From Geobacter sp. FeAm09 (GTDB lineage Bacteria > Desulfobacterota > Desulfuromonadia > Geobacterales > Pseudopelobacteraceae), in assembly GCF_008330225.1 (NCBI RefSeq), contig NZ_CP042466.1, positions 1,622,501-1,686,500 of the forward strand: a stretch of 64,000 nucleotides of DNA, written 5' to 3'. Below, one piece after another: positions 1 through 64,000 of this stretch. A program made the translations under genes and the position numbers. A model generated the notes under the pieces. The model did not search any database. It had not been told where the DNA came from and worked only from the letters and a program-made list of their open reading frames with translations. Each line of letters starts with the position of its first letter. The first letter of the stretch is position 1.

Positions 1-1720
1 TGCCGGGATATTCATCCCGGTTGTGCAGCTTTTTGAAGAGCGAGAAGATCTTTTCCCGGTACTCGGGGGCGATGCCGATGCCGTTATCCTGCACCGAAAT
101 GATGTGCCGGTCTTCGACGCAGCGGCACTCGATGGCGATCACGGGCGTTTGTCGGGAAAATTTCAGCGCATTCTCCAGGAGGTGCCGCAGCAGCATGACC
201 AGGAGCGCCCGGTCGCCGGTGATCTGCGGGAACGGGGCATGGGTGACGCTGGCGTCGCGCCGGGCGATCTGCTCCTGCAACCCGGCCAAGGCGCCCGTTA
301 CGATCTCCGTGCCGTCCAGGGGGGCGCGCCGTATGGGGTGCCGGCCGAGGTTGAGGTAGGTCAGCAGGTCGTTGAACAGGTGTTTGAGATGGGAGACGTT
401 GGCGACGATGATGCCGATGAATTCATCGGCGTCCCGGTCGAGCTTTCCCGCATAGCGTTTTTCCAGGAGCTGCACGAACCCGCCGATGACCCGCAGGGGC
501 TCCTGCAGGTCATGATAGGCCAGCATGTTGAATTCCTTCAGTTCGGCGTTGCTCTTTTCCAGTTCCTGCGCCTTGACGGCCAGCTCCCGGGCCGCACGGC
601 GGCTTTGGGTGATGTTCACCGCCAGCAGGGTGATGATCATGCCCAGGCTGGCTATGACGAAGATCGTCGTCCACACCAGCCTGGTGTACCTCTCGTAGAA
701 CGACACCGGCTTGTTGACGATGGTGCAGCCGTAGGGAAGCAGGGACAGGGGGATATGGAAACGGGTGAGTTGGGTGTAGTCGAATACCACCCGCGTTGTC
801 TGGCCGGTGTAGACCGGCAGGGTGGCGATATCCCGGCCATTGAGGATTTCCAGGGCCATTTCCGCGGCTTGCGCCCCGTGCTGCTTCCCCCCCAACAGGC
901 ACCCGCCGATGATGCCGTGGCCGATGCGCTCCTCGTGGCCGCCGTACACCGGGACCGGGGAGCGTTCCCCCAAAAGCTGCGCTATTTTGGTATGGTCGAA
1001 TACCCGCCCATCCCGGTCCCGGCTGTAGGAGAGCGCCAGGACGAGACTGTCCGCCGGAAGTGACGACAGTTGCCGCAGCATATCGTCGGTCGTCAGGTTG
1101 TCCATATAGCGGATGGCAACCGGCTCCTTGAATCCCTTCAGATCCTCTTCCGCCTGTCTGCGGGTCGCCAGACCGGTTGAGGTGTAATCGTGGATGACGA
1201 AGATCTGCCGCGTCGCGGGATGCACCTTGAGCATCAACGCCACGGTACCCCTGACGTCGAGCCGTTCGGCAACGCCGGTCACCCTGCTTTGCCCCTTGAG
1301 CATCGCCGGCTCGAAGCCGTTGATCCCGCAGAAGACGAGCGGAGCGCCGGGAAAGATGGCGTCGCGGTATTTCAGGGCGAAATCCAGGGCCGGATTGTCC
1401 ACGGCGATGACCAGGGGGATGGTCACGTGCCGGTACTTCTGGATGAACAGGTCCCGGATTTTGCCGAAGTGTTCCATGTTCGGGAAGTATTTGCAGTCCA
1501 GGTACTCCACGGTCGGTTCGATGTCGGGCCGCGCCCGGCGCAGCGTCTCGACGATGCCGATGAGTTCGTTGTCCGACCAGCTGTAGTAGGGGTGATAGGA
1601 ATTGAGGATCAGGATGCGCGTCTTCTGCTCCGCGCTGCCGGCGGCATGGGCCGGGCCGGCAGCCGCCAGCGTCAGCGCCGTGAACAGGACGACGAGGTAT
1701 GCCGCGCCCAGGTGCCTCAT
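1..1720 (-). CDS. Sensor histidine kinase with ABC substrate-binding-like sensor domain (3' end outside window)
   Basis: The reading frame opens at the ATG at 1720 and runs off the left edge without a stop, giving about 573 visible residues. An N-terminal signal peptide (ends near AHA-AG) is followed by a periplasmic domain of about 290 residues resembling the ABC_sub_bind family; it starts with ILILNSYHPYYSW. One membrane segment follows (TTIFVIASLGMIITLLAVN). The cytoplasmic part has a HisKA-type helix with the phospho-acceptor histidine in YHDLQEPLR and an ATPase domain with an N box and DNGIGIAPEY (G1 box). The start overlaps the stop of the upstream kinase gene as ATGA (1720-1717), so the two are translationally coupled. 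The ligand is unknown. Family assignment is firm; the sensor domain call is from pattern recognition only. Confidence 0.85.
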   Translation of the reverse strand, partial: MRHLGAAYLVVLFTALTLAAAGPAHAAGSAEQKTRILILNSYHPYYSWSDNELIGIVETLRRARPDIEPTVEYLDCKYFPNMEHFGKIRDLFIQKYRHVTIPLVIAVDNPALDFALKYRDAIFPGAPLVFCGINGFEPAMLKGQSRVTGVAERLDVRGTVALMLKVHPATRQIFVIHDYTSTGLATRRQAEEDLKGFKEPVAIRYMDNLTTDDMLRQLSSLPADSLVLALSYSRDRDGRVFDHTKIAQLLGERSPVPVYGGHEERIGHGIIGGCLLGGKQHGAQAAEMALEILNGRDIATLPVYTGQTTRVVFDYTQLTRFHIPLSLLPYGCTIVNKPVSFYERYTRLVWTTIFVIASLGMIITLLAVNITQSRRAARELAVKAQELEKSNAELKEFNMLAYHDLQEPLRVIGGFVQLLEKRYAGKLDRDADEFIGIIVANVSHLKHLFNDLLTYLNLGRHPIRRAPLDGTEIVTGALAGLQEQIARRDASVTHAPFPQITGDRALLVMLLRHLLENALKFSRQTPVIAIECRCVEDRHIISVQDNGIGIAPEYREKIFSLFKKLHNRDEYPG

Positions 1721-3930
1721 GCCGCGTCCCCCTTTTCCGTAAGGTCCTTTTTTATGGTGAACGTGAAACAGCTGCCCCGGCCCGCTTCGGATGCCACCCC
1801 GATGCGGCCGCCGTGGCGCTCGACGATTTTCCTGCAGATCGCCAGCCCGATGCCGGTGCCGGGGTAGGCGTCCCGCCCGTGCAGCCGCTGGAAGATCTCG
1901 AAGATCCGGTCGAAGAATTGGCCGTCGATGCCGATGCCGTTGTCCGTGACGCGGAACTCCCATGCCACAGGGGTCTCGGCGCAGGCAACATGGATGCGGG
2001 GCGGCTCGCTGCCCCGGAATTTGATGGCGTTGCCGAGCAGGTTCTGGAACAGTTGCATGATCTGGGTTTCGTCGCCCGTAATGGCCGGGAGCGGGTCATG
2101 GGTAATCTCGGCGCCGCTTTCCCCGATGCGTTTCTTCAGGTTCATCTCCGCGGCCCTGAGCGCATTCCCGGCTTCAAAGACGACGAACGGGGCGCCCTGC
2201 GATTCGACGCGGGAATATTCAAGGAGGTCGTTGATGAGCCGCTGCATGCGCTGAGCCCCGTCGGTGATGAAGGCGATGAATTCCCCGGCGTCCTTGTCCA
2301 GCGTGCCTTGGTAGCGCCGGGCCAGAAGCTGTATGAAGCTGGTGATGGTGCGCAGCGGTTCCTGCAGATCGTGGGAGGCGATGTAGGCGAAGTGCTGGAG
2401 TTGCTGGTTCGACTCCGCCAGCTTGTTCGTCAGCTCCTGCTGGGCGATCTCGACCTGCTTGCGCCCGGTGATGTCCTTGACGATCTCGATGCCGCCGATG
2501 ATGTCGCCGGCCGAGTTCCTGAGGGGCGAAGCAGTAATCAGCAGGCACGTGTCCCGGCCGTTTATGGTGAGGTTGCGTTCCACCGTATGCACCTGGCCAT
2601 CCTCGAACGTCTGCCTGACGGGGCAGTTGTCGCACACCTCTTGCTGCCGTTCATAGGCCTCATAGCAGAAACGCCCGGTCTGGTCGTCCATCCACCCTTT
2701 GCTGGTGTCGTTCTGATAGAGGATGCGGTACTCCCGGTCCTGGATGCTGATGCCGTCGCCGATGCTGGCAAGGATGGCCTCGGTCTTGGCCCGCTCGTCG
2801 AGAGCCCGGCCGGTTGCCGCCTGGAGGTCCCTGACGAAGGTGGCGCGTTCTTCCTCGCGTAGCGCCAGGGTTTTGGCCATGTCGTCGAAGGCCCGGGCGA
2901 TCAGGCCGAATTCACCCTCGGTGTAGGGGATGCCGACCAGGACATCCTGTCCGCCCGCGGCGAGGAGCCCGGATGAGCGGACCAGGCGCCGGGCCCGGTT
3001 GATGATGACGCGGTTGGCATAGGCAAACGCCGCCATGGCCGCGAGAGCGACGGCACAGGTGAGAAACCACAGGTTGCGGATGAGGATGCGGTTGGCATCG
3101 GTGAGGATCGCCTCCTCGGGCACCTCCAGCCTGATGTGGAGATAGGGGGCCGAATCGCCGGCCAGTTGCAGGGAACGGTAGGCCATGATGCGGTACGCCC
3201 CCCCCGAAGGGCGCAGGGTGATCCGCTCGTTTCCCCGGGCGGCGAGCATATCGTTGAAGATACCCCGGTCGTCCTTGGTGCCGATCCGGTGGCGGGCATC
3301 GGTGCCGTACAGGATCGTGCCGGTGCCGTCCAGCAGGACCAGGGCGGAGCCGGCCGGAAAGTGGGATTTGTCGAAGATTGCGTTGACCCGTTCCAGGTTG
3401 ACGGCCGCCTGGACCACGCCCAGCAATTCACCCCGGTCCCCCGTGACCGGCAGGGCAAAGTTGAAGGTCGGCCTGTTGACGGTGCGTCCCACGATGAACT
3501 CCCCGGCGGAAAAGGCCCGCCGCCGTACCGCATCCCGGAAGTATTTCCGGTCGCTTACGTTGAGCCCGGGGGGAGGGGGGATGACCGAGGCGGCCGATTC
3601 ACCGGTGGGGCGGAAGAGCTGGAGATTCAGGTAGCGATCGTCGCTGCGCAGGATTTCCCGGAAAAGCCCGTTGCAGGCCGGCACATCCAGATGGCGCACC
3701 TGGGGCAATACGGCCAGGGTCGTCAGGAGTTGGCGCGTGCTGCTGACCGTGTTGGTCATATCGCCGGCCAGCGCCTTGACCAGGGCTGAACACTGGCTGT
3801 AGGCCTCGTTCATGGAATTCCGCTTCTGTTCGAGACCGGTGTAGAGGATGATCGCCAGGGCGGGGGTGACCGCGAGTGCGACCAACAGGATGAGGTGGGT
3901 GCGAATGGACCATCCGGAAAATGCCTTCAC
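1717..3930 (-). CDS. Membrane sensor histidine kinase (Cache-HAMP-PAS-HisKA-HATPase)
   Basis: 737 residues, starting at a GTG (3930) with a GGAG 9-10 bases upstream. Order: membrane helix about 10-30, a periplasmic Cache-like sensor of about 250 residues, a second helix about 283-303, HAMP linker, coiled region, PAS domain about 375-490, HisKA with the histidine in ASHDLQEPLRT, and HATPase with DNGIGIDGQFFDRIF and a GTGIGLAI G2 box. The PAS domain carries a cysteine cluster (FCYEAYERQQEVCDNCP), a pattern seen in delta-proteobacterial PAS sensors that may bind metal or sense redox. The kinase core is the same DLQEPLR subtype as in the coupled downstream kinase. No response regulator lies next to either gene inside the window, so the partner is unknown. 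Confidence 0.9.
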   Translation of the reverse strand: MKAFSGWSIRTHLILLVALAVTPALAIILYTGLEQKRNSMNEAYSQCSALVKALAGDMTNTVSSTRQLLTTLAVLPQVRHLDVPACNGLFREILRSDDRYLNLQLFRPTGESAASVIPPPPGLNVSDRKYFRDAVRRRAFSAGEFIVGRTVNRPTFNFALPVTGDRGELLGVVQAAVNLERVNAIFDKSHFPAGSALVLLDGTGTILYGTDARHRIGTKDDRGIFNDMLAARGNERITLRPSGGAYRIMAYRSLQLAGDSAPYLHIRLEVPEEAILTDANRILIRNLWFLTCAVALAAMAAFAYANRVIINRARRLVRSSGLLAAGGQDVLVGIPYTEGEFGLIARAFDDMAKTLALREEERATFVRDLQAATGRALDERAKTEAILASIGDGISIQDREYRILYQNDTSKGWMDDQTGRFCYEAYERQQEVCDNCPVRQTFEDGQVHTVERNLTINGRDTCLLITASPLRNSAGDIIGGIEIVKDITGRKQVEIAQQELTNKLAESNQQLQHFAYIASHDLQEPLRTITSFIQLLARRYQGTLDKDAGEFIAFITDGAQRMQRLINDLLEYSRVESQGAPFVVFEAGNALRAAEMNLKKRIGESGAEITHDPLPAITGDETQIMQLFQNLLGNAIKFRGSEPPRIHVACAETPVAWEFRVTDNGIGIDGQFFDRIFEIFQRLHGRDAYPGTGIGLAICRKIVERHGGRIGVASEAGRGSCFTFTIKKDLTEKGDAA

Positions 3931-4242
3931 CGTGCGGACTCCGGGGTTTCGAGTGGGATGCCGTCTTCAAGCCGGCAGCATACCGGCCGATTCTATGCAC
4001 AATTTTGTTTTTTCTCAAGTCAAACAGTTGCAGCAGGATATCATGTTCCCCGCTTTTTTCGAGTTGCGTATACGTTGCAATTCCTCTACCATGCGGGGAA
4101 AATAGGGAGAAGGGGTGGTGCTTCATGCCCTGTTCTACCTACGTGTGCGCCTGTTGCCGGGCTTGTTCCGCGGACTCGTGGTTTTTTTCCACGGCCGGGC
4201 CGAGGCAAAGCGTGCGGGTAACGAAACCGGGGGAGTCGAATC
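3931..4242. other. Divergent intergenic region between kinase operon and gcvT
   Basis: This 312-base spacer must hold promoters for the minus-strand kinase pair and the plus-strand glycine cleavage genes. A short hairpin (CGTGG, T run, CCACG) lies near 4179-4196. The gcvT ribosome binding site is GGGGGAG, about 7 bases before the ATG. I looked for the tandem glycine riboswitch often found before gcvT and saw no convincing match. No credible gene is present. Confidence 0.5.
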
Positions 4243-5334
4243 ATGGACGAACAGCTCAAACAAACGCCGCTCTGTGGACGGCACGGGGCTCTCAAGGCGT
4301 TGATGGCCCCCTTCGGCGGCTGGAACATGCCGATCCAGTACGAGGGGATCATCGCCGAACACACCTGGTGCCGGAGTCAAGCGGCGCTCTTCGATATCTG
4401 CCACATGGGGGAGTTCCTCTTCGAGGGGGACGTTGCGGCCGGCGGCCTGGAGGATGTCTTCACCTTTTCCGTCGCCACGATCCCGGTCGGCCGCTCCCGC
4501 TACGGTTTTCTGCTCAACGAAAACGGCGGCATCATCGACGATCTGATCGTCTTCCGCCTGGCCGCGGACAAGGCCATGATCGTGGTCAACGCGGCCACGG
4601 CCCCCCGGGATTTCGCCGTCATCGCCGCCCGGCTGAGGGGTGGGACCTTTACCGACATCTCGGCCGCCACCGGCAAGCTGGACATCCAGGGGCCGCTCTC
4701 CCGCGACGTCATGGTGGCGGCCTTCGGCGCCGAGGTCGCCGCCATCCCCTACTTCCGCTTCACCACCATGGACCTTCTGGGGGCGGAGGCCATCGTCAGC
4801 CGCACCGGCTATACCGGGGAACTGGGCTACGAGATCTTTCTTCCCGCGGACAAGGTCGCCGAGTTGTGGGACCTGCTGCTGAAGGACGAACGGGTGAAGC
4901 CGGCCGGGCTGGGAGCCCGGGACGTTTTGCGCCTTGAGGTGGGGTACTCGCTCTACGGCAGCGACATCGACGAAACGACCACACCGCTGGAGGCCGGGCT
5001 GGAGGGGTTTGTTGACCTGGCCAAGAACTTTGTGGGCAAGGAAGCGCTGCAGCGCCAGAAGGAGCAGGGCGTGGGCCGCAGAAAGGTGGCTTTCGAGGTG
5101 AACAGCCGCCGCTCGCCGCGCCACCACTATGAACTCTGCTTCAGCGGCGAGAACGTCGGCACGGTGACCAGCGGCGTCTTTTCCCCCATGCTCGGCCGGG
5201 GCATCGGCCTGGGGTTCGTCAGGCCGGATCTGGCCGCCATCGGTACGCCGCTTACCATCATCCACGAGCGGGTCAGCATGGAGGCCACGGTCTGCGAACT
5301 CCCCTTCTACCGCGGCGGGTCGCTCAGGTCGTAG
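4243..5334 (+). CDS. gcvT: Aminomethyltransferase, glycine cleavage T protein
   Basis: 363 residues, the usual length for GcvT. It moves the aminomethyl carbon from lipoyl-GcvH to tetrahydrofolate, giving methylene-THF and ammonia. The N terminus shows the family pattern (MAPFGGWNMPIQYEG, then FDICHMGEF). Further signatures are the folate-site segment SRTGYTGELGYEI, then GLGARDVLRLEVGYSLYG, and a C-terminal barrel with SPMLGRGIGLGFV. The ATG at 4243 has a strong GGGGGAG site. It leads the gcv cluster; gcvH follows after a 197-base gap occupied by a repeat element. Confidence 0.97.
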   Translation: MDEQLKQTPLCGRHGALKALMAPFGGWNMPIQYEGIIAEHTWCRSQAALFDICHMGEFLFEGDVAAGGLEDVFTFSVATIPVGRSRYGFLLNENGGIIDDLIVFRLAADKAMIVVNAATAPRDFAVIAARLRGGTFTDISAATGKLDIQGPLSRDVMVAAFGAEVAAIPYFRFTTMDLLGAEAIVSRTGYTGELGYEIFLPADKVAELWDLLLKDERVKPAGLGARDVLRLEVGYSLYGSDIDETTTPLEAGLEGFVDLAKNFVGKEALQRQKEQGVGRRKVAFEVNSRRSPRHHYELCFSGENVGTVTSGVFSPMLGRGIGLGFVRPDLAAIGTPLTIIHERVSMEATVCELPFYRGGSLRS

Positions 5335-5353
5335 GACTGATTCACAATATTTT

Positions 5354-5489
5354 CTGCCACAGAGCCACAAAGGCACGGAGAAAATCGGGAGAAAGGCAAA
5401 CATAAATCAAGCCACGATGGTGGTTTTGCTCCGAAACTGTCTTTTGCTTTTCTCTGTGAACCTCAGTGTCTCCGTGTCTCTGTGGCAGA
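5354..5489. repeat. GCCACAGAG-ended intergenic palindromic element, copy A
   Basis: The element begins CTGCCACAGAGCCACAAAGG and ends with the inverted equivalent TGTCTCTGTGGCAGA. The outer arms are complementary and the middle is less ordered. Related copies occur at 29864-30056, 55499-55622 and 56215-56402. It sits between gcvT and gcvH, where transcription would be expected to be continuous, so it would form a large hairpin in the transcript. It has no coding capacity, so any movement would need an enzyme supplied from elsewhere. Confidence 0.75.
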
Positions 5490-5531
5490 TTTGCCGATTA
5501 TATAAAACACGTATAAGGAGGATATGCCGTC

Positions 5532-5903
5532 ATGAGCATCTATTTCACCAAGGAGCACGAGTGGGTCAAGGTGAAGGAAGGGATCGGCGCGGTCGGCATC
5601 AGCGAACACGCCGCCCATGAACTGGGGGACATCACCTTCGTCGAGCTTCCCGCCACGGGCAAGGTGGTCAAGCAGTTCGACATGTTGGGGGCCATTGAAT
5701 CGGTCAAGGCCGCCAGCGACATCTATTCGCCGGTTTCCGGCAAGGTGGTCAAGATCAACGAGGCCCTGAACGACGCCCCCGAGATCGTGAACGAGAGTGC
5801 GGAAGACGCCGGCTGGCTTGCCTGGATCGAGATCGCCGACGAGACGGAGCTGAAAACGCTGATGACACGTGAGCAGTACGACGAGTACCTGAAAACGCTC
5901 TAG
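5532..5903 (+). CDS. gcvH: Glycine cleavage system H protein
   Basis: 123 residues, typical for GcvH. This small lipoylated carrier shuttles the aminomethyl group among GcvP, GcvT and the L protein. The lipoyl-lysine motif is clear (GAIESVKAASDIYSPVSGKV, lysine about 59). The N terminus MSIYFTKEHEWVKV is also typical. The start has AAGGAGG-like sequence (5515-5522) about 10 bases upstream. The lipoate genes lipM and lipA needed to charge it lie downstream at 9174-10867. Confidence 0.97.
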   Translation: MSIYFTKEHEWVKVKEGIGAVGISEHAAHELGDITFVELPATGKVVKQFDMLGAIESVKAASDIYSPVSGKVVKINEALNDAPEIVNESAEDAGWLAWIEIADETELKTLMTREQYDEYLKTL

Positions 5904-6163
5904 GGGCGGAATCCATATTGGCCGGACAAGAGGCGCGGCCGCAAGGATCGCCCTTGGGGCCTGTCACGAAAATGGGCGGCACCATTGACGCATCTCATCT
6001 TCGGGCTGCCTGTGCCGTCGCCTCAATCGTAAAATCCTCGACGGAGCCTTGCTTGCACCTGCGGTTTTGCTCGATCGGCAAACGACGATCCAACCCGCAT
6101 CCGAGCGCCTGAATGTAACACTTGTTCCGCAGCAGACCCTTATTTTTGCCAGGAGAGCTATCC

Positions 6164-7503
6164 ATGAACGACAGTCATTACTCCCCCCACACGCCGGAAG
6201 AGATCGGGGAGATGCTTGCGGTGGTCGGCGCTTCCAGCGTCGAGGAACTGTTCGCCCCGATCCCGCCCGAATTGCGGGCCAGGACCTTCAATATCCCCCC
6301 CGGCATGTCCGAATTCGAGACGTTTGCCCGGATGCAGGCCATTGCCGCCGACAATAACGCCGCCATGGTCAATTTCATCGGGGGCGGTTTTTACGACCAT
6401 GTCATTCCCGCCGTGGTCGATCACCTTGCGGGCCGGGCCGAGTTCTACACCGCCTATACCCCCTACCAGCCGGAGTGCTCCCAGGGGACCCTGCAGGCCC
6501 TGTTCGAATACCAGACCGCCATCTGCCGCCTGACCGGCCTGGAGGTCTCCAACGCCTCGCTCTACGACGGCGCCACGGCCTGCGCCGAGGCAGCCATGAT
6601 GGCCCTGCGGGTGACCGGCCGCACCCGGATCGTAGTGGACGGCTGCGTCAGCCCCTTCTCCCGGCAGGTACTTGCGACCTACCTCTACAACCAGGAGGTG
6701 GAGGTCGTGGAGATCCCCCCCTGGATGGCCTGTTGAACCGCGCCGCCCTGGCCGCCTGCCTGGATGAGCATGTTGCGGCCGTGCTGGTGCAGAACCCCAA
6801 CTTCTTCGGCTGCATCGAGGATTTGACTCCCCTGGCGGCACAGGTCCATGCCGCGGGCGCCCTGCTGGTGGCTTCCGTTTACCCGGTTTCCCTGGGGCTC
6901 ATCACATCCCCGGGCAACATGGGGGCGGATATCGCCGTGGGGGACGGCCAGAGCCTGGGCAACCCGCTCTCCTTCGGCGGTCCCTCCTTCGGCTTCATCG
7001 CCGCGAAAAAGGCCTTTATCCGCAACATGCCGGGACGCATCGTCGGCGAAACCGTGGACAAAAACGGCAAACGCGGCTTCGTGCTGACCCTCCAGGCCCG
7101 GGAACAGCACATCAAGCGTCACAAGGCCACCTCCAACATCTGCAGCAACCAGGGGCTGTGCGCCCTGCGCGGCCTGATCTTCCTCTCGTCCCTGGGGAGG
7201 GAAGGGGTGGTGGAACTGGCCCGCCTCAACCGCGACAAGGCCGAGTACGCCAAGGCCCGGCTGGCCGAGGTTCCCGGCGTGACCGTGCTGCAATCCGCGC
7301 CCACCTTCAACGAATTCACGGTATCTTTGCCCAGGCCGGCCGCTCCGGTGGTGGCTGAGCTGCTCAAACAGGGCATTGCCGCCGGCGTGCCGCTGGGGGA
7401 CTGCTACGAGGATGCGGCCAACGCCCTGGTGGTGACGGTCACCGAGAAGCGGACGAAGAAGGAGATCGACCGGCTGGCCGAGGCGCTGCAGGCCGCGTTG
7501 TAA
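6164..7503 (+). pseudogene. gcvPA: Glycine dehydrogenase (decarboxylating) subunit 1, interrupted by a frameshift
   Basis: GcvPA pairs with GcvPB to form the PLP-dependent glycine decarboxylase (P protein). Translation starts at 6164 after an AGGAGAG site and runs to a TGA at about 6734-6736. The rest of the protein continues in another frame to 7503. The break is at a run of seven C (6715-6721). One extra C would join VEVVEIPP to [14 protein letters not shown] and restore about 446 residues, the normal family length. Both halves show strong family signatures, for example [19 protein letters not shown] and then [18 protein letters not shown]. The frameshift may be a base-calling error in a homopolymer or a real mutation. 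Confidence 0.93.
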
Positions 7504-7670
7504 CCTGAATCCGTGACGCTCCATGCCTCCGCCGGTCCGGAAGGCATCTGCCTTTGCGTTCGAGCTGTATTCGGCCATCAGACGACGGACCAGCCTGGTA
7601 AGCGGGCTGTCACGGCACGGCGGCGTTCGGGCCCCCGGCCGCTGCGGCATTCCGGCATTACGGATTCAGG
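7504..7670. repeat. Intergenic element bounded by an 11-base inverted repeat
   Basis: Directly after the gcvPA stop, CCTGAATCCGT (7504-7514) is matched by the exact inverse ACGGATTCAGG (7660-7670), enclosing about 145 GC-rich bases without a credible gene. It separates gcvPA from gcvPB, which usually lie close together. It could be a small non-autonomous mobile or REP-like unit, or a processing structure in the mRNA. Confidence 0.55.
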
Positions 7671-7709
7671 TTGTACTGCGGGCATTCCAGATTTTGGAGA
7701 GACAATTCT

Positions 7710-9155
7710 ATGGAACTTATCTATGAAAAATCCGTTCCCGGCCGCAGGGGCGTAAAGCTGCCGGCCCCGGACGTGCCTGCCGCTCCCCCACTGCCGGAGG
7801 GGTTGCTGCGCACGGAACCGGCCGGCTTGGCCGAGGTGTCCGAACTGGACCTGGTGCGGCACTTTACCAACCTGTCCCGGCTGAACTTCTCGGTGGACAC
7901 CAACTTCTACCCGCTGGGCTCCTGCACCATGAAGTACAACGCCAAGGTGCTGGAGAACGCCGCGGCCCTGTTTGCCCCCCTCCACCCCATGACGGCGCTT
8001 CTGCCGGGGGGCGGGGAGTTCTGCCAGGGGAGCCTGGGGCTGCTCTACGACCTGGGGCAGATGCTGGCCGACATCACCGGCATGGACGAGGTCACCACCC
8101 AGCCCCTGGCGGGCGCCCACGGCGAGATGACCGGCATCCTGCTAATCTCCGCCTACCACCGCGCCAAGGGGAACAAAAAGAAATACGTGGTGGTGCCCGA
8201 CTCGTCCCACGGCACCAATCCGGCCTCGGCCGCCATCGCCGGCTACGAGATCATCACCGTGCCGACGGCGCCCTACGGCGACATGGACATGGACCTGTTC
8301 CGGCAGGCCATGAACGACGAGGTGGCGGCGGTGATGCTGACCTGCCCCAACACCCTGGGGCTGTTCAACCCGCACATCAGGGAGATCAGCGACATCGCCC
8401 ACTCCCATGACGCCCTGATGTACTACGACGGCGCCAATCTGAACGCCATCATGGGCAAGGTCAAGCCGGGGGACGTGGGCTTCGACGTGGTGCACGTCAA
8501 CCTGCACAAGACCTTCGGCACCCCCCACGGCGGCGGCGGTCCCGGTGCGGGTCCGGTGGGGGTCAAGAAGGCCCTGATTCCGTTTCTCCCCCAGCCGCGC
8601 ATCGACATGGACGAGGAGGGGACCTTCGTCCTCCAGACCTCCCGTCCCGGCTCCATCGGCCGCGCGGCCAACTTCTACGGCAACTTCGGCATCATGGTCA
8701 GGGCCTATGCCTACATCATCATGCTGGGGCGCGAGGGGTTGACCCGGGTGTCGGAGCAGGCGGTACTCAACGCCAACTACATCAAGGAGCGCCTGAAGCC
8801 CTACTACGATCTCCCCTACGATCAGACCTGCATGCACGAGTGCGTCTTTTCGGCCTCCCGGCAACTGGCCCACGGCGTACACGCCATCGACATCGCCAAG
8901 TTCCTGATCGACCGGGGGTATCATCCCCCCACGGTCTACTTCCCGCTCATCGTCAAGGAGGCGATCATGATCGAGCCGACCGAGACCGAGAGCAAAGCGG
9001 CCCTGGACGCCTTCATCGACGTGATGATCCAGGCCGCCGAAACCGCCGCGAGCGATCCCCGGGCGCTTTTGGACGCGCCGCTGACCACGCCGGTCTCCCG
9101 GCTGGACGAGACCAAGGCGGCCCGGGAGCAGCATGTCTGCTGCCTCGGCGGATAG
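7710..9155 (+). CDS. gcvPB: Glycine dehydrogenase (decarboxylating) subunit 2
   Basis: 481 residues, normal for GcvPB. It forms the PLP-bearing half of glycine decarboxylase, which releases CO2 from glycine and loads the aminomethyl group on lipoyl-GcvH. The PLP-lysine region is plain (VHVNLHKTFGTPHGGGGPG), as are NFYPLGSCTMKYN near the N terminus and DSSHGTNPASAA. The ATG at 7710 is chosen over an upstream in-frame ATG because it has GGAGAG about 9 bases before it and gives the family N terminus MELIYEKSVPGRRG. Unlike gcvPA it is intact. Confidence 0.97.
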   Translation: MELIYEKSVPGRRGVKLPAPDVPAAPPLPEGLLRTEPAGLAEVSELDLVRHFTNLSRLNFSVDTNFYPLGSCTMKYNAKVLENAAALFAPLHPMTALLPGGGEFCQGSLGLLYDLGQMLADITGMDEVTTQPLAGAHGEMTGILLISAYHRAKGNKKKYVVVPDSSHGTNPASAAIAGYEIITVPTAPYGDMDMDLFRQAMNDEVAAVMLTCPNTLGLFNPHIREISDIAHSHDALMYYDGANLNAIMGKVKPGDVGFDVVHVNLHKTFGTPHGGGGPGAGPVGVKKALIPFLPQPRIDMDEEGTFVLQTSRPGSIGRAANFYGNFGIMVRAYAYIIMLGREGLTRVSEQAVLNANYIKERLKPYYDLPYDQTCMHECVFSASRQLAHGVHAIDIAKFLIDRGYHPPTVYFPLIVKEAIMIEPTETESKAALDAFIDVMIQAAETAASDPRALLDAPLTTPVSRLDETKAAREQHVCCLGG

Positions 9156-9173
9156 GGGAGGTCATGCCCGCCG

Positions 9174-9992
9174 ATGGCTGACACAGCGCCGACCTGGCGC
9201 CTCATCGAAGACGAACCGAGCACCGGCGCGGAGAACATGGCCATGGACGAGGCGCTCGTGCGCTCCTTCGACCCGGCCCGGTCCCGGCCGGTGCTGCGCC
9301 TGTACGGCTGGCAACCGCCGGCCCTCTCCCTGGGGCGCTTCCAGAAAGCCGCCGAGGTGCTGGACCTGGAGCGCTGCCGGTCCGCTGGGGTGCCCATCGT
9401 GCGCCGTATCACCGGCGGCGGGACGATCTACCACACCGACGAGGTGACCTATGCCCTGGTCTGTTCGCCGGAGCAGATCCCCCCAGCCTCGTCCATCAAG
9501 GATTCCTTTCGCGTGTTGACCGGGTTCCTCGTCTCCCTCTACCGGGATTTGGGGCTTGACGCCTCCTACGCCCTGGACGCTGTCTCCCCGGAAACGCGCC
9601 TGGGGGAGCGGACCCCTTTCTGTTTTGCGGGCAAGGAGAGTTTCGACATCCTGGTGAAGGGGAAAAAGATCGGCGGCAATGCCCAGCGCCGGCAGAAGGG
9701 GATCATCTTTCAGCACGGCTCCCTGCCACTGGTGAACCGGGCCGCTACGGGGCTGTCGTTCATGAGGGAGCGGGACCCCGCTCTGGCGGCTGGCGCCGTC
9801 AGCCTGGAACAGTGCGGCATCCCGGTTGATTACGCCCTGGTCCGGCACAAGCTGATTGCGGCATTTCGAAGAAGCCTCACCGTGGAACTGTCGCCCCAAC
9901 CGCCCACGGGACAGGAACGCTCCCTGGCCCGCGACCTGCTGGAACGGCGCTATGCCACGGACCGCTGGAACCTTGAAGGGATGGATGCGTGA
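9174..9992 (+). CDS. lipM: Lipoate/octanoate protein ligase family, probable octanoyltransferase LipM
   Basis: 272 residues of the biotin/lipoate A/B ligase fold. It would transfer octanoate from acyl carrier protein to GcvH or another lipoyl domain, making the substrate for LipA. Evidence: RRITGGGTIYH (the conserved RRxTGGG motif), and CFAGKESFDILVKGKKIGGN followed by AQRRQKGIIFQHGSLPL, which matches the LipM catalytic-cysteine and lysine region. The length is close to LipM and shorter than two-domain LplA ligases. A GGGGAGG lies about 12 bases upstream. It overlaps lipA by GTGA, so the two are coupled. LplA-type salvage activity is the main alternative. Confidence 0.85.
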   Translation: MADTAPTWRLIEDEPSTGAENMAMDEALVRSFDPARSRPVLRLYGWQPPALSLGRFQKAAEVLDLERCRSAGVPIVRRITGGGTIYHTDEVTYALVCSPEQIPPASSIKDSFRVLTGFLVSLYRDLGLDASYALDAVSPETRLGERTPFCFAGKESFDILVKGKKIGGNAQRRQKGIIFQHGSLPLVNRAATGLSFMRERDPALAAGAVSLEQCGIPVDYALVRHKLIAAFRRSLTVELSPQPPTGQERSLARDLLERRYATDRWNLEGMDA

Positions 9993-10867
9993 ATATGACG
10001 AGGAAACCCGAGTGGCTGCAAAAACGCGTCAATCCGCGAGAACAGGCCGGGATGCGGGCGCTCTTGGGGGAGTTGCGCCTGAACACGGTCTGCCAGCAGG
10101 CGCTCTGCCCCAATATCTCGGAATGTTTTCGCGGCGGCCAGGCCACGTTCCTGATCCTGGGGCGGCACTGTACCCGGCACTGTTCCTTCTGCAACGTGGA
10201 CAAATCGCCGCCTGAACCGGTGGATACCGGGGAGCCGGCCAGGGTGGCCGAGGCGGTTGCCCGGCTGGGGTTGACCCATGTGGTGATCACCAGTCCGACC
10301 CGCGACGACCTGCCGGACGGCGGAGCCGCCCTGTACGCCGCCACGGTGGGCGCCATTCGCTCCGTCTCGCCCGCAACGCGCATCGAGCCGTTGATCCCGG
10401 ATTTTCAGGGGGACCGCCGGAGCCTTGCAGCCGTCATGACCGCAGGCCCGGATATTATCGCCCACAACGTGGAGACGGTGCCGCGGTTGTATCATATCCG
10501 CAGCGGCGCCGATTACGGCCGTTCCCTGGACCTGCTCCGCACCTGCCGCGAACTGGCGCCGGAAACCCCGGTCAAGTCGGGAATCATGCTGGGGATGGGA
10601 GAGACCCGGGACGAGGTGCTGCGGGTGTTGGGCGACCTGCGCGCTGCGGGGTGCACCTATCTCAGCATCGGCCAGTACCTGGCCCCCAGCCGTAACCATT
10701 ACCCGGTGCAGGAGTACATCCGGCCCGAGATCTTCGACGGATTGCGGGAACTGGCCCTCGATATGGGATTCAGCCATGTGGAGAGCGGCCCCTATGTGCG
10801 CAGTTCCTATCATGCAGGACAGTATCTGGCGGATATCCCCGGCGCATGCCACAAGGAGACAACATAG
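9989..10867 (+). CDS. lipA: Lipoyl synthase
   Basis: 292 residues. This radical-SAM enzyme inserts two sulfurs into the octanoyl chain on lipoyl domains. Both iron-sulfur motifs are visible: the auxiliary-cluster set CQQALCPNISEC (C-x4-C-x5-C) and the SAM-cluster set CTRHCSFC (CxxxCxxC). The conserved C-terminal RSSYHA is also present. The start is taken as GTG at 9989, overlapping the lipM stop, with AAGGG 8 bases upstream; an ATG at 9995 is possible. Its place next to gcvH, gcvP and lipM links lipoate making to glycine cleavage. Confidence 0.96.
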   Translation: MNMTRKPEWLQKRVNPREQAGMRALLGELRLNTVCQQALCPNISECFRGGQATFLILGRHCTRHCSFCNVDKSPPEPVDTGEPARVAEAVARLGLTHVVITSPTRDDLPDGGAALYAATVGAIRSVSPATRIEPLIPDFQGDRRSLAAVMTAGPDIIAHNVETVPRLYHIRSGADYGRSLDLLRTCRELAPETPVKSGIMLGMGETRDEVLRVLGDLRAAGCTYLSIGQYLAPSRNHYPVQEYIRPEIFDGLRELALDMGFSHVESGPYVRSSYHAGQYLADIPGACHKETT

Positions 10868-11553
10868 TGCAGCCCCAAATACTTCTGGCCGTCGCCGACG
10901 AAGAACGGCGCCTCATCTATGAAGCGTTCATCAAGAATGAACGGGTGATCTGCCATACGGTATCGTCCCTGCGCGATGTGGCGAACCAGGCCGCCCGGCA
11001 GCCCTATAACGCCATATTTCTCGACATGCCGCTGATCGTCAAGGCCTCCCGGTACGAAAAGAGCCTGGTGGAGGATGCCCTGCACGCCCTGCCCAACGTC
11101 CGCCTCAACATTACCGCCAAAACCCGTAAAATCCGCATGCTGGTTTCCTGGGACGCCCGGGAGGCCGGTGTGGCCACCCCCGAGGAGCAGCTTAAGTACT
11201 GTTGCGAACTGGCCCCGAAGGTGGCCCCCATCTGCAGCAGGGTACCCCTCAACCTGAACGCCGTGCTGTCATGCTCCCCGGATATGACGAACACCGAGCG
11301 GACGGTCTGCATCGACTTTTCCCCGGGCGGCTGCTTCCTGTTCTGCGTCAACGACGAGATCGCCCTGCAGACCACCGTGTGGATCCGGCTCGTTGCCCTG
11401 AGCGATCAAACGCCCATCGTATCCACCGTCTGCTGGAAACGGGAATGGGGAATGACCAGCGAGATCCCTGGTGTCGGCGTTCGTTTCGATGTGATGACGC
11501 CGCAGCAGCAGGCGGAGATCCTCTCGCTCTGCCGGGGCAAGCAGAAGAAATAG
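10867..11553 (+). CDS. PilZ-domain protein with receiver-like N-terminal region
   Basis: 228 residues from the GTG at 10867, which overlaps the lipA stop and follows AAGGAG. The N-terminal 100 residues look like a degenerate receiver fold (ILLAVADEERRLIYEAF, then NAIFLDMPLIV). The C-terminal half resembles PilZ, with DFSPGGCFLFC in place of the usual D/NxSxxG motif and a later GVGVRFDVMTPQQQ. Such proteins often bind cyclic di-GMP, but the upstream arginine motif (RxxxR) is not clear here (possibly KTRKIR), so binding is uncertain. The link to lipoate genes is probably only positional. Confidence 0.75.
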   Translation: MQPQILLAVADEERRLIYEAFIKNERVICHTVSSLRDVANQAARQPYNAIFLDMPLIVKASRYEKSLVEDALHALPNVRLNITAKTRKIRMLVSWDAREAGVATPEEQLKYCCELAPKVAPICSRVPLNLNAVLSCSPDMTNTERTVCIDFSPGGCFLFCVNDEIALQTTVWIRLVALSDQTPIVSTVCWKREWGMTSEIPGVGVRFDVMTPQQQAEILSLCRGKQKK

Positions 11554-11656
11554 GTTGCGGCCGTGCCTGCCGGAGGCTGAAGGGCAACTCGTTGATGCCG
11601 AAGGGCAAATACCGATATCCCTTGCGCCCGGCACCGCTTTCGTATAGGTTTTAGCC

Positions 11657-12007
11657 ATGCGCTTACTGGAAACATATGCCATCCACAGGAAATGCCTGCT
11701 GCCGTTTGTCATGGCGGCCGCGCTCTTCTTCATTCTTCAGGGGATAAGCGTACCCCACCTTGCCGACCCGCGGGAGCCTCGGCTCTCAAGCCCGCAAAAG
11801 AACAAGCCGGCCACCAGTGCCGTCCTCAAAACCCTGCTGCAATCACCCCATGGCAAGATTGCAAAGCACCCCCCATTTCTGGACCGTTCCGGCACGGCCT
11901 CCCGGCTTTGCCTCCCGACTGCCCACATCGCGTCTGTTCCCCATGACCTCCACGTTCCCGTCTCGGCCGCGGTCCCGGCCGTCCCTGCCAGGGCTCCGCC
12001 CGCGTAG
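11657..12007 (+). CDS. Small hypothetical protein with N-terminal membrane segment
   Basis: 116 residues. A basic N terminus leads into a hydrophobic stretch (LLPFVMAAALFFILQGI) that could be a signal or anchor. The rest is proline- and alanine-rich without a recognised domain. The ribosome binding site is weak and the C-terminal part has the composition expected of chance GC-rich frames. It fills a 619-base gap between the PilZ gene and secF that otherwise shows nothing clear. It may be real or spurious. Confidence 0.35.
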   Translation: MRLLETYAIHRKCLLPFVMAAALFFILQGISVPHLADPREPRLSSPQKNKPATSAVLKTLLQSPHGKIAKHPPFLDRSGTASRLCLPTAHIASVPHDLHVPVSAAVPAVPARAPPA

Positions 12008-12171
12008 CGCCCCGGCACCCCTGTCATCCATCTGATCCGAAATTTTTTCCGACACCATGCCAGTGCGTCGGGGCAGGTCTCTCCGTGCGCCCGCATCGGC
12101 CTTCGCCAGGTATGCCGCCTGGGGAACGTCCCGTCGCGCCTGTCACACGAACACGCTTCCAGGAGGAAACG

Positions 12172-13104
12172 GTGCAACTTATCAAAAAAACCGCCATCGA
12201 CTTTATCGGCAAGAGGCATATCACGTTCATCGTATCGGGTATCATCGCCATTGTGGGTATGATCGGCATTGTCCAGATCGCCAGAAACGCCGCCAACATG
12301 GGCATCGACTTTTCCGGGGGTACATCGGTGCAGCTCAATTTCACCCAGCCGGTTTCCCTGGAGAAGGCCCGCGACCTCCTCGCCCGGAACAATCTCCACG
12401 AGGCCAACCTGCAGGAGATACAGGAGGGGAACAAACTCCTGATCAAGGTCGGTAAAGCCAGCCTGATGGCAGGAAACAATGCCGACACCATCAAGGAAAT
12501 CTTCAAGAAGGGGTTCCCGGGGAACGATTTCGTGGTGGAAAGCTCCACGGAGATCGGCCCTTCCATCGGCGACAAACTCAAGAAGGATACCCTGGTCGCC
12601 GTGGGAGTGTCCATGCTCGGCATCGTCATGTACATAGCCTGGCGCTTTGATTTCAAGTTCGGCTTCGGCGCCGTGGTCTCCACGCTTCACGACGTGCTGG
12701 CCATGATCGCCCTGTTTTACGTCCTGGACAAGGAGATCAACCTGCTGTTCATCACCGCGGTCCTGACGATTGCGGGGTACTCCCTGACCGACACGGTGGT
12801 GGTGTTCGACCGGATCAGGGAAAATCTCAACAGGAACCTGTCCGGGTCCATGGAGAGCATCTTCAATGCCAGCATCAACGAAGTCCTGTCCCGGACGGTC
12901 ATCACCTCATTGACCACGTTTCTGGCGGCGCTGTCGCTGTTTCTCTTCGGTGGCGAGGTCATCCACGATTTCGCCCTGGCTCTGGTTTCGGGCGTCGTCA
13001 TCGCAACCTACTCGTCCATCTTCATCGCCAGCCCCATAGTGCTGGAACTGGAACGCAGGTCGGGAAGGGCCACGTCTCAGGGGGCTGCGCCCGCGACACC
13101 GTAA
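12172..13104 (+). CDS. secF: Protein translocase subunit SecF, encoded without SecD
   Basis: 310 residues, the usual SecF length. SecF works with SecD in the inner membrane to pull exported proteins through SecYEG using proton flow. Signatures: NMGIDFSGGTSVQLNF in the first periplasmic loop, SLTDTVVVFDRIRENL, and SINEVLSRTVITSLTT in the C-terminal membrane part. The start is the GTG at 12172, which has a perfect AGGAGG six bases upstream; an in-frame ATG at 12085 lacks this. No secD or yajC precedes it, which is unusual. A MreB-like gene follows after 25 bases. Confidence 0.93.
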   Translation: MQLIKKTAIDFIGKRHITFIVSGIIAIVGMIGIVQIARNAANMGIDFSGGTSVQLNFTQPVSLEKARDLLARNNLHEANLQEIQEGNKLLIKVGKASLMAGNNADTIKEIFKKGFPGNDFVVESSTEIGPSIGDKLKKDTLVAVGVSMLGIVMYIAWRFDFKFGFGAVVSTLHDVLAMIALFYVLDKEINLLFITAVLTIAGYSLTDTVVVFDRIRENLNRNLSGSMESIFNASINEVLSRTVITSLTTFLAALSLFLFGGEVIHDFALALVSGVVIATYSSIFIASPIVLELERRSGRATSQGAAPATP

Positions 13105-13129
13105 AATATTTTCAGGCAGGAGAACCATC

Positions 13130-14053
13130 ATGGCCAAGCAGTGGGGACTCTCCAATTGGCGGCCGGACATAGCCATCGACCTGGGTACGGCGACGACCCG
13201 GGTTGCCGGCAGGGGGCATGGGGTCATAACCCGCACCTCCGTGGCTGGAAACACCCCGGCGTTGTCGGCCGGCGTCGTGGTGGACGGTGACGCCGTGGTG
13301 GCGCTTCTTGAACCGCTCATTGCCAAAATGAGGATCTTCGGCGTGATCCGGCCGCGCGCCGTGGCGTGCGCGCCGACCGACGCGAGCGCCGGGGAACGCA
13401 ACGCTGTTGTCGAGGGGATTTCCCGGGGCGGCGCATCGGCTGTCGTCGTTGTCCCGGAACCCCTCGCCGCAGCCGTCGGGGCGGGGGTTGATATCGTGTC
13501 TCCCTATGCACGGATGGTCATCGATCTGGGGGAAGGGGTTACGGACTGCGCCGTCATCGCCTCCGGCAAGGTCGTGGATACGGCGGCCCTGCGCGGCGGG
13601 TGCGGCGCGTTCCGGAGCGCGCTGCGGGAGACGGTGTTGAGGATGCGGAACATGCGGATCACCACCCGTCAGGCGGAGCTGCTGCTGCGCGCGGCGCTCC
13701 GCGGTCCCGCGACGGTTTCCGTGCAGGCACCCGGGACAGGGGAGGGGGATTGTCCCGCACAACCGCCGATCAGTCTTGCTGAAGCGCGGGAGGCATGCGA
13801 GCCGGCGATGGCGGCGATCCTCGGCCTGATAACGGGATTTCTTCGGGATCTACCGCACTCCATGGGCTGCGAGATCATCGAAAACGGCATCACTCTGACG
13901 GGAGGCGGCGCCCTTTTGGCAGGCATGCGGGAAAGGATCCAGGCGGCAACCGGGATTGCGGTCATGCCGGTCCCCAATCCGCTTGAAGCGGTGGTGCGGG
14001 GGGCGTACGCCATGCTGCCTATCGTGGCGATGCTCAATATGTGGAAGCGTTGA
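13130..14053 (+). CDS. Divergent MreB-like actin-fold protein
   Basis: 307 residues, somewhat shorter than typical MreB (about 335-350). The ATP-binding pieces of the actin/Hsp70 fold can be followed: IAIDLGTATTRVAGRG (phosphate 1), EPLAAAVGAG, VIDLGEGVTDCAVIASG (phosphate 2, with GE where MreB usually has GG), and ITLTGGGALLAGM (adenosine site). Much of the middle is shortened and rich in Ala, Gly and Arg. It is therefore best seen as an MreB paralogue with altered nucleotide handling, not the main cell-shape MreB. RBS AGGAG at about 7 bases. Probably cotranscribed with secF. Confidence 0.75.
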   Translation: MAKQWGLSNWRPDIAIDLGTATTRVAGRGHGVITRTSVAGNTPALSAGVVVDGDAVVALLEPLIAKMRIFGVIRPRAVACAPTDASAGERNAVVEGISRGGASAVVVVPEPLAAAVGAGVDIVSPYARMVIDLGEGVTDCAVIASGKVVDTAALRGGCGAFRSALRETVLRMRNMRITTRQAELLLRAALRGPATVSVQAPGTGEGDCPAQPPISLAEAREACEPAMAAILGLITGFLRDLPHSMGCEIIENGITLTGGGALLAGMRERIQAATGIAVMPVPNPLEAVVRGAYAMLPIVAMLNMWKR

Positions 14054-14140
14054 GAGACACAGGCTGCACGGAGGTGGAAATTATGTTAAACTTTTTGAAT
14101 GCCGCTTCCCTCGCAATCCTTTGGCAACGAAAGTCGCATT

Positions 14141-15376
14141 ATGCTCAAACTGGTCCGATTGGCATGCGGGGCGGGGATTACCCTGTTCATCCTCTGGTTC
14201 GCCATGAGCAATTACCGCGATGCGCGTCCCATCGCCGAGGATAACCTTTTCGGGCTGGCCCATTCCCTCCATGCCGCCATTGAAAACAGCGTGCTCCACG
14301 ACCCCTCCCTTCACTCCCTGGCGACGTTTCATGCCCAGGACCTGGCCTATTTCGCCCTCGTCGACAAGAACGGCGTTTACCGATTCCACTCCAACCAGGA
14401 ATTGATCGGCACCCGGCTGCAGAACAGCGGCACGTTGCGGCAGTTGTTTGCCGAAACCATGGTGGGTACCCGCGTGAAGCTGGCGACGGGTGAAACCGCG
14501 TACGAGTTGTATGGCCATATCCACACGCCCCGTGAGACCATGGGGCTGCGCCTGGTGCTCCACACCTACCGGGCCGACGGGGTCATCAGGCATGCGCGGC
14601 TGACCATGATCGTACTGTTTGCCCTCGTGGCGGTCGGGTGGTTCCTGACGTTTGTCATCTATCGCTATTCCCGGCGGGAAGAGGTGCACCGGCAGGAGAT
14701 GGCGCAGCGTGAAAACCTGGCCAAAATGGGGGAGATGGGTGCCATGCTGGCCCATGAGATCAGAAATCCCCTTGCAGGGATCAAGGGGTTTGCCCAGCTC
14801 ATTGAAAAGCGGCCCGACGACCCCCGGACAAAGGAATCCGCCCAGCGGATTGTGGGTGAGGCCCGGCGCCTGGAATCCCTGGTGACGGACCTGCTCGCCT
14901 TTGCCAGAAGCGATGGGGATGAGGCGGGGCCTTGTGCCGTTGCCCGGCTTATGGGGCATAGCGTCGATCTGATACGGCCTGAGGCCGAGCAGGCCCGGGT
15001 CGCCCTGGTCATCGACTGTCCCTCCGACCTGATGGTCACCGGCAAGCGGGACAGGCTCGGCCAGGTGCTGCTCAATATCGTCAAAAACGGCGTGCAGGCG
15101 ATGCCTGACGGGGGGGAGCTTCGCCTGACGGCACGCCAGGCCGGTTCACAGGCGATCATCACCATCAACGATACCGGACACGGCATCAGCCCGGAAAACA
15201 GTGCCAGGATCTTCACCCCTTTCTTCACCACCAAGGCGAGGGGCACCGGGCTGGGGTTGGCGCTCTGCAAGAAGATCGTCGAAGAACACCACGGTTCGAT
15301 AACGGTTGAAAGCTCTGCCTCCGGGACAACGGTAACCGTAACGCTGCCGGGGGCATGGACAGGGGAGAAGCCATGA
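14141..15376 (+). CDS. Two-component sensor histidine kinase, ZraS/NtrB-like
   Basis: 411 residues from the ATG at 14141; an in-frame ATG at 14099 would add 14 residues and cannot be excluded. A membrane helix at the N terminus (GAGITLFILWFAMS) precedes a periplasmic sensor of about 130 residues with YFALVDKNGVYRFHSNQELIG, which resembles ZraS-type Cache sensors. A second helix follows (TMIVLFALVAVGWFLTFVI). The kinase core has HEIRNPLAGIKGFAQLIEKR (H-box histidine), a QVLLNIVKNGVQAMPDGG N box, DTGHGIS and GTGLGLALCKKI. It overlaps the response regulator gene by ATGA. The pair probably controls the exported-protein genes that follow. Confidence 0.9.
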   Translation: MLKLVRLACGAGITLFILWFAMSNYRDARPIAEDNLFGLAHSLHAAIENSVLHDPSLHSLATFHAQDLAYFALVDKNGVYRFHSNQELIGTRLQNSGTLRQLFAETMVGTRVKLATGETAYELYGHIHTPRETMGLRLVLHTYRADGVIRHARLTMIVLFALVAVGWFLTFVIYRYSRREEVHRQEMAQRENLAKMGEMGAMLAHEIRNPLAGIKGFAQLIEKRPDDPRTKESAQRIVGEARRLESLVTDLLAFARSDGDEAGPCAVARLMGHSVDLIRPEAEQARVALVIDCPSDLMVTGKRDRLGQVLLNIVKNGVQAMPDGGELRLTARQAGSQAIITINDTGHGISPENSARIFTPFFTTKARGTGLGLALCKKIVEEHHGSITVESSASGTTVTVTLPGAWTGEKP

Positions 15377-16713
15377 AAGGACGTATTCTGCTGGTTGAGG
15401 ACGATGAAACCTTCAGGAGCTTTTTGCAGACCGTTCTGGAGGAAGCGGGACATGATGTGCTCATGGCCAGCGACGGACTGTCCGGAGCCCGCCTGATCAA
15501 AGGCCAGCAGTTCGATCTGGTTGTTTCGGATCTGAAAATGCCCGGCAAGAGCGGCCTCGAACTGTTTCGGGATGCCATGCGGGATGCCGATCCGCCACGA
15601 TTTATCTTTCTGACCGCGTTCGGCACGGTGGAGGAGGCGGTCGGCGCCATGAAGGATGGGGCTTTCGATTTTCTCACCAAGCCGCTGGAAGATCCGGATG
15701 CCCTGGTGAGAGTTGTGGACAGGGCGCTTGAGGGCCTGCAACGCTCGCGGGATTACCTTGCGCTCAAGGAATCCGAAGCGGGCGGATTGCCGCCGGAAGA
15801 GCTCATCTTTGCCGGATCGGCCATGCAGCCGATCCGGAAACTGGTCCATAACGTGGCCGGTACCACGGCCAATGTGCTTATCTACGGCGAGAGCGGTACA
15901 GGCAAGGAACTGGTAGCCAGGACCATTCACCTGCTCAGTCCCCGGGGGGGCGGCGCTTTTGTCCCGCTCAACTGCGCGGCCATCCCGGAGAATCTTCTGG
16001 AGAGCGAGCTTTTCGGCCATGAAAAGGGGGCTTTCACGGGAGCTGTCCAGGCGCGGTTGGGCAAGTTCGAACTGGCCAAGGGGGGTACCATCTTTCTGGA
16101 CGAAATCGGCGAAATGCCGGTGGCGCTTCAGGCCAAGCTGCTGCGGGTTCTTCAGGAACGGGTGTTCGAGCGGGTCGGGGGCGGCAAGGAGATCAGGGCC
16201 GACGTGCGGGTGATTGCGGCAACCAACCGCGACCTTGCCGAAGAGGTCGCGGAGAAGCGTTTCCGCGAGGACCTTTTCTACCGCCTCAACGTCTTTCCGG
16301 TCAATCTGCCGCCGCTCCGGGAACGGCGGGATATCATCCCGCTGTTGACGGAGTACTTTATCCGGCGTTTCTGCCGCCTGGTCGGAAAAAAGCTCAAGGG
16401 CATCGAGTCGGAGGCGCTCAGGGCCATGAAAGCATATACCTGGCCGGGCAATATCCGCGAGTTGCAGAACGTTGTGGAACGGGCCGTCATCCTGGCCCAG
16501 GACACGGTTCGGGCGGTCAATCTCCCCGACGCTCTCGTGGGGGCGGGCGGCCCGGCCGCTGCCGGCCGGGACAAGCTGAAAATGGTGGAGCGCGACCTGA
16601 TCGTCCAGGCCCTGGAACAGCACGGGGGCAACCGTCGCCAGGCTGCCGAGGAACTGGGGATGTCGCGCCGAACCCTCCAATACAAACTGAAGGAGTTCGG
16701 CCTGCTCGGCTAA
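15373..16713 (+). CDS. Sigma-54-dependent response regulator (NtrC/ZraR family)
   Basis: 446 residues from the ATG at 15373, which overlaps the kinase stop. The receiver domain has the acidic cluster VEDDE, the phospho-acceptor in VVSDLKMPGKSG, a Thr in FLTAFG and a Lys in FLTKPLE. The central AAA+ domain has Walker A GESGTGKE, the sigma-54 loop motif GAFTGA, Walker B TIFLDEIGEMP and RVIAATNRDL. The C terminus is a Fis-type helix-turn-helix (QALEQHGGNRRQAAEELGMS). It should activate sigma-54 promoters. Inverted repeats just downstream of its stop are plausible binding sites. Confidence 0.95.
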   Translation: MKGRILLVEDDETFRSFLQTVLEEAGHDVLMASDGLSGARLIKGQQFDLVVSDLKMPGKSGLELFRDAMRDADPPRFIFLTAFGTVEEAVGAMKDGAFDFLTKPLEDPDALVRVVDRALEGLQRSRDYLALKESEAGGLPPEELIFAGSAMQPIRKLVHNVAGTTANVLIYGESGTGKELVARTIHLLSPRGGGAFVPLNCAAIPENLLESELFGHEKGAFTGAVQARLGKFELAKGGTIFLDEIGEMPVALQAKLLRVLQERVFERVGGGKEIRADVRVIAATNRDLAEEVAEKRFREDLFYRLNVFPVNLPPLRERRDIIPLLTEYFIRRFCRLVGKKLKGIESEALRAMKAYTWPGNIRELQNVVERAVILAQDTVRAVNLPDALVGAGGPAAAGRDKLKMVERDLIVQALEQHGGNRRQAAEELGMSRRTLQYKLKEFGLLG

Positions 16714-16731
16714 CCGCACGGGACACGTGCG

Positions 16732-16772
16732 TTGTGCAATATTTTTCTCATGCGGTGCAATTGTTTGCACAA
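16732..16772. promoter_or_regulatory. Cluster of TTGTGCAA / TTGCACAA repeats, candidate enhancer for the sigma-54 regulator
   Basis: TTGTGCAA lies at 16732-16739 and its exact inverse TTGCACAA at 16765-16772. Inside this, GTGCAATTGTTTGCAC (16755-16770) is a perfect 6-4-6 palindrome. The cluster is in the 194-base gap between the regulator gene and the first exported-protein gene, about 140-175 bases before that start codon. This is a usual distance for enhancer sites of NtrC-type activators. I could not find a convincing -24/-12 GG...GC promoter between them. Confidence 0.6.
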
Positions 16773-16907
16773 TTTATTCTTGTTCCGTGTGTGCTGAAAA
16801 ATAATAAAATTAATAAGATCAGCATCTTATATTGGTCTGTGGTTTTGGCATACACCGTGGAATATCCATTGGGGCAGAAACATCACATTCCACGGAGGTA
16901 TCCACAC

Positions 16908-17243
16908 ATGAAACGGGTCGGAAGGATCTCAACAGTGGCGGCAATTGCCGCTCTCGTGCTTGCCGCCCAGGCATTGGCTTTTGGTGGCGGGATGGGGGGC
17001 GGCCAAACCGGGGGAAGCATGGGAGGGGGGCATCAGGTGTCTTCCGGCATGCAGGGGGGCAGCATGCATCCGGGGGCAATGGCCGGAGCAGGGCCGCAGC
17101 ATATGGCCATGAATGAAACGGGGTCCCAGGGGATGATGCAGGGCGGCGTTGGTACTACCGCCACCATGCCGTCCGGGCAGATAAGCGGGAGCGGCAATGG
17201 CGGGACCGCCGCGAAAGCGTCCACAACCGCAACCACCAAGTAA
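16908..17243 (+). CDS. Exported glycine/methionine-rich small protein
   Basis: 111 residues from the ATG at 16908, chosen because GGAGG lies about 10 bases upstream and it gives a clean signal peptide (TVAAIAALVLAAQALA, cleavage before FGGG). The mature part is low complexity, dominated by Gly, Met, Gln, Ser and Ala, with GGGMGGGQ, GGSMGGGHQ, GGSMHPGAM and GMMQGG segments and two His-Met clusters. It has no known fold. Met/His-rich exported peptides often bind soft metals such as Cu(I) or Ag(I); this role is inferred. It is the first of four exported proteins in a row. Confidence 0.75.
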   Translation: MKRVGRISTVAAIAALVLAAQALAFGGGMGGGQTGGSMGGGHQVSSGMQGGSMHPGAMAGAGPQHMAMNETGSQGMMQGGVGTTATMPSGQISGSGNGGTAAKASTTATTK

Positions 17244-17265
17244 CGCGGATCGGGAGTAGTCCAGC

Positions 17266-17775
17266 ATGTTCAAAGTTCGTTTTTTCTCCGTCGTGACGTT
17301 GGCAATCGTTTTGAATGGCCTGTTGACCGGTCCGGCGTTTGCCGGCTTCGGCTTCGGCAGCGATGCCGCGGGGAAGAGCGGCCTGGACTTCGCCAGGGGG
17401 TACGATGTGAATACGGTGACGACCGTAACGGGTCGTGTGGTTTCCTCTCCCCAGGCCGGTGAAAAAGAGCACATTTTTGTGGACGTCAAGGCCGGGGGGG
17501 AGATCATCAGCCTCAACCTCGGACCCAAGTCTTTCTGGGAGAAGAAGGAAATTCCGCTCCACCCCAACGACGACATCACCGCCAAGGGGTCCAAGGCCCA
17601 GGGTAAGGACGGGAAAACCTATCTGATGGTGCAGAAGCTCACCAACAAGACCACCGGTTCCCAAACGGCATTGCGGAACGATCAGGGGAGGGCCGCCTGG
17701 TCCGGGTGGAATTCGGGCGGCATGATGCAGGGGGGCGGCATGATGCGCGGCGGTGGCGGGATGATGAGACGCTGA
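17266..17775 (+). CDS. Exported OB-fold-like protein with Gly-Met tail
   Basis: 169 residues. A signal peptide ends at GPAFA-GF. The middle (about 50-135) has the strand pattern of small periplasmic OB-fold proteins: TVTGRVVSSP, HIFVDVKAGGEIISLNLGP, DDITAKGSKAQGKDGKTYLM. The last 25 residues are GGMMQGGGMMRGGGGMMRR, a repeated Gly-Met motif shared with the neighbouring proteins. It starts 22 bases after the first Gly/Met-rich gene, so cotranscription is likely. Function unknown; binding of a metal or a small ligand at the envelope is the simplest reading. Confidence 0.8.
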   Translation: MFKVRFFSVVTLAIVLNGLLTGPAFAGFGFGSDAAGKSGLDFARGYDVNTVTTVTGRVVSSPQAGEKEHIFVDVKAGGEIISLNLGPKSFWEKKEIPLHPNDDITAKGSKAQGKDGKTYLMVQKLTNKTTGSQTALRNDQGRAAWSGWNSGGMMQGGGMMRGGGGMMRR

Positions 17776-17828
17776 AGCTTGCGGTCTCGTTGCCCACGCA
17801 GCCGTCTATTTTCAAGAAGGAGCTCGCA

Positions 17829-18695
17829 ATGCAACAATTTAACGGGTCGGGAAGGTTTGTCTCCCTTCTTGCAATGACAATCCTTGCCATTCTTCCGGCA
17901 TGGGCGTATGCCGACGAGCCTGCTGCATATTCCGTCGGCCTTGGCTTTGAGTTCGCCTCGGGGAAATACGGAACCGGAGTCAGGACGGACTCCGTATATA
18001 TGCCGTTCACGGCGACGGTCTACCCGACCGAGCGGCTTGACTTCTCGCTGGAAATCCCCTTTGTCTACCAGAGCAGCAGCGCGGTGGTGGCTGGGGAATA
18101 CATGGGAATGCAGGGGCAATCCATGGGTACGCAGTCGGTTGCGGCGGCAATGAATGGCATGGGCTCCTCCGGTTCCATGACTTCCGCATCGGCGGGGAGC
18201 GTCAATGATTCCCATTCCGGGCTCGGCGACATGAAACTCAAGGCCGGGTATGTCCTGTACACCGAGGAAACGTACGTGCCGGCCATCCGTCCCAATTTCT
18301 ATGTGAAAATCCCCACCGCCGACAAGAACAAATTCCTCGGGACCGGGGCGTTTGATGAAGGTTTTGCCGTAGAATTGACCAAGTGGTTCGGCAGCTGGTT
18401 TGCGGACGGTGAGGCGGGGTACGTCATTCAGGGGAAATCGTCGGTCCTTGCGGCCAGAAATTATCTTAGCTACTACGCCGGAGCCGGTTATCAGTTCACC
18501 GAATGGCTGCGTTCCATGGTGCTGCTCAAAGGGACCTCTCCTACCGTCAACGGAGCATCGTCCCAGTTGGAAGCGCGGCTCAGGGTCAAATACCTGTTTG
18601 CGCACCACACCGGTATCGATGGCTATCTGGGCAAGGGGATCACGACCGCCAGCCCCGATTACGGCATGGGACTCGCCGTCTTTTACGAATTCTAA
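17829..18695 (+). CDS. Outer-membrane beta-barrel protein, transporter-like
   Basis: 288 residues from the ATG at 17829, which has AAGGAG 6 bases upstream. The signal peptide ends at AWAYA-DE. The rest has alternating strands and aromatic girdles (VGLGFEFASGKYG, RLDFSLEIPFVY, LKAGYVLY, FADGEAGYVI) and ends in a terminal aromatic (AVFYEF), as outer-membrane barrels do. It resembles the phenol-degradation MetA-like transporter family. A Met-rich insert at about 93-125 (YMGMQGQSMGTQSVAAAMNG) falls where an extracellular or periplasmic loop would be, matching the Met-rich theme of the neighbours. Confidence 0.8.
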   Translation: MQQFNGSGRFVSLLAMTILAILPAWAYADEPAAYSVGLGFEFASGKYGTGVRTDSVYMPFTATVYPTERLDFSLEIPFVYQSSSAVVAGEYMGMQGQSMGTQSVAAAMNGMGSSGSMTSASAGSVNDSHSGLGDMKLKAGYVLYTEETYVPAIRPNFYVKIPTADKNKFLGTGAFDEGFAVELTKWFGSWFADGEAGYVIQGKSSVLAARNYLSYYAGAGYQFTEWLRSMVLLKGTSPTVNGASSQLEARLRVKYLFAHHTGIDGYLGKGITTASPDYGMGLAVFYEF

Positions 18696-18718
18696 ACTTC
18701 GAGTGAAGGGACCATATC

Positions 18719-19558
18719 ATGATGAAAAAAACCATAACAGCAGCAGCAATAATCACCGCCGGCCTGATCGCCGGGTGCGGCGGGGGCGGGACTACTCCGG
18801 CAACGGGTACGACCGCCGTAAGCGGCAAAGTGGCTGACGGCTATCTCGTCGGCGCCACCGTATTCCTCGACAAAAACGGCAACTACCAGTTGGATGCCGG
18901 CGAACCGTCGGCCACCACGGATGCCAACGGCGCGTATACCCTGACGGTCGATCCCGCGGATGTGGGCAAGTACCCCATCGTGGCGCTGGTAATCAAGGGG
19001 CAGACCATCGACAAGGATACCGGGTCGCCGGTCACCGGCAGCTACGTCCTCAGCATGCCCGCCACAGCCACGAGCGGCACGGTCAGCAGCAACTTCATCA
19101 GCCCCATGTCGTCCCAACTGCGGGAAATGATGGAGACCGGGAAATACGCCTCCATGTCGCAGGCTATGACCGCCCTGGCGACCAAACTCGGCATGACGGC
19201 CGGGACGAACATGCTCGAGGATTATATGCTCGCCAATAACACCACCATGCACACCGCAGCCCAAAACATGGCGAGCCTGATGGGTGGAGAGATGGCGCAG
19301 GTGATGGGGACCAGCGGAACCGTCGTCACCGTGGATGTCAATCGCTACCGCGGCATGATGGGGATGATCTTCAGCAACATGTCGTCCATCAGGGGACCGA
19401 ATTCCCAGGCGGCCATGACGACCCTCATGGGCACCATGACCTCAGTCCTGGGATCGATGCCGATGACGGGCGCCGGCCAGCCGTACCGGAATATGTCGAC
19501 CGCCTTCAGTGGAGGGATGATGGGGGGGACGACCGGCACCGGCGGCATGATGAACTGA
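18719..19558 (+). CDS. Methionine-rich lipoprotein
   Basis: 279 residues. The N terminus has a lipobox (GLIAGC), so the mature protein begins with a lipidated Cys in a GCGGGG run. Residues about 33-90 look like a carboxypeptidase-regulatory/SdrD-type sandwich (VSGKVADGYLVGATVFLDKN, with DANGAYTL). The remainder is helical and very rich in Met (SPMSSQLREMMETGKYASMS, MMGMIFSNMSSI), ending GGMMGGTTGTGGMMN. It starts 23 bases after the barrel gene and is followed by a strong terminator. It could be a surface partner for the barrel; metal binding is inferred from composition. Confidence 0.8.
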   Translation: MMKKTITAAAIITAGLIAGCGGGGTTPATGTTAVSGKVADGYLVGATVFLDKNGNYQLDAGEPSATTDANGAYTLTVDPADVGKYPIVALVIKGQTIDKDTGSPVTGSYVLSMPATATSGTVSSNFISPMSSQLREMMETGKYASMSQAMTALATKLGMTAGTNMLEDYMLANNTTMHTAAQNMASLMGGEMAQVMGTSGTVVTVDVNRYRGMMGMIFSNMSSIRGPNSQAAMTTLMGTMTSVLGSMPMTGAGQPYRNMSTAFSGGMMGGTTGTGGMMN

Positions 19559-19581
19559 GGCCCGTACTGCCGGGAACTCAA

Positions 19582-19619
19582 AAAAAACGGCCGTTCGCAA
19601 ACGTGAGCGGCCGTTTTTT
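19582..19619. terminator. Bidirectional intrinsic terminator
   Basis: A stem of AAAAAACGGCCGTTCGC (19582-19598) against GCGGCCGTTTTTT-type sequence (19603-19619), with A and T runs on both sides. It closes the exported-protein operon on the plus strand and the MCP gene on the minus strand. Confidence 0.9.
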
Positions 19620-19682
19620 GTTCCCGGCTTCCTGCCGGGGAGGAACAACCATAAGCGAACGGAGTCGCGCGCGCTTCTCTCC

Positions 19683-21263
19683 CTATCTCCCCTGGAAACG
19701 GGGATTCTTGTGGAAGTAGGCGAAACAGGACTCTATCCTGTGCAACTGCTGCGGCGTCACGTCGATGAAATGGAGCCCGTAGAGACCGTTGCCTTCCTGG
19801 GTGCTGTTCCAGACGACCCGTGCGGCAATGCGGAGCGGCGTCTGACGTTCGTACTCTGCCCGGGATGTGCAGGGGGTCATGATGTCCACTTCGAGGGTTT
19901 CATTGTGCGGGATATCGGTATTGCCCGGCAGACGCAGCTTGAGCCCCGACAGGCTGAAATCGCTGGAGATGCCCTTGATCTGCTCCTGCCGGCCCGCACG
20001 CCGCACGTAGACCAAAAGGCCGTTCTGGGCCCGCGGATGGAGCCGGTTTTCGTTCTGGGTGGGCAGGATCGTGGTGGCGGTATCGAAGGTGAAGCGGGCC
20101 ATCAGTTTGTTGAATTCCTGGGTCACGTTGTTGAGGTCGGCGCTGATCGTGGCGGTTATGCCCACCTTCGAACCGCTTTCGCGGATGGTCTGGAAGAGGG
20201 AGTCGAGGCTCAGTTGCAGGGTGGACAACTGTTCCATCTGGGATTGGCTTACCTCCGATATCCGCGTGTTGGCGGCGGTGGACTCCCGCACGGAAGCCAC
20301 CATCCGCTCGATGATCTCCGCCGTTTCGTGGCTCTTTTCTTCCCCGTCGCGCACCCGCGCAACGATCTGCTCCATGGTTTTCCCGCTCTGGTTGACCTGG
20401 CCCGTCAATTCGGCGATGATCCCGGAGATCTCCTCCGTTTCCCGTGCCGTGCGGGAGGCCAGATTGCGCACCTCGTCGGCGACCACCGCAAAGCCGCGCC
20501 CCTGCTCCCCCGCGCGGGCCGCCTCAATGGCGGCATTCAGGGCCAGAAGATTCGTCTGGTCGGCGATATCGGTGATGCTTTCGATAATCAGGTGGATCTT
20601 CTCCCCCACCTCATGGAGAACGGCCGTTTCCCGGGCCGCCCGGTTCACCTCTTCCACGGTCAGGCGCATCTGGGCGATATTGTCCCTTGTGGCCCGGAGC
20701 CCGCGCTCCGCCTCCTGCTCCGTCTCGAGGGAGGTGTTGCGCACCCGTTCCGACAGCTCCCGCACCGATTCCGATATCATACGCACTTCCGTGGTCGCTG
20801 CGGTCACGTCCTGGGCACGTTCCTGCTGGGAACGGCTTGCGCTGGAGATGTCGCCGGATATTTCGGCGATCTGGAACGACGACTGCTCCATCTGGAGGCT
20901 CGCTTCGTGGATGTTGCGCAACACCTCGGTCAGGTTCGCCACCATGACCCGCATGGCCATCAGGATCTTGCTGATTTCGTTATTGCGTCGTACGATGATC
21001 TCGGGGCTGAGATCTCCTTTTGACATGGTTTGCAGGTAGCCGATGGTGCGGCCGATGGAATCGCTGATGGCCCAGACATTGATGCCGCCGAACAGGGCGC
21101 CCAGGCCGATGAAGAGGGCGGCGGCGCCGAATTGCAGGAGAGGGGAGTCCAGCCCCCTCCCGGCAAAGGTTGCGGCGATGATGCAGCCGCTGTAACATAC
21201 ACACAGGATGGTGAGCCTGGTCTTGATGCTCAAACAGAGGTAATAGTTCCAGAGTGCATGCAT
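19683..21263 (-). CDS. Methyl-accepting chemotaxis protein with C-terminal PilZ domain
   Basis: 526 residues from the ATG at 21263, preceded by GGGGGAG; an upstream in-frame ATG at 21512 would add an unlikely leader. Two membrane helices lie close together ([19 protein letters not shown] and [20 protein letters not shown]), so there is almost no periplasmic sensor. A HAMP-like region and the signalling domain follow, with the hairpin tip [20 protein letters not shown]. The last 110 residues form a PilZ-like domain ([20 protein letters not shown] and [12 protein letters not shown]). This suggests a chemoreceptor tuned by cyclic di-GMP instead of an external ligand. Confidence 0.9.
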
Positions 21264-21453
21264 GGTGGTGGCTCCCCCGGCTATGTGGCATCGTTTTCCC
21301 ATGAGGCCATGCTTGAATACGGCAGCGAACCTCACGGGCGGAACTATATCAGTCCGCAGGGGGGGACGCAACGAACTTGTTGCCGTTTTACGCTGTTTTT
21401 CGGTGGGTTGCGTCTGTCGCGCGCCGGCAGAAAACAAGAGGGAGGTGCGGTTT

Positions 21454-21855
21454 ATGCGGTTTTGCACGGAATCCCCGCCGCGGCAATTGCTTGAGGCGAT
21501 GCGGCAATTCAATACCCGTGACTGGTATGAGTGCCATGAAACCCTTGAAGATCTCTGGGTGGGGGAGGAAGGAGATGTGCGTGATTTCTACCAGGGCATC
21601 CTCCAGGTGGCGGTGGCCCTGCACCATTGGAGAAACGGCAATTACGGCGGAGCGGTCACGCTTTTGGAGGGTGGGGTCGCCTATCTGAAGCGGGTGCCGA
21701 CGGTGTGCCAGTGGGTGGACGTGGCCGCTTTCATCGCCGCTGCCGACAGGGTGCGGAAAGCGCTGGTACAACTCGGCACGGAGCGCATGGCGCTCTTGGA
21801 CCGCTCTTTGATACCGGTTTTGCGGGTCGTTTCGCTGCCGGATGACGGAAGATGA
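21454..21855 (+). CDS. DUF309-family protein
   Basis: 133 residues. The start at 21454 follows GGGAGG. The family motif is clear: [20 protein letters not shown], then [20 protein letters not shown] and [16 protein letters not shown]309 proteins are small, mostly helical, with a conserved His-Glu pair; their biochemical role is unknown. It is divergent from the MCP gene with a 190-base spacer. Confidence 0.88.
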
Positions 21856-21928
21856 ACAGGATTACCCCTTAGGGCCGCGGGGAAGACTGCGGCGGGCGTT
21901 GCGGGAAACGCCTCGCCGAAGCCATGGC

Positions 21929-22114
21929 TCAGGCGTAGGTGGAAAAATTGTAGGAACTGTCCGGCTGGGGGGCCTGCTGAACGTTCTGGGCCAGCAGGCT
22001 GGCCATCAGGTTCTGCTGGTTGGCGGCCTGTTTTACCATGGCCGTGGACAGCGTCTGCTGGGTCTGGCCGGCTTTTACCAGGAGCGCGGCCCCGGCAATT
22101 GTGCTGACATCCAT
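21929..22114 (-). CDS. YjfB-family putative motility protein
   Basis: 61 residues, the family's typical size. It starts MDVSTIAGAALLVKAGQTQQ and continues LSTAMVKQAANQQNLMASLL, matching the YjfB pattern. An AAGGAG site lies 7 bases upstream of the ATG at 22114. The family is named for its association with flagellar genes, but the role is not defined. It is convergent with the DUF309 gene. Confidence 0.8.
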   Translation of the reverse strand: MDVSTIAGAALLVKAGQTQQTLSTAMVKQAANQQNLMASLLAQNVQQAPQPDSSYNFSTYA

Positions 22115-22262
22115 GATGAGTCTCCTTGACCGTTATTATTGCAATATGCGCGGCGAAAGTGCAACAAAAAAGGAAAATGGGTTAATTGACGGCAGGATTT
22201 CTGCTATACTTTTTCATGATGATTACCAGAAGTTTGACGATGCTCCTGCCGAAAGAGGTCGC

Positions 22263-22712
22263 ATGATGGAGTTTGCGTGGTGGTACTGGATAATTGCCGG
22301 CTTTTGCCTGATCGGCCTGGAACTGGTCGTGCCGTCGTTCACGATCATCTGGTTCGGTCTGGGTGCCCTGGTGGTGGGCCTGCTGAAGGTGCTCTGGTCG
22401 GGATTCCCCCTGGCCGGGCAGTTGTTCCTCTGGACCGTGGCGTCCATCAGCTTCACCGTGATGTGGTTCAAATATCTCAAGCCCAAGGTCAACCGGACCC
22501 ATTCCGGGCAATCGAAGGAAGGGATTGTGGGGGAGGCCGGCATCATCATCCGGGGGACGGAGGACAGCTATGGCCGGGGGACGGTCCGATTCCGCATCGC
22601 CGTGCTGGGCGCCGACGAGTGGGGCTGTTATGCCGACGAGGTGCTGCAGGTGGGCGATTCGGTCCGCGTGGTGGATATCGAGGGCCAGGTGCTCAAGGTA
22701 ACTAAGATTTAA
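22263..22712 (+). CDS. NfeD-family membrane protein
   Basis: 149 residues from the ATG at 22263 (the next codon is also ATG). Membrane segments (WWYWIIAGFCLIGLELVVPS, TIIWFGLGALVVGLLKVLW and GQLFLWTVASISFTVMWF) are followed by a short OB-fold domain (GEAGIIIRGTEDSYGRGTVR, ending VEGQVLKVTKI-like). NfeD proteins pair with stomatin-like proteins in membrane organisation and quality control. The paraslipin gene follows after 10 bases. An in-frame upstream extension to 22020 is rejected because it lacks family similarity. Confidence 0.9.
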   Translation: MMEFAWWYWIIAGFCLIGLELVVPSFTIIWFGLGALVVGLLKVLWSGFPLAGQLFLWTVASISFTVMWFKYLKPKVNRTHSGQSKEGIVGEAGIIIRGTEDSYGRGTVRFRIAVLGADEWGCYADEVLQVGDSVRVVDIEGQVLKVTKI

Positions 22713-22722
22713 GGGGGATACG

Positions 22723-23571
22723 ATGGCGGGAGTTGTTGTGTTTGGCGTTCTTTTTGTGGTGGTTGCCGCAACCCTGTTTGCCGGGGTCAAGACCGTTCCC
22801 CAGGGGCAGGAGTGGGTCGTGGAGCGGTTGGGCAAATATCATTCGACCCTCAAGCCGGGGCTCAACTTCATCATCCCCTATATCGATATCGTGGCCTACC
22901 GGGTTTCGACCAAGGGAGACGTGCTCTCCGTGGGCGCCCAGGAGGTGATTACCCGGGACAATGCCGTCATCATCACCAATGCCATCGCGTTCATCAAGGT
23001 CACCGACCCGACCCGCGCCGTGTACGAGATCCAGAACTACGAGTACGCCATCCAGAACCTGGTCATGACCTCCCTGCGGGCCATCATCGGCCAGATGGAC
23101 CTGAACAGCGCCCTGTCGGAGCGGGAACACATCAAAGCCAAACTGCAGGATTCAATATCCAAGGAGGTGGCGACCTGGGGGATCTATGTCCAGTCGGTGG
23201 AGATCCAGGACATCAAGCCGTCCGAATCCATGCAGCGGGCCATGGAGCAGCAGGCCAGCGCCGACCGCTTCAAACAGGCCACCATCCTGGAGGCGGAGGG
23301 GAAGCGGGAAGCCACCATCCGCGAGGCCGAGGGACGCCTGGAAGCCGCCAAGCGCGAGGCCGAGGCCCAGGTCAGGCTGGCAGAAGCGTCGGCGAAGGCC
23401 ATTACCGACATCAGCGAGGCCATCAAGGACCGCGATCTGCCCGCCGTGTTCCTGCTGGGGGACCGCTACGTCACCATGCTTCAGAAGCTGGCCGCCTCGC
23501 CCAACGCCAAGATGGTGATCCTGCCGGCGGACCTGCCGGCCGCCGTCCGCGGCATGATGGGAAAAGGGTAA
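22723..23571 (+). CDS. SPFH/Band 7 protein, paraslipin (stomatin-like)
   Basis: 282 residues. One N-terminal membrane anchor (VVFGVLFVVVAATLFAGV) precedes a Band 7/SPFH domain with QEWVVERLGKYHSTLKPGLN and SLRAIIGQMDLNSALSERE. A coiled coil rich in Glu, Ala and Arg follows (EAEGKREATIREAEGRLEAA). This is the paraslipin/QmcA arrangement. It probably oligomerises on the inner membrane with the NfeD partner encoded just upstream. Confidence 0.93.
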   Translation: MAGVVVFGVLFVVVAATLFAGVKTVPQGQEWVVERLGKYHSTLKPGLNFIIPYIDIVAYRVSTKGDVLSVGAQEVITRDNAVIITNAIAFIKVTDPTRAVYEIQNYEYAIQNLVMTSLRAIIGQMDLNSALSEREHIKAKLQDSISKEVATWGIYVQSVEIQDIKPSESMQRAMEQQASADRFKQATILEAEGKREATIREAEGRLEAAKREAEAQVRLAEASAKAITDISEAIKDRDLPAVFLLGDRYVTMLQKLAASPNAKMVILPADLPAAVRGMMGKG

Positions 23572-23659
23572 CGGAAGAGAGGGGGGGATTGGTGCAAAAG
23601 GTTCGGCGGCATTTTTGCCGACATCGGCGGGAGTGCCGGGCCGGCCTTGCCGGACCGTG

Positions 23660-23875
23660 CTAAAAAGCCGGCCGCGAGGTGCAGCTGTTTAGGGCGTCCC
23701 GGACTTCCTTCCTGAAGCGCGTGAGGCTTTCCTTCTCTTCTCCGTAGGTGTCCGCATGGTTGATTTTTTCCGTGACAAGGGAGTGCAGCCTGCTCAACTT
23801 GCCGTGGTCTCCCATGGCCGCCCGCAGTTCCTTGCGCAATTCATTAACAACTTTGTCGTGTGATCTCATAAACAT
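23660..23875 (-). CDS. Small hypothetical helical protein
   Basis: 71 residues from the ATG at 23875, chosen because an AGGTGG lies 6 bases upstream; an in-frame ATG two codons later is possible. The protein is charged and helical (SHDKVVNELRKELRAAMGDH, then EKESLTRFRKEVRDALNS). It has no signal peptide and no domain I recognise. A second small ORF lies upstream on the same strand. Confidence 0.5.
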   Translation of the reverse strand: MFMRSHDKVVNELRKELRAAMGDHGKLSRLHSLVTEKINHADTYGEEKESLTRFRKEVRDALNSCTSRPAF

Positions 23876-23895
23876 GTGGCACCACCTGGGAGTTG

Positions 23896-24036
23896 TTAGG
23901 GACGTTTTCGGGGCACCACGCTCATGCATCTGCCCTCGTGATCCCGGTTGACCATGGTGTACGAATGGTCGGGGAGTGAGTCCGGATTGTTGACCGCTTC
24001 CTCGTTGTGCCCGTTTTTCTCGTCACCCCTCGTCAT
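23896..24036 (-). CDS. Possible very small protein
   Basis: 46 codons from the ATG at 24036, with GGGAGA about 11 bases upstream; the product contains NNPDSLPDHSYTMVNRDHEG. It ends 20 bases before the next small minus-strand gene, so the two might form a small operon. Nothing else supports it, and chance is a serious alternative. The surrounding stretch 24037-24269 shows no other gene. Confidence 0.3.
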   Translation of the reverse strand: MTRGDEKNGHNEEAVNNPDSLPDHSYTMVNRDHEGRCMSVVPRKRP

Positions 24037-24269
24037 GGCAAACGGCTGTCTCCCGTTATGATGCCGCGATGTGGCGTGGCACCGTCCAGACAGGCACAAT
24101 CCGGTCAACTTCGTAAAAGCTAATATGAATAGACCCGGCGGTCAAGCTATAAATCGCAAGTATTTCAAAGACAACGGCTTTTGTCGCGGTGCCCCTGGCC
24201 GGTGAGTCCTCGCGGAATTCGGTGGACAACCCCGCCTCCTTTTCGCTATGTTTCCTCGTTGACGATGCT

Positions 24270-24812
24270 ATGAAACACCTGACAGGATGTGAAACCACCT
24301 TGAAGAAAGACCACGACTACTGGATGACTCGAGCGATCGCCGAAGCGGCCAGGGCCCGGGCCAAGGACGAAGTTCCCATCGGCTGCGTCATCGTCCGGGA
24401 CGGCAGGATCATCGCTCGCGGCCATAACCTGCGCGAAACCGCCCAGGACCCCGCAGCCCACGCCGAACTGATCGCCATCAGAAAGGCCGCACGGAAACTC
24501 GGTTCCTGGCGGCTTTTGGATACGACACTTTACGTCACCCTAGAGCCGTGCATCATGTGCATGGGGGCCATCATCCTGGCCCGCATACCCACCGTTGTTT
24601 TTGGCTGCCACGACCCGAAGGGGGGGGCGGCCGGCACCCTCTACGACCTCTCCAATGACCCCCGCCTCAACCACCGGGTGGAACTGGTGCCCCGTATCCT
24701 GGAGCAGCAGTGCTCATCACTGCTGAGCACCTTCTTTGCCGAACTGCGCACACGGAGGAAGGCGGCAGCTTCCCCTGGCCGGGTGGAGTCGTGCCCCGCG
24801 TCGGACGGGTAA
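24270..24812 (+). CDS. tadA: tRNA-specific adenosine deaminase
   Basis: 180 residues from the ATG at 24270; the start is uncertain because no strong ribosome binding site precedes it and a TTG at 24300 would also fit. TadA converts adenosine 34 of tRNA-Arg(ACG) to inosine. The zinc site is clear: AAHAELIAIRKAAR (HAE) and LEPCIMCMGAI (PCxxC). DYWMTRAIAEAARARAKDEV and VPIGCVIVRDG also match. A strong terminator follows. Confidence 0.94.
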   Translation: MKHLTGCETTLKKDHDYWMTRAIAEAARARAKDEVPIGCVIVRDGRIIARGHNLRETAQDPAAHAELIAIRKAARKLGSWRLLDTTLYVTLEPCIMCMGAIILARIPTVVFGCHDPKGGAAGTLYDLSNDPRLNHRVELVPRILEQQCSSLLSTFFAELRTRRKAAASPGRVESCPASDG

Positions 24813-24880
24813 CGACAGGGAGGGCGAAGCTCCTTCGTTGTGATGCCGTTATGCTGAAACTGGCCGGAGAGCAGGATGAC

Positions 24881-24928
24881 AAACAGAAAACGCCCCGCCG
24901 GGAGATCCCGGAGGGGCGTTTTCTGTTT
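24881..24928. terminator. Bidirectional intrinsic terminator between tadA and lysC
   Basis: AAACAGAAAACGCCCC (24881-24896) pairs perfectly over 16 bases with GGGGCGTTTTCTGTTT (24913-24928). The 16-base interior can itself fold (CCGGGAGATCCCGG). A and T runs serve both strands, so it can end both convergent transcripts. Confidence 0.93.
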
Positions 24929-24946
24929 GGACCGGGGTAGGGGAGA

Positions 24947-26161
<1,215 letters not shown>

Positions 26162-26240
26162 ACCTCGCTCCTTCACAAAAGGTGGTGGGACAGAACTAAG
26201 AACAACCCGAAGGTAAAGCTCTATAACAGATTAGTAACGT

Positions 26241-26738
26241 TCAGGTCAAAGAAATTTTATCGTCCTGTATACGCCTTAGCAAGCGTGACAACAGAATCTC
26301 CGAGGAGGGGCCGCGCGCCTCCATGATGATCCTGCGCCGGTCGTCGCCGGCGTCGTGGAAGGAAATCCGCAGGTGATCGTCGGGGAGCAGACCCTCCAGA
26401 CGTTCGGACCATTCCACGATACAGACGCCGTCGCCCTGCAGATACTCGGTGAAGCCCAGGTCGTCGATATCCGCCTCGCCCGCCATGCGGTAGAAGTCGA
26501 AGTGGTAGATCGGCAGCCGGCCGGGGTACTGGTTCATGATGGCGAAGGTGGGGCTGGCGACCAGGTGGGCGCTTTCCGGGACAGCCGCCTGAACCACGCC
26601 GCGGGTGAAGCAGGTCTTGCCCCCGCCCAGTTCACCCCGCAGGGCCAAAAATGCCCCCTGTTCCAGCAAAGCCCCCACCTGTCTCCCCAACTCCTCGGTT
26701 TCGTCGGGAGAACTGGTGTGGAAGACCTCCTGGATCAC
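26241..26738 (-). CDS. tsaE: tRNA t6A biosynthesis ATPase TsaE
   Basis: 165 residues. TsaE is the ATPase that helps TsaB/TsaD place threonylcarbamoyl on A37 of ANN-decoding tRNAs. The P loop is GELGGGKTCFTRG, followed by the switch region VASPTFAIMNQY and YHFDFYRM, all family hallmarks. Its start overlaps the stop of the CBS gene by ATGA. Its downstream neighbour is lysC. Confidence 0.94.
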   Translation of the reverse strand: MIQEVFHTSSPDETEELGRQVGALLEQGAFLALRGELGGGKTCFTRGVVQAAVPESAHLVASPTFAIMNQYPGRLPIYHFDFYRMAGEADIDDLGFTEYLQGDGVCIVEWSERLEGLLPDDHLRISFHDAGDDRRRIIMEARGPSSEILLSRLLRRIQDDKISLT

Positions 26739-27187
26739 TTCGGGACCAGGTTGCGGATGATGTCGATGCGGGAAACGATCCCCACCAGTTTGTGCCCTTC
26801 GACCACCGGCAGTGCGTGCAGCTTGCGGTCGCTCATGATGTCGGCCGCCGTGCTCACCGGGTCGGTGGGGGCGATGGTCACCACGTCGCCGGAGCAGATC
26901 TCGCCCACGGTCTGGGCGGTCATCTTCTGCACCTCGCGTTCCAGGGTCCGTTCTCCCTGCAGGGGGATCACCCAGTCGAAGATGGAGATGACCGTGGGGA
27001 TGTGCAGGTTGCGCCCCTGTTCGATCAGGTCCGAGGCGGTCACGATCCCGGTCAGGTTGCCGGCATCGTCCACCACCGGCAGGCTGCCGAAGCGGCGGGT
27101 CTCGAAGATCCCCGCCAGTTCCCGCAGGTTGGTTTCCTTTTTCACGGTAACGACGTCTTTGGTCATGATATCGGCTACGGTCTGCAT
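26735..27187 (-). CDS. Paired CBS-domain protein
   Basis: 150 residues with two CBS motifs: VADIMTKDVVTVKKETNLRE with FGSLPVVDDAGNLTGIVTAS, and VGEICSGDVVTIAPTDPVST with HALPVVEGHKLVGIVSRIDI. Such stand-alone pairs bind adenine nucleotides and act as energy or second-messenger sensors. The gene sits between nnr and tsaE and shares a block with cdaA, so adenylate or c-di-AMP binding is an attractive but untested idea. It overlaps tsaE by four bases and starts 11 bases after nnr. Confidence 0.92.
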   Translation of the reverse strand: MQTVADIMTKDVVTVKKETNLRELAGIFETRRFGSLPVVDDAGNLTGIVTASDLIEQGRNLHIPTVISIFDWVIPLQGERTLEREVQKMTAQTVGEICSGDVVTIAPTDPVSTAADIMSDRKLHALPVVEGHKLVGIVSRIDIIRNLVPK

Positions 27188-27198
27188 ACGCTGTCTCC

Positions 27199-28752
27199 TT
27201 AGGGTGATGTCAGTAGGTCGTGGTAGGCATGGGGGAGCTTTTCCTGCACGTCGCCGGCGCTCATGCCGATCTCCCCCTTGTCCCGGGCCACCAGATCGGC
27301 GGCATGGCCATGGATGAAGACCCCCAGGCGGCAGGCGTCCCGGCAGCCGTACCCCTGGCCCAGGAGCGAAACGATGATGCCGGTCAGCACGTCCCCCATG
27401 CCGCCGCTGGCCATGCCCGGGTTGCCGCTGCCGTTGATGGCCGTACTGCCGTCGGGCGCGACGACGATGGTGCGGGAGCCCTTGAGGATCAGGTGGACGC
27501 CGAAGGCGGCGGCAAAGCGCCGGGCCGTGGCGATGCGGTCGGCTTCCACCTCGGCGACGGTGGCCCCCATGAGGCGGGCCATCTCTCCCGGATGGGGCGT
27601 CAGCACCACGGCGGCGCTTTTCGTGTCCAGCAGGCAGTTCACGTCCCGGGCCACGGCGTTCAGGCCGTCGGCGTCGATCACCAGGGGGAGGGCGGCCGTT
27701 TTCAGGAGGGCATGCACCAGGGCAACGGTGGCGGGCTCCTGGCCCAGGCCGGGGCCGATGGCCAGGGCGTCCCTGTCGGGGAGCAACGCCTCGATGGCGG
27801 GCAATACGCTGTCGGAAAGGTAGCCGGCACCGGAATCGGGTAGGGGTACGGTCATGGCCTCGGTGGTCTTGACCTCCAGGATCGGGTTGAGGCTTTCCGG
27901 GACCGCCAGGGTCACCAGGCCGGAGCCGGCCCGCACGGCGCTGTTGGCGGAGAGCGCGGCGGCGCCGGTTTTGCCGCGGGACCCGGCGACGATCAGGCAG
28001 TGGCCGAAATGCCCTTTGTGGGCCTGACGGTCGCGGCGGCGCAGCAGGGGGGCGATGCTCTCGGCGGCGAGAAATTCGCAGCCGTCGGCCTTCTCCACGA
28101 GTTCTGCCGGGATGCCGATGTCGGCCACCACCAGGCGGCCGGTATGCTCGGCGCCCGGATACAGGACGTGTCCCAGTTTGGCGGCGGCAAAGGTGACGGT
28201 GACGGTCGCCCGCACCGCGCACCCCAGCACCCGGCCGGACGTGCCGTGGATGCCGGAAGGGATGTCCACCGCCACGACCGGCCGGCCGGCGGCGTTGATC
28301 AGTTCCACCGCCTCCCGGTGGACGCCGCCAACCTCGCTGTTCAGGCCGGTTCCGAAAAGGGCGTCCACGACGACGTCGGCCTGGCGGAGCTCTTCCTGAA
28401 ACAGCTCCGTCATTTGTCCCGGGACGGTGCAGTAGGAAACCACGGCCGGAGGCAACTGTTCCAGGTTGATGGCCGCATCGCCCTCGATCCGCTCCCGTTG
28501 CGCCAGGATGCAGACCCGGACCTGCCAGCCGCTTTGCAGCAGGAGACGCGCGACAACGTAGCCGTCGCCGCCGTTATTGCCCCGCCCGGCGAAGATGACG
28601 GCCCGTTTGCCCCCGGTATAGCCGAATTCGTGGAAGATGGCTTCCATGCAGGCGTGGCCGGCATGCTCCATCAATTCCAGCCCCGGGATGCCGTGCTCCC
28701 GGATGGCCTGGCGGTCCACCTCCTGCATGGTCTGCGCAGATATGACCTTCAT
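27199..28752 (-). CDS. nnr: Bifunctional NAD(P)H-hydrate epimerase / ADP-dependent dehydratase
   Basis: 517 residues, the expected fused length. It repairs hydrated NADH and NADPH. The N-terminal epimerase domain (about 1-215) has [20 protein letters not shown] and [12 protein letters not shown]. The C-terminal dehydratase domain (about 225-510) has the ribokinase-like signatures [13 protein letters not shown] and [20 protein letters not shown], with the catalytic Asp in GMGD. Its start overlaps the acpS stop. Confidence 0.96.
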
Positions 28753-29129
28753 GGTGCCTCCAGGACGACCATGGCGACCGCCTGCCCGCCGTCATGGGAC
28801 AGGGAGAGAAATGCCCTCCCCAATCCCTTCTCCGTGAAAATCCTCTCCGCCTGCCCCGTGAGCCGGAGATCCGGCTTGCCGGCCCCGTCGTTCACGACCG
28901 CCATGTCGTGCCAGGAGATGCCGTCGCGCAGACCGCTGCCCAGAGCCTTCAGGAAAGCCTCCTTGGCGGCGAAGCGGGCGGCGTAGCACGAGGCGGCATC
29001 CTTGCGGGCGTTGCATCGCTCACGCTCCGTTTCGGTGAAGAGGCGGGCGATGATCACCCGGTTGCCCTCCTCCAGAAAACGCCGGAACCGGGCGATCTCC
29101 ACCGTATCGACACCGATGCCGAAGATCAT
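28749..29129 (-). CDS. acpS: Holo-[acyl-carrier-protein] synthase
   Basis: 126 residues, standard AcpS size. It attaches the phosphopantetheine arm from CoA to acyl carrier protein. The family motifs are [17 protein letters not shown] at the N terminus and [18 protein letters not shown] in the middle. The start at 29129 is fixed by the ATGA overlap with pdxJ, and the stop overlaps nnr in the same way. Confidence 0.96.
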
Positions 29130-29845
29130 GCGTACTTGATCAATTCTACCATGTCCCGCACGGCCCGGTCGAGGCCGACCAGCATGGCGCGGGCGATGAT
29201 GGAGTGGCCGATGTTGAACTCCTCGATCCCCCCCAGGGCGGCAATCGCCTTGATGTTGACGTAGTTGAGCCCGTGCCCGGCGTTGACCCCCAGGCCGACC
29301 TTGCGGGCCAGCTTGATGGCGGTATCCACGGCCTCCAATTCCTTCTCCTGCAGAGCCCACTCCCGGGCCTCGGCATAGGAACCGGTATGGATCTCGATGT
29401 AATCGGCGCCGGTCTTGTTGGCGGCCTTGATCTGCTCCTGGTTCGGATCGACGAACAGGCTGACGGTGATGCCGTTGTCCCGCAGGCGCTTGACGGCATC
29501 GGTAACGGCCTTGATGTTGAGGATGACGTCCAGTCCCCCCTCGGTGGTCAACTCCTGGCGTTTCTCCGGCACCAGGGTGACCTGGTCCGGCTTCACCCTC
29601 AGGGCGATGCGCACCATCTCCTGGGTCGCGGCCATCTCCAGGTTCAGCTTGGTCTTCACGGTCTGGCGCAGGATCTCCAGGTCCCGGTCCTGAATGTGCC
29701 GCCGGTCCTCCCGCAGGTGGATGGTGATCCCTTCGGCCCCGGCCAACTCGCCCATGGAGGCCGCCGTCACCGGATCAGGTTCAATCCCTCCCCGTGCCTG
29801 GCGCACGGTCGCGATATGATCGACGTTCAATCCCAATTTTGCCAC
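29126..29845 (-). CDS. pdxJ: Pyridoxine 5'-phosphate synthase
   Basis: 239 residues, a TIM barrel that condenses deoxyxylulose phosphate with aminoacetone phosphate in PLP synthesis. The N terminus [17 protein letters not shown] and the internal [16 protein letters not shown] are diagnostic, as is [12 protein letters not shown]. It overlaps acpS. A palindromic repeat element separates it from glmM upstream. The PLP it helps make serves GcvP and glycogen phosphorylase, both encoded in this window. Confidence 0.97.
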
Positions 29846-29863
29846 GTTAAAACCTCCTCAAAT

Positions 29864-30056
29864 CTGCCACTGAGCTATTGTCCCTTGTGTTCTTTGTGTC
29901 TCCGTGAGCGAGTGAGAGCCCGGTTTCGATTAAATCAAAGGCTATCTCTCAGAGAGCTCACAAAGGCACAAAGAAAATCAAAAAGACATTTTAGGGTAAA
30001 ACCGGATACAGATCGTTTCTCAAGCTTTGCGCCGTTTTCCGTTGCCCCGTGGCAGA
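29864..30056. repeat. GCCACAGAG-type intergenic element, copy B (divergent)
   Basis: It begins CTGCCACTGAG and ends GCCCCGTGGCAGA. The inner part has CACAAAGGCACAAAGAAAATC, close to the CACAAAGGCACGGAGAAAATC of copy A, and TTTGTGTCTCCGTGAGC in the opposite sense. It occupies almost the whole 225-base glmM-pdxJ gap, the only wide gap in the glmM-to-tsaE stretch. Confidence 0.6.
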
Positions 30057-30070
30057 CCTTTTTGGGTTAT

Positions 30071-31426
30071 CTATTCCCCGATGTGCTGTTTCACCATATC
30101 CGCGATCTCGTTGGCCCAGGTGGTGATCTCGTACTTGTCCTGTCCCTCGATCATGACCCGCAGGAGCGGTTCGGTGCCGGAATAGCGGATCAGTACGCGC
30201 CCCTCGTTCCCCAGTTTTTTCTCCACGTCGCCGATCCGGGCGGCGATCTCGGGGATGGTCATGATGTCCTTCTTTTCGGCGACCCGGGCGTTGACCAGCA
30301 CCTGGGGGAGGGCGATCATGACTTTGGCCAGTTCGGAGAGCGGTTTTCCCTCGCGGCGCATGACCGCCAGGAGCTGGAGTGCCGAGAGGATGCCGTCGCC
30401 GGTGGTGCTGTGGTCCAGGAAGATCATGTGCCCGGACTGTTCCCCCCCCAGGTTGTAACCCCCCTTGCGCATCTCCTCCACCACGTAGCGGTCGCCCACG
30501 GCGGTTTTGATCACCGTGCCGCCCGCCTTTCTCACGGCGATGTCCAGCCCCATGTTGCTCATGACCGTGGCCACCAGGGTGTTCTTTTTCAGGATGTTGC
30601 GGCGCAGCATGTCCGTGGCGCAGATCGCCATGATGTGATCGCCGTCCACCTCGTTGCCGAATTCGTCGCAGACGATCACCCGGTCCGCGTCGCCGTCCAG
30701 GGCGATGCCGATGTCGGCCCGATGCTCCTTGACGACCGCACTGATCACCTCCGGGTGAAGCGAGCCGCACCCGGCATTGATGTTGGTGCCGTTTGGCTTC
30801 ACCCCCAGGGGGATCACCTCGGCCCCCAACTCCTCGAAGACGGCCGGGGCGACCTTGTAGGCGGCGCCGTTGGCGCAGTCCAGCACGATCTTCAGGCCGG
30901 ACAGGTCCATCTCCTGGGGAAAGGTGTTCTTGAGGAACACGATGTAACGGCCGGCGGCGTCGTCGATGCGGAAGGCCTTGCCCACCTCGGTGGCGGTCGG
31001 GCGCAGGGAATCGATGTGATTCGTTTCGATGAGGTTCTCGATCTTCAGTTCGATCTCGTCCGGGAGCTTGAAGCCGTCGGCGGAGAAAAATTTGATGCCG
31101 TTGTCCTGGAAGGCGTTGTGGGACGCCGAGATGACCACGCCGGCATCGGCCCGCATGGAAGAGGTGATGTTGGCGATGCCCGGCGTGGGAAGGGGACCGA
31201 CCACGAGCACGTCTACCCCCATGGAGCAGATGCCCGCCACCAGAGCATTTTCCAGCATGTAACCGGACAGGCGGGTGTCCTTGCCGATGACGATGCGGTG
31301 CCGCCGATGGCCTGCGCTCTTGAAGATGTATGCTGCTGCCCGGCCCAACTGCATGGCCATCTCGCTGGTCATGGGATAGATATTGGCAACGCCGCGGACA
31401 CCGTCGGTTCCGAAGAGTTTCTTCAC
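30071..31426 (-). CDS. glmM: Phosphoglucosamine mutase
   Basis: 451 residues. It converts glucosamine-6-phosphate to glucosamine-1-phosphate for peptidoglycan and LPS precursors. The N terminus [14 protein letters not shown], the active-serine loop [17 protein letters not shown], the metal loop [10 protein letters not shown] and the C-terminal [12 protein letters not shown] phosphate loop are all present. It overlaps ybbR by four bases. The cdaA-ybbR-glmM order is known mainly from Gram-positive bacteria, where GlmM modulates CdaA; a similar link is possible here. Confidence 0.97.
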
Positions 31427-31851
31427 GGTTTTTTGTCTCCTTGGTCTGAAATCGTCTGTTCTCTGATCAGGTCTATTTCCAGCGCGGCCGGCGAGATACG
31501 GGTCACCTTGATCCCCTCCGGCAGCTTCAGATTGGTTTCCAAGTGGGAAAAGAGGGCCTTTCCGGGCCTGGCACCCCGCAGGTTGAGGATGACCCGGGAG
31601 TTGGAACGCCGCGCGCCGTCGATCAGGATGGAGGGCCCGGTCAGAGTGAAGCGCACCTCGCCCGGCAGGGGCGGGGCCACGGTATAGCCGGGTGGGGTGT
31701 TGCGCAACTCCACGGGCAGGACCAGCTCAAAGCGCGTTTCCCGGGACAGTGACGTAAAGCTCCAGATGCAGACCGCCAGCATGAGGCTCAGGATCTTGAG
31801 GCTTGCGTTCCGCATGCAGCGGCGTTTGACGGCGGCGAGACTCCAGGTCAT
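31423..31851 (-). CDS. ybbR: YbbR-domain membrane-anchored protein
   Basis: 142 residues. One N-terminal anchor ([17 protein letters not shown]) is followed by a single YbbR-like domain ([35 protein letters not shown]). Gram-positive homologues (CdaR) have several repeats and regulate CdaA; this one has a single repeat. It overlaps both cdaA and glmM by ATGA, so expression is tightly linked. Confidence 0.9.
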
Positions 31852-32642
31852 GGCTTTGCCGCCTCTCCGGCCGGGACCGCGGTGTGGACACGCATGAAAT
31901 CCAGGGATTTTCGCAGCATGCGTCGTATTTCGGCCTGCTCCAGGTCGTAATAAATCTTGCCGTCATGCACCAGGGAGATGTTGCCGGTCTCCTCCGAAAC
32001 CACCATGACCAGGGCGTCTACCAGTTCGGACAGCCCCAGGGCCGCCCGGTGCCGCGTGCCGAAGCTCTTGGCGATGTCCGGGTTTTTTGACAACGGCAGC
32101 AGGCAGCCGGCCTTGGTGAGCTTGCCGTTGTGGATGATCACCGCCCCGTCATGGATCGGGGAGTAGGGGAGAAAGATGGAATTGAGCAATTCGCTGGTCA
32201 CCTTGGCGTCGATCTCGGTGCCCACCTCCACCAAGTGGTCGATGGGCAGCCGGCGCACGATGACGATCAACGCACCGATCCGCTTCTTCGACATGTCGCC
32301 CACCGCCTTGACCAACTCCTCGATGGTTTCGGTCGTTTCATCCTGGGTGTTGGCAGGGGTGGGGCGGCGCCCCAGGGAAAGGATGGCCCGCCGGATGTCC
32401 CCCTGGAAGATGATGGCCAGAATGATCAGCGCCGAGGAAAAAATGGTGCGCAGCAGCCAGGTGGTGGAGGAAAAGCCGGAGAGTTGCGCCATGTAGAAGC
32501 AGGAGAAGAACAGCAGCAGAAAGATCAGGAGCCTGACGGCGGCGTCTTTTTTCAGGACAAGGGAAAAATGGTAGACAAGGACAGCCACGATAAGGATGTC
32601 GCCGAGGTCGAGCAGGGTGCTGTTGTCGAGCAATCCGGGCAT
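31848..32642 (-). CDS. cdaA: Diadenylate cyclase (c-di-AMP synthase)
   Basis: 264 residues. Membrane helices in the first 80 residues (DILIVAVLVYHFSLVL, LLIFLLLFFSCFYMA, LLRTIFSSALIILAIIF) precede a DAC domain with the two catalytic motifs PYSPIHDGAVIIHNG (DGA) and FGTRHRAALGLSE (RHR). It makes the second messenger c-di-AMP from two ATP. The genes ybbR and glmM downstream match the usual regulatory partners. Presence in this lineage implies c-di-AMP signalling alongside the cyclic di-GMP or cGAMP signalling suggested elsewhere in the window. Confidence 0.96.
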   Translation of the reverse strand: MPGLLDNSTLLDLGDILIVAVLVYHFSLVLKKDAAVRLLIFLLLFFSCFYMAQLSGFSSTTWLLRTIFSSALIILAIIFQGDIRRAILSLGRRPTPANTQDETTETIEELVKAVGDMSKKRIGALIVIVRRLPIDHLVEVGTEIDAKVTSELLNSIFLPYSPIHDGAVIIHNGKLTKAGCLLPLSKNPDIAKSFGTRHRAALGLSELVDALVMVVSEETGNISLVHDGKIYYDLEQAEIRRMLRKSLDFMRVHTAVPAGEAAKP

Positions 32643-32701
32643 TCTTTCCCTCTGGGAGCGGCTGGTTTGCTACCGCCTATGGCCGGGGCGGACCAGGGCA
32701 T

Positions 32702-33904
32702 TCAGCTGGTGATAATAGCGTGGGCCATGTCGGCCGCATCGCGCATCTCGCGGACATCGTGCACCCGCACAACGGCGGCCCCGTTGGCTATGGCCAGGGC
32801 AACGGTCGCGGCGGTGCCGACCATGCGTTCCCCCGTCTCCCGTCCCAACGTCTTGCCGATGAATGCCTTGCGGGAGGTCCCCACCAGGAGCGGCAGGCCG
32901 AGGCTGGCGAACTCCCGCAGCCGCCGCAGGATTTCCAGGTTGCCGGCGGTATCCTTGGCAAAACCGATGCCGGGGTCGATGACGATCCGCCCGCGTTCGA
33001 CCCCCGCCGCAACGGCGCACTCCACCGAGCAGCGCAGTCCGGCAATGACCTCGCCCAGCAGGTCCGCGTAGTCGGTGCGGGTCTGCATCCTGTCGGGCGT
33101 GCCGCGGGTATGCTGCAGGGCCACGCCGGCGCCGCTCTCCGCCGCCAGGGGCGCCATGGCGGGATCAAAGCTGAAGCCGCTGATGTCGTTGATGATCTCG
33201 GCCCCGGCGGCAAGCGCTCCCCGGGCCACTTCGCTTTTCCACGTGTCCACCGAAATGGGGCGGGAGAGTCTCCCGGCAAGGAGTTCGATGATCGGCGCGA
33301 TTCGGCGCAACTCCTCTGCGGCCGGCACCTCGGGAGCGCCCGGCCGGGTACTCTCCCCGCCGATGTCGATGATGTCGGCCCCCTCGGCCTCCATCTCCAG
33401 GGCGCGTTCCACCGCCTTGTGCGGATCGAGGAAGCTGCCGCCGTCTGAAAAGGAATCGGGGGTTGCGTTGAGGATGCCCATGATGAGCGGACGATCGAGC
33501 ACCAGTTCGCGATGCGCCGTTTTCCATGTTTTCGGGGGCAAAGAAACGTTGGCCAGGAGGGCGGACAACTCGCCCGCCAGGTCGGCAAGGCCGAACGGCT
33601 GCTGGACAAGCTTTTCGCAGAGCCGGCGGAGCTGCTTCTCCGTACCCATGAGGATGACGTCGGTCCGGTCGATGCTGCATGCCACCGTACCGCGGGCCAC
33701 CGCCGCATCCCCCCCCAGGCCGAGCATCTCCTGCTTGAGGATGTTGGCCTGGCGGCAGAGCAGTCGGCTCAGGTGTATGCAGCGGGTCGACATCTTGGGG
33801 GACATCATGCCGATGCCCCGCGGGTCCACGCCGATCCTTGCCAGTTCCCGCTCCGCTTCCTCCCGGGAGGCGACGGCAAGCATCCTGGCCGAAAAGCTGT
33901 TCAT
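32702..33904 (-). CDS. folP: Dihydropteroate synthase with N-terminal extension
   Basis: 400 residues, about 120 longer than standard FolP. The C-terminal barrel (about 135-400) has the pterin and sulfonamide-site motifs MGILNATPDSFSDGGSFL, DIIDIGGESTRPGA and DPGIGFAKD. It joins 4-aminobenzoate to the pterin in folate synthesis, which supplies THF for GcvT. The N-terminal extension (about 1-130) has no motif I know; it may be a regulatory or partner domain. The gene starts 1 base after the ftsH stop. Confidence 0.95.
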   Translation of the reverse strand: MNSFSARMLAVASREEAERELARIGVDPRGIGMMSPKMSTRCIHLSRLLCRQANILKQEMLGLGGDAAVARGTVACSIDRTDVILMGTEKQLRRLCEKLVQQPFGLADLAGELSALLANVSLPPKTWKTAHRELVLDRPLIMGILNATPDSFSDGGSFLDPHKAVERALEMEAEGADIIDIGGESTRPGAPEVPAAEELRRIAPIIELLAGRLSRPISVDTWKSEVARGALAAGAEIINDISGFSFDPAMAPLAAESGAGVALQHTRGTPDRMQTRTDYADLLGEVIAGLRCSVECAVAAGVERGRIVIDPGIGFAKDTAGNLEILRRLREFASLGLPLLVGTSRKAFIGKTLGRETGERMVGTAATVALAIANGAAVVRVHDVREMRDAADMAHAIITS

Positions 33905-33905
33905 A

Positions 33906-35777
33906 TCAGGCCTTGAGATCGGTATGCTGCTGCGCGGCCGCTTCGTCGGAGGTCTGCTTCCCGTTGTGCCCGTAGATCGGTGCGCCGGCGGCGATGATCT
34001 CGTCCACCTCGGCCCCGGTCAGGTTTTCCTTCTCGATCAGGCATTCGGAGAGGTTGTGCAGGCTGCCGATATTCTCCTTGAGCAGGGTCAGGGCGCGGTC
34101 GTAGCTCTCGTCCACGATGCGCTTGATCTCGGTGTCGATCTCCACGGCGGTGGCTTCGCTGTAATTCTTGTGGGTGGCCATCTCCCGGCCCAGGAAGATC
34201 TGCTCGTCCTTCTTGCCGAAGGAGAGCGGCCCCATCTTGTCGCTCATACCCCATTCGCAGACCATCTTGCGGGCCATCTCGGTGGCCTGCTCGATGTCGT
34301 TGCCGGCACCGGTGGTAAAGGTGTTGAAGATGAGGTCCTCGGCCGCCCGGCCGCCCATCAGCACGGCGATGCGGGCCAGGAGCGCCTCGCGGGAATAGCT
34401 GTGCTTGTCCTCGATGGGGAGCTGCATGGTGACGCCCAGGGCGCGGCCACGGGGGATGATGGAAACCTTGTGCACCGGGTCGGTGCCCGGAACCAGCTTG
34501 GCCACCAGAGTGTGGCCCGCCTCGTGGTAGGCGGTACTCTTCTTCTCCTCGTCGGAGATGACCATGCTGCGCCGCTCCACGCCCATGAGCACCTTGTCCT
34601 TGGCATTGTCGAAATCGATGGATTCCACGACGGCCTTATCCACCCGTGCCGCCAGGAGCGCGGCCTCGTTGACCACGTTGGCCAGGTCGGCCCCGGAGAA
34701 GCCGGGGGTGCCGCGCGCGATGACCGCCAGGTCCACATCGGGCGAGAGCGGCACCTTTTTGGCGTGCACCTTGAGGATCATTTCGCGCCCCTTGACGTCG
34801 GGGCGGGGCACCACCACCTGCCGGTCGAAACGGCCGGGGCGGAGCAGGGCCGGATCGAGAACGTCGGGGCGGTTGGTGGCGGCGATCAGGATGACCCCTT
34901 CGTTGGACTCGAAACCGTCCATCTCCACCAGCAGCTGGTTGAGGGTCTGTTCGCGCTCGTCGTGGCCGCCGCCCAGGCCGGCTCCGCGGTGGCGGCCTAC
35001 GGCGTCGATCTCATCGATGAAGATGATGCAGGGGGCGCTCTTCTTGCCCTGGAGGAACAGGTCGCGCACCCGGCTGGCGCCGACGCCGACGAACATCTCC
35101 ACGAAGTCCGAGCCGGAGATGGAGAAGAAGGGAACGCCCGCCTCGCCGGCGATGGCCCGGGCCAAGAGGGTCTTGCCGGTGCCCGGAGGGCCCATGAGCA
35201 GCACCCCTTTGGGGATCCTGCCCCCCAGTTTGGTGAACTTCTTGGGGTCCTTCAGGAAAGCGATGATCTCGTTCAGTTCCTCCTTGGCCTCCTCGATGCC
35301 GGCCACGTCCTCGAAGGTGATCTTCCCCTGGCTTTCGGTCAGGAGTTTAGCCCGGCTCTTGCCGAAGGACATGGCCTTGCCGCCGCCGACCTGCATCTGG
35401 CGCATGAAGAAGATCCAGATGCCCACCAGGAGCAGCAGGGGGAACCAGGAGATGAAGATCGAGAACCAGGAGAATTTTTCCTCTTCCGGTTTGGCGATGA
35501 TGGTGACCTTCTTCTCCAGGAGCTTTTCGGTCAGGTCGGCGTCGGAGTAGGGCTTGTAGGTGCGGAACTCCTTGCCGTCCTTGCCCTCGAATTTGCCGGT
35601 GATGTCGTTGCCCTGGATGGTGACGGAGGTGACCTTGCCGGCATCCACCTGGGCGATGAAGTCGCTGAAATTGATCTTGTCCGCCGTCGGCCGCGGCTTG
35701 TTGAACATGTTGAAGAGCAGGATCATCATCAGACTGATAACGAGCCAGAGTGCGAGATTTTTATAGAATTGGTTCAC
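33906..35777 (-). CDS. ftsH: ATP-dependent zinc metalloprotease FtsH
   Basis: 623 residues from the GTG at 35777, chosen because GGGGGT lies just upstream and it gives the family start [18 protein letters not shown]. Two membrane helices bracket a small periplasmic domain. The AAA+ domain has Walker [13 protein letters not shown], Walker [12 protein letters not shown], and the second-region-of-homology [13 protein letters not shown]. The zinc site is [11 protein letters not shown] (HEAGH). FtsH degrades membrane and regulatory proteins. A good sigma-70 promoter lies 50 bases upstream of the start. Confidence 0.97.
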
Positions 35778-35826
35778 GGTTACCCCCGTACCTGAATGTG
35801 CGAAACATTTTTGTGTAAATTTAAAT

Positions 35827-35855
35827 TTAGTACCATAACATGCGGCTATTGACAA
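35827..35855 (-). promoter_or_regulatory. Sigma-70-type promoter for ftsH and downstream genes
   Basis: On the minus strand, TTGTCA (35855-35850) and TACTAA (35832-35827) are separated by exactly 17 bases. This is a near-consensus -35/-10 pair placed about 50 bases before the ftsH start codon. It may drive the whole ftsH-to-lysC block. Confidence 0.7.
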
Positions 35856-36089
35856 GTTCAAACGACCGATGGGGTCGTTTTACCGGGCTCTGAAGTGGGG
35901 ACGGAATCGGATGGTGCACTCCTTTAAATGATATTGAAAATCAGTTGCATTATCCTGCGGATTGTTGTAAGGTAAAAATCATAAATACGCAGGTGCAAAG
36001 GGTAGCCATGTTCATTCCTGCCTTGAACCTGCGATGCGCGCATCGAACAGTAAAGGTTGTTCCATTGTTGACTCAACGGGAGGTTCGTC

Positions 36090-36416
36090 ATGAAAAGAGT
36101 ATACACGATAGTATCGTTTGCCGCCGCGGCAATGGTTGTTTCCGCACTGCCGGTTCTGGCCGATGAAGGGATAAAAGGGCAAGAGGGACGGTCCATGCAG
36201 AAAGACGAGTGCCTGCTGGTCGCCCAGTTGGATGTAACCAATTGCCCGAATCAGACCAGTTCCCTCCAGGGGCGGGTCGAGCGGCTGAACAGGGAGATCG
36301 CCAAGGGTACGGACGTCTATACTCCGTCGGAGCTGCAAACCCTTAAAAACGAACGCAGTGAGGTGCAAAAGATCATTGATTACGTGGGTAACAACGCGCC
36401 GTCGGATTCAATCTGA
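36090..36416 (+). CDS. Small exported protein of unknown function
   Basis: 108 residues with a clear signal peptide (IVSFAAAAMVVSALPVLA, cleavage before DE). The mature 80 residues are charged, with two cysteines (ECLLVAQLDVTNCPNQ) that could form a disulfide and a helical C-terminal half (SLQGRVERLNREIAKGTDVY, LQTLKNERSEVQKIIDYVGN). RBS GGGAGG about 8 bases before the ATG. It is inserted on the opposite strand between ftsH and tilS, and a strong terminator follows. No family recognised. Confidence 0.8.
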   Translation: MKRVYTIVSFAAAAMVVSALPVLADEGIKGQEGRSMQKDECLLVAQLDVTNCPNQTSSLQGRVERLNREIAKGTDVYTPSELQTLKNERSEVQKIIDYVGNNAPSDSI

Positions 36417-36444
36417 CTCCGGCAAGGGCACATTATGAGCAGAT

Positions 36445-36481
36445 AAAAAGAGGGGACGGCATCAGGCCGTCCCCTCTTTTT
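36445..36481. terminator. Bidirectional intrinsic terminator
   Basis: AAAAAGAGGGGACGGC (36445-36460) pairs perfectly with GCCGTCCCCTCTTTTT (36466-36481) across a 5-base loop. It separates the convergent small exported-protein gene and tilS. Confidence 0.95.
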
Positions 36482-36490
36482 AGGACAGCA

Positions 36491-37891
36491 TCACGTCTCC
36501 GAGAAAACGGCCCTGATGGCGCGGGTGGAGGTGCCGTCAAGGCTGGCAAGCCGGGAGGTGCGCAGGCCACAGACCCATAAGAGCGTATCGCCGCTGAAGA
36601 GCAGGGGGATGATGCATCGCCTGGAAGGGGGAACCTTGGCGTTGATGAAAAGCTCCTTGACCTTTTTGTTGCCGGCCATGCCGTAGGGGGCAAGGCGGTC
36701 GCCGGGCCGGAACATGCGCACGTGCCAGGGGAACGGGGCGCGGTCCGGGTCGAAGAGGGCGGTAGCGGCCGGCAGCGGTTCGACTGCGGCCGGCGCGGCC
36801 ACAAGGGTCAAGGTCAGATGTGCCCCGCCGGGAAGCCGGTAGTGTCCCACGTCCGTGATTTCCAGCTCCGCTTCGGCTGGCGGTGAAGGCGGTTCGGTTG
36901 TGCGCCGCACGAGGAGCGTGTCGTACTCGCGCACGGCGGCGATGCCCTGGGGCAGGTTCAAGGCGGCATTGGGCCGGGATGACTCCAGCAGATGTTCGAG
37001 GGCGGCGATATGCCGGTTGGAAAAGTGCTTCAGGTTGCCGGCCAGACGTTCCAACAGCAGGCGAAAGACCCTGCGGCGCAGCGCTGGCGGTTGCCCCGCC
37101 ACGGTTGGGAGATGGCAAGCGAGCGTTCCGCCATCCTGGGTACAGCTCTGATCAACGACCTGGTGCGCGAGGCGGTCGAGAAAGGCATGTTCATCCGAGA
37201 GCACGGCGGCGGTGGCGGCCAGGCGCTCCCGGATGGCCGGATTGTAGCTTTCCAGCAGGGGCAGGAGTTCGTGGCGGATGCGGTTGCGCAGGAAGGTCGT
37301 GTCCAGGTTGCTGGCGTCTTCGTGCCAGGTAAGACCACGCGCCGTCAGGTAGGCCACGAGTTCGTCCCGGCTGAACTCGAGCAGGGGACGGATGAAACTG
37401 CGCCCGTTCCGGTAGGACATGCCGGACAGCCCGCCCGGGCCCGCCCCACGCAGGAGGCGCATCAAAACGGTCTCGGCCTGGTCGTCGGCGTGGTGCGCCA
37501 GCGCCACCGCCGCTGCCTGCCATGAGTGGCGGAGTTCGTCGAGAAAGGCGATCCGCGCCTGACGGCCCGCATCTTCCAGGTTGAGCCGCTCTGTCTGGGC
37601 ATAGGTATTCACATCCACCCGGCGGCATTCCAGGGGAATGCGGTACCGGGCGGCAAGGGTGCGGACGAATTCCTCGTCCCGGTCCGATTCCGGGCCGCGC
37701 AGGCAATGGTTCAGGTGGGCCGCCACGAGCCGCGGCGCACATCCGGGGAGGCGGGAAAGCAGGTCAAGCAGGGCGGTGGAGTCGGCCCCGCCGGAGAGGG
37801 CTACGATGACGGTGTCGCCCGGCGCGAAAAGCCCATGCTCGCGGATGGTGCGGGCGACCCGTAGGGGCAGCGTCATGGTGATATCGGTCAT
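36491..37891 (-). CDS. tilS: tRNA(Ile)-lysidine synthase
   Basis: 466 residues from the ATG at 37891; a second ATG five codons on is possible. TilS modifies C34 of tRNA-Ile(CAU) to lysidine. The PP-loop motif VIVALSGGADSTALLDLL is intact, followed by LVAAHLNHCLRGPESDRDEE and ALAHHADDQAETVLMRLLRG, the family hallmarks. The C-terminal third carries the TilS accessory domain (DRLAPYGMAGNKKVKELFIN). It converges on the small exported-protein gene. Confidence 0.95.
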   Translation of the reverse strand: MTDITMTLPLRVARTIREHGLFAPGDTVIVALSGGADSTALLDLLSRLPGCAPRLVAAHLNHCLRGPESDRDEEFVRTLAARYRIPLECRRVDVNTYAQTERLNLEDAGRQARIAFLDELRHSWQAAAVALAHHADDQAETVLMRLLRGAGPGGLSGMSYRNGRSFIRPLLEFSRDELVAYLTARGLTWHEDASNLDTTFLRNRIRHELLPLLESYNPAIRERLAATAAVLSDEHAFLDRLAHQVVDQSCTQDGGTLACHLPTVAGQPPALRRRVFRLLLERLAGNLKHFSNRHIAALEHLLESSRPNAALNLPQGIAAVREYDTLLVRRTTEPPSPPAEAELEITDVGHYRLPGGAHLTLTLVAAPAAVEPLPAATALFDPDRAPFPWHVRMFRPGDRLAPYGMAGNKKVKELFINAKVPPSRRCIIPLLFSGDTLLWVCGLRTSRLASLDGTSTRAIRAVFSET

Positions 37892-38119
37892 TTCTTCTCG
37901 ATCAGGGCAATGAATGTGGGGGACGATGCGTCGAAAATGTCCCGTGTGGTTCGGCTGGAGCCGCACGGCCGCTCTGGGGGGTGATGCCGGTTCGTCGTGG
38001 CATCAGCTCACAGGGCGACTGCTTTCCCGCGAGGCCGGCCGCACGGAGCGGCGGGCCGTTATGATCGGTTCACTATACCAAAAAATGCCGGGGATGTAAC
38101 CCCGCTGCATTAACTCTGC

Positions 38120-38149
38120 TTGCATTTGGGCGGGAGCCGCGTCTAAAAT
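38120..38149 (+). promoter_or_regulatory. Candidate sigma-70 promoter
   Basis: TTGCAT (38120-38125) and TAAAAT (38144-38149) are separated by 18 bases, about 30 bases before the start codon of the next small gene. The spacing and match are good for a housekeeping promoter. Confidence 0.5.
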
Positions 38150-38179
38150 AAAGCGATTTGATTAAAAAAGGTTGCAAGC

Positions 38180-38455
38180 ATGCAATTGTCGGCAGACACA
38201 ATCACGCCGCCAGCGTCGCCGGAGGTCTACCGGCACCAGGCAGAGCGTCCCTCCGCGAATGAAACGCCGCTGGCCGAGCATGCCGCCGTTGCCGCCAGAC
38301 GCACGGTTGCCTTGTCCGGCGATATCGTTACCCTCTCCACCTCCCAGGAAGACTCTCCCCCGAAAATGAAGGCCTCGCAGCCGGTGAGCAGTGAGGAAAA
38401 ACAGGCGCTCTTGCAGCCGAATTCGCCGTATGGCGGCTTTTCGGTGTACGGGTAG
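38180..38455 (+). CDS. Small hypothetical protein
   Basis: 91 residues, apparently soluble and poorly ordered, rich in Ala, Ser, Pro and Thr. It contains LSGDIVTLSTSQEDSPPKMK and ends NSPYGGFSVYG. A candidate promoter and a weak AAGG site precede the ATG. Its composition recalls small disordered proteins found near flagellar or signalling genes, but I cannot name a family. A lone receiver-domain gene follows 132 bases later. Confidence 0.5.
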   Translation: MQLSADTITPPASPEVYRHQAERPSANETPLAEHAAVAARRTVALSGDIVTLSTSQEDSPPKMKASQPVSSEEKQALLQPNSPYGGFSVYG

Positions 38456-38587
38456 TTTTGGCAAAGAAGTGATGCGGTTTGTCTGCCGGTCAGTCGATTC
38501 AGGCAATCGAGACAACGAGTAGGTACGGTTGTTGCTAGATATTTCCTGTCAAAAAGCGGGCTTCTTGCCCAGGGGGAGATATCTGAC

Positions 38588-39073
38588 ATGGCGGTGGTCT
38601 GCAACCATACCCCGGCGCTCTCATTGCTGATAATCGGGGACGACGACATGTCCCGCGACATCCTCGCAGCCATAATCCCGAAAAAATTTCCTCGCGTCGC
38701 CGTCAACGCGGCTGCCAGCGGCGACGCGGTGCCCGGGGGCATGGGGACATGTCCCCCGGATATCGTGATCACGGATATCACCGTGCCGAGGATGGGCGGC
38801 GTGCGGACGGCGGAACTCCTCCCTGCCGTCGGGCCCGATACGAAGCATATCGTGATTACCGCCGACACCGAACGACCGGTTGCGGAAGGCCCCGACGCCT
38901 CAGGGATGACGGTCACCCGCTATCTCTTCAAGCCGGTCCGTTACCAGGATCTCTTTGCCGCAGTGGAACACTGCATTGCCCTGGTTGCGGAAGAGCGGGG
39001 TGACGCTGCCGGTATGTCAGGCGTCCGTGCGGACGAGCATGTTGAAGACGAAGCTGAACAGACTGAACAGTAG
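38588..39073 (+). CDS. Stand-alone response regulator receiver protein
   Basis: 161 residues; GGGGAG lies 9 bases before the ATG. A receiver domain (about 12-130) shows the acidic pair in LLIIGDDDMSRD, the phospho-acceptor in DIVITDITVPRMGG, a Thr in HIVITADTE and the Lys in YLFKPVRYQDL. No output domain follows, only a short acidic tail (DEHVEDEAEQTEQ). The last 57 bases overlap the 3' end of the convergent holin-like gene, which is unusual for two real genes. It may be a phosphate relay or a partner-binding switch. Confidence 0.8.
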   Translation: MAVVCNHTPALSLLIIGDDDMSRDILAAIIPKKFPRVAVNAAASGDAVPGGMGTCPPDIVITDITVPRMGGVRTAELLPAVGPDTKHIVITADTERPVAEGPDASGMTVTRYLFKPVRYQDLFAAVEHCIALVAEERGDAAGMSGVRADEHVEDEAEQTEQ

Positions 39074-39364
39074 CGCGGCCACAAAGGCGGTGGCAAAGCC
39101 GGACACCCTGAAGCCGTGGACCAGCGTTGCGGCCAGATAGAACATCAGCCCGTTGATCACCAGGGTAAACAGTCCCAGGGTCACCACGGTTGCCGGAAGG
39201 GTAAAAAGGATGATGACCGGCCGCAGGAATGCGTTCAGCAATCCGATCGCCAGTGCCCCCACCAGCAGGTCCTGAAAGCGGTCGATCTGAATCCCCGGTA
39301 CCACTTTCATAACCAGAAAGAGGGCAAAGGCGTTCAACACCCATTTGAGGACGAGTCGTGTCAT
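39017..39364 (-). CDS. Phage-holin-superfamily-IV membrane protein (chromosomal type)
   Basis: 115 residues with four membrane helices: KWVLNAFALFLVMKVVPGIQ, LLVGALAIGLLNAFLRPVII, LFTLPATVVTLGLFTLVING, and VSGFATAFVAALLFSLFSFV. The FLRPVIILFTLP motif is typical of this family. Despite the name, such genes are common on chromosomes away from prophages and their role is unclear. It overlaps the convergent receiver gene and lies 31 bases downstream of corA. Confidence 0.88.
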   Translation of the reverse strand: MTRLVLKWVLNAFALFLVMKVVPGIQIDRFQDLLVGALAIGLLNAFLRPVIILFTLPATVVTLGLFTLVINGLMFYLAATLVHGFRVSGFATAFVAALLFSLFSFVFNMLVRTDA

Positions 39365-39395
39365 GGTTTCCTCCGGCAGTCCTTTGACAAAACTG

Positions 39396-40469
39396 TCATA
39401 ACCACCGTTTTTTCTTGAAATATGCGGCCATTGCCGCGGCGATGGCCAGCATCGCTCCCCAGATGATGAAATAGCCGTAGTGCCATTCCAACTCGGGTAT
39501 GTATTTGAAGTTCATGCCGTACACGCCGACGATGAAGGTCAGCGGCAGAAAGATGGTGCCGACCACGGTCAGGAACTTCATGACCTCGTTGGTGCGGTTG
39601 CTCATGCTGGACAGGTACAGGTCGAGCATGCCGGACAGCAGGTCCCGGAAGGTTTCCACACCGTCGATAACCTGGATGGTGTGGTCGTAGGTGTCGCGGA
39701 AGAAGATCCGCGACGTGTCGCTGATCAGGGACGATTCGCCCCGCTCCAGGGCCGCGGTCACTTCGCGCAGCGGCCAGACCCCTTTGCGCATGAAGATGAT
39801 CTCCCGCTTGAGGGCGATGATCCTCTTGAGGATCTGCTGGGTCGGCCCCTGGGCCAACTCCTCCTCAAGGTCCTCCACGATCTCTCCCATTACCTCCAGC
39901 ACGGTAAAATAATTGTCAACAATGGCGTCGATCAGGCCATAGGCCAGGTAGTCGGCCCCCATGGTCCTGATACGCCCCCGGCCGCTGCGGATTCGTTCCC
40001 GCACCGGTTCGAAGGCGTCCCCGTCGGTTCCCGTCTGGAATGACAGCAGATAGTTCGGTCCGACGATCATGCTGACCTGTTCGGTTTCTATGCCCTGTTC
40101 CGGCGTGAAGCTGATCATGCGGGCGACGATGAAGATGTAGTCGCCGTAATCCTCGATCTTGGGGCGCTGGGTCGTGTTGACGATATCTTCCAGTACGAGC
40201 GGGTGCAGGTGGTAGCATTCGCCGAAACGCCGGATCAGTTCCACGTCCTGCAGCCCTTCCAGGTTGACCCAGGTTACGGCAGGTCCGGGGGATGGCTGGA
40301 CGCACTGGTCGAACCCCTCGGGGCGGAATTCCTTGACGCCGTCCGGTGAATAGACGGTTACGTCGATGGCGGCGCCGCCGCTGCGCGCCGCGCCGATGTG
40401 GACCAGCGTGCCGGGAGGAAGGCCGGCCTTGCGGGATTGCCCGCTGTAGAGCCTGCGTTTGCGTGCCAT
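39396..40469 (-). CDS. corA: Magnesium/cobalt transport protein CorA
   Basis: 357 residues. A large cytoplasmic N-terminal domain ends in a long helix and two C-terminal membrane helices (FLTVVGTIFLPLTFIVGVYG and YFIIWGAMLAIAAAMAAYF). The selectivity signature GMN is present in YGMNFKYIPELEW, and the basic C terminus KKKRWL fits the pentameric pore. It moves divalent cations, mainly Mg2+. It begins one base after the pfkA stop, suggesting one transcript. Confidence 0.96.
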   Translation of the reverse strand: MARKRRLYSGQSRKAGLPPGTLVHIGAARSGGAAIDVTVYSPDGVKEFRPEGFDQCVQPSPGPAVTWVNLEGLQDVELIRRFGECYHLHPLVLEDIVNTTQRPKIEDYGDYIFIVARMISFTPEQGIETEQVSMIVGPNYLLSFQTGTDGDAFEPVRERIRSGRGRIRTMGADYLAYGLIDAIVDNYFTVLEVMGEIVEDLEEELAQGPTQQILKRIIALKREIIFMRKGVWPLREVTAALERGESSLISDTSRIFFRDTYDHTIQVIDGVETFRDLLSGMLDLYLSSMSNRTNEVMKFLTVVGTIFLPLTFIVGVYGMNFKYIPELEWHYGYFIIWGAMLAIAAAMAAYFKKKRWL

Positions 40470-40470
40470 C

Positions 40471-41433
40471 TCAGATCCCCAGGATGTCGGCCATGTGCAC
40501 CAATTCGTTGTTCAGCTTTTTCTGGCCCCCCTTGACCACCATTTCCAGCAGCGTGGTGGTCAAGGAGTTGATCGACAGGCCGAGCATAACCCCTTTTGTC
40601 CCGGAGAGCAACAGTTCCACCGCTTTCAGGCCGAAGCGGCTCCCCAGCAGACGGTCGAAGACCGTGGGCGCGCCGCCCCGCTGGTAGTGCCCCAGCACGG
40701 TTACCCTGGTCTCGAAGCCGGCGCAGCCCTTGATGCTGTCGGCGACCTCCTGGGCGTGCCCGGCCCCTTCGGCCATGATGATCAGGGCATTGGTGCGCCC
40801 CTCCTCGTAGCGTTGCCGCAGTTGGTGGCACATCTCCGTCAGGTCGAATTCCACCTCCGGCACGATGGCGAATTCCGCCCCCGTGGCGATGGCCGACGTC
40901 GAGGCCAGGTAGCCTGAGTTGCGTCCCATCACCTCCACGATGAAGGCCCGGTCGTGGGAACTTGCCGTGTCCTTGATGCAGTCCACCGCGTAGATGATGT
41001 TGTTCAGCGCCGTATCCACCCCCAGGGCCATATCGGTGTACGGGATGTCGTTGTCGATGCTGGCCGGGATGCCGATCACCGGGAAGCCGAGCAGGTCGAG
41101 GGCGCGGGCGCCGTTGAGGGAACCGTCGCCGCCGATCACGATCAGCCCGTCCACCTTTTCCCGCAACAGGTTGTCCAGCGCCTTTTTTTGTCCCTCGTCG
41201 GTACGGAATTCCTGGGACCGGGCCGACTGCAGGAAGGTCCCCCCCCGTTGGAGCACCCCGGAAACAGCCCTGCTCGTAAGCTCCAGGTAATCGTTTTTCA
41301 GGAGGCCGGCAAACCCCTTGCGGTAGCCGATCATCTCCACGTTGTTGGCGATGGCGGTGCGCGCCGCGGCGCGGATCACGGCGTTCATGCCGGAACAGTC
41401 GCCGCCGCTGGTAAGAATGGCGAGTCGTTTCAT
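40471..41433 (-). CDS. pfkA: ATP-dependent 6-phosphofructokinase
   Basis: 320 residues, the usual bacterial PfkA size. It phosphorylates fructose-6-phosphate in glycolysis. Visible motifs are LTSGGDCSGMNAVIRAAART (ATP phosphate loop), VIGGDGSLNGARAL (Gly after GGD, which favours ATP over pyrophosphate) and ASIDNDIPYTDMALGVDTAL (catalytic Asp). The start follows AAGGAG. With glgP nearby it fits glycogen and sugar phosphate use. Confidence 0.95.
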   Translation of the reverse strand: MKRLAILTSGGDCSGMNAVIRAAARTAIANNVEMIGYRKGFAGLLKNDYLELTSRAVSGVLQRGGTFLQSARSQEFRTDEGQKKALDNLLREKVDGLIVIGGDGSLNGARALDLLGFPVIGIPASIDNDIPYTDMALGVDTALNNIIYAVDCIKDTASSHDRAFIVEVMGRNSGYLASTSAIATGAEFAIVPEVEFDLTEMCHQLRQRYEEGRTNALIIMAEGAGHAQEVADSIKGCAGFETRVTVLGHYQRGGAPTVFDRLLGSRFGLKAVELLLSGTKGVMLGLSINSLTTTLLEMVVKGGQKKLNNELVHMADILGI

Positions 41434-41488
41434 GGTTCTGGTGTCTCCTTGGTCCTTTATCCCGCTGACAACGAGGGCAACGGTGCCC

Positions 41489-42823
41489 CTATGGTTTTTT
41501 CCTTCTGGCGCGCAGCCACTCCATGCGTTCCAGGATGTTCTTCTCGTAGCCGTGCCCCTTGGGCTCGTAGAACTTTTGCCCGGCCAGTTTCTCCGGCAGG
41601 CATTCCTGGCCGGCGTACCCTTCCTCGTAGTCGTGGTCGTAGCGGTACCCCTTGTGATACCCCAACTCCTTCATCAGCTTGGTGGGGGCGTTGCGGATGT
41701 GCAGGGGAACGGGGAGGGCGCCGCTCTTTCTCACCTCGGACAAGGCGGCGTCGATGCCGGCGTAGGAGGCGTTCGACTTGGGGGCCGTTGCCAGGTAGAC
41801 GACCGCCTGGCCCAGGGTGATGCGCCCTTCGGGCATCCCCACGAACTGGAAGGCCTGGAGGGCCGACACCGCCACCTGCAGGGCCCGGGGGTCGGCATTG
41901 CCGATGTCCTCGGAGGCCATGATGATCATGCGCCGCAGGATGAAGAGCGGGTCCTCCCCCGCCTCCAGCATGCGGGCCAGCCAGTAGAGGGCCGCGTCCG
42001 GATCGCTGCCGCGCAGGGACTTGATGAAGGCGGAGATAACGTTGTAATGCTCCTCTCCCCCCTTGTCGTAGAGCAGGGCCTTCTTTTGCAGGGCCTCCTG
42101 CACGGTCTCGATAGTTATGACGTTGTCTGTCGTAATCCCTGCTGCCACCTCCAGGGTGTTCAAGGCTATGCGGGCGTCGCCGCCGCACTGGTCGGCCAGG
42201 AAGACGAGCGCGTCATCGTCGGCCGTCAGCCCGAGGCGGCCGAGTCCCCGTTCCGCATCGTTCAACGCCTGGCGCAGGATGGTTCCGACCGTGGCCGCGT
42301 CCAGTTGATTCAGGGTCAGGACGCGGCAGCGGGAGAGGAGCGGCGCGATGACCTCGAAGGAGGGGTTTTCGGTGGTGGCGCCGATGATGGTGACAACCCC
42401 CTTTTCCACGTAGGGGAGAAAGGCGTCCTGCTGGGATTTGCTGAAACGGTGGATCTCATCCACGAACAGGATGGTGCGGGCGCCGCGGGCGGCGTACCCC
42501 TCCGCTTCGCGGAAGATCTCGCGGATCTCCTTGACCCCCGAGAGGATGGCGGAAAAGAAGATGAAGTGGGACTTGGTCTCCCGTGCGATGACGTGGGCCA
42601 GGGTAGTCTTGCCGCATCCGGGAGGGCCCCAGAAGATCAGCGAGGAGAGGTTGTCGGTCTCGATCATCCGTCGCAGGATGCGCCCTTCGCCCAAAAGGTG
42701 CTCCTGTCCGGTGAATTCGGCTACGTTCCGGGGGCGCATGCGCTCCGCCAGCGGTGCGTTTGCCGGGGTCGGCTGGTCTTTTGCCGTGTCGTTGGGGGAA
42801 TCCCACAGGGTTGGTGTCTTCAT
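41489..42823 (-). CDS. rarA: Replication-associated recombination AAA ATPase RarA/MgsA
   Basis: 444 residues from the ATG at 42823; an upstream in-frame ATG would add a leader without family similarity. The protein acts at stalled replication forks. AAA motifs: LAERMRPRNVAEFTGQEHLL, Walker A IFWGPPGCGKTTLA, Walker B ILFVDEIHRFSKSQQDAFLP and sensor 1 IIGATTENPSFEV. The C-terminal region has ISAFIKSLRGSDPDAALYWL and the tetramerisation part ending RRKKP. It ends 56 bases before pfkA. Confidence 0.95.
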   Translation of the reverse strand: MKTPTLWDSPNDTAKDQPTPANAPLAERMRPRNVAEFTGQEHLLGEGRILRRMIETDNLSSLIFWGPPGCGKTTLAHVIARETKSHFIFFSAILSGVKEIREIFREAEGYAARGARTILFVDEIHRFSKSQQDAFLPYVEKGVVTIIGATTENPSFEVIAPLLSRCRVLTLNQLDAATVGTILRQALNDAERGLGRLGLTADDDALVFLADQCGGDARIALNTLEVAAGITTDNVITIETVQEALQKKALLYDKGGEEHYNVISAFIKSLRGSDPDAALYWLARMLEAGEDPLFILRRMIIMASEDIGNADPRALQVAVSALQAFQFVGMPEGRITLGQAVVYLATAPKSNASYAGIDAALSEVRKSGALPVPLHIRNAPTKLMKELGYHKGYRYDHDYEEGYAGQECLPEKLAGQKFYEPKGHGYEKNILERMEWLRARRKKP

Positions 42824-42839
42824 TGAGTTCCGTTCCGGG

Positions 42840-45332
42840 TCAGGCCAGGTCGCGCCGGCTGTGACGGCCGATATTTTCAGGTTTGACGCCCCAGATCTCC
42901 CGGGCATACTCGGCGATGGTGCGGTCGCTGGAGAATTTCCCCATGCCGGCCGTGTTGAGGATCGATGTGCGGGTCCATTCGTGGGGGTGGCGGTAGAGCC
43001 GGTCAACCTCGTCCTGGCAGGCGACATAGGAGGCGTAGTCGGCCAGGAGCAGGTAGGTGTCGTTGCCCAGCAGGCTATCCACAATCGGTTTGAACAGACC
43101 GGGTTCGCCCGGCGAGAACGTGCCGTCGGCGATCATGCCCAGGGCCTGCTGCAACTCCGGGTTGCGGGCATGATAGTCGCCGGGACGGTAGCCGGCCCGT
43201 TTCAGCCCCTCCACCTGTTCGGCGTTCATGCCGAAGATGAAGATGTTGTCGCGGCCGACCTCTTCCATGATCTCGATATTGGCGCCGTCCAGGGTGCCGA
43301 TGGTCAGGGCGCCGTTCAGGGCGTACTTCATGTTGCCGGTGCCGGACGCCTCGGTCCCCGCGGTGGAGATCTGCTCCGACAGGTCGGCTGCCGGGAAGAT
43401 GAGCTCTGCCAGGGAAACGCTGTAATTGGCCAGGAACACCACCTTGAGCAGGTCGTTGGCCGCCGGGTCGTTGTTGACCACCTCTCCCACGGCATTGATG
43501 AGGCGGATGATCAGTTTGGCCATGAAATAGGATGGCGCCGCCTTGCCGCTGAAGATGACCGTGCGGGGAGGGACGTTCAGGCCCGGATTGGCCCTGATGC
43601 GGTTATAGCGGGCGATGACGTGGAGCACGTTGAGCAGTTGCCGCTTGTATTCGTGCAGGCGCTTGGTCTGGCAGTCGAACAGGGAGTCGGGCGAGACCTG
43701 AATGCCGTTGTGCCGGTAGATGTAGTCCGCCAGCCTCCGTTTGTTGGCGCGTTTGACCTCCGCCCACTGCTGCTGAAAATCCCGGTCGTGGGCCATTGGC
43801 CGCAGTTTTTGCAGTTCATCCAGGTTGGTGACCCAGGCGTCGCCGATGGTGGACGAGATCAGGTCCGACAACCAGGGGTTGGCGTGTTTGAGCCAACGCC
43901 GCTGGGTGATGCCGTTGGTCTTGTTGTTGAAACGTTCCGGCCAGAGGGCGAAGAAGTCGCTGAACAGGTGATCTTTCAGGATGTCGCTGTGCAGTGCCGA
44001 CACGCCGTTGACGGAGTGGCTGCCGACGATGGCCAGATAGGCCATGCGGATATGTTTTTCCCCCTCTTCCCCCACAATTGACATGCGACGTAATCGGTCG
44101 CTGTCCCCGGGAAACCGGGCCCCCGCTTCCTTGAGGAAATGGTCGTTGATCAGGTAGACGATCTGCAGATGGCGCGGCAGGATGCCCTCCAGCATGCGCA
44201 CCGGCCATTTTTCCAGGGCCTCGGGCAGGATGGTGTGGTTGGTGTAGGCGAAGGTCTTCACGGAAAGATCCCAGGCCGTTTCCCAGGAGAGCATCTTCTC
44301 GTCCAGCAGGATGCGCATCAGTTCCGGGATGGCCAGGGTGGGGTGGGTGTCGTTGAGCTGGATCGCCACCCGTTCGGGCAGCAGGCCCAGGTCGTCGTGT
44401 TTCTTGGAGAAGCGGTAAAAGATGTCCTGCACGGTGGCCGACGCCAGAAAGTACTCCTGGCGCAGGCGCAACTCCTTCCCCTCGGCCATGTGGTCGGCCG
44501 GGTAGAGCACCTTGGAGATGTTTTCGGTCTTCATCTTGGATTCGACCGCGCCGACGTAGTTGCCCCGGTTGAAGGACTCCAGCTCGAATTCGCGGGTGGA
44601 TTTGGCGCTCCACAGGCGCATGGTGTTGACCGTTTCGTTGCCGTAGCCCGGCACCGGCACGTCGTAGGCCAGGGCCATGACGTCGTGGGTATCGACCCAC
44701 GAGTGGCGTATCTCCCCCGCCGGGCCGCTCGATTCAACGACCCGGCCTTCGTAGCGGATCTTGTGCAGATGCTCCTGACGGCCGAACTCCCAGGGGTTTT
44801 CGTAGCGGAGCCAGTTGTCCGGCAGTTCGTACTGGCCGCCGTCGATGATCTTCTGGAAGAACATGCCGTACTCGTAGCGGATGCCGTAGCCGTAGGCCGG
44901 CAGGCTCATGGTGGCCATGGAGTCGAGAAAACATGCCGCCAGTCGCCCCAGGCCGCCGTTGCCCAGGCCCGCGTCCCACTCGTTTCCGGCGATGTCCTCC
45001 AGGTCTATCCCCATCTCCATGAGGGCGTTTTCCCACTCATCCCTGATTCCCAGGTTGATCAGGCTGTTGCCCAGGCTGCGCCCCATCAGGAACTCCATGG
45101 AGATGTAATAGACCCGCTTGGCGTCATTGATGTAATAGGACTGCTGGGTGTCGAGCCAGCGTTCCGCCAGCATGTCCCGCACGGCAAAGGCCAGGGCCAG
45201 GTAGAGATCGGCCTTGGTGGCCGAGTACTTGTCCTTGACCAGGGTGTAGTGGAGATGCCGCATGAAGGAGCGCTGCAGGTCGGTTACGGTCGGTTTCCCC
45301 TCACCGGCAGAGGTCGTATGGTTTGCGTTCAT
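42840..45332 (-). CDS. glgP: Glycogen phosphorylase
   Basis: 830 residues, the standard size for glycogen/starch/maltodextrin phosphorylases. It releases glucose-1-phosphate from glycogen with PLP. Family motifs: YYISMEFLMGRSLGNSLINL, the N-terminal NGGLGRLAACFLDSMA, KTNGITQRRWLKHANPWL, and the PLP-lysine region GTEASGTGNMKYALNGALTI. It lies 16 bases upstream of rarA. No other glycogen gene is in the window. Confidence 0.97.
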   Translation of the reverse strand: MNANHTTSAGEGKPTVTDLQRSFMRHLHYTLVKDKYSATKADLYLALAFAVRDMLAERWLDTQQSYYINDAKRVYYISMEFLMGRSLGNSLINLGIRDEWENALMEMGIDLEDIAGNEWDAGLGNGGLGRLAACFLDSMATMSLPAYGYGIRYEYGMFFQKIIDGGQYELPDNWLRYENPWEFGRQEHLHKIRYEGRVVESSGPAGEIRHSWVDTHDVMALAYDVPVPGYGNETVNTMRLWSAKSTREFELESFNRGNYVGAVESKMKTENISKVLYPADHMAEGKELRLRQEYFLASATVQDIFYRFSKKHDDLGLLPERVAIQLNDTHPTLAIPELMRILLDEKMLSWETAWDLSVKTFAYTNHTILPEALEKWPVRMLEGILPRHLQIVYLINDHFLKEAGARFPGDSDRLRRMSIVGEEGEKHIRMAYLAIVGSHSVNGVSALHSDILKDHLFSDFFALWPERFNNKTNGITQRRWLKHANPWLSDLISSTIGDAWVTNLDELQKLRPMAHDRDFQQQWAEVKRANKRRLADYIYRHNGIQVSPDSLFDCQTKRLHEYKRQLLNVLHVIARYNRIRANPGLNVPPRTVIFSGKAAPSYFMAKLIIRLINAVGEVVNNDPAANDLLKVVFLANYSVSLAELIFPAADLSEQISTAGTEASGTGNMKYALNGALTIGTLDGANIEIMEEVGRDNIFIFGMNAEQVEGLKRAGYRPGDYHARNPELQQALGMIADGTFSPGEPGLFKPIVDSLLGNDTYLLLADYASYVACQDEVDRLYRHPHEWTRTSILNTAGMGKFSSDRTIAEYAREIWGVKPENIGRHSRRDLA

Positions 45333-45576
45333 GGGACCGGCCCTTCAGGTAACGTGATCGGGAACGACGACAAAAGTATATAGGCACATCTTCCCGAAAG
45401 CAAGGTTAGGTATGTTTAATGATGGTGGCCGGCAGGCGTGGACCGGGCGCTGTGCCGCTTAGGGGATCTCGTCGCCGGGGAGCGCCGTGCGGGAAAGAGG
45501 TTAATAAAGCGAGTTGTGTATACTGACTTGATTTTGAATTTTCTTAGTATATTTAGTAAATATGTACATTTTTTTA
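45333..45576. other. Intergenic region upstream of the riboswitch
   Basis: This 244-base stretch lies between the divergent glgP and exported-protein genes and turns AT-rich from about 45500, as expected for a promoter. TTGATT near 45528 and TATATT near 45548 could be promoter elements, but the spacing (14) is short, so I do not call them. No gene is evident. Confidence 0.45.
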
Positions 45577-45665
45577 CTCGAACGGGCAAAGTCAGGGCAA
45601 CCTGACGACGCAAAGCTACCTGTCCAATTCCCGTTGGATAGAGGGGCCGCCGAGGGAACATCCTG
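45577..45665 (+). ncRNA. GEMM-I-type cyclic dinucleotide riboswitch aptamer
   Basis: The conserved core of the GEMM-I class can be followed. P1 is CTCG (45577-45580) with CGAG (45651-45654). Next come GGGCAAA (45584-45590), hairpin GTCAGG-GCAA-CCTGAC (45591-45606) with a GNRA tetraloop, then GACGCAAAGC (45607-45616), a hallmark. The second arm is CTGTCC (45620-45625) with GGATAG (45636-45641). GEMM-I RNAs bind cyclic di-GMP or, in Geobacter relatives, 3',3'-cGAMP. I cannot tell the ligand from sequence alone. An intrinsic terminator follows at once, which would be the expression platform. Confidence 0.85.
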
Positions 45666-45670
45666 CGACG

Positions 45671-45705
45671 GGCCCGCCCTTAAATAAGGACGGGCCTTTT
45701 CTTTT
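45671..45705 (+). terminator. Intrinsic terminator of the riboswitch expression platform
   Basis: GGCCCGCCCTT (45671-45681) pairs with AAGGACGGGCC (45686-45696) with one wobble position, followed by TTTTCTTTT (45697-45705). It stands 164 bases before the start codon of the giant exported protein and right after the GEMM aptamer, so ligand binding probably decides readthrough. Confidence 0.88.
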
Positions 45706-45868
45706 GTGCAGCGTATCCCTGCCATGGTGACGGCATTCATGACGGCGGCCGCTGCCAAAGCGGCACGGGGCGGCCTTGATGGTGGGGCCTCGATCAGCGC
45801 GGTATTGGCATTGAAAACCATATCTGAAAAAATCGGAAACAACGTTCAATGGATTTATAGGGGGGAGC

Positions 45869-48800
45869 ATGCATACTGAAAATCAGCGTAGAAACTGGTT
45901 GCTAGCACGTATTGTATTCTTTTTGATGACGATGCTGGCTTGTTCGGGAGGGGCCTGGGCGGCAGGGACGTCGGGAACGCTTTCGTTCACTGCGGGTGAC
46001 GGCGATGTGCAATACTCCTTACAATCAACAACAAGAACTGTAGGAGGGCAAACATTTACGATCAGTGCTCTTCCCGGGAACGTTCTTGGCTACGATTCCA
46101 GCCAAGGCGCAGATGGCCTCTATGTTTATGATGGTGGTGCCAGCTCTGGCGTCAATGTAACCATTGCGGCACCGAATGGCTACGTGTTCGACATAGATTC
46201 ATTCAAGGCGTTGGCATCGGATACGGTAGTAAGCTATGTTCTGACGTATGGGAATGGATCGACTGCATCCGGTTCTCTGAATGGCGTCAGCACGAGCGGC
46301 CTGAGCACGCTCAGTCCGACGATAAGCGGCATTAAGCAGATCGTATTGAGTTCAGTGGATTATGCTGTTTTCCAGGATTTCGCCCTGAGCAATATACATC
46401 CGTTGACATTTGCAGTTACCTACAATGGCAATGGCAACACCGGGGGGGCTGTGCCGACGGATGCCACGGCCTACTCCAATGGCAGCACCGTTACGGTGTT
46501 GGGCAACACGGGCTCACTAACGCGTACCGGCTATACCTTCTATCGTTGGGATACCGTTTCTGGTGGTGGTGGCGCCCACTATGTCGGTGGGGATACCTTT
46601 TCCATATCGAGCGATACAACATTGTATGCTCAGTGGACCGCCAATCCCCCCAGCGCAACAACCGGGTCGGCGACGTCTGTGACGGCTACGGGGGCGACAC
46701 TGGGTGGAACGGTCAATGACAATGGGCTCGCTACAACGGTAACATTCGATTATGGCCTGACGACAGGGTATGGCACCAACGTTGCGGCAACAACAGGCGG
46801 AACGGTTGGCGCAGGCACGGGGAGTACCTCCGTCGGGTTGAGTTTATCGGGCCTTACGTGCAATACGCCGTATCACTTCCGGGCCAAGGCGGTCAATGCC
46901 GGTGGAACCACCTATGGGAGTGACGGTAACTTTACGACGACTGCCTGCGTGCCTGGCGCACCGACCATTGGTACAGCGACGGCGGGCAATGGCCAAGCCT
47001 CGGTGGTATTTTCCGCTCCGGGGTCGGACGGCGGGGCTGCTATCAGCGGTTACACGGTTACCTCCAACCCGGGCAGTAAGGTTGGCACCGGAACGACCAG
47101 CCCGATTACCGTGACGGGGCTGACCAATGGCACCGCTTACACCTTTACGGTGACGGCTACCAATAGCGTGGGGACAGGGGCTGCATCGGCGTCTTCCAGT
47201 AGTGTGACGCCCAAGGCAACTCAGGCCATCACCTTCGCCAATCCGGGCGCCCAGAACTTCGGCACCACCCCGACCCTGTCCGCCACCGCCGATTCCGGCC
47301 TGACCGTTACCTTCACCTCGTCCACCACCGGGGTATGCACCATCACCAGCGGCGGGACGCTCACCTTCCTCACCACCGGCACCTGCACCATCAACGCCGA
47401 TCAGGCGGGCAACGCCACCTATGCCGCCGCCACCACGGTCACCCAGCCCTTTGCCATCAATGCCGTGGCACCCGGCGCCCCCACCGGCGTAACGACCACG
47501 GTGAGCGACGGCCAGGCGACCGTCACCTTCAGCGCACCGGCCAGCAACGGTGGGGCGGCCATCACCGGCTATACCGTGGTTTCCACCCCGGCGGGCGGCA
47601 CCGACACCAACGCCGGAAGCACGGCACTTTCCCACGTGGTTACCGGGCTCGCCAACGGCACCGCCTACACCTTCACGGTCACGGCCACCAACGGCGCCGG
47701 TACCGGCTCCGCCTCGGCCGCCACCACCAGTGCCACCCCCAGGGGGAACCAGGCCATCACCTTCAATAACCCGGGCGCCCAGAATTTCGGCAGCGCTCTG
47801 ACGCTGAGCGCGACGACCAATGCGGCGGGCCAGACCGTTGCTTTCAGTTCCAGCACCACCGGTGTGTGCACCGTCAGCGGCACAACCGCCACCTTCGTGA
47901 TGGCGGGGACGTGTACGATCAAGGCAGACGCTGCCGCCACCTCCAGCTATCTGGCCGCACCGACAGTCACCCAGAGCTTCTCGGTCAACGCCGTGGTTCC
48001 CGGCGCCCCCACCATCACCTCTGTCACAGGAGGTATCGGCCAGGCCATGGTGGTATTCACCGCGCCCGCCAGTAACGGCGGGGCTGCCATAACCGGCTAT
48101 ACCGTCACCTCCAGCCCGGACAACCTGACGGCAACGGCACTCGGCAGCCCCATTACGCTGAACGGGGTCACCAACGGCACGGCTTACACCTTCACGGTCA
48201 CAGCTACCAACAGCGCGGGCACCGGCCCCGCCTCGGCCCCCTCCACAAGTTTCACCCCCAAGGGGATCCAGACCATCACCTTCGCTCAGCCTGCTGCCCA
48301 GAGTTTCGGCACCACGCCGACCCTGGCCGCCACCGCCTCCTCCGGCCTGACCGTCACCTTTACCTCCTCCACCACCGGCGTCTGCACCATCACCGGTGGA
48401 GGTGCGCTCACCTTTCTCACCACCGGCACCTGCACCATCAACGCCGCCCAGGCGGGCAACGCCGCCTATGTCGCCGCCGCGACCGTGACGTGGTCGTTCA
48501 ACGTGGCGGCCGTGGTGCCCGGTGCGCCCACCATCGGCAGTGCCTCGGCGGGCGACACCCTGGCTTCGGTGACCTTCACCGCCCCGGCCTTTACCGGCGG
48601 TTCTGCCGTCACCTCCTATACCGTTACCACCAACCCCGGCGGCCTCACGGCCACCGGCACCGCCAGCCCGATTACCGTCACCGGGCTCACCAACGGCACC
48701 GCCTACACCTTCACGGTGACGGCCACCAACAACGTCGGAACAGGGGCAGCCTCCGCAGCCTCCAGCAGCGTCACCCCCAATCCGGGCCCCGCCGTGGCCA

Positions 48801-50860
48801 GCGTCGCCGTTCCCGCCAACGGCACCTACAAGATCGGCGACAACCTGGACTTCACCATCATCTGGGACAGCGTCGCCACCGTTACCGGCACCCCGCGCAT
48901 GGCGCTGGTTATCGGCAGCAGCACGGTCTACGCCACCTATATGTCCGGCTCGGGCACCACCGCCACCCTGTTCCGCTACACCGTGACCGCCGGCCAGAGC
49001 GACAGCGACGGCATCACCGTCGGCGCCTTGACCCTCAACGGCGGCACCATCAGAAACAGCGCCAACAGCAACGCCACCCTGACCCTCACCGGTGTCGGAA
49101 ACACGTCCGGTGTATTGGTCGATACCACGGCGCCGACCCTGCCGGCAGTGAACATCGTGGTCAACAACCAGTCCGATCCGCACAAGATCGTGCTGACGTT
49201 CAATAAGGCCCTCAACGCCACCACCATCGGCGCCGCCTCTGCCTGGGCGGCAGCCGCCAACGGCGGCGCCCCGATCTACGCCATCGCCGGCGCGGCGTTG
49301 ACCGCCGCCAATCAGGTTACCCTGACCCTGGCTGCGGTAGACATCACCACTGCCGCCACCTTCATCACCGACAGCGCCGCCAACGCCCACCTCAGGATCA
49401 CGCCGCCCGCAACCCTGGCCGACAGCGTCGGCAACACCTACGCCGCCGGTCAGGTCACGGAATCCGGTGCCGCCCATATCCTGGACACCACCCCGCCGGT
49501 CCTCGCCAGTGTCGGCATCGGCGCTGCCACCAGCACCGGCGGCACCATGACGGCTATTGCCAGCGAGAAGGCCAAGGGGTACTGGATCGCCGTTGCCGGC
49601 GGCGCCACGGCCCCCGCCGTGGCCCAGGTCAAGGCGGGCGTCGCCTACGGCGGCGTCACGGTCGTGGCCGACGGCACCGGGGCACTGCCGGCGGGCAGTG
49701 CCGGCAGCATCGCCCTGAACGGTTTAGCGCCCAGCACCGTCTACGACATCTACCTGGTGGCCGAAGACGCAGCGGGCAACGCCACGGCTGCGGTCGCCAA
49801 GGCCGTCATTACCACGGGTGCGGCCCTGAAGGTCTCGACCCTGCCCGACGGGGCGGTCACCACCGACACCACCCTCAACGTCAGCGGCACGGCGGGCACC
49901 CCGGCCAACCTCAAGAGCCTCACCATCAACGGCACCAGCGTGGCGGTGGCGGCGGACGGCAGTTTCAGCTACCCGGTCCAACTGCTGGCCGGGGCCAATG
50001 CCATCACCGTCGTCGCCACCGACATCAGCGGCACCATTGCCACCGACAGCCGCACCATCACCCTGGACAGCAGCGCGCTCCACCTGGCGGTCGCCTATCC
50101 GCCGGACAACAAGGCGCTTATCCAGCAGTCCGTCACCGTCACCGGCTCCATCGCGGAACTGCTCGCCAGCGGCACCGCCAAGATCGCGGCCAAAGCCGAG
50201 GCCGCCACCGCCGCCGATCCAACCATGGTGGTCAGCTACAGCATCAACGACGGGACGCCCGGCACCGCCACCCTGACCGACGGGACCTATTCCTTCACCG
50301 TCGATCTCACCAGCGGCATGAACACCATCCAGATATCGGCGGCGAACGGGGCGGGCAAGACCGCCCAGGCCAAGCGCACGGTCACCTACCAGCCCGCGTT
50401 CTCCCTGACGGTCAGCGACCCGGCCAGCGACATCCGCACCCCCCAGACCTCCTACCTGCTGCAAGGGATCGTGGCGGACAACAGCGCACCGGTCACCGTC
50501 ACCATCACCATGGATGGCCAGACCTACACCCCCACGGTGGACAGCACCACCGGGGCCTTCCAGCAGCAGCTGACCTTCAGCGGCAGCAAGGTCTACCAGG
50601 TGAGCGTCACCGCCACCGACGGCAGCGCCACCCTTTCCGTGCCCCGCAACATCATCACCGTGGCCGGGGCCGGATCGGCCTTTACCATCGTGGACGCCCT
50701 CACGGCGTTGAAAGCGTCCGTGGGCCTCGTCACTCCGGACCAGAGCCAGATCCTCAGGCTGGATGTGGCCCCCATGGTGAGTGGCGTTTCCGTTGGTGAC
50801 GGTATGGTGGATATGGAAGACGTCATCATTGTCTTGCGCAAAGCGGTCGGACTACTCTAA
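45869..50860 (+). CDS. Giant exported multi-domain (FN3/Ig-like) protein with C-terminal dockerin-like module
   Basis: 1663 residues. The signal peptide ends near GGAWAAG. An N-terminal domain (about 27-180) is followed by an InlB-type repeat (about 184-258; NGNGNTGGAVPT to TTLYAQWTA). One fibronectin-III-like domain comes next, then about 3.5 tandem units (about 360-970), each an FN3 domain (PGAPTI...NGTAYTFTVTATN) plus an Ig-like domain (QAITFANPGAQNFG...TGTCTIN). Several bacterial Ig-like domains follow. The last 65 residues match dockerin-like repeats, with DVAPMVSGVSVGDGMVDMED as one calcium-loop half. No enzyme domain is seen. It is preceded by the GEMM riboswitch and followed after 34 bases by a cohesin-like lipoprotein gene. 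Adhesion or matrix function is inferred. Confidence 0.9.
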   Translation: MHTENQRRNWLLARIVFFLMTMLACSGGAWAAGTSGTLSFTAGDGDVQYSLQSTTRTVGGQTFTISALPGNVLGYDSSQGADGLYVYDGGASSGVNVTIAAPNGYVFDIDSFKALASDTVVSYVLTYGNGSTASGSLNGVSTSGLSTLSPTISGIKQIVLSSVDYAVFQDFALSNIHPLTFAVTYNGNGNTGGAVPTDATAYSNGSTVTVLGNTGSLTRTGYTFYRWDTVSGGGGAHYVGGDTFSISSDTTLYAQWTANPPSATTGSATSVTATGATLGGTVNDNGLATTVTFDYGLTTGYGTNVAATTGGTVGAGTGSTSVGLSLSGLTCNTPYHFRAKAVNAGGTTYGSDGNFTTTACVPGAPTIGTATAGNGQASVVFSAPGSDGGAAISGYTVTSNPGSKVGTGTTSPITVTGLTNGTAYTFTVTATNSVGTGAASASSSSVTPKATQAITFANPGAQNFGTTPTLSATADSGLTVTFTSSTTGVCTITSGGTLTFLTTGTCTINADQAGNATYAAATTVTQPFAINAVAPGAPTGVTTTVSDGQATVTFSAPASNGGAAITGYTVVSTPAGGTDTNAGSTALSHVVTGLANGTAYTFTVTATNGAGTGSASAATTSATPRGNQAITFNNPGAQNFGSALTLSATTNAAGQTVAFSSSTTGVCTVSGTTATFVMAGTCTIKADAAATSSYLAAPTVTQSFSVNAVVPGAPTITSVTGGIGQAMVVFTAPASNGGAAITGYTVTSSPDNLTATALGSPITLNGVTNGTAYTFTVTATNSAGTGPASAPSTSFTPKGIQTITFAQPAAQSFGTTPTLAATASSGLTVTFTSSTTGVCTITGGGALTFLTTGTCTINAAQAGNAAYVAAATVTWSFNVAAVVPGAPTIGSASAGDTLASVTFTAPAFTGGSAVTSYTVTTNPGGLTATGTASPITVTGLTNGTAYTFTVTATNNVGTGAASAASSSVTPNPGPAVASVAVPANGTYKIGDNLDFTIIWDSVATVTGTPRMALVIGSSTVYATYMSGSGTTATLFRYTVTAGQSDSDGITVGALTLNGGTIRNSANSNATLTLTGVGNTSGVLVDTTAPTLPAVNIVVNNQSDPHKIVLTFNKALNATTIGAASAWAAAANGGAPIYAIAGAALTAANQVTLTLAAVDITTAATFITDSAANAHLRITPPATLADSVGNTYAAGQVTESGAAHILDTTPPVLASVGIGAATSTGGTMTAIASEKAKGYWIAVAGGATAPAVAQVKAGVAYGGVTVVADGTGALPAGSAGSIALNGLAPSTVYDIYLVAEDAAGNATAAVAKAVITTGAALKVSTLPDGAVTTDTTLNVSGTAGTPANLKSLTINGTSVAVAADGSFSYPVQLLAGANAITVVATDISGTIATDSRTITLDSSALHLAVAYPPDNKALIQQSVTVTGSIAELLASGTAKIAAKAEAATAADPTMVVSYSINDGTPGTATLTDGTYSFTVDLTSGMNTIQISAANGAGKTAQAKRTVTYQPAFSLTVSDPASDIRTPQTSYLLQGIVADNSAPVTVTITMDGQTYTPTVDSTTGAFQQQLTFSGSKVYQVSVTATDGSATLSVPRNIITVAGAGSAFTIVDALTALKASVGLVTPDQSQILRLDVAPMVSGVSVGDGMVDMEDVIIVLRKAVGLL

Positions 50861-50894
50861 TCTATTCAACAATTATCCCAAGGAGGATTGCTCC

Positions 50895-51449
50895 ATGAAG
50901 ACCACCCTGAAACTCATCCTCGCCACCCTCACGCTCGCCGCCCTGTACGGCTGCGGAGGCGGCGGCAACGGCAGCAGCACCCCCACAGCGGTGGCCGACA
51001 GCTACGTCTTTCCCAGCGGCACGGCGACCATTACCTTCTCCGCCATGAGCACGGCCCAGCTGGCCGCGCCGGTCAGCGGCATCGACTTCACCGTCACCCT
51101 GCCCGCCGGCATGACCCCCACAACCGCCGGTGGCGCATCGGGGCAGATCGACAGCACGACCATCACCGCCGGCTCGGCCCTGACCGGCACCAACCTGGCC
51201 TTCGGCACCTATTCCGTATCCACGCGCAAGGCCCACCTCTCCATGGCCACCACCAGCAACAGCTACCGCTCCGGCGAGTTCCTGCGCCTGACCTGCACCG
51301 TGGCTTCCGGTACTTCCATCACCCTGGCGCAGTTCAAGGCCGCCAACGATCCGGTGACCATCATCAAGGCCGTGGGGTACGACAGCGCCACCGCCAGCAC
51401 GGTGGTGCTCACCGACAAGCTCAAAGTCACCATCGGAGCGCTGAAGTAA
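50895..51449 (+). CDS. Lipoprotein with cohesin-like domain
   Basis: 184 residues from the ATG at 50895, with AGGAGG 8 bases upstream. The lipobox (LAALYGC) lipidates a Cys in a GCGGGGNGSS linker. The remaining 150 residues are beta-rich, with SYVFPSGTATITFSAMSTAQ, GIDFTVTLPAGMTPTTAGGA, HLSMATTSNSYRSGEFLRLT and a final VVLTDKLKVTIGALK. This strand layout resembles cohesin domains. It directly follows a gene whose product ends in a dockerin-like module, which strengthens the idea of a binding pair. The cohesin call is by eye and not certain. Confidence 0.75.
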   Translation: MKTTLKLILATLTLAALYGCGGGGNGSSTPTAVADSYVFPSGTATITFSAMSTAQLAAPVSGIDFTVTLPAGMTPTTAGGASGQIDSTTITAGSALTGTNLAFGTYSVSTRKAHLSMATTSNSYRSGEFLRLTCTVASGTSITLAQFKAANDPVTIIKAVGYDSATASTVVLTDKLKVTIGALK

Positions 51450-51545
51450 CGGAGAATATTGTGTAACCACCTTTTCGGGCCGCTTGACATCTGTGCATGC
51501 GGCTCGGAAAGGGTCTCGCGATTCTCCACCGCTACCCCGTCGATA

Positions 51546-51586
51546 CGGACGGCCGCCAGCATATGCAGGCGGCCGTCCGATTTTTT
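51546..51586 (+). terminator. Intrinsic terminator after the lipoprotein gene
   Basis: CGGACGGCCGCC (51546-51557) pairs perfectly with GGCGGCCGTCCG (51568-51579) and is followed by a T run (51581-51586). It closes the riboswitch-controlled pair about 100 bases after the lipoprotein stop and separates it from ilvD. Confidence 0.92.
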
Positions 51587-51722
51587 CTGCATAATATCCT
51601 CGAAAACTCTACGGCATTCCGGGTTGACACCGGTTCGCATATATACTATCGTTTATATCCTTTATCCGCGCCAATCGGCTGTTTGGCGCCATGAAAATCC
51701 GCACCACCGAGGACAATCAATC

Positions 51723-53384
51723 ATGCGCAGCGATACCATCAAGCAGGGACTCGAACGAACACCGCACCGGGCGCTCCTCAAGGGAACCGGCGTTCCCGAC
51801 AGCGCTTTCGAAAAACCGTTCATCGGCGTGGCGACCAGCTTCACCGATCTGATTCCGGGGCACTCCGGCATGCGCGACCTGGAGCGCTTCATCGAGAAAG
51901 GGGTCCACACCGGCGGGGGCCATGCCTTCTTCTTCGGCATCCCCGGCGTCTGCGACGGCATTGCCATGGGGCACAAGGGGATGCACTACTCCCTGCCGAC
52001 CCGCGAGCTGATCGCCGACATGGTGGAATCGGTGGCCGAGGCGCACCGGCTGGACGGCCTGGTGCTCCTGACCAACTGCGACAAGATCACCCCCGGCATG
52101 CTCATGGCCGCCGCGCGCCTGAACATCCCGTGCATCATCGTCACCGCCGGTCCGATGATGAGCGGCCGCAGCCTGAGCGGCCGGAAATATTCCTTTGTCA
52201 CCGATACCTTCGAGGCCATGGCCCGCTACAAGGCCGGCGTGATCGACGACAAGGAGCTCAAGGTCTGCGAGGACAACGCCTGCCCCGGCATGGGCTCCTG
52301 CCAGGGGCTGTTCACCGCCAATACCATGGCCATCCTGACCGAGACCATGGGGATGAGCCTGCCCCGCTGCGGCACCGCCCTGGCGGTTTCGGCCTTGAAA
52401 CGCCGCATCGCCTTTGCCTCGGGAGAGAAGATCGTCGAGCTGGTGAAAAACGACGTCAAGCCCCGCGACATCATGACCCGCGCGGCTTTCGAAAACGCCA
52501 TCCGGGTCGATCTGGCCCTGGGCGGTTCGTCCAACACCGTGCTGCACCTGCTGGCCATCGCCCGGGAGGCGGGGGTGGACCTGCCGCTGGAAACCTTCGA
52601 CATCCTGGCCAAGGACACCCCGCAACTGGCCTCCATGAACCCGGCCGGGGAATACTTCATGGAAGACCTGGACGTGGCCGGCGGCGTCGGCGGCGTGCTC
52701 AAACAGTTGGGGGACAAGATCAAGGATGCGCCGACCCTGTTCGGCCTGACCACCCATCAGTTGGCGGCAAGCATCGCCAACGTGGATGAAGAGGTGATCC
52801 GTCCGCTCTCGAACCCGATCAAGAAAGAGGGAGGCATCGCCATCCTCTCCGGCAACCTGGCCCCCAAGGGGGCGGTGGTCAAGCAGTCGGGCGTGTCGGC
52901 CGCCATGATGCTGTTCGAGGGGACGGCCCGCTGCTTCGATGCCGAGGAAAAGGCCATGGCCGCCATCATGGAAGGGAAGATCACCTCGGGCGACGTGGTG
53001 GTGATCCGCTATGAAGGCCCCAAGGGCGGCCCCGGCATGCGGGAGATGCTGGCTCCCACGGCGGCCATCATGGGGATGGGGCTCGGCGATTCCGTGGCCC
53101 TGGTGACCGACGGCCGTTTCTCCGGCGGCACCCGCGGACCCTGCATCGGCCACATCTCGCCGGAAGCCGCCGAGGGCGGTCCCATTGCCCTGGTGGAAGA
53201 AGGGGATCGCATTCTGCTCGATATCCCCAACCGCCGCCTGGAGCTGCTGGTGGACGAGGCTACCCTGGCCGCCCGCCGGGCCGCCTGGAAAGCGCCGGAA
53301 GCCAAGATCAGGACCGGCTGGCTGGCGCGCTACGCCAAACTGGTCACGTCGGCCCACACCGGCGCCGTAACGACGGCCGATTGA
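51723..53384 (+). CDS. ilvD: Dihydroxy-acid dehydratase
   Basis: 553 residues from the ATG at 51723 ([20 protein letters not shown]); a longer in-frame opening upstream lacks support. It dehydrates dihydroxy-isovalerate and -methylvalerate in valine and isoleucine synthesis using an iron-sulfur cluster. The cluster cysteines are in [14 protein letters not shown] and [19 protein letters not shown]-terminal [20 protein letters not shown] is the family signature. A REP-like region separates it from ilvB. Confidence 0.97.
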
Positions 53385-53390
53385 GACGGT

Positions 53391-53599
53391 TGTTGAAAAC
53401 AGCCATCTACGCCGCCATCCTCGAAAACCCTTTTCGTGCGGCGTAACGCCCCTCATCCTATCCTTCTCCCAAAGGGAGAAGGGATACCGTTCCCTCTCCC
53501 TCCGGGAGAGGGTGGCCAAAGGCCGGGTGAGGGCCTCCTCAGGGTCTTCTGCGGGTGCGACGATCTGACTATTTTTGAACAACCTCAGTTTTTCAACAG
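53391..53599. repeat. REP-like composite palindromic element between ilvD and ilvB
   Basis: Outer ends TGTTGAAAA (53391-53399) and TTTTCAACA (53591-53599) are exact inverses. Inside are two perfect hairpins: CCTTCTCCC/GGGAGAAGG (53462-53482) and CCCTCTCCC/GGGAGAGGG (53492-53512). They are bounded by GCCCCTCA near 53448 and TGAGGGC near 53528. The CCCTCTCCC-type core is common in REP elements of GC-rich bacteria. No coding capacity. Confidence 0.75.
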
Positions 53600-53668
53600 A
53601 TTATGTTACTACTTCCGGGGTTGATGCATCTGGCGTCTTGAACCGGAATGCTGCCTAAAGGAGGAACC

Positions 53669-53743
53669 ATGGAAACGCTTCCGAACAGGTTGATCGTTTT
53701 CGCCCTGCATGTCCGTACTTCAGCGACGGCGCGAAAACGATAG
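53669..53743 (+). CDS. Possible 24-codon leader peptide upstream of ilvB
   Basis: A short frame starts at the ATG 53669, which has an excellent AAAGGAGG just upstream, and encodes [18 protein letters not shown], then six more residues. It holds Leu, Ile and Val codons in the run [10 protein letters not shown] hairpin ATCGTTTTCGC/GCGAAAACGAT (53693-53703 with 53731-53741) overlaps its second half, and ilvB starts 40 bases after the stop. This layout recalls attenuator leaders of branched-chain operons, though it has few regulatory codons and no clear U-tract terminator. Confidence 0.4.
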
Positions 53744-53783
53744 CTTGCATTTCAACCATCCATTACATTCAGAGGTATCACCC

Positions 53784-55483
53784 ATGAAAATGAACGGTGC
53801 ACGAATATTGCTGGAATGTCTCAAAAAGGAAGGTGTGGACACGGTCTTCGGTTATCCCGGAGGCACCGTGATCAACATATACAACGAACTCTTCGGTTTC
53901 AAGGATATCCACCACATCCTGCCGCGCCATGAACAGGCCGGCACCCATGCGGCCGACGGCTATGCCCGCGCCACCGGCAAGGTCGGCGTCGCCATCGCCA
54001 CCTCCGGGCCGGGCGCCACCAACACCGTGACCGGCATCGCCACGGCCTACATGGATTCGATTCCCATGGTGATCATCACCGGCCAGGTGTCCACGGCGCT
54101 CATCGGCAACGATGCCTTCCAGGAGGTGGATATCATCGGTATCACCCGCTCCTGCACCAAGCACAATTTTCTCGTGCGGGATGTGAAGGACCTGGCGCTG
54201 ATCATAAAGAAGGCCTTCTATATCGCCAGCACCGGCCGGCCCGGCCCGGTGCTGGTGGACCTTCCCAAGGACGTGCAGATCGCCGAGACCGAGTTCGCCT
54301 ACCCGGATACGGTGGAACTGCGCAGCTACAAGCCGACCGTGGCCGGACATCCCCGCCAGGTGGAAAAAGCGGTGGATATGCTGCTGGAGTCCCAACGTCC
54401 GGTGATCTACGTGGGGGGAGGGGTCATACTGGCCAATGCCTCCGACGAGCTGACCGGCCTGGCCCGCAAGCTGTCGGTGCCCGTAACCACCACCCTGATG
54501 GGGCTCGGCTCCTTTCCGGGAAACGATCCGCTTTCCCTGGGCATGCTGGGCATGCACGGCTCCTACTGCGCCAATATGGCCATGACCAACAGCGATTTGA
54601 TCATTGCCGTGGGGGCGCGCTTCGATGACCGGGTGACCGGCAAGATCGCCACGTTCGCGCCTACCGCCAAGATCATCCACATCGACGTGGACCCGACCTC
54701 CATCAAGAAAAACGTGCGGGTCGATCTGCCGATCGTGGGGGATGTAAAGGACGTCCTGACCAAGATGATCAAGCTGGCCGACAAGCACAAGGAGAAAGCG
54801 GCCGGCTTCAAAACGGCGCTGGCCCCCTGGCATGAGGATATTGCCGGCTGGAAGGCCAAACATCCCCTTGCCTACAAGCAGAGCGCCACCGTCATCAAGC
54901 CCCAGTTCGTCATTCAGAAGTTGCGCGAACTGTCGGACGACGACGCCATCATCGCCACCGACGTGGGACAGCACCAGATGTGGACCGCCCAGTTCTTCCA
55001 GTTCAACAGGCCGCGCACCCTCCTCTCCTCGGGGGGCTCGGCACCATGGGGTACGGCCTGCCGGCCGCCATGGGGGCCCAGGCAGCCTTTCCCGAGCGCC
55101 AGGTGATCACCATCTGCGGCGACGGCGGCGTGCAGATGAACATCCAGGAGATCGCCACCCTGGTGCAGAACCGCCTGCCGGTCAAGATCGTGATCCTGAA
55201 CAACAACTTCCTCGGCATGGTGCGCCAGTGGCAGGAACTGTTCTTCGACAAACGCTATTCCCAGACCTGCATGGAACTGCCCATCGATTTCGTCAAGCTG
55301 GCCGAGGCCTATGGGGCCAAAGGTTTCAGCACCTCCAAGCCGGGCGAGGTGGAGACCGTCATCAAGCAGGCCTTCAAGGAAAAAGGGCCGGTGATCATGG
55401 AGTTCAAGATCGCCCGCGAAGAAAAGGTGCTGCCCATGGTTCCGGCCGGGGCATCCCTGAACGAGATGGTGCTGAACGCCTAA
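53784..55483 (+). pseudogene. ilvB: Acetolactate synthase large subunit, interrupted by a frameshift
   Basis: ThDP-dependent enzyme that condenses pyruvate units (or pyruvate with 2-ketobutyrate) in valine, leucine and isoleucine synthesis. The ATG at 53784 follows AGAGG and opens [19 protein letters not shown]. The first frame carries [14 protein letters not shown] and [20 protein letters not shown]. It breaks at a run of six G (55031-55036) and then reads junk to a stop at about 55106. One extra G restores [19 protein letters not shown] and the ThDP motif [20 protein letters not shown] to 55483, about 566 residues in all, the normal length. A homopolymer base-call error is likely, but a real lesion would cause auxotrophy unless a second copy exists. 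Confidence 0.94.
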
Positions 55484-55498
55484 CTGACTGATAGCAAT

Positions 55499-55622
55499 TT
55501 GCCACAGAGACGCGGATATACGGAGAAAACCGAGAGAGAAAAACACTCTGGATAATCGTTTGTTTATTCTTTTGTTGTGGTTTTCTCCGTGTCCCCCTGT
55601 GTCTCAGTGCCTCTGTGGCGGA
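55499..55622. repeat. GCCACAGAG-ended intergenic palindromic element, copy C
   Basis: It starts TTGCCACAGAGACGCGGATA and ends GTGCCTCTGTGGCGGAA, with GGAGAAAACC and GGTTTTCTCC as inner complementary arms. It fills the ilvB-ilvN gap. These two genes encode subunits of one enzyme and are normally adjacent. Confidence 0.75.
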
Positions 55623-55652
55623 AGTAGCTTTTGACTTTATGGAGGTTTCCCC

Positions 55653-56144
55653 ATGCTGCATACCATATCAGTGCTGGTTGAAAACGAATTCGGCGTACTT
55701 TCCCGCGTGGCGAGCCTTTTTTCGGGACGCGGCTTCAACATCGATTCCCTGACCGTCGCTCCGACCAACGAGGAGGGGCTCTCGCGCATGACCATCGTCA
55801 CCCGCGGCGACGAACAGATCCTCGAACAGATCACCAAGCAGCTCAACAAGCTGGTCGATGTGCTCAAGGTGATCGACTTCAGCGACGGCAGCGCCATCGA
55901 GCGCGAGATGATCCTGGTCAAGGTCACGGCCGAGGATGAAAATCGCGCCGAGGTGCTGCGGATCGTGGACATCTTCCGTGCCAAGATCATCGACGTCACT
56001 CCCAAATCCTATACCATCGAGGCCACCGGCAGTCCGACCAAGATCGACGCCATCCTGGAACTGCTCCGCCCCCTGGGGTTGAAGGAACTGGTCCGCACCG
56101 GCGCCGTGGCCATCGGGCGCGGCGCCAAGGGGTGGAAAGGGTAG
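55653..56144 (+). CDS. ilvN: Acetolactate synthase small (regulatory) subunit
   Basis: 163 residues, typical of the long form (often called IlvH or IlvN). The N-terminal ACT domain is clear (ISVLVENEFGVLSRVASLFS, then FNIDSLTVAPTNEEGLSRMT). The C-terminal domain follows (AKIIDVTPKSYTIEATGSPT). It binds the large subunit and confers valine feedback control. A terminator follows. Confidence 0.96.
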   Translation: MLHTISVLVENEFGVLSRVASLFSGRGFNIDSLTVAPTNEEGLSRMTIVTRGDEQILEQITKQLNKLVDVLKVIDFSDGSAIEREMILVKVTAEDENRAEVLRIVDIFRAKIIDVTPKSYTIEATGSPTKIDAILELLRPLGLKELVRTGAVAIGRGAKGWKG

Positions 56145-56169
56145 GGCGCGGCCGCCGCATGCTCGCTCG

Positions 56170-56202
56170 GGGCCGCGCAAACACTCATTGCGCGGCCCTT
56201 TT
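56170..56202 (+). terminator. Intrinsic terminator after ilvN
   Basis: GGGCCGCGCAA (56170-56180) pairs perfectly with TTGCGCGGCCC (56188-56198), followed by TTTT. It ends the ilv transcript about 25 bases after the ilvN stop. Confidence 0.88.
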
Positions 56203-56214
56203 CGTCTGATCATT

Positions 56215-56402
56215 GGCCACAGAGCCATACAAGACGCGTGGAAAACCCGCAAGGAAATCCGAACCTGCCGCAGAGACGCGGAGACGCAGAGAAAAACAGA
56301 GACACATTAAAAAAACAGCCGGTTTGAGGATGGTTTACCCCCCAAGAATATCTTTCGTCCTGCTCCATGTACCCCTGTGTCTCCGCGTCTCTATGGCGGA
56401 AA
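56215..56402. repeat. GCCACAGAG-ended intergenic palindromic element, copy D
   Basis: It begins GGCCACAGAGCCATACAAG, holds a second internal end-like segment near 56266 (CTGCCGCAGAGACGCGGAGA) and finishes CTCCGCGTCTCTATGGCGGA. The internal end suggests two nested or degenerate copies. It occupies most of the gap between the ilvN terminator and the next gene. Confidence 0.65.
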
Positions 56403-56493
56403 TGCCGATTTTGGACTATTACGGTGATGCTTTCGTGCTATTATTTACCCACAAGAAATTCCTCTGTTGATCCGTCTCTGCCGTGAGGGCACC

Positions 56494-59400
56494 ATGTCGA
56501 AACAACGCAAGATAGCCATCATCATCGCCGCCACGTTTGTGGCACTCATCCTTTTCTGCAGCGCCATCCTGCCGCTCATCGTCCGCAGCCAGGCCGTCGC
56601 GGCCCTGGGGGATGCCATCGGCCGGAAGGTCCGCATCGAGAAGGTCGGCATCAACCCCTTTACCCTCACGGTCACGGTTTCGGGCTTTGCCATCGAGGAA
56701 AAGGACGGCGGCCCCTTCGTCTCCATCGGGCAGCTTCGCGCCTCCCTCAGCCTGGCCTCGATCTACAAGCGCGCCCTGATCATCTCCCGGGTCGCCGTCG
56801 AGGCGCCTTCGCTCTCCATTGCCCGCCTGGCCGCCAACCGGTACAACTTCAACGACATCATCGAGCGCCAGAAGGCAAAGCCCAAAAAGGAATCCAGCGG
56901 CGAATTCCGCTTCTCCATCAACAACATCACCCTTGCCAACGGTTCCGTGGATTTCGACGACCAGGCCGTGGGCGGGGGGAGGAAGCACACCGTCCGCGAC
57001 CTCAGGGTTGCGGTTCCCTTTATCAGCAATATCCCCTATCTGGTGGAAAAATACACCGATCCCCACATCTCGGCCCTGGTGAACGGCGCCCCCTTCAGCT
57101 TTTCCGGCAAGGTAAAACCGCTCAGCAAGTCCATGGAAACCTCGGTGCACATCGACCTGCGGCAGCTCGACCTGCCCGGCTATGTGGCCTATGCACCGGT
57201 CAGGCCGCCGGCCGATCTGGCGTCCGGCAAACTGACCGTCAACACGGATGTCAGTTACCGCATATCGGCGGACAAAAAGCCGGAATTGACCATCAGGGGG
57301 CTGGTGCAACTGGACAACATCGCCGTCAACCTGAAAGAGGGGCAGCCGCTGTTCCGGCTCCCGTTGTTCCAGGTGCGGGCATCGGACCTGGAGGTCTTTG
57401 CCCGGCGTTTTCTGGTGGATAACGTCACCATGGAAGGGCTTGAACTGTTTGCCGGGCGTACCGCCGGCGGGGAGTGGATGTATCAGCGCCTGCTGCCCCG
57501 GCCTGCCGGAACACCGCGGCAACCGGCTGCCGAAACCGCCAAGACCACCAAGACCACCGCTGAAGCGAAAAGCGGCTCCGCACCGCTGCTCGTCCGCATC
57601 GGTTCCTTCGATTTCAGAAACGGCGTACTCCACATCAGCGACGCCCTCCCCAAGGGGGGCTTCAAGGGCAACGCCACCGGGATCAATGCCGCAGTGAAGG
57701 GCTTCACCACCGAACCGGGCAAATCGGCGGATTACGAGGTGGCGCTCTCCCTGGACAACGAGGCCGAATTCAACGCCGACGGCGCTTTCAGCCTGGCGCC
57801 GCTCAAGGCCACGGTTTCGGCCGAGTTGAATGATCTGAAGCTCCAGAAGGGGTGGCCCTACCTGGCCGGTTTCCTGACGGCGCCGCTCAAGGGAACCCTG
57901 GATCTGGCCGTCGAGGCGGCCTATACCCCGGAGAGCGGGGTGGACGTGGCGCGGGCGGACCTGGGCTTAAGCGGACTCTCGGCCCGCTACGGCGACAAGG
58001 AAGGATTTGACCTGAGGCGCCTGGAGGTGAACGGCGCGGCCTACCGCCAGAAAGAGAACCGCCTTGACCTGGACGAGATCATGCTGGCCCAGGGCAATGT
58101 GTCCCTCTCCCGCGAGGTGAACGGCGCCATCTCGCTCCTGTCGCTGCTGAAAAAGCCCCAGGAACAGGGGGCATCGGCGAAAAAGGCCGGGGCCGCGAAA
58201 AAAACCGCCGCAGCGGGACCGTCGGCCCCTGCCAGAGAGTTCTCCTTCCGCGTCAAAAAGGTGCGCCTGGACAAGCTTGCCGCTTCCTTTACGGACAAGA
58301 CGCTGTCGGAAAAGCCCCACTTCACGCTGCGCAACACCAGCCTCACCCTGGTCAACCTGAACGGCCCGCGCTTCACCCCGGCGCAATTGCGCTTCTCCAC
58401 GATCTTCGACAAGGCCACCCCGCTCAAGGCCAGCGGCACGATCACGCCCAACCCCTTCCACTACAAGGGTAGCGTCAGTGCGGGCAGGCTGCCGCTGCGC
58501 GACTTCGAGGCATACTTTCCCTCCAACATCAACGTCTTTGTCCTGGGGGGCTCCGTCGACGCCACCATGAGCGTGGACATCGCCCTCAAGGGGGGCAAGC
58601 CGACCGGCACGTTCAAGGGCAACGCCGGCATCCGCGGCTTCCACGCCATCGACACCGTGGCCGAGGAGGACCTGCTCAAGTGGGAAAGCCTGCAACTGGA
58701 CGACATCCAGGGCAATCTGGAACCCTTCAGCCTGGCTCTGCGCCAGATCGCCCTCAACGGGGTCTACTCCCGCATCATCGTGCGCAAGGACGGTACGCTG
58801 AACCTGCAGAACCTGGTGGAAAAACCCAAACCGCCAGCGGCCTCCCCCGCTGCCCCGGCACCCGCCGCGCCCGTACCCGCCGCCCCGGTAGCGGCCGCAC
58901 CTGCGGCTGCCGCTGCGCCGCAGCAGGCGGCCGCCAAAAAGCAGATCCAGATCGGTGCCGTGACGATCCAGGACGGCACCTTGTCCTTTAGCGACAACCA
59001 CCTGCCGCAGCATTTCGCCACCACCTTCTACAACCTGGGCGGCCGGGTCAGCGGCCTCAGTTCCGAGGAATCCAAGTTTGCCGACGTGGACCTGCGGGGC
59101 AACCTGGAGAACCATTCGCCACTCCAGATCACCGGCCGGATCAACCCGCTGCGCGACGATCTGTTCGTGGACCTGAAGGTCTCCTTCCGTGATATCGAAC
59201 TTTCGCCCGTTACCCCCTATTCCGGCACCTACCTCGGGTACACGGTGGAGAAGGGCAAGCTGTACCTGGATCTCATGTACCGCATCGACAAGAAGCAACT
59301 GGATGCCTTCAACAACATCTTCATCGACCAGTTTACCTTCGGCGAGAAGGTGGAGAGCGACAAGGCCACCAAGCTGCCGGTCAAGCTGGGCCTGGCCCTG

Positions 59401-60144
59401 CTCAAGGACCGCAAGGGGGAGATCCATCTGGACGTGCCGGTTGCCGGCCGTACCGACGACCCCAAATTCAGCGTCTGGAAGCTGGTTTTTCAGGTTCTCA
59501 GGAACCTGATGGTCAAGGCGGTCACCTCGCCCCTGTCGCTGCTCTCCTCCATGTTCGGCAACGGCCAGGATTTCAGCGCCATCCAGTTCAGCCACGGCAC
59601 CAGCGCGATCCCCCCCCAGGAGGAGCAGAAGTTGAACGCCCTCGCCAAGGCGCTCCTGGACCGGCCGGCCCTCAAGGTGGAGTTGAAGGGGTACGTGGAC
59701 CGGGAAAAGGACACGGAGGGGTATCGCCGTGAACTGCTGGAGCGGAAGGTGAAAGGGGAAAAATTCCTGGCCCTGGGCAAACAGGGGACGCTGAAGGAGG
59801 GTGAGAAGGCCGACAGTATCGTGGTGGGGAATGATGAGTATCCGACCTATCTGACCGCGGTCTACAAAAAAGAAAAGTTCCCCAAGCCGCGCAATATGCT
59901 CGGTCTGGTCAAGACCCTTCCTCCCGAGGAGATGAAGAAACTGATCATCGCCAATACGGTGATCGGGGAGCCGGAACTGAAAAAACTGGCCCACGAGCGG
60001 GTGGTGGCGGTCATGAATTACCTGGTGGCAAAAGGCCATGTCCCGGCCGAACGGGTTTTCCAGAAGAATGACGACCTGTTCAAGGCGCCGGAAAAGGAGA
60101 CGACTTCACGCAGCCGGGTGGAGTTGAATGCCATTGCACAGTAA
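56494..60144 (+). CDS. DUF748/AsmA-like envelope protein
   Basis: 1216 residues from the ATG at 56494, which has GAGGG upstream. One N-terminal membrane anchor (IAIIIAATFVALILFCSAIL) precedes a very long repetitive beta-rich periplasmic part with AsmA/DUF748 signatures (LGDAIGRKVRIEKVGINPFT, then ITNGS-like INNITLANGSVDFDDQA, repeated at IGAVTIQDGTLSFSDNHLPQ). An Ala-Pro linker lies near 785-815 (PAAPAPAAPVPAAPVAAAPA). The last 190 residues include an OmpA-like segment (ALLDRPALKVELKGYVDREK). Large AsmA-type proteins are linked to lipid transport between the membranes; the role here is inferred. Confidence 0.88.
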   Translation: MSKQRKIAIIIAATFVALILFCSAILPLIVRSQAVAALGDAIGRKVRIEKVGINPFTLTVTVSGFAIEEKDGGPFVSIGQLRASLSLASIYKRALIISRVAVEAPSLSIARLAANRYNFNDIIERQKAKPKKESSGEFRFSINNITLANGSVDFDDQAVGGGRKHTVRDLRVAVPFISNIPYLVEKYTDPHISALVNGAPFSFSGKVKPLSKSMETSVHIDLRQLDLPGYVAYAPVRPPADLASGKLTVNTDVSYRISADKKPELTIRGLVQLDNIAVNLKEGQPLFRLPLFQVRASDLEVFARRFLVDNVTMEGLELFAGRTAGGEWMYQRLLPRPAGTPRQPAAETAKTTKTTAEAKSGSAPLLVRIGSFDFRNGVLHISDALPKGGFKGNATGINAAVKGFTTEPGKSADYEVALSLDNEAEFNADGAFSLAPLKATVSAELNDLKLQKGWPYLAGFLTAPLKGTLDLAVEAAYTPESGVDVARADLGLSGLSARYGDKEGFDLRRLEVNGAAYRQKENRLDLDEIMLAQGNVSLSREVNGAISLLSLLKKPQEQGASAKKAGAAKKTAAAGPSAPAREFSFRVKKVRLDKLAASFTDKTLSEKPHFTLRNTSLTLVNLNGPRFTPAQLRFSTIFDKATPLKASGTITPNPFHYKGSVSAGRLPLRDFEAYFPSNINVFVLGGSVDATMSVDIALKGGKPTGTFKGNAGIRGFHAIDTVAEEDLLKWESLQLDDIQGNLEPFSLALRQIALNGVYSRIIVRKDGTLNLQNLVEKPKPPAASPAAPAPAAPVPAAPVAAAPAAAAAPQQAAAKKQIQIGAVTIQDGTLSFSDNHLPQHFATTFYNLGGRVSGLSSEESKFADVDLRGNLENHSPLQITGRINPLRDDLFVDLKVSFRDIELSPVTPYSGTYLGYTVEKGKLYLDLMYRIDKKQLDAFNNIFIDQFTFGEKVESDKATKLPVKLGLALLKDRKGEIHLDVPVAGRTDDPKFSVWKLVFQVLRNLMVKAVTSPLSLLSSMFGNGQDFSAIQFSHGTSAIPPQEEQKLNALAKALLDRPALKVELKGYVDREKDTEGYRRELLERKVKGEKFLALGKQGTLKEGEKADSIVVGNDEYPTYLTAVYKKEKFPKPRNMLGLVKTLPPEEMKKLIIANTVIGEPELKKLAHERVVAVMNYLVAKGHVPAERVFQKNDDLFKAPEKETTSRSRVELNAIAQ

Positions 60145-60147
60145 CCC

Positions 60148-61503
60148 ATGACCACCGACCTGACCACCGCCCCTATCCCGGCACTGATCCGGCGCCTGGC
60201 CATCCCCTCCGGGATCGGTTTCTTTTTCAACACCATGTTCAACGTGGTGGATACCTGGTATGCCGGCCGGCTTTCCACCACGGCGCTGGCGGCCATGTCA
60301 CTCTGCTTCCCGGTGTTCTTCATCATCCTGGCGGTGGGCGCGGGCATATCCACCGGGGCAACGACCCTCATCGGCAATGCGCTGGGACGGGGGCAGCGCG
60401 ACGAGGCCCAGCGCTTCGTGCTGCAGTCCCTTTCCTTCGCGCTGGTGCATGCCGTTGCCCTGACCGCCTTGGGACTGGCGTTTGCGCCCCGCATCTTTAC
60501 CTTCATGGGCGCCGAGGGGGAGTACCTCACCCTGGCGCTCGGCTACATGAACGTGACCCTGTGCGGCGCGACCTTTTCCATGCTCAATTTCGTGATGAGC
60601 TCCATCCTTAACTCCCACGGCAATACGGTCACCTATCGCAATTTTCTGGTCACGGTCTTTTTCCTCAACCTGGTCCTCGACCCCTGGTTCATGTACGGCG
60701 GGCTGGGGGTGCCCACCATGGGGTTGCCCGGCATCGCCTTGGCCACGGTCTCGACCCAGTGCCTGGGCAATTTTTACCTCTTCGGCAGCCTCTCGCGCTT
60801 GAAGGTGCTTCCCGTTTTTGCCCTGCGTGACCTGTGGCCCCGCCGGTACTATTACGGCGAATTGATGAAGCAGGGCTTTCCCTCGGCCATGAATATGATG
60901 ACCGTGACCGTGGGGGTCTTCATCATCACCTGGTTCGCCGGCAGGTTCGGCAAGGAGGTGGTGGCGGCCTACGGCATCGGCACCCGCATCGAACAGCTCG
61001 CCCTGTTGCCGATCATGGGGCTGAACGTTTCCACCCTGGCCTTGACCGCCCAGAATTTCGGCGCGGGGAACCTGAAACGTATCCGCCAGGTATTGGCCCT
61101 GTCACTCCGCTACGGTTTCATCCTTGCCGCCATCGGCACGGCCCTGGTGCTGGTTTTCAGCGCCGATCTGATGTCGGCCTTCAGCCGCGATGGGGCGGTC
61201 ATAGCCGCCGGGGTCCGTTATCTGGGGATCGAAGCGCTCGTGTTCCCGGCCTATGTGCTCCTCTATGTATGCGTCTCGGCCATGCAGGGGGTCAAACGCC
61301 CCGGCTTCGCGCTGCTGATCGGCCTCTACCGGCAGATTGCGGTGCCCTTTCTGGTCTTTCCCCTGCTGGCCATCATGCTGGGGTGGGGCGTGATGGGCAT
61401 CTGGTGGGGCATTTTCATCACCACCTGGTCGGCCGCCGTCATTGTGGTCATCTATGTCACCTGGATCGTGAAAAAGTTGGAAAAGGATACGCTACCCGCA
61501 TGA
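60148..61503 (+). CDS. MATE-family efflux transporter
   Basis: 451 residues with about 12 membrane helices. MATE signatures include SGIGFFFNTMFNVVDTWYAG in helix 1, LGRGQRDEAQRFVLQSLSFA and a second-half repeat starting GFPSAMNMMTVTVGVFIITW. It probably exports organic cations or drugs in exchange for Na+ or H+. It begins 3 bases after the DUF748 stop and overlaps mtaB by four bases, so the three are likely cotranscribed. Confidence 0.93.
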   Translation: MTTDLTTAPIPALIRRLAIPSGIGFFFNTMFNVVDTWYAGRLSTTALAAMSLCFPVFFIILAVGAGISTGATTLIGNALGRGQRDEAQRFVLQSLSFALVHAVALTALGLAFAPRIFTFMGAEGEYLTLALGYMNVTLCGATFSMLNFVMSSILNSHGNTVTYRNFLVTVFFLNLVLDPWFMYGGLGVPTMGLPGIALATVSTQCLGNFYLFGSLSRLKVLPVFALRDLWPRRYYYGELMKQGFPSAMNMMTVTVGVFIITWFAGRFGKEVVAAYGIGTRIEQLALLPIMGLNVSTLALTAQNFGAGNLKRIRQVLALSLRYGFILAAIGTALVLVFSADLMSAFSRDGAVIAAGVRYLGIEALVFPAYVLLYVCVSAMQGVKRPGFALLIGLYRQIAVPFLVFPLLAIMLGWGVMGIWWGIFITTWSAAVIVVIYVTWIVKKLEKDTLPA

Positions 61504-62807
61504 AACGTGTTGCCATTGCCACCCTGGGCTGCAAGACCAACCAGTTCGAGTCCGCCGCCATGAGCGAGCAATTCCGTAAGGCCGGCTACCGCGTGGTCCC
61601 CTTCACCGAGCCGGCCGACATCTACGTGGTCAACTCCTGCACGGTCACCGCCCGCACCGACGCGGAGACCCGCCGCCTGATCCGGCGCGCCCGCCGCCTG
61701 AACCCCCAGGCCCGCATCGTCGCCACCGGCTGCTACGCCCAGGTGGCGCCGGGGGAACTGGAGCGCATGCCCGAGGTGGACAGCGTGCTGGGCAATCGGG
61801 AAAAACAGGATATCGCCGGCCTGGTGGCGGCGGGCGGGAGCCGCATCTCGGACATCAGCACCGAACAGGCAGCCGAGCCGCTGCCGCTTTCGAGCTTTGC
61901 CGAGCATACCCGAGCCTTTCTCCAGGCCCAGAACGGCTGCAACTCCTTCTGCGCCTACTGCATCGTGCCCTACGCCCGGGGCAGGAGCCGCAGCGTGCCC
62001 CTGGACGACGTGCTGCAAGGGGTGCGGGAACTGGCCGCCAACGGCTACCGGGAGGTGGTGCTCACCGGCATTCACCTGGGGGCCTACGGGCTCGACCTCG
62101 CGCCGCGGCACTCCCTGGCCGACCTGGTGCGGCGCATCACGGAAGACGGCAGTGTGCCGCGCCTGCGGATCGGTTCGGTGGAGCCCAACGAACTGAGCGA
62201 CGAATTGATCGGACTCATGGCCGCCTCGACCGCCGTCTGTCCCCATGTGCATCTCCCCTTGCAGAGCGGCAGCGACACGGTACTGCAGCGCATGGGGCGG
62301 CGCTACACGGCCCGCTTCTTCCGCGATCTGGTGGCCCGGGTCACGGCCGCACTGCCGGACGCCTTCATCGGGGCCGATGTGATTGCCGGGTTTCCCGGCG
62401 AAACGGACGAGGAATTTCTGGAGACCCTGCACCTGGTGGAGGAGGTGCCGTTTTCCGATCTGCACGTATTTCCCTTTTCCCGGCGGGCCGGCACCAAAGC
62501 GGCCGGGATGCCCGCCCAGGTGGCGGCCCAGGTCGTCAGGGAGAGAGGGGAGCGGCTGCGGGATGCTGCTGCGGCCAAAAAGACGGCATTCCTCCAACGT
62601 TTCGTCGGGCGCACCCTGCCGGTCCTGGGGCAGACATGGCAGCCGGGAACAGGGTGCATCAAAGGGCTGAGCAGGAATTACCTCCAGGTGGAATACGCCG
62701 CAGCGGAAGAATTGGTGAATCGGGAGGCAACCGTCGTGATCGAGCAGATCCGTGACGGGCGGGCACTGGGGCGGCTGGCCGGGTTATGGGCGGAACAACA
62801 TTCGTAA
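61500..62807 (+). CDS. mtaB: tRNA t6A37 methylthiotransferase MtaB
   Basis: 435 residues from the ATG at 61500, overlapping the MATE stop by ATGA. This radical-SAM enzyme adds a methylthio group to t6A37 of tRNAs, making ms2t6A. The N-terminal MTTase domain has ATLGCKTNQFESAAM, VVNSCTVTARTD and ATGCYAQVAP cysteines. The SAM cluster is QNGCNSFCAYCIVPYARGR (CxxxCxxC). LPLQSGSDTVLQRMGRRYTA and a C-terminal TRAM region complete it. It acts on the product of the TsaE pathway, also encoded in this window. Confidence 0.95.
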   Translation: MKRVAIATLGCKTNQFESAAMSEQFRKAGYRVVPFTEPADIYVVNSCTVTARTDAETRRLIRRARRLNPQARIVATGCYAQVAPGELERMPEVDSVLGNREKQDIAGLVAAGGSRISDISTEQAAEPLPLSSFAEHTRAFLQAQNGCNSFCAYCIVPYARGRSRSVPLDDVLQGVRELAANGYREVVLTGIHLGAYGLDLAPRHSLADLVRRITEDGSVPRLRIGSVEPNELSDELIGLMAASTAVCPHVHLPLQSGSDTVLQRMGRRYTARFFRDLVARVTAALPDAFIGADVIAGFPGETDEEFLETLHLVEEVPFSDLHVFPFSRRAGTKAAGMPAQVAAQVVRERGERLRDAAAAKKTAFLQRFVGRTLPVLGQTWQPGTGCIKGLSRNYLQVEYAAAEELVNREATVVIEQIRDGRALGRLAGLWAEQHS

Positions 62808-62890
62808 AAACGTATCTTTCCTTGACTGGTCCAACCATTTCTGTGATAATCACGCCCCGTTTTGTCAAATTATTGTTTGAGGAGATGGCC

Positions 62891-63682
62891 ATGAAGAAGA
62901 CGCTTGTTCTGTGCTTAACTGTTCTGTTGTCCCTTGCGGCGGTCTGCGCCTTTGCCGGCGACGGGTCCTGGGAGCGCGTCAAAAAAGAGGGTAAGCTGGT
63001 CATCGGGCTCGATGACGCCTTTCCGCCCATGGGGTATCGCCAGGCAGACGGCAAACTGGTCGGCTTCGACGTTGATGCGGCTGAAGAGGTCGGCAAGCGT
63101 CTCGGCATCAAGATCGCATGGCAGCCCACCGCCTGGGAAGGGGTGATCCACTCCCTGAACGCCAAGAAGTTCGACTGCATCTGGAACGGCATGACCATCA
63201 CGCCGGAGCGGGCCAAGGAAGTGGCCTTCACCAAGCCCTATATCATGGACGGCCAGATTGCGGTGGTCAATTTCAAGGAAAAACGTTTCAAAGGGCTGAA
63301 AGACCTGAAGGGGATCAAAGCCGGCACCCAGAAAGGGTCCTCCGGCCTGGAAGCGGTCAAGAAGCTTGCCACCCCGCCGAAGGAACTGAAGGAATACGAA
63401 GATTACCCCAAGGCGCTGCTTGATCTGGAAGCCGGGCGTATCGACGTGGTGGTGGTGGACAACGTCACCGGCCGCGACATGATCGCCAAGCGTCCCGGAA
63501 AGTTCAAGATCCTCCCCGGCATGATCAGCAAGGAGCCCTTTGGCGTGGCTTTCCGCAAAGAGGACAACGGCCTGCGCGACAAGGTGCAGCAGACCCTGGA
63601 CAAGATGGTCAAGGACGGTTCCATGGCCAAGATCTCCCGGAAATGGTTTGCGGAAGATATCGCTAATCCCAAGAAATTCTAG
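62891..63682 (+). CDS. Amino-acid-type ABC transporter periplasmic binding protein
   Basis: 263 residues from the ATG at 62891, with GAGGAG 7 bases upstream. The signal peptide (TLVLCLTVLLSLAAVCAFA) is followed by a family 3 solute-binding fold: LVIGLDDAFPPMGYRQADGK, VGFDVDAAEEVGKRLGIKIA, FDCIWNGMTITPERAKEVAF. It likely captures a polar amino acid. No permease or ATPase gene lies beside it in the window, so the partner transporter is unknown. Confidence 0.93.
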   Translation: MKKTLVLCLTVLLSLAAVCAFAGDGSWERVKKEGKLVIGLDDAFPPMGYRQADGKLVGFDVDAAEEVGKRLGIKIAWQPTAWEGVIHSLNAKKFDCIWNGMTITPERAKEVAFTKPYIMDGQIAVVNFKEKRFKGLKDLKGIKAGTQKGSSGLEAVKKLATPPKELKEYEDYPKALLDLEAGRIDVVVVDNVTGRDMIAKRPGKFKILPGMISKEPFGVAFRKEDNGLRDKVQQTLDKMVKDGSMAKISRKWFAEDIANPKKF

Positions 63683-63687
63683 AGACT

Positions 63688-64000
63688 ATGAAACGTTTTT
63701 ACATACACTTCAGCAGGGTCGCCGTGACCCTGCTTTTTTTGTGGACGCTGGCCGGAACCGCTCTGGCACTGGATGGTGACGCCCTTTCCCGCCAGGCGGG
63801 GGAACTGATGGCCCAGGGGGACCTGCCGGGCGCCGTGGAGCTGCTCAAGCAGGTTCCGGTTCCGGCCAAAGGCGGCGATGCAAGCGCTTTTGTGGCCAGC
63901 CGCATGCAGATGGCCAGGATCTATGTTTCGTTGAACGAGGCCGACAAGGCCCTGGCCGCCAGCCGGGAAGTCCTGGCGCTGTTCCCCGACAACAGCGAGG
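63688..64000 (+). CDS. Exported TPR-containing protein (3' end outside window)
   Basis: 104 visible residues, still open at the right edge. A signal peptide (VAVTLLFLWTLAGTALA) precedes helical repeats of TPR type (SRQAGELMAQGDLPGAVELL, then ASREVLALFPDNSE). It starts 5 bases after the binding-protein stop. TPR proteins mediate protein contacts; nothing more can be said from the visible part. Confidence 0.75.
   Translation, partial: MKRFYIHFSRVAVTLLFLWTLAGTALALDGDALSRQAGELMAQGDLPGAVELLKQVPVPAKGGDASAFVASRMQMARIYVSLNEADKALAASREVLALFPDNSE

Follow-up and report, generated by a model that had tools for sequence, protein, structure and literature searches.

A probable c-di-GMP-I riboswitch with predicted OFF output ahead of a secreted-protein gene in Geobacter sp. 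FeAm09

The leader described here has its closest known counterparts in Vc2 of Vibrio cholerae (RF01051), in Cd1 of C. difficile and in the GEMM-Ib or 3',3'-cGAMP riboswitches (pilM, pgcA) of Geobacter, whose aptamer is homologous. Cd1 is an OFF switch in which the terminator and the ligand-bound aptamer coexist while the antiterminator takes bases of the binding pocket, and the pilM switch is described in the same source as an ON design with a terminator that overlaps the aptamer (PMC9262584). Expression of GEMM-Ib genes is reported to be lower without gacA, consistent with an ON output (PMC6456294). Position 18 is an A that touches the ligand in both solved aptamer types, and the solved cGAMP aptamer has A14 at the place equivalent to position 20; a c-di-GMP aptamer carrying the change G20A binds cGAMP (PMC7288161, PMC6274999). 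Base 20 points strongly, though not absolutely, to the ligand: the equivalent G of Cd1 was changed to A or C without large effect (PMC9262584), and in G. sulfurreducens a switch that senses both ligands has been reported (PMC6456294). Deducing regulation from base 20 alone also needs caution, since several genes predicted to be cGAMP-activated rose with c-di-GMP in a study of G. metallireducens (PMC12285248).

We compared these systems with a leader in a 64-kb stretch of the Geobacter sp. FeAm09 genome, referred to as the window. An earlier note, made from the sequence by eye, had proposed a GEMM-I aptamer joined to an intrinsic terminator as a transcriptional switch, to be checked with a covariance model and by inspection of the ligand-contacting positions. 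The aptamer is confirmed: RF01051 (c-di-GMP-I) matches 45575-45654 of the plus strand over model positions 1-87 with 59.5 bits against a cut-off of 35 (cmscan, E 4e-9), and this is the sole above-cut-off match in the whole 64-kb window. The elements named in that note, GGGCAAA, a GNRA-capped hairpin (a GCAA tetraloop capping P2), GACGCAAAGC and the terminator, are all present and had been correctly placed. RF03167 (c-di-GMP-I-GGC) and RF03168 (c-di-GMP-I-UAU) belong to the same clan and were rejected as the family of the window copy, which cmscan reports under RF01051. When folded, the leader 45575-45710 gave a z of -2.6 relative to dinucleotide shuffles, 3 of 200 of which were equally good.

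In what we take to be the Vc2 numbering, mapped by hand, the pocket bases are G20 (45585), G21 (45586), C22 (45587), G45 (45610), C46 (45611), A47 (45612) and C92 (45650); C92 was assigned by hand and the others come from the cmscan alignment. The selectivity base, position 20, is a G immediately 5' of the first P1b pair; the J1/2 register may shift by one base, and position 20 is G in both registers. Compared with the contacts described in PMC7288161 and PMC6274999, G21-C46, C22-G45 and A47 are canonical, and the pocket set of G20, A47 and C92 plus G21-C46 is complete. The aptamer shares with Vc2 its fold, the GNRA-capped P2, G20, G21-C46 and A47, but differs from it in position 18 and in the downstream part and gene. 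Position 18 is a C (45583, plus strand, Rfam register), and the A18 contact is absent, which counts against the c-di-GMP reading. Because the window string that includes this base, ACGGGCAAA, recurs in 13 of the 88 aptamers examined outside the genus (mostly the best-scoring among the matches listed), C18 is, judging from the sequences compared, a common variant and not a sign of decay. Among 63 distinct aptamers of the GACGC/GACAC type, whose bases 18-22 were taken at fixed offsets (off by one in seven aptamers of the RF03167 kind), position 18 is not A in 18, so that A18 does not define the class, and position 20 is G in 61; 15 more aptamers belonged to neither type.

A 15-nt linker (45655-45669, plus strand) separates the aptamer from an intrinsic terminator at 45670-45705, recognized from sequence and folding. 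It comprises a hairpin at 45670-45697 (GGGCCCGCCCTT-AAAT-AAGGACGGGCCT, -17.8 kcal/mol) and a U-tract, TTTCTTTT, at 45698-45705. The hairpin stands alone, and no overlapping terminator was found in the window leader. A simple terminator scan of 45330-45900 returned no sites, probably because the stem has an internal mismatch. The gap before the start codon exists as previously described, although we count 163 nt from the end of the U-tract to the ATG at 45869, rather than 164. Upstream, an AT-rich stretch (45517-45574, plus strand; GC 0.31 across 45500-45599) would have to contain the promoter if the leader is separately transcribed. We found no convincing -35/-10 in 45517-45574. A sigma-28-like pattern gave 0 hits, and a sigma-54-like pattern with up to two mismatches occurs 39 times in the window (51 expected) and not at all in the leader.

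Folding of partial transcripts points to two competing structures. For a transcript that ends in the terminator loop, the minimum-energy fold is a predicted antiterminator (45643-45679, plus strand), with the linker as its central part, at -47.3 kcal/mol; leaving the arm unpaired gives -32.2 kcal/mol. It pairs 45643-45645 with 45673-45675, 45647-45649 with 45669-45671, 45651-45652 with 45666-45667 and 45654-45657 with 45661-45664, and in addition 45584-45587 (G19-C22) with 45676-45679. Once the 3' arm is complete, the terminator (-50.7 kcal/mol) and the antiterminator (-49.2 kcal/mol) lie no more than 1.5 kcal/mol apart. The native P1b pairs together with the terminator also give -50.7 kcal/mol, the same as the terminator alone, and so carry no cost in folding.

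Because the bound aptamer and the terminator can coexist while the antiterminator takes pocket bases, the ligand would favour termination. From these computed elements (aptamer identity, pocket bases, terminator and the two competing folds) we infer the ligand, the direction of the response and termination itself, and consider it probable that the window leader is a G20 c-di-GMP-I riboswitch that binds c-di-GMP and acts as a transcriptional OFF switch. When c-di-GMP is scarce, the antiterminator would form from the 3' strand of the aptamer, the linker and the 5' arm of the terminator, with G19-C22 of the pocket also paired, and polymerase would continue into the genes for an fn3 protein and a cohesin-like lipoprotein. 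With c-di-GMP bound, the aptamer helices would be held and the terminator 5' arm left free, and the terminator would then form and end transcription upstream of the gene. The earlier description of the leader as a transcriptional switch is backed, as a prediction, by both the covariance model and the folding. The coexistence of terminator and bound aptamer, and a predicted antiterminator that draws on the 3' strand of the aptamer and on bases of its pocket, are Cd1-like; the window differs from Cd1 in that its antiterminator is predicted only and in the gene controlled.

The antiterminator is a modelled prediction for the window locus and not a conserved covarying structure. Its fold gain was equalled in 47 of 1000 shuffles of linker plus arm and in 126 of 1000 shuffles of the linker only, which is a weak control. 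On its own, the terminator arm of the window copy did not outperform composition shuffles (fraction 0.35), and the expected pairs of linker plus arm with the aptamer 3' part were matched in 26 of 200 shuffles. Arm pairing across stand-alone loci was assessed in the 58 that passed distance, energy and type filters (56 distinct), with 51 in the permutation test; the antiterminator rule reached 0.05 or less in 5 of the 56 distinct loci. Own terminator arms had no pairing advantage over permuted ones and no cross-locus covariation was found, and a general antiterminator found no support, either between the terminator 5' arm and the aptamer 3' strand (permutation fraction 0.76, 51 loci) or between the terminator 3' arm and the P3 5' strand (0.52, 51 loci). 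Folding gave no antiterminator of the window type at L009, a locus of the same genome, or at L118.

The source genome (4.10 Mb, one contig) contains 18 RF01051 matches, among which the window copy scores fifth best; base 20 is G in nine, including the window copy, and A in the other nine. RF03167 is the best family for two of the other copies and RF03168 for one. The window copy groups with four relatives (L006-L009) that all share GACGCAAAGCYACCUGUCC, and the terminators of all five are stand-alone. Of these four relatives, one is followed by a gene for a HAMP-PAS-GGDEF protein that has the ordinary Asp, two by genes for methyl-accepting chemotaxis proteins, and one by CheY and then CheX; this set suits repression by c-di-GMP. 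The aptamer 3' strand doubles as the terminator 5' arm in eight of the nine A20 copies (L018 was scored otherwise), so that the ligand would block termination, the ON design known from pilM. These nine copies resemble GEMM-Ib, which combines A20 and C21-G46 with a terminator built from the 3' strand of the aptamer; the window copy has none of the three. Three tandem aptamer pairs also occur in this genome (L001/L004, L012/L014 and L011/L017), two of them A20 and one G20 with A45-U22. The window-type aptamer before the HAMP-PAS-GGDEF gene (L006; gene region G000:C1:965862-968136, L186) is followed by two terminator-like hairpins and may exert negative feedback on c-di-GMP.

Since base 20 is G rather than A and the terminator is stand-alone, c-di-GMP is, on these sequence features, a much likelier ligand than cGAMP. 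The same two features give no support to the hint at a cGAMP ligand in the earlier note, the terminator being unlike those of the A20 switches of the genome, and GEMM-Ib identity was rejected on finding G at position 20 instead of A. The cell may also make cGAMP, because three other GGDEF loci have Ser at the position that, presumably, marks Hypr enzymes (readable in 21 of 30 loci). These loci, together with the nine A20 aptamers and the tolerance of base 20 in Cd1, would fit a window switch that responds to cGAMP or to both ligands. We nevertheless regard such a switch as quite improbable, given G20, the stand-alone terminator and the orientation of the 21-46 pair, which is G-C in the window but C-G in all nine A20 copies of the genome and in the solved cGAMP aptamer (P2 C15-G40, PMC6274999).

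It is also unlikely that c-di-GMP turns the window switch on, its binding favouring read-through by way of some fold not seen in our analysis. The native aptamer pairs coexist with the terminator, and an overlapping terminator was not found in the leader, even if ON switches of the c-di-GMP-I class exist (examples are predicted in Desulfobacca acetoxidans, PMC9481103) and the antiterminator controls are weak. Expression of the gene from a promoter 3' of the terminator, with the aptamer uncoupled from it, would account for a sigma-70-like site (9/12) past the terminator at 45805-45833, where 0.4 are expected by chance, and a decayed aptamer is known elsewhere in the genome; yet the window copy retains its core bases and helices as well as its high score rank, and we hold this uncoupling to be very improbable. 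A c-di-GMP OFF switch is thus the preferred explanation.

The aptamer is flanked by a glycogen phosphorylase gene on the opposite strand (42840-45332, Pfam Phosphorylase) and by a plus-strand gene at 45869-50860, preceded by GGGGGGAG at 45860-45867. This second gene encodes a secreted protein of 1663 aa that matches fn3 and Glucodextran_B. The protein has four fn3 stretches, and its C-terminus, which has no Pfam match, resembles a dockerin when judged by eye. The next gene (50895-51449, plus strand), probably on the same transcript, encodes a 184-aa lipoprotein that has no Pfam match and a predicted cohesin-like fold (structure model pLDDT 88.9). The 26 best structural matches of the model are all cohesins or cohesin complexes, but the E-values are 3.9e-3 at best and the TM-scores are low. 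It is a fair guess that the two proteins form a surface pair of the cohesin-dockerin type.

No orthologue of the leader-gene pair or of the 1663-aa protein (query: its first 264 residues) was found in five other genomes of the genus. Positions 47740-51443 of the window are 94.9% identical over 3.7 kb to G000:C1:862385-866087 (L184 4386-8088, minus strand) of the same genome, a stretch that takes in the end of the fn3 gene and all of the lipoprotein gene. Given this copy and the lack of a counterpart in the genus for the first 264 residues, the operon looks young or rearranged, whereas the switch family does not. Upstream of the second copy lies a different gene, which has DUF4347 and TIG domains and overlaps the copy in a different frame. 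A decayed c-di-GMP-I aptamer with a terminator-like hairpin (L184 4157-4306, minus strand; G000:C1, about 862156-862305) directly follows the second copy and precedes a subtilase gene; 39 of 48 bases of this aptamer are as in the window copy. It scores 22.4 bits with RF03167 (cut-off 59) and is not among the 18 matches.

The orientation of the 21-46 pair and the terminator design go together across relatives. Within the genus (97 matches in six genomes, two of them below the Rfam cut-off), 22 of the 23 aptamers with G21 have a stand-alone terminator (one none, zero overlapping), and 70 of the 74 with C21 have an overlapping one (two none, two stand-alone). Among 88 matches from other genera of the order, mostly the best-scoring among those listed, the terminator is stand-alone for 54 of the 61 with G21 (six none, one overlapping) and overlapping for 23 of the 27 with C21 (three none, one stand-alone). 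Base 20 does not track terminator type: G20/C21 with an overlapping terminator was found 23 times in the genus and 19 times among the 88 outside, and A20/G21 with a stand-alone terminator four and six times, respectively. In 48 named loci, collected with a pattern that fixes C46, 45 terminators are stand-alone, two overlapping and one absent; a 49th, L035, whose aptamer is cut by the DNA end, was left out, as was the second aptamer in L053. The stand-alone label is generous, as it includes weak or distant hairpins (L093, L109, L110 and L018). The genus, order and named sets overlap partly and cannot be summed, and the loci are kin by descent rather than independent events, so the base 21 rule, as read from these sequences, describes two lineages.

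A possible, still tentative interpretation is that the orientation of the 21-46 pair marks, in Geobacterales, two lineages of opposite output (G-C, stand-alone and OFF; C-G, overlapping and ON), with the ligand choice at base 20 changing within each. No statement of this rule was found in the literature searched, which did not extend to the founding papers, and it may already be known. Candidates for cGAMP OFF switches (A20/G21, stand-alone) are L094, L095, L096 and L115, all in genome G005, and six outside the genus (two in G054 and one each in G056, G006, G047 and G012). Position 20 is U or C, neither the c-di-GMP nor the cGAMP base, in L143 (G004:C1:1617838-1617914), L024 and G009:C9:820-905. 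Besides Geobacterales, the aptamer core of the window copy was observed in Nitrospirae, Omnitrophota, Desulfobulbaceae and a single Halomonas record (49 named contigs, L019-L067), with varied genes downstream.

The window switch adds one case to the c-di-GMP-I class, with a ligand that is very probably c-di-GMP and an output that is probably OFF. The choice between c-di-GMP and cGAMP is settled as far as sequence permits in a group rich in both, and the sign of control is predicted. Of more interest is the lineage rule that emerged alongside, by which the 21-46 pair would allow ON or OFF to be predicted from the aptamer alone. If this rule is true, cGAMP would repress through A20/G21 aptamers with stand-alone terminators, a sign of control that we did not find described in the literature examined, and G20/C21 aptamers would be c-di-GMP-activated or dual. 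If the OFF assignment is true, c-di-GMP would shut off chemotaxis genes, a GGDEF gene and the secreted-protein operon of the window, and one genome would couple two related signals, through two related aptamers, to opposite outcomes: cGAMP on, c-di-GMP off.
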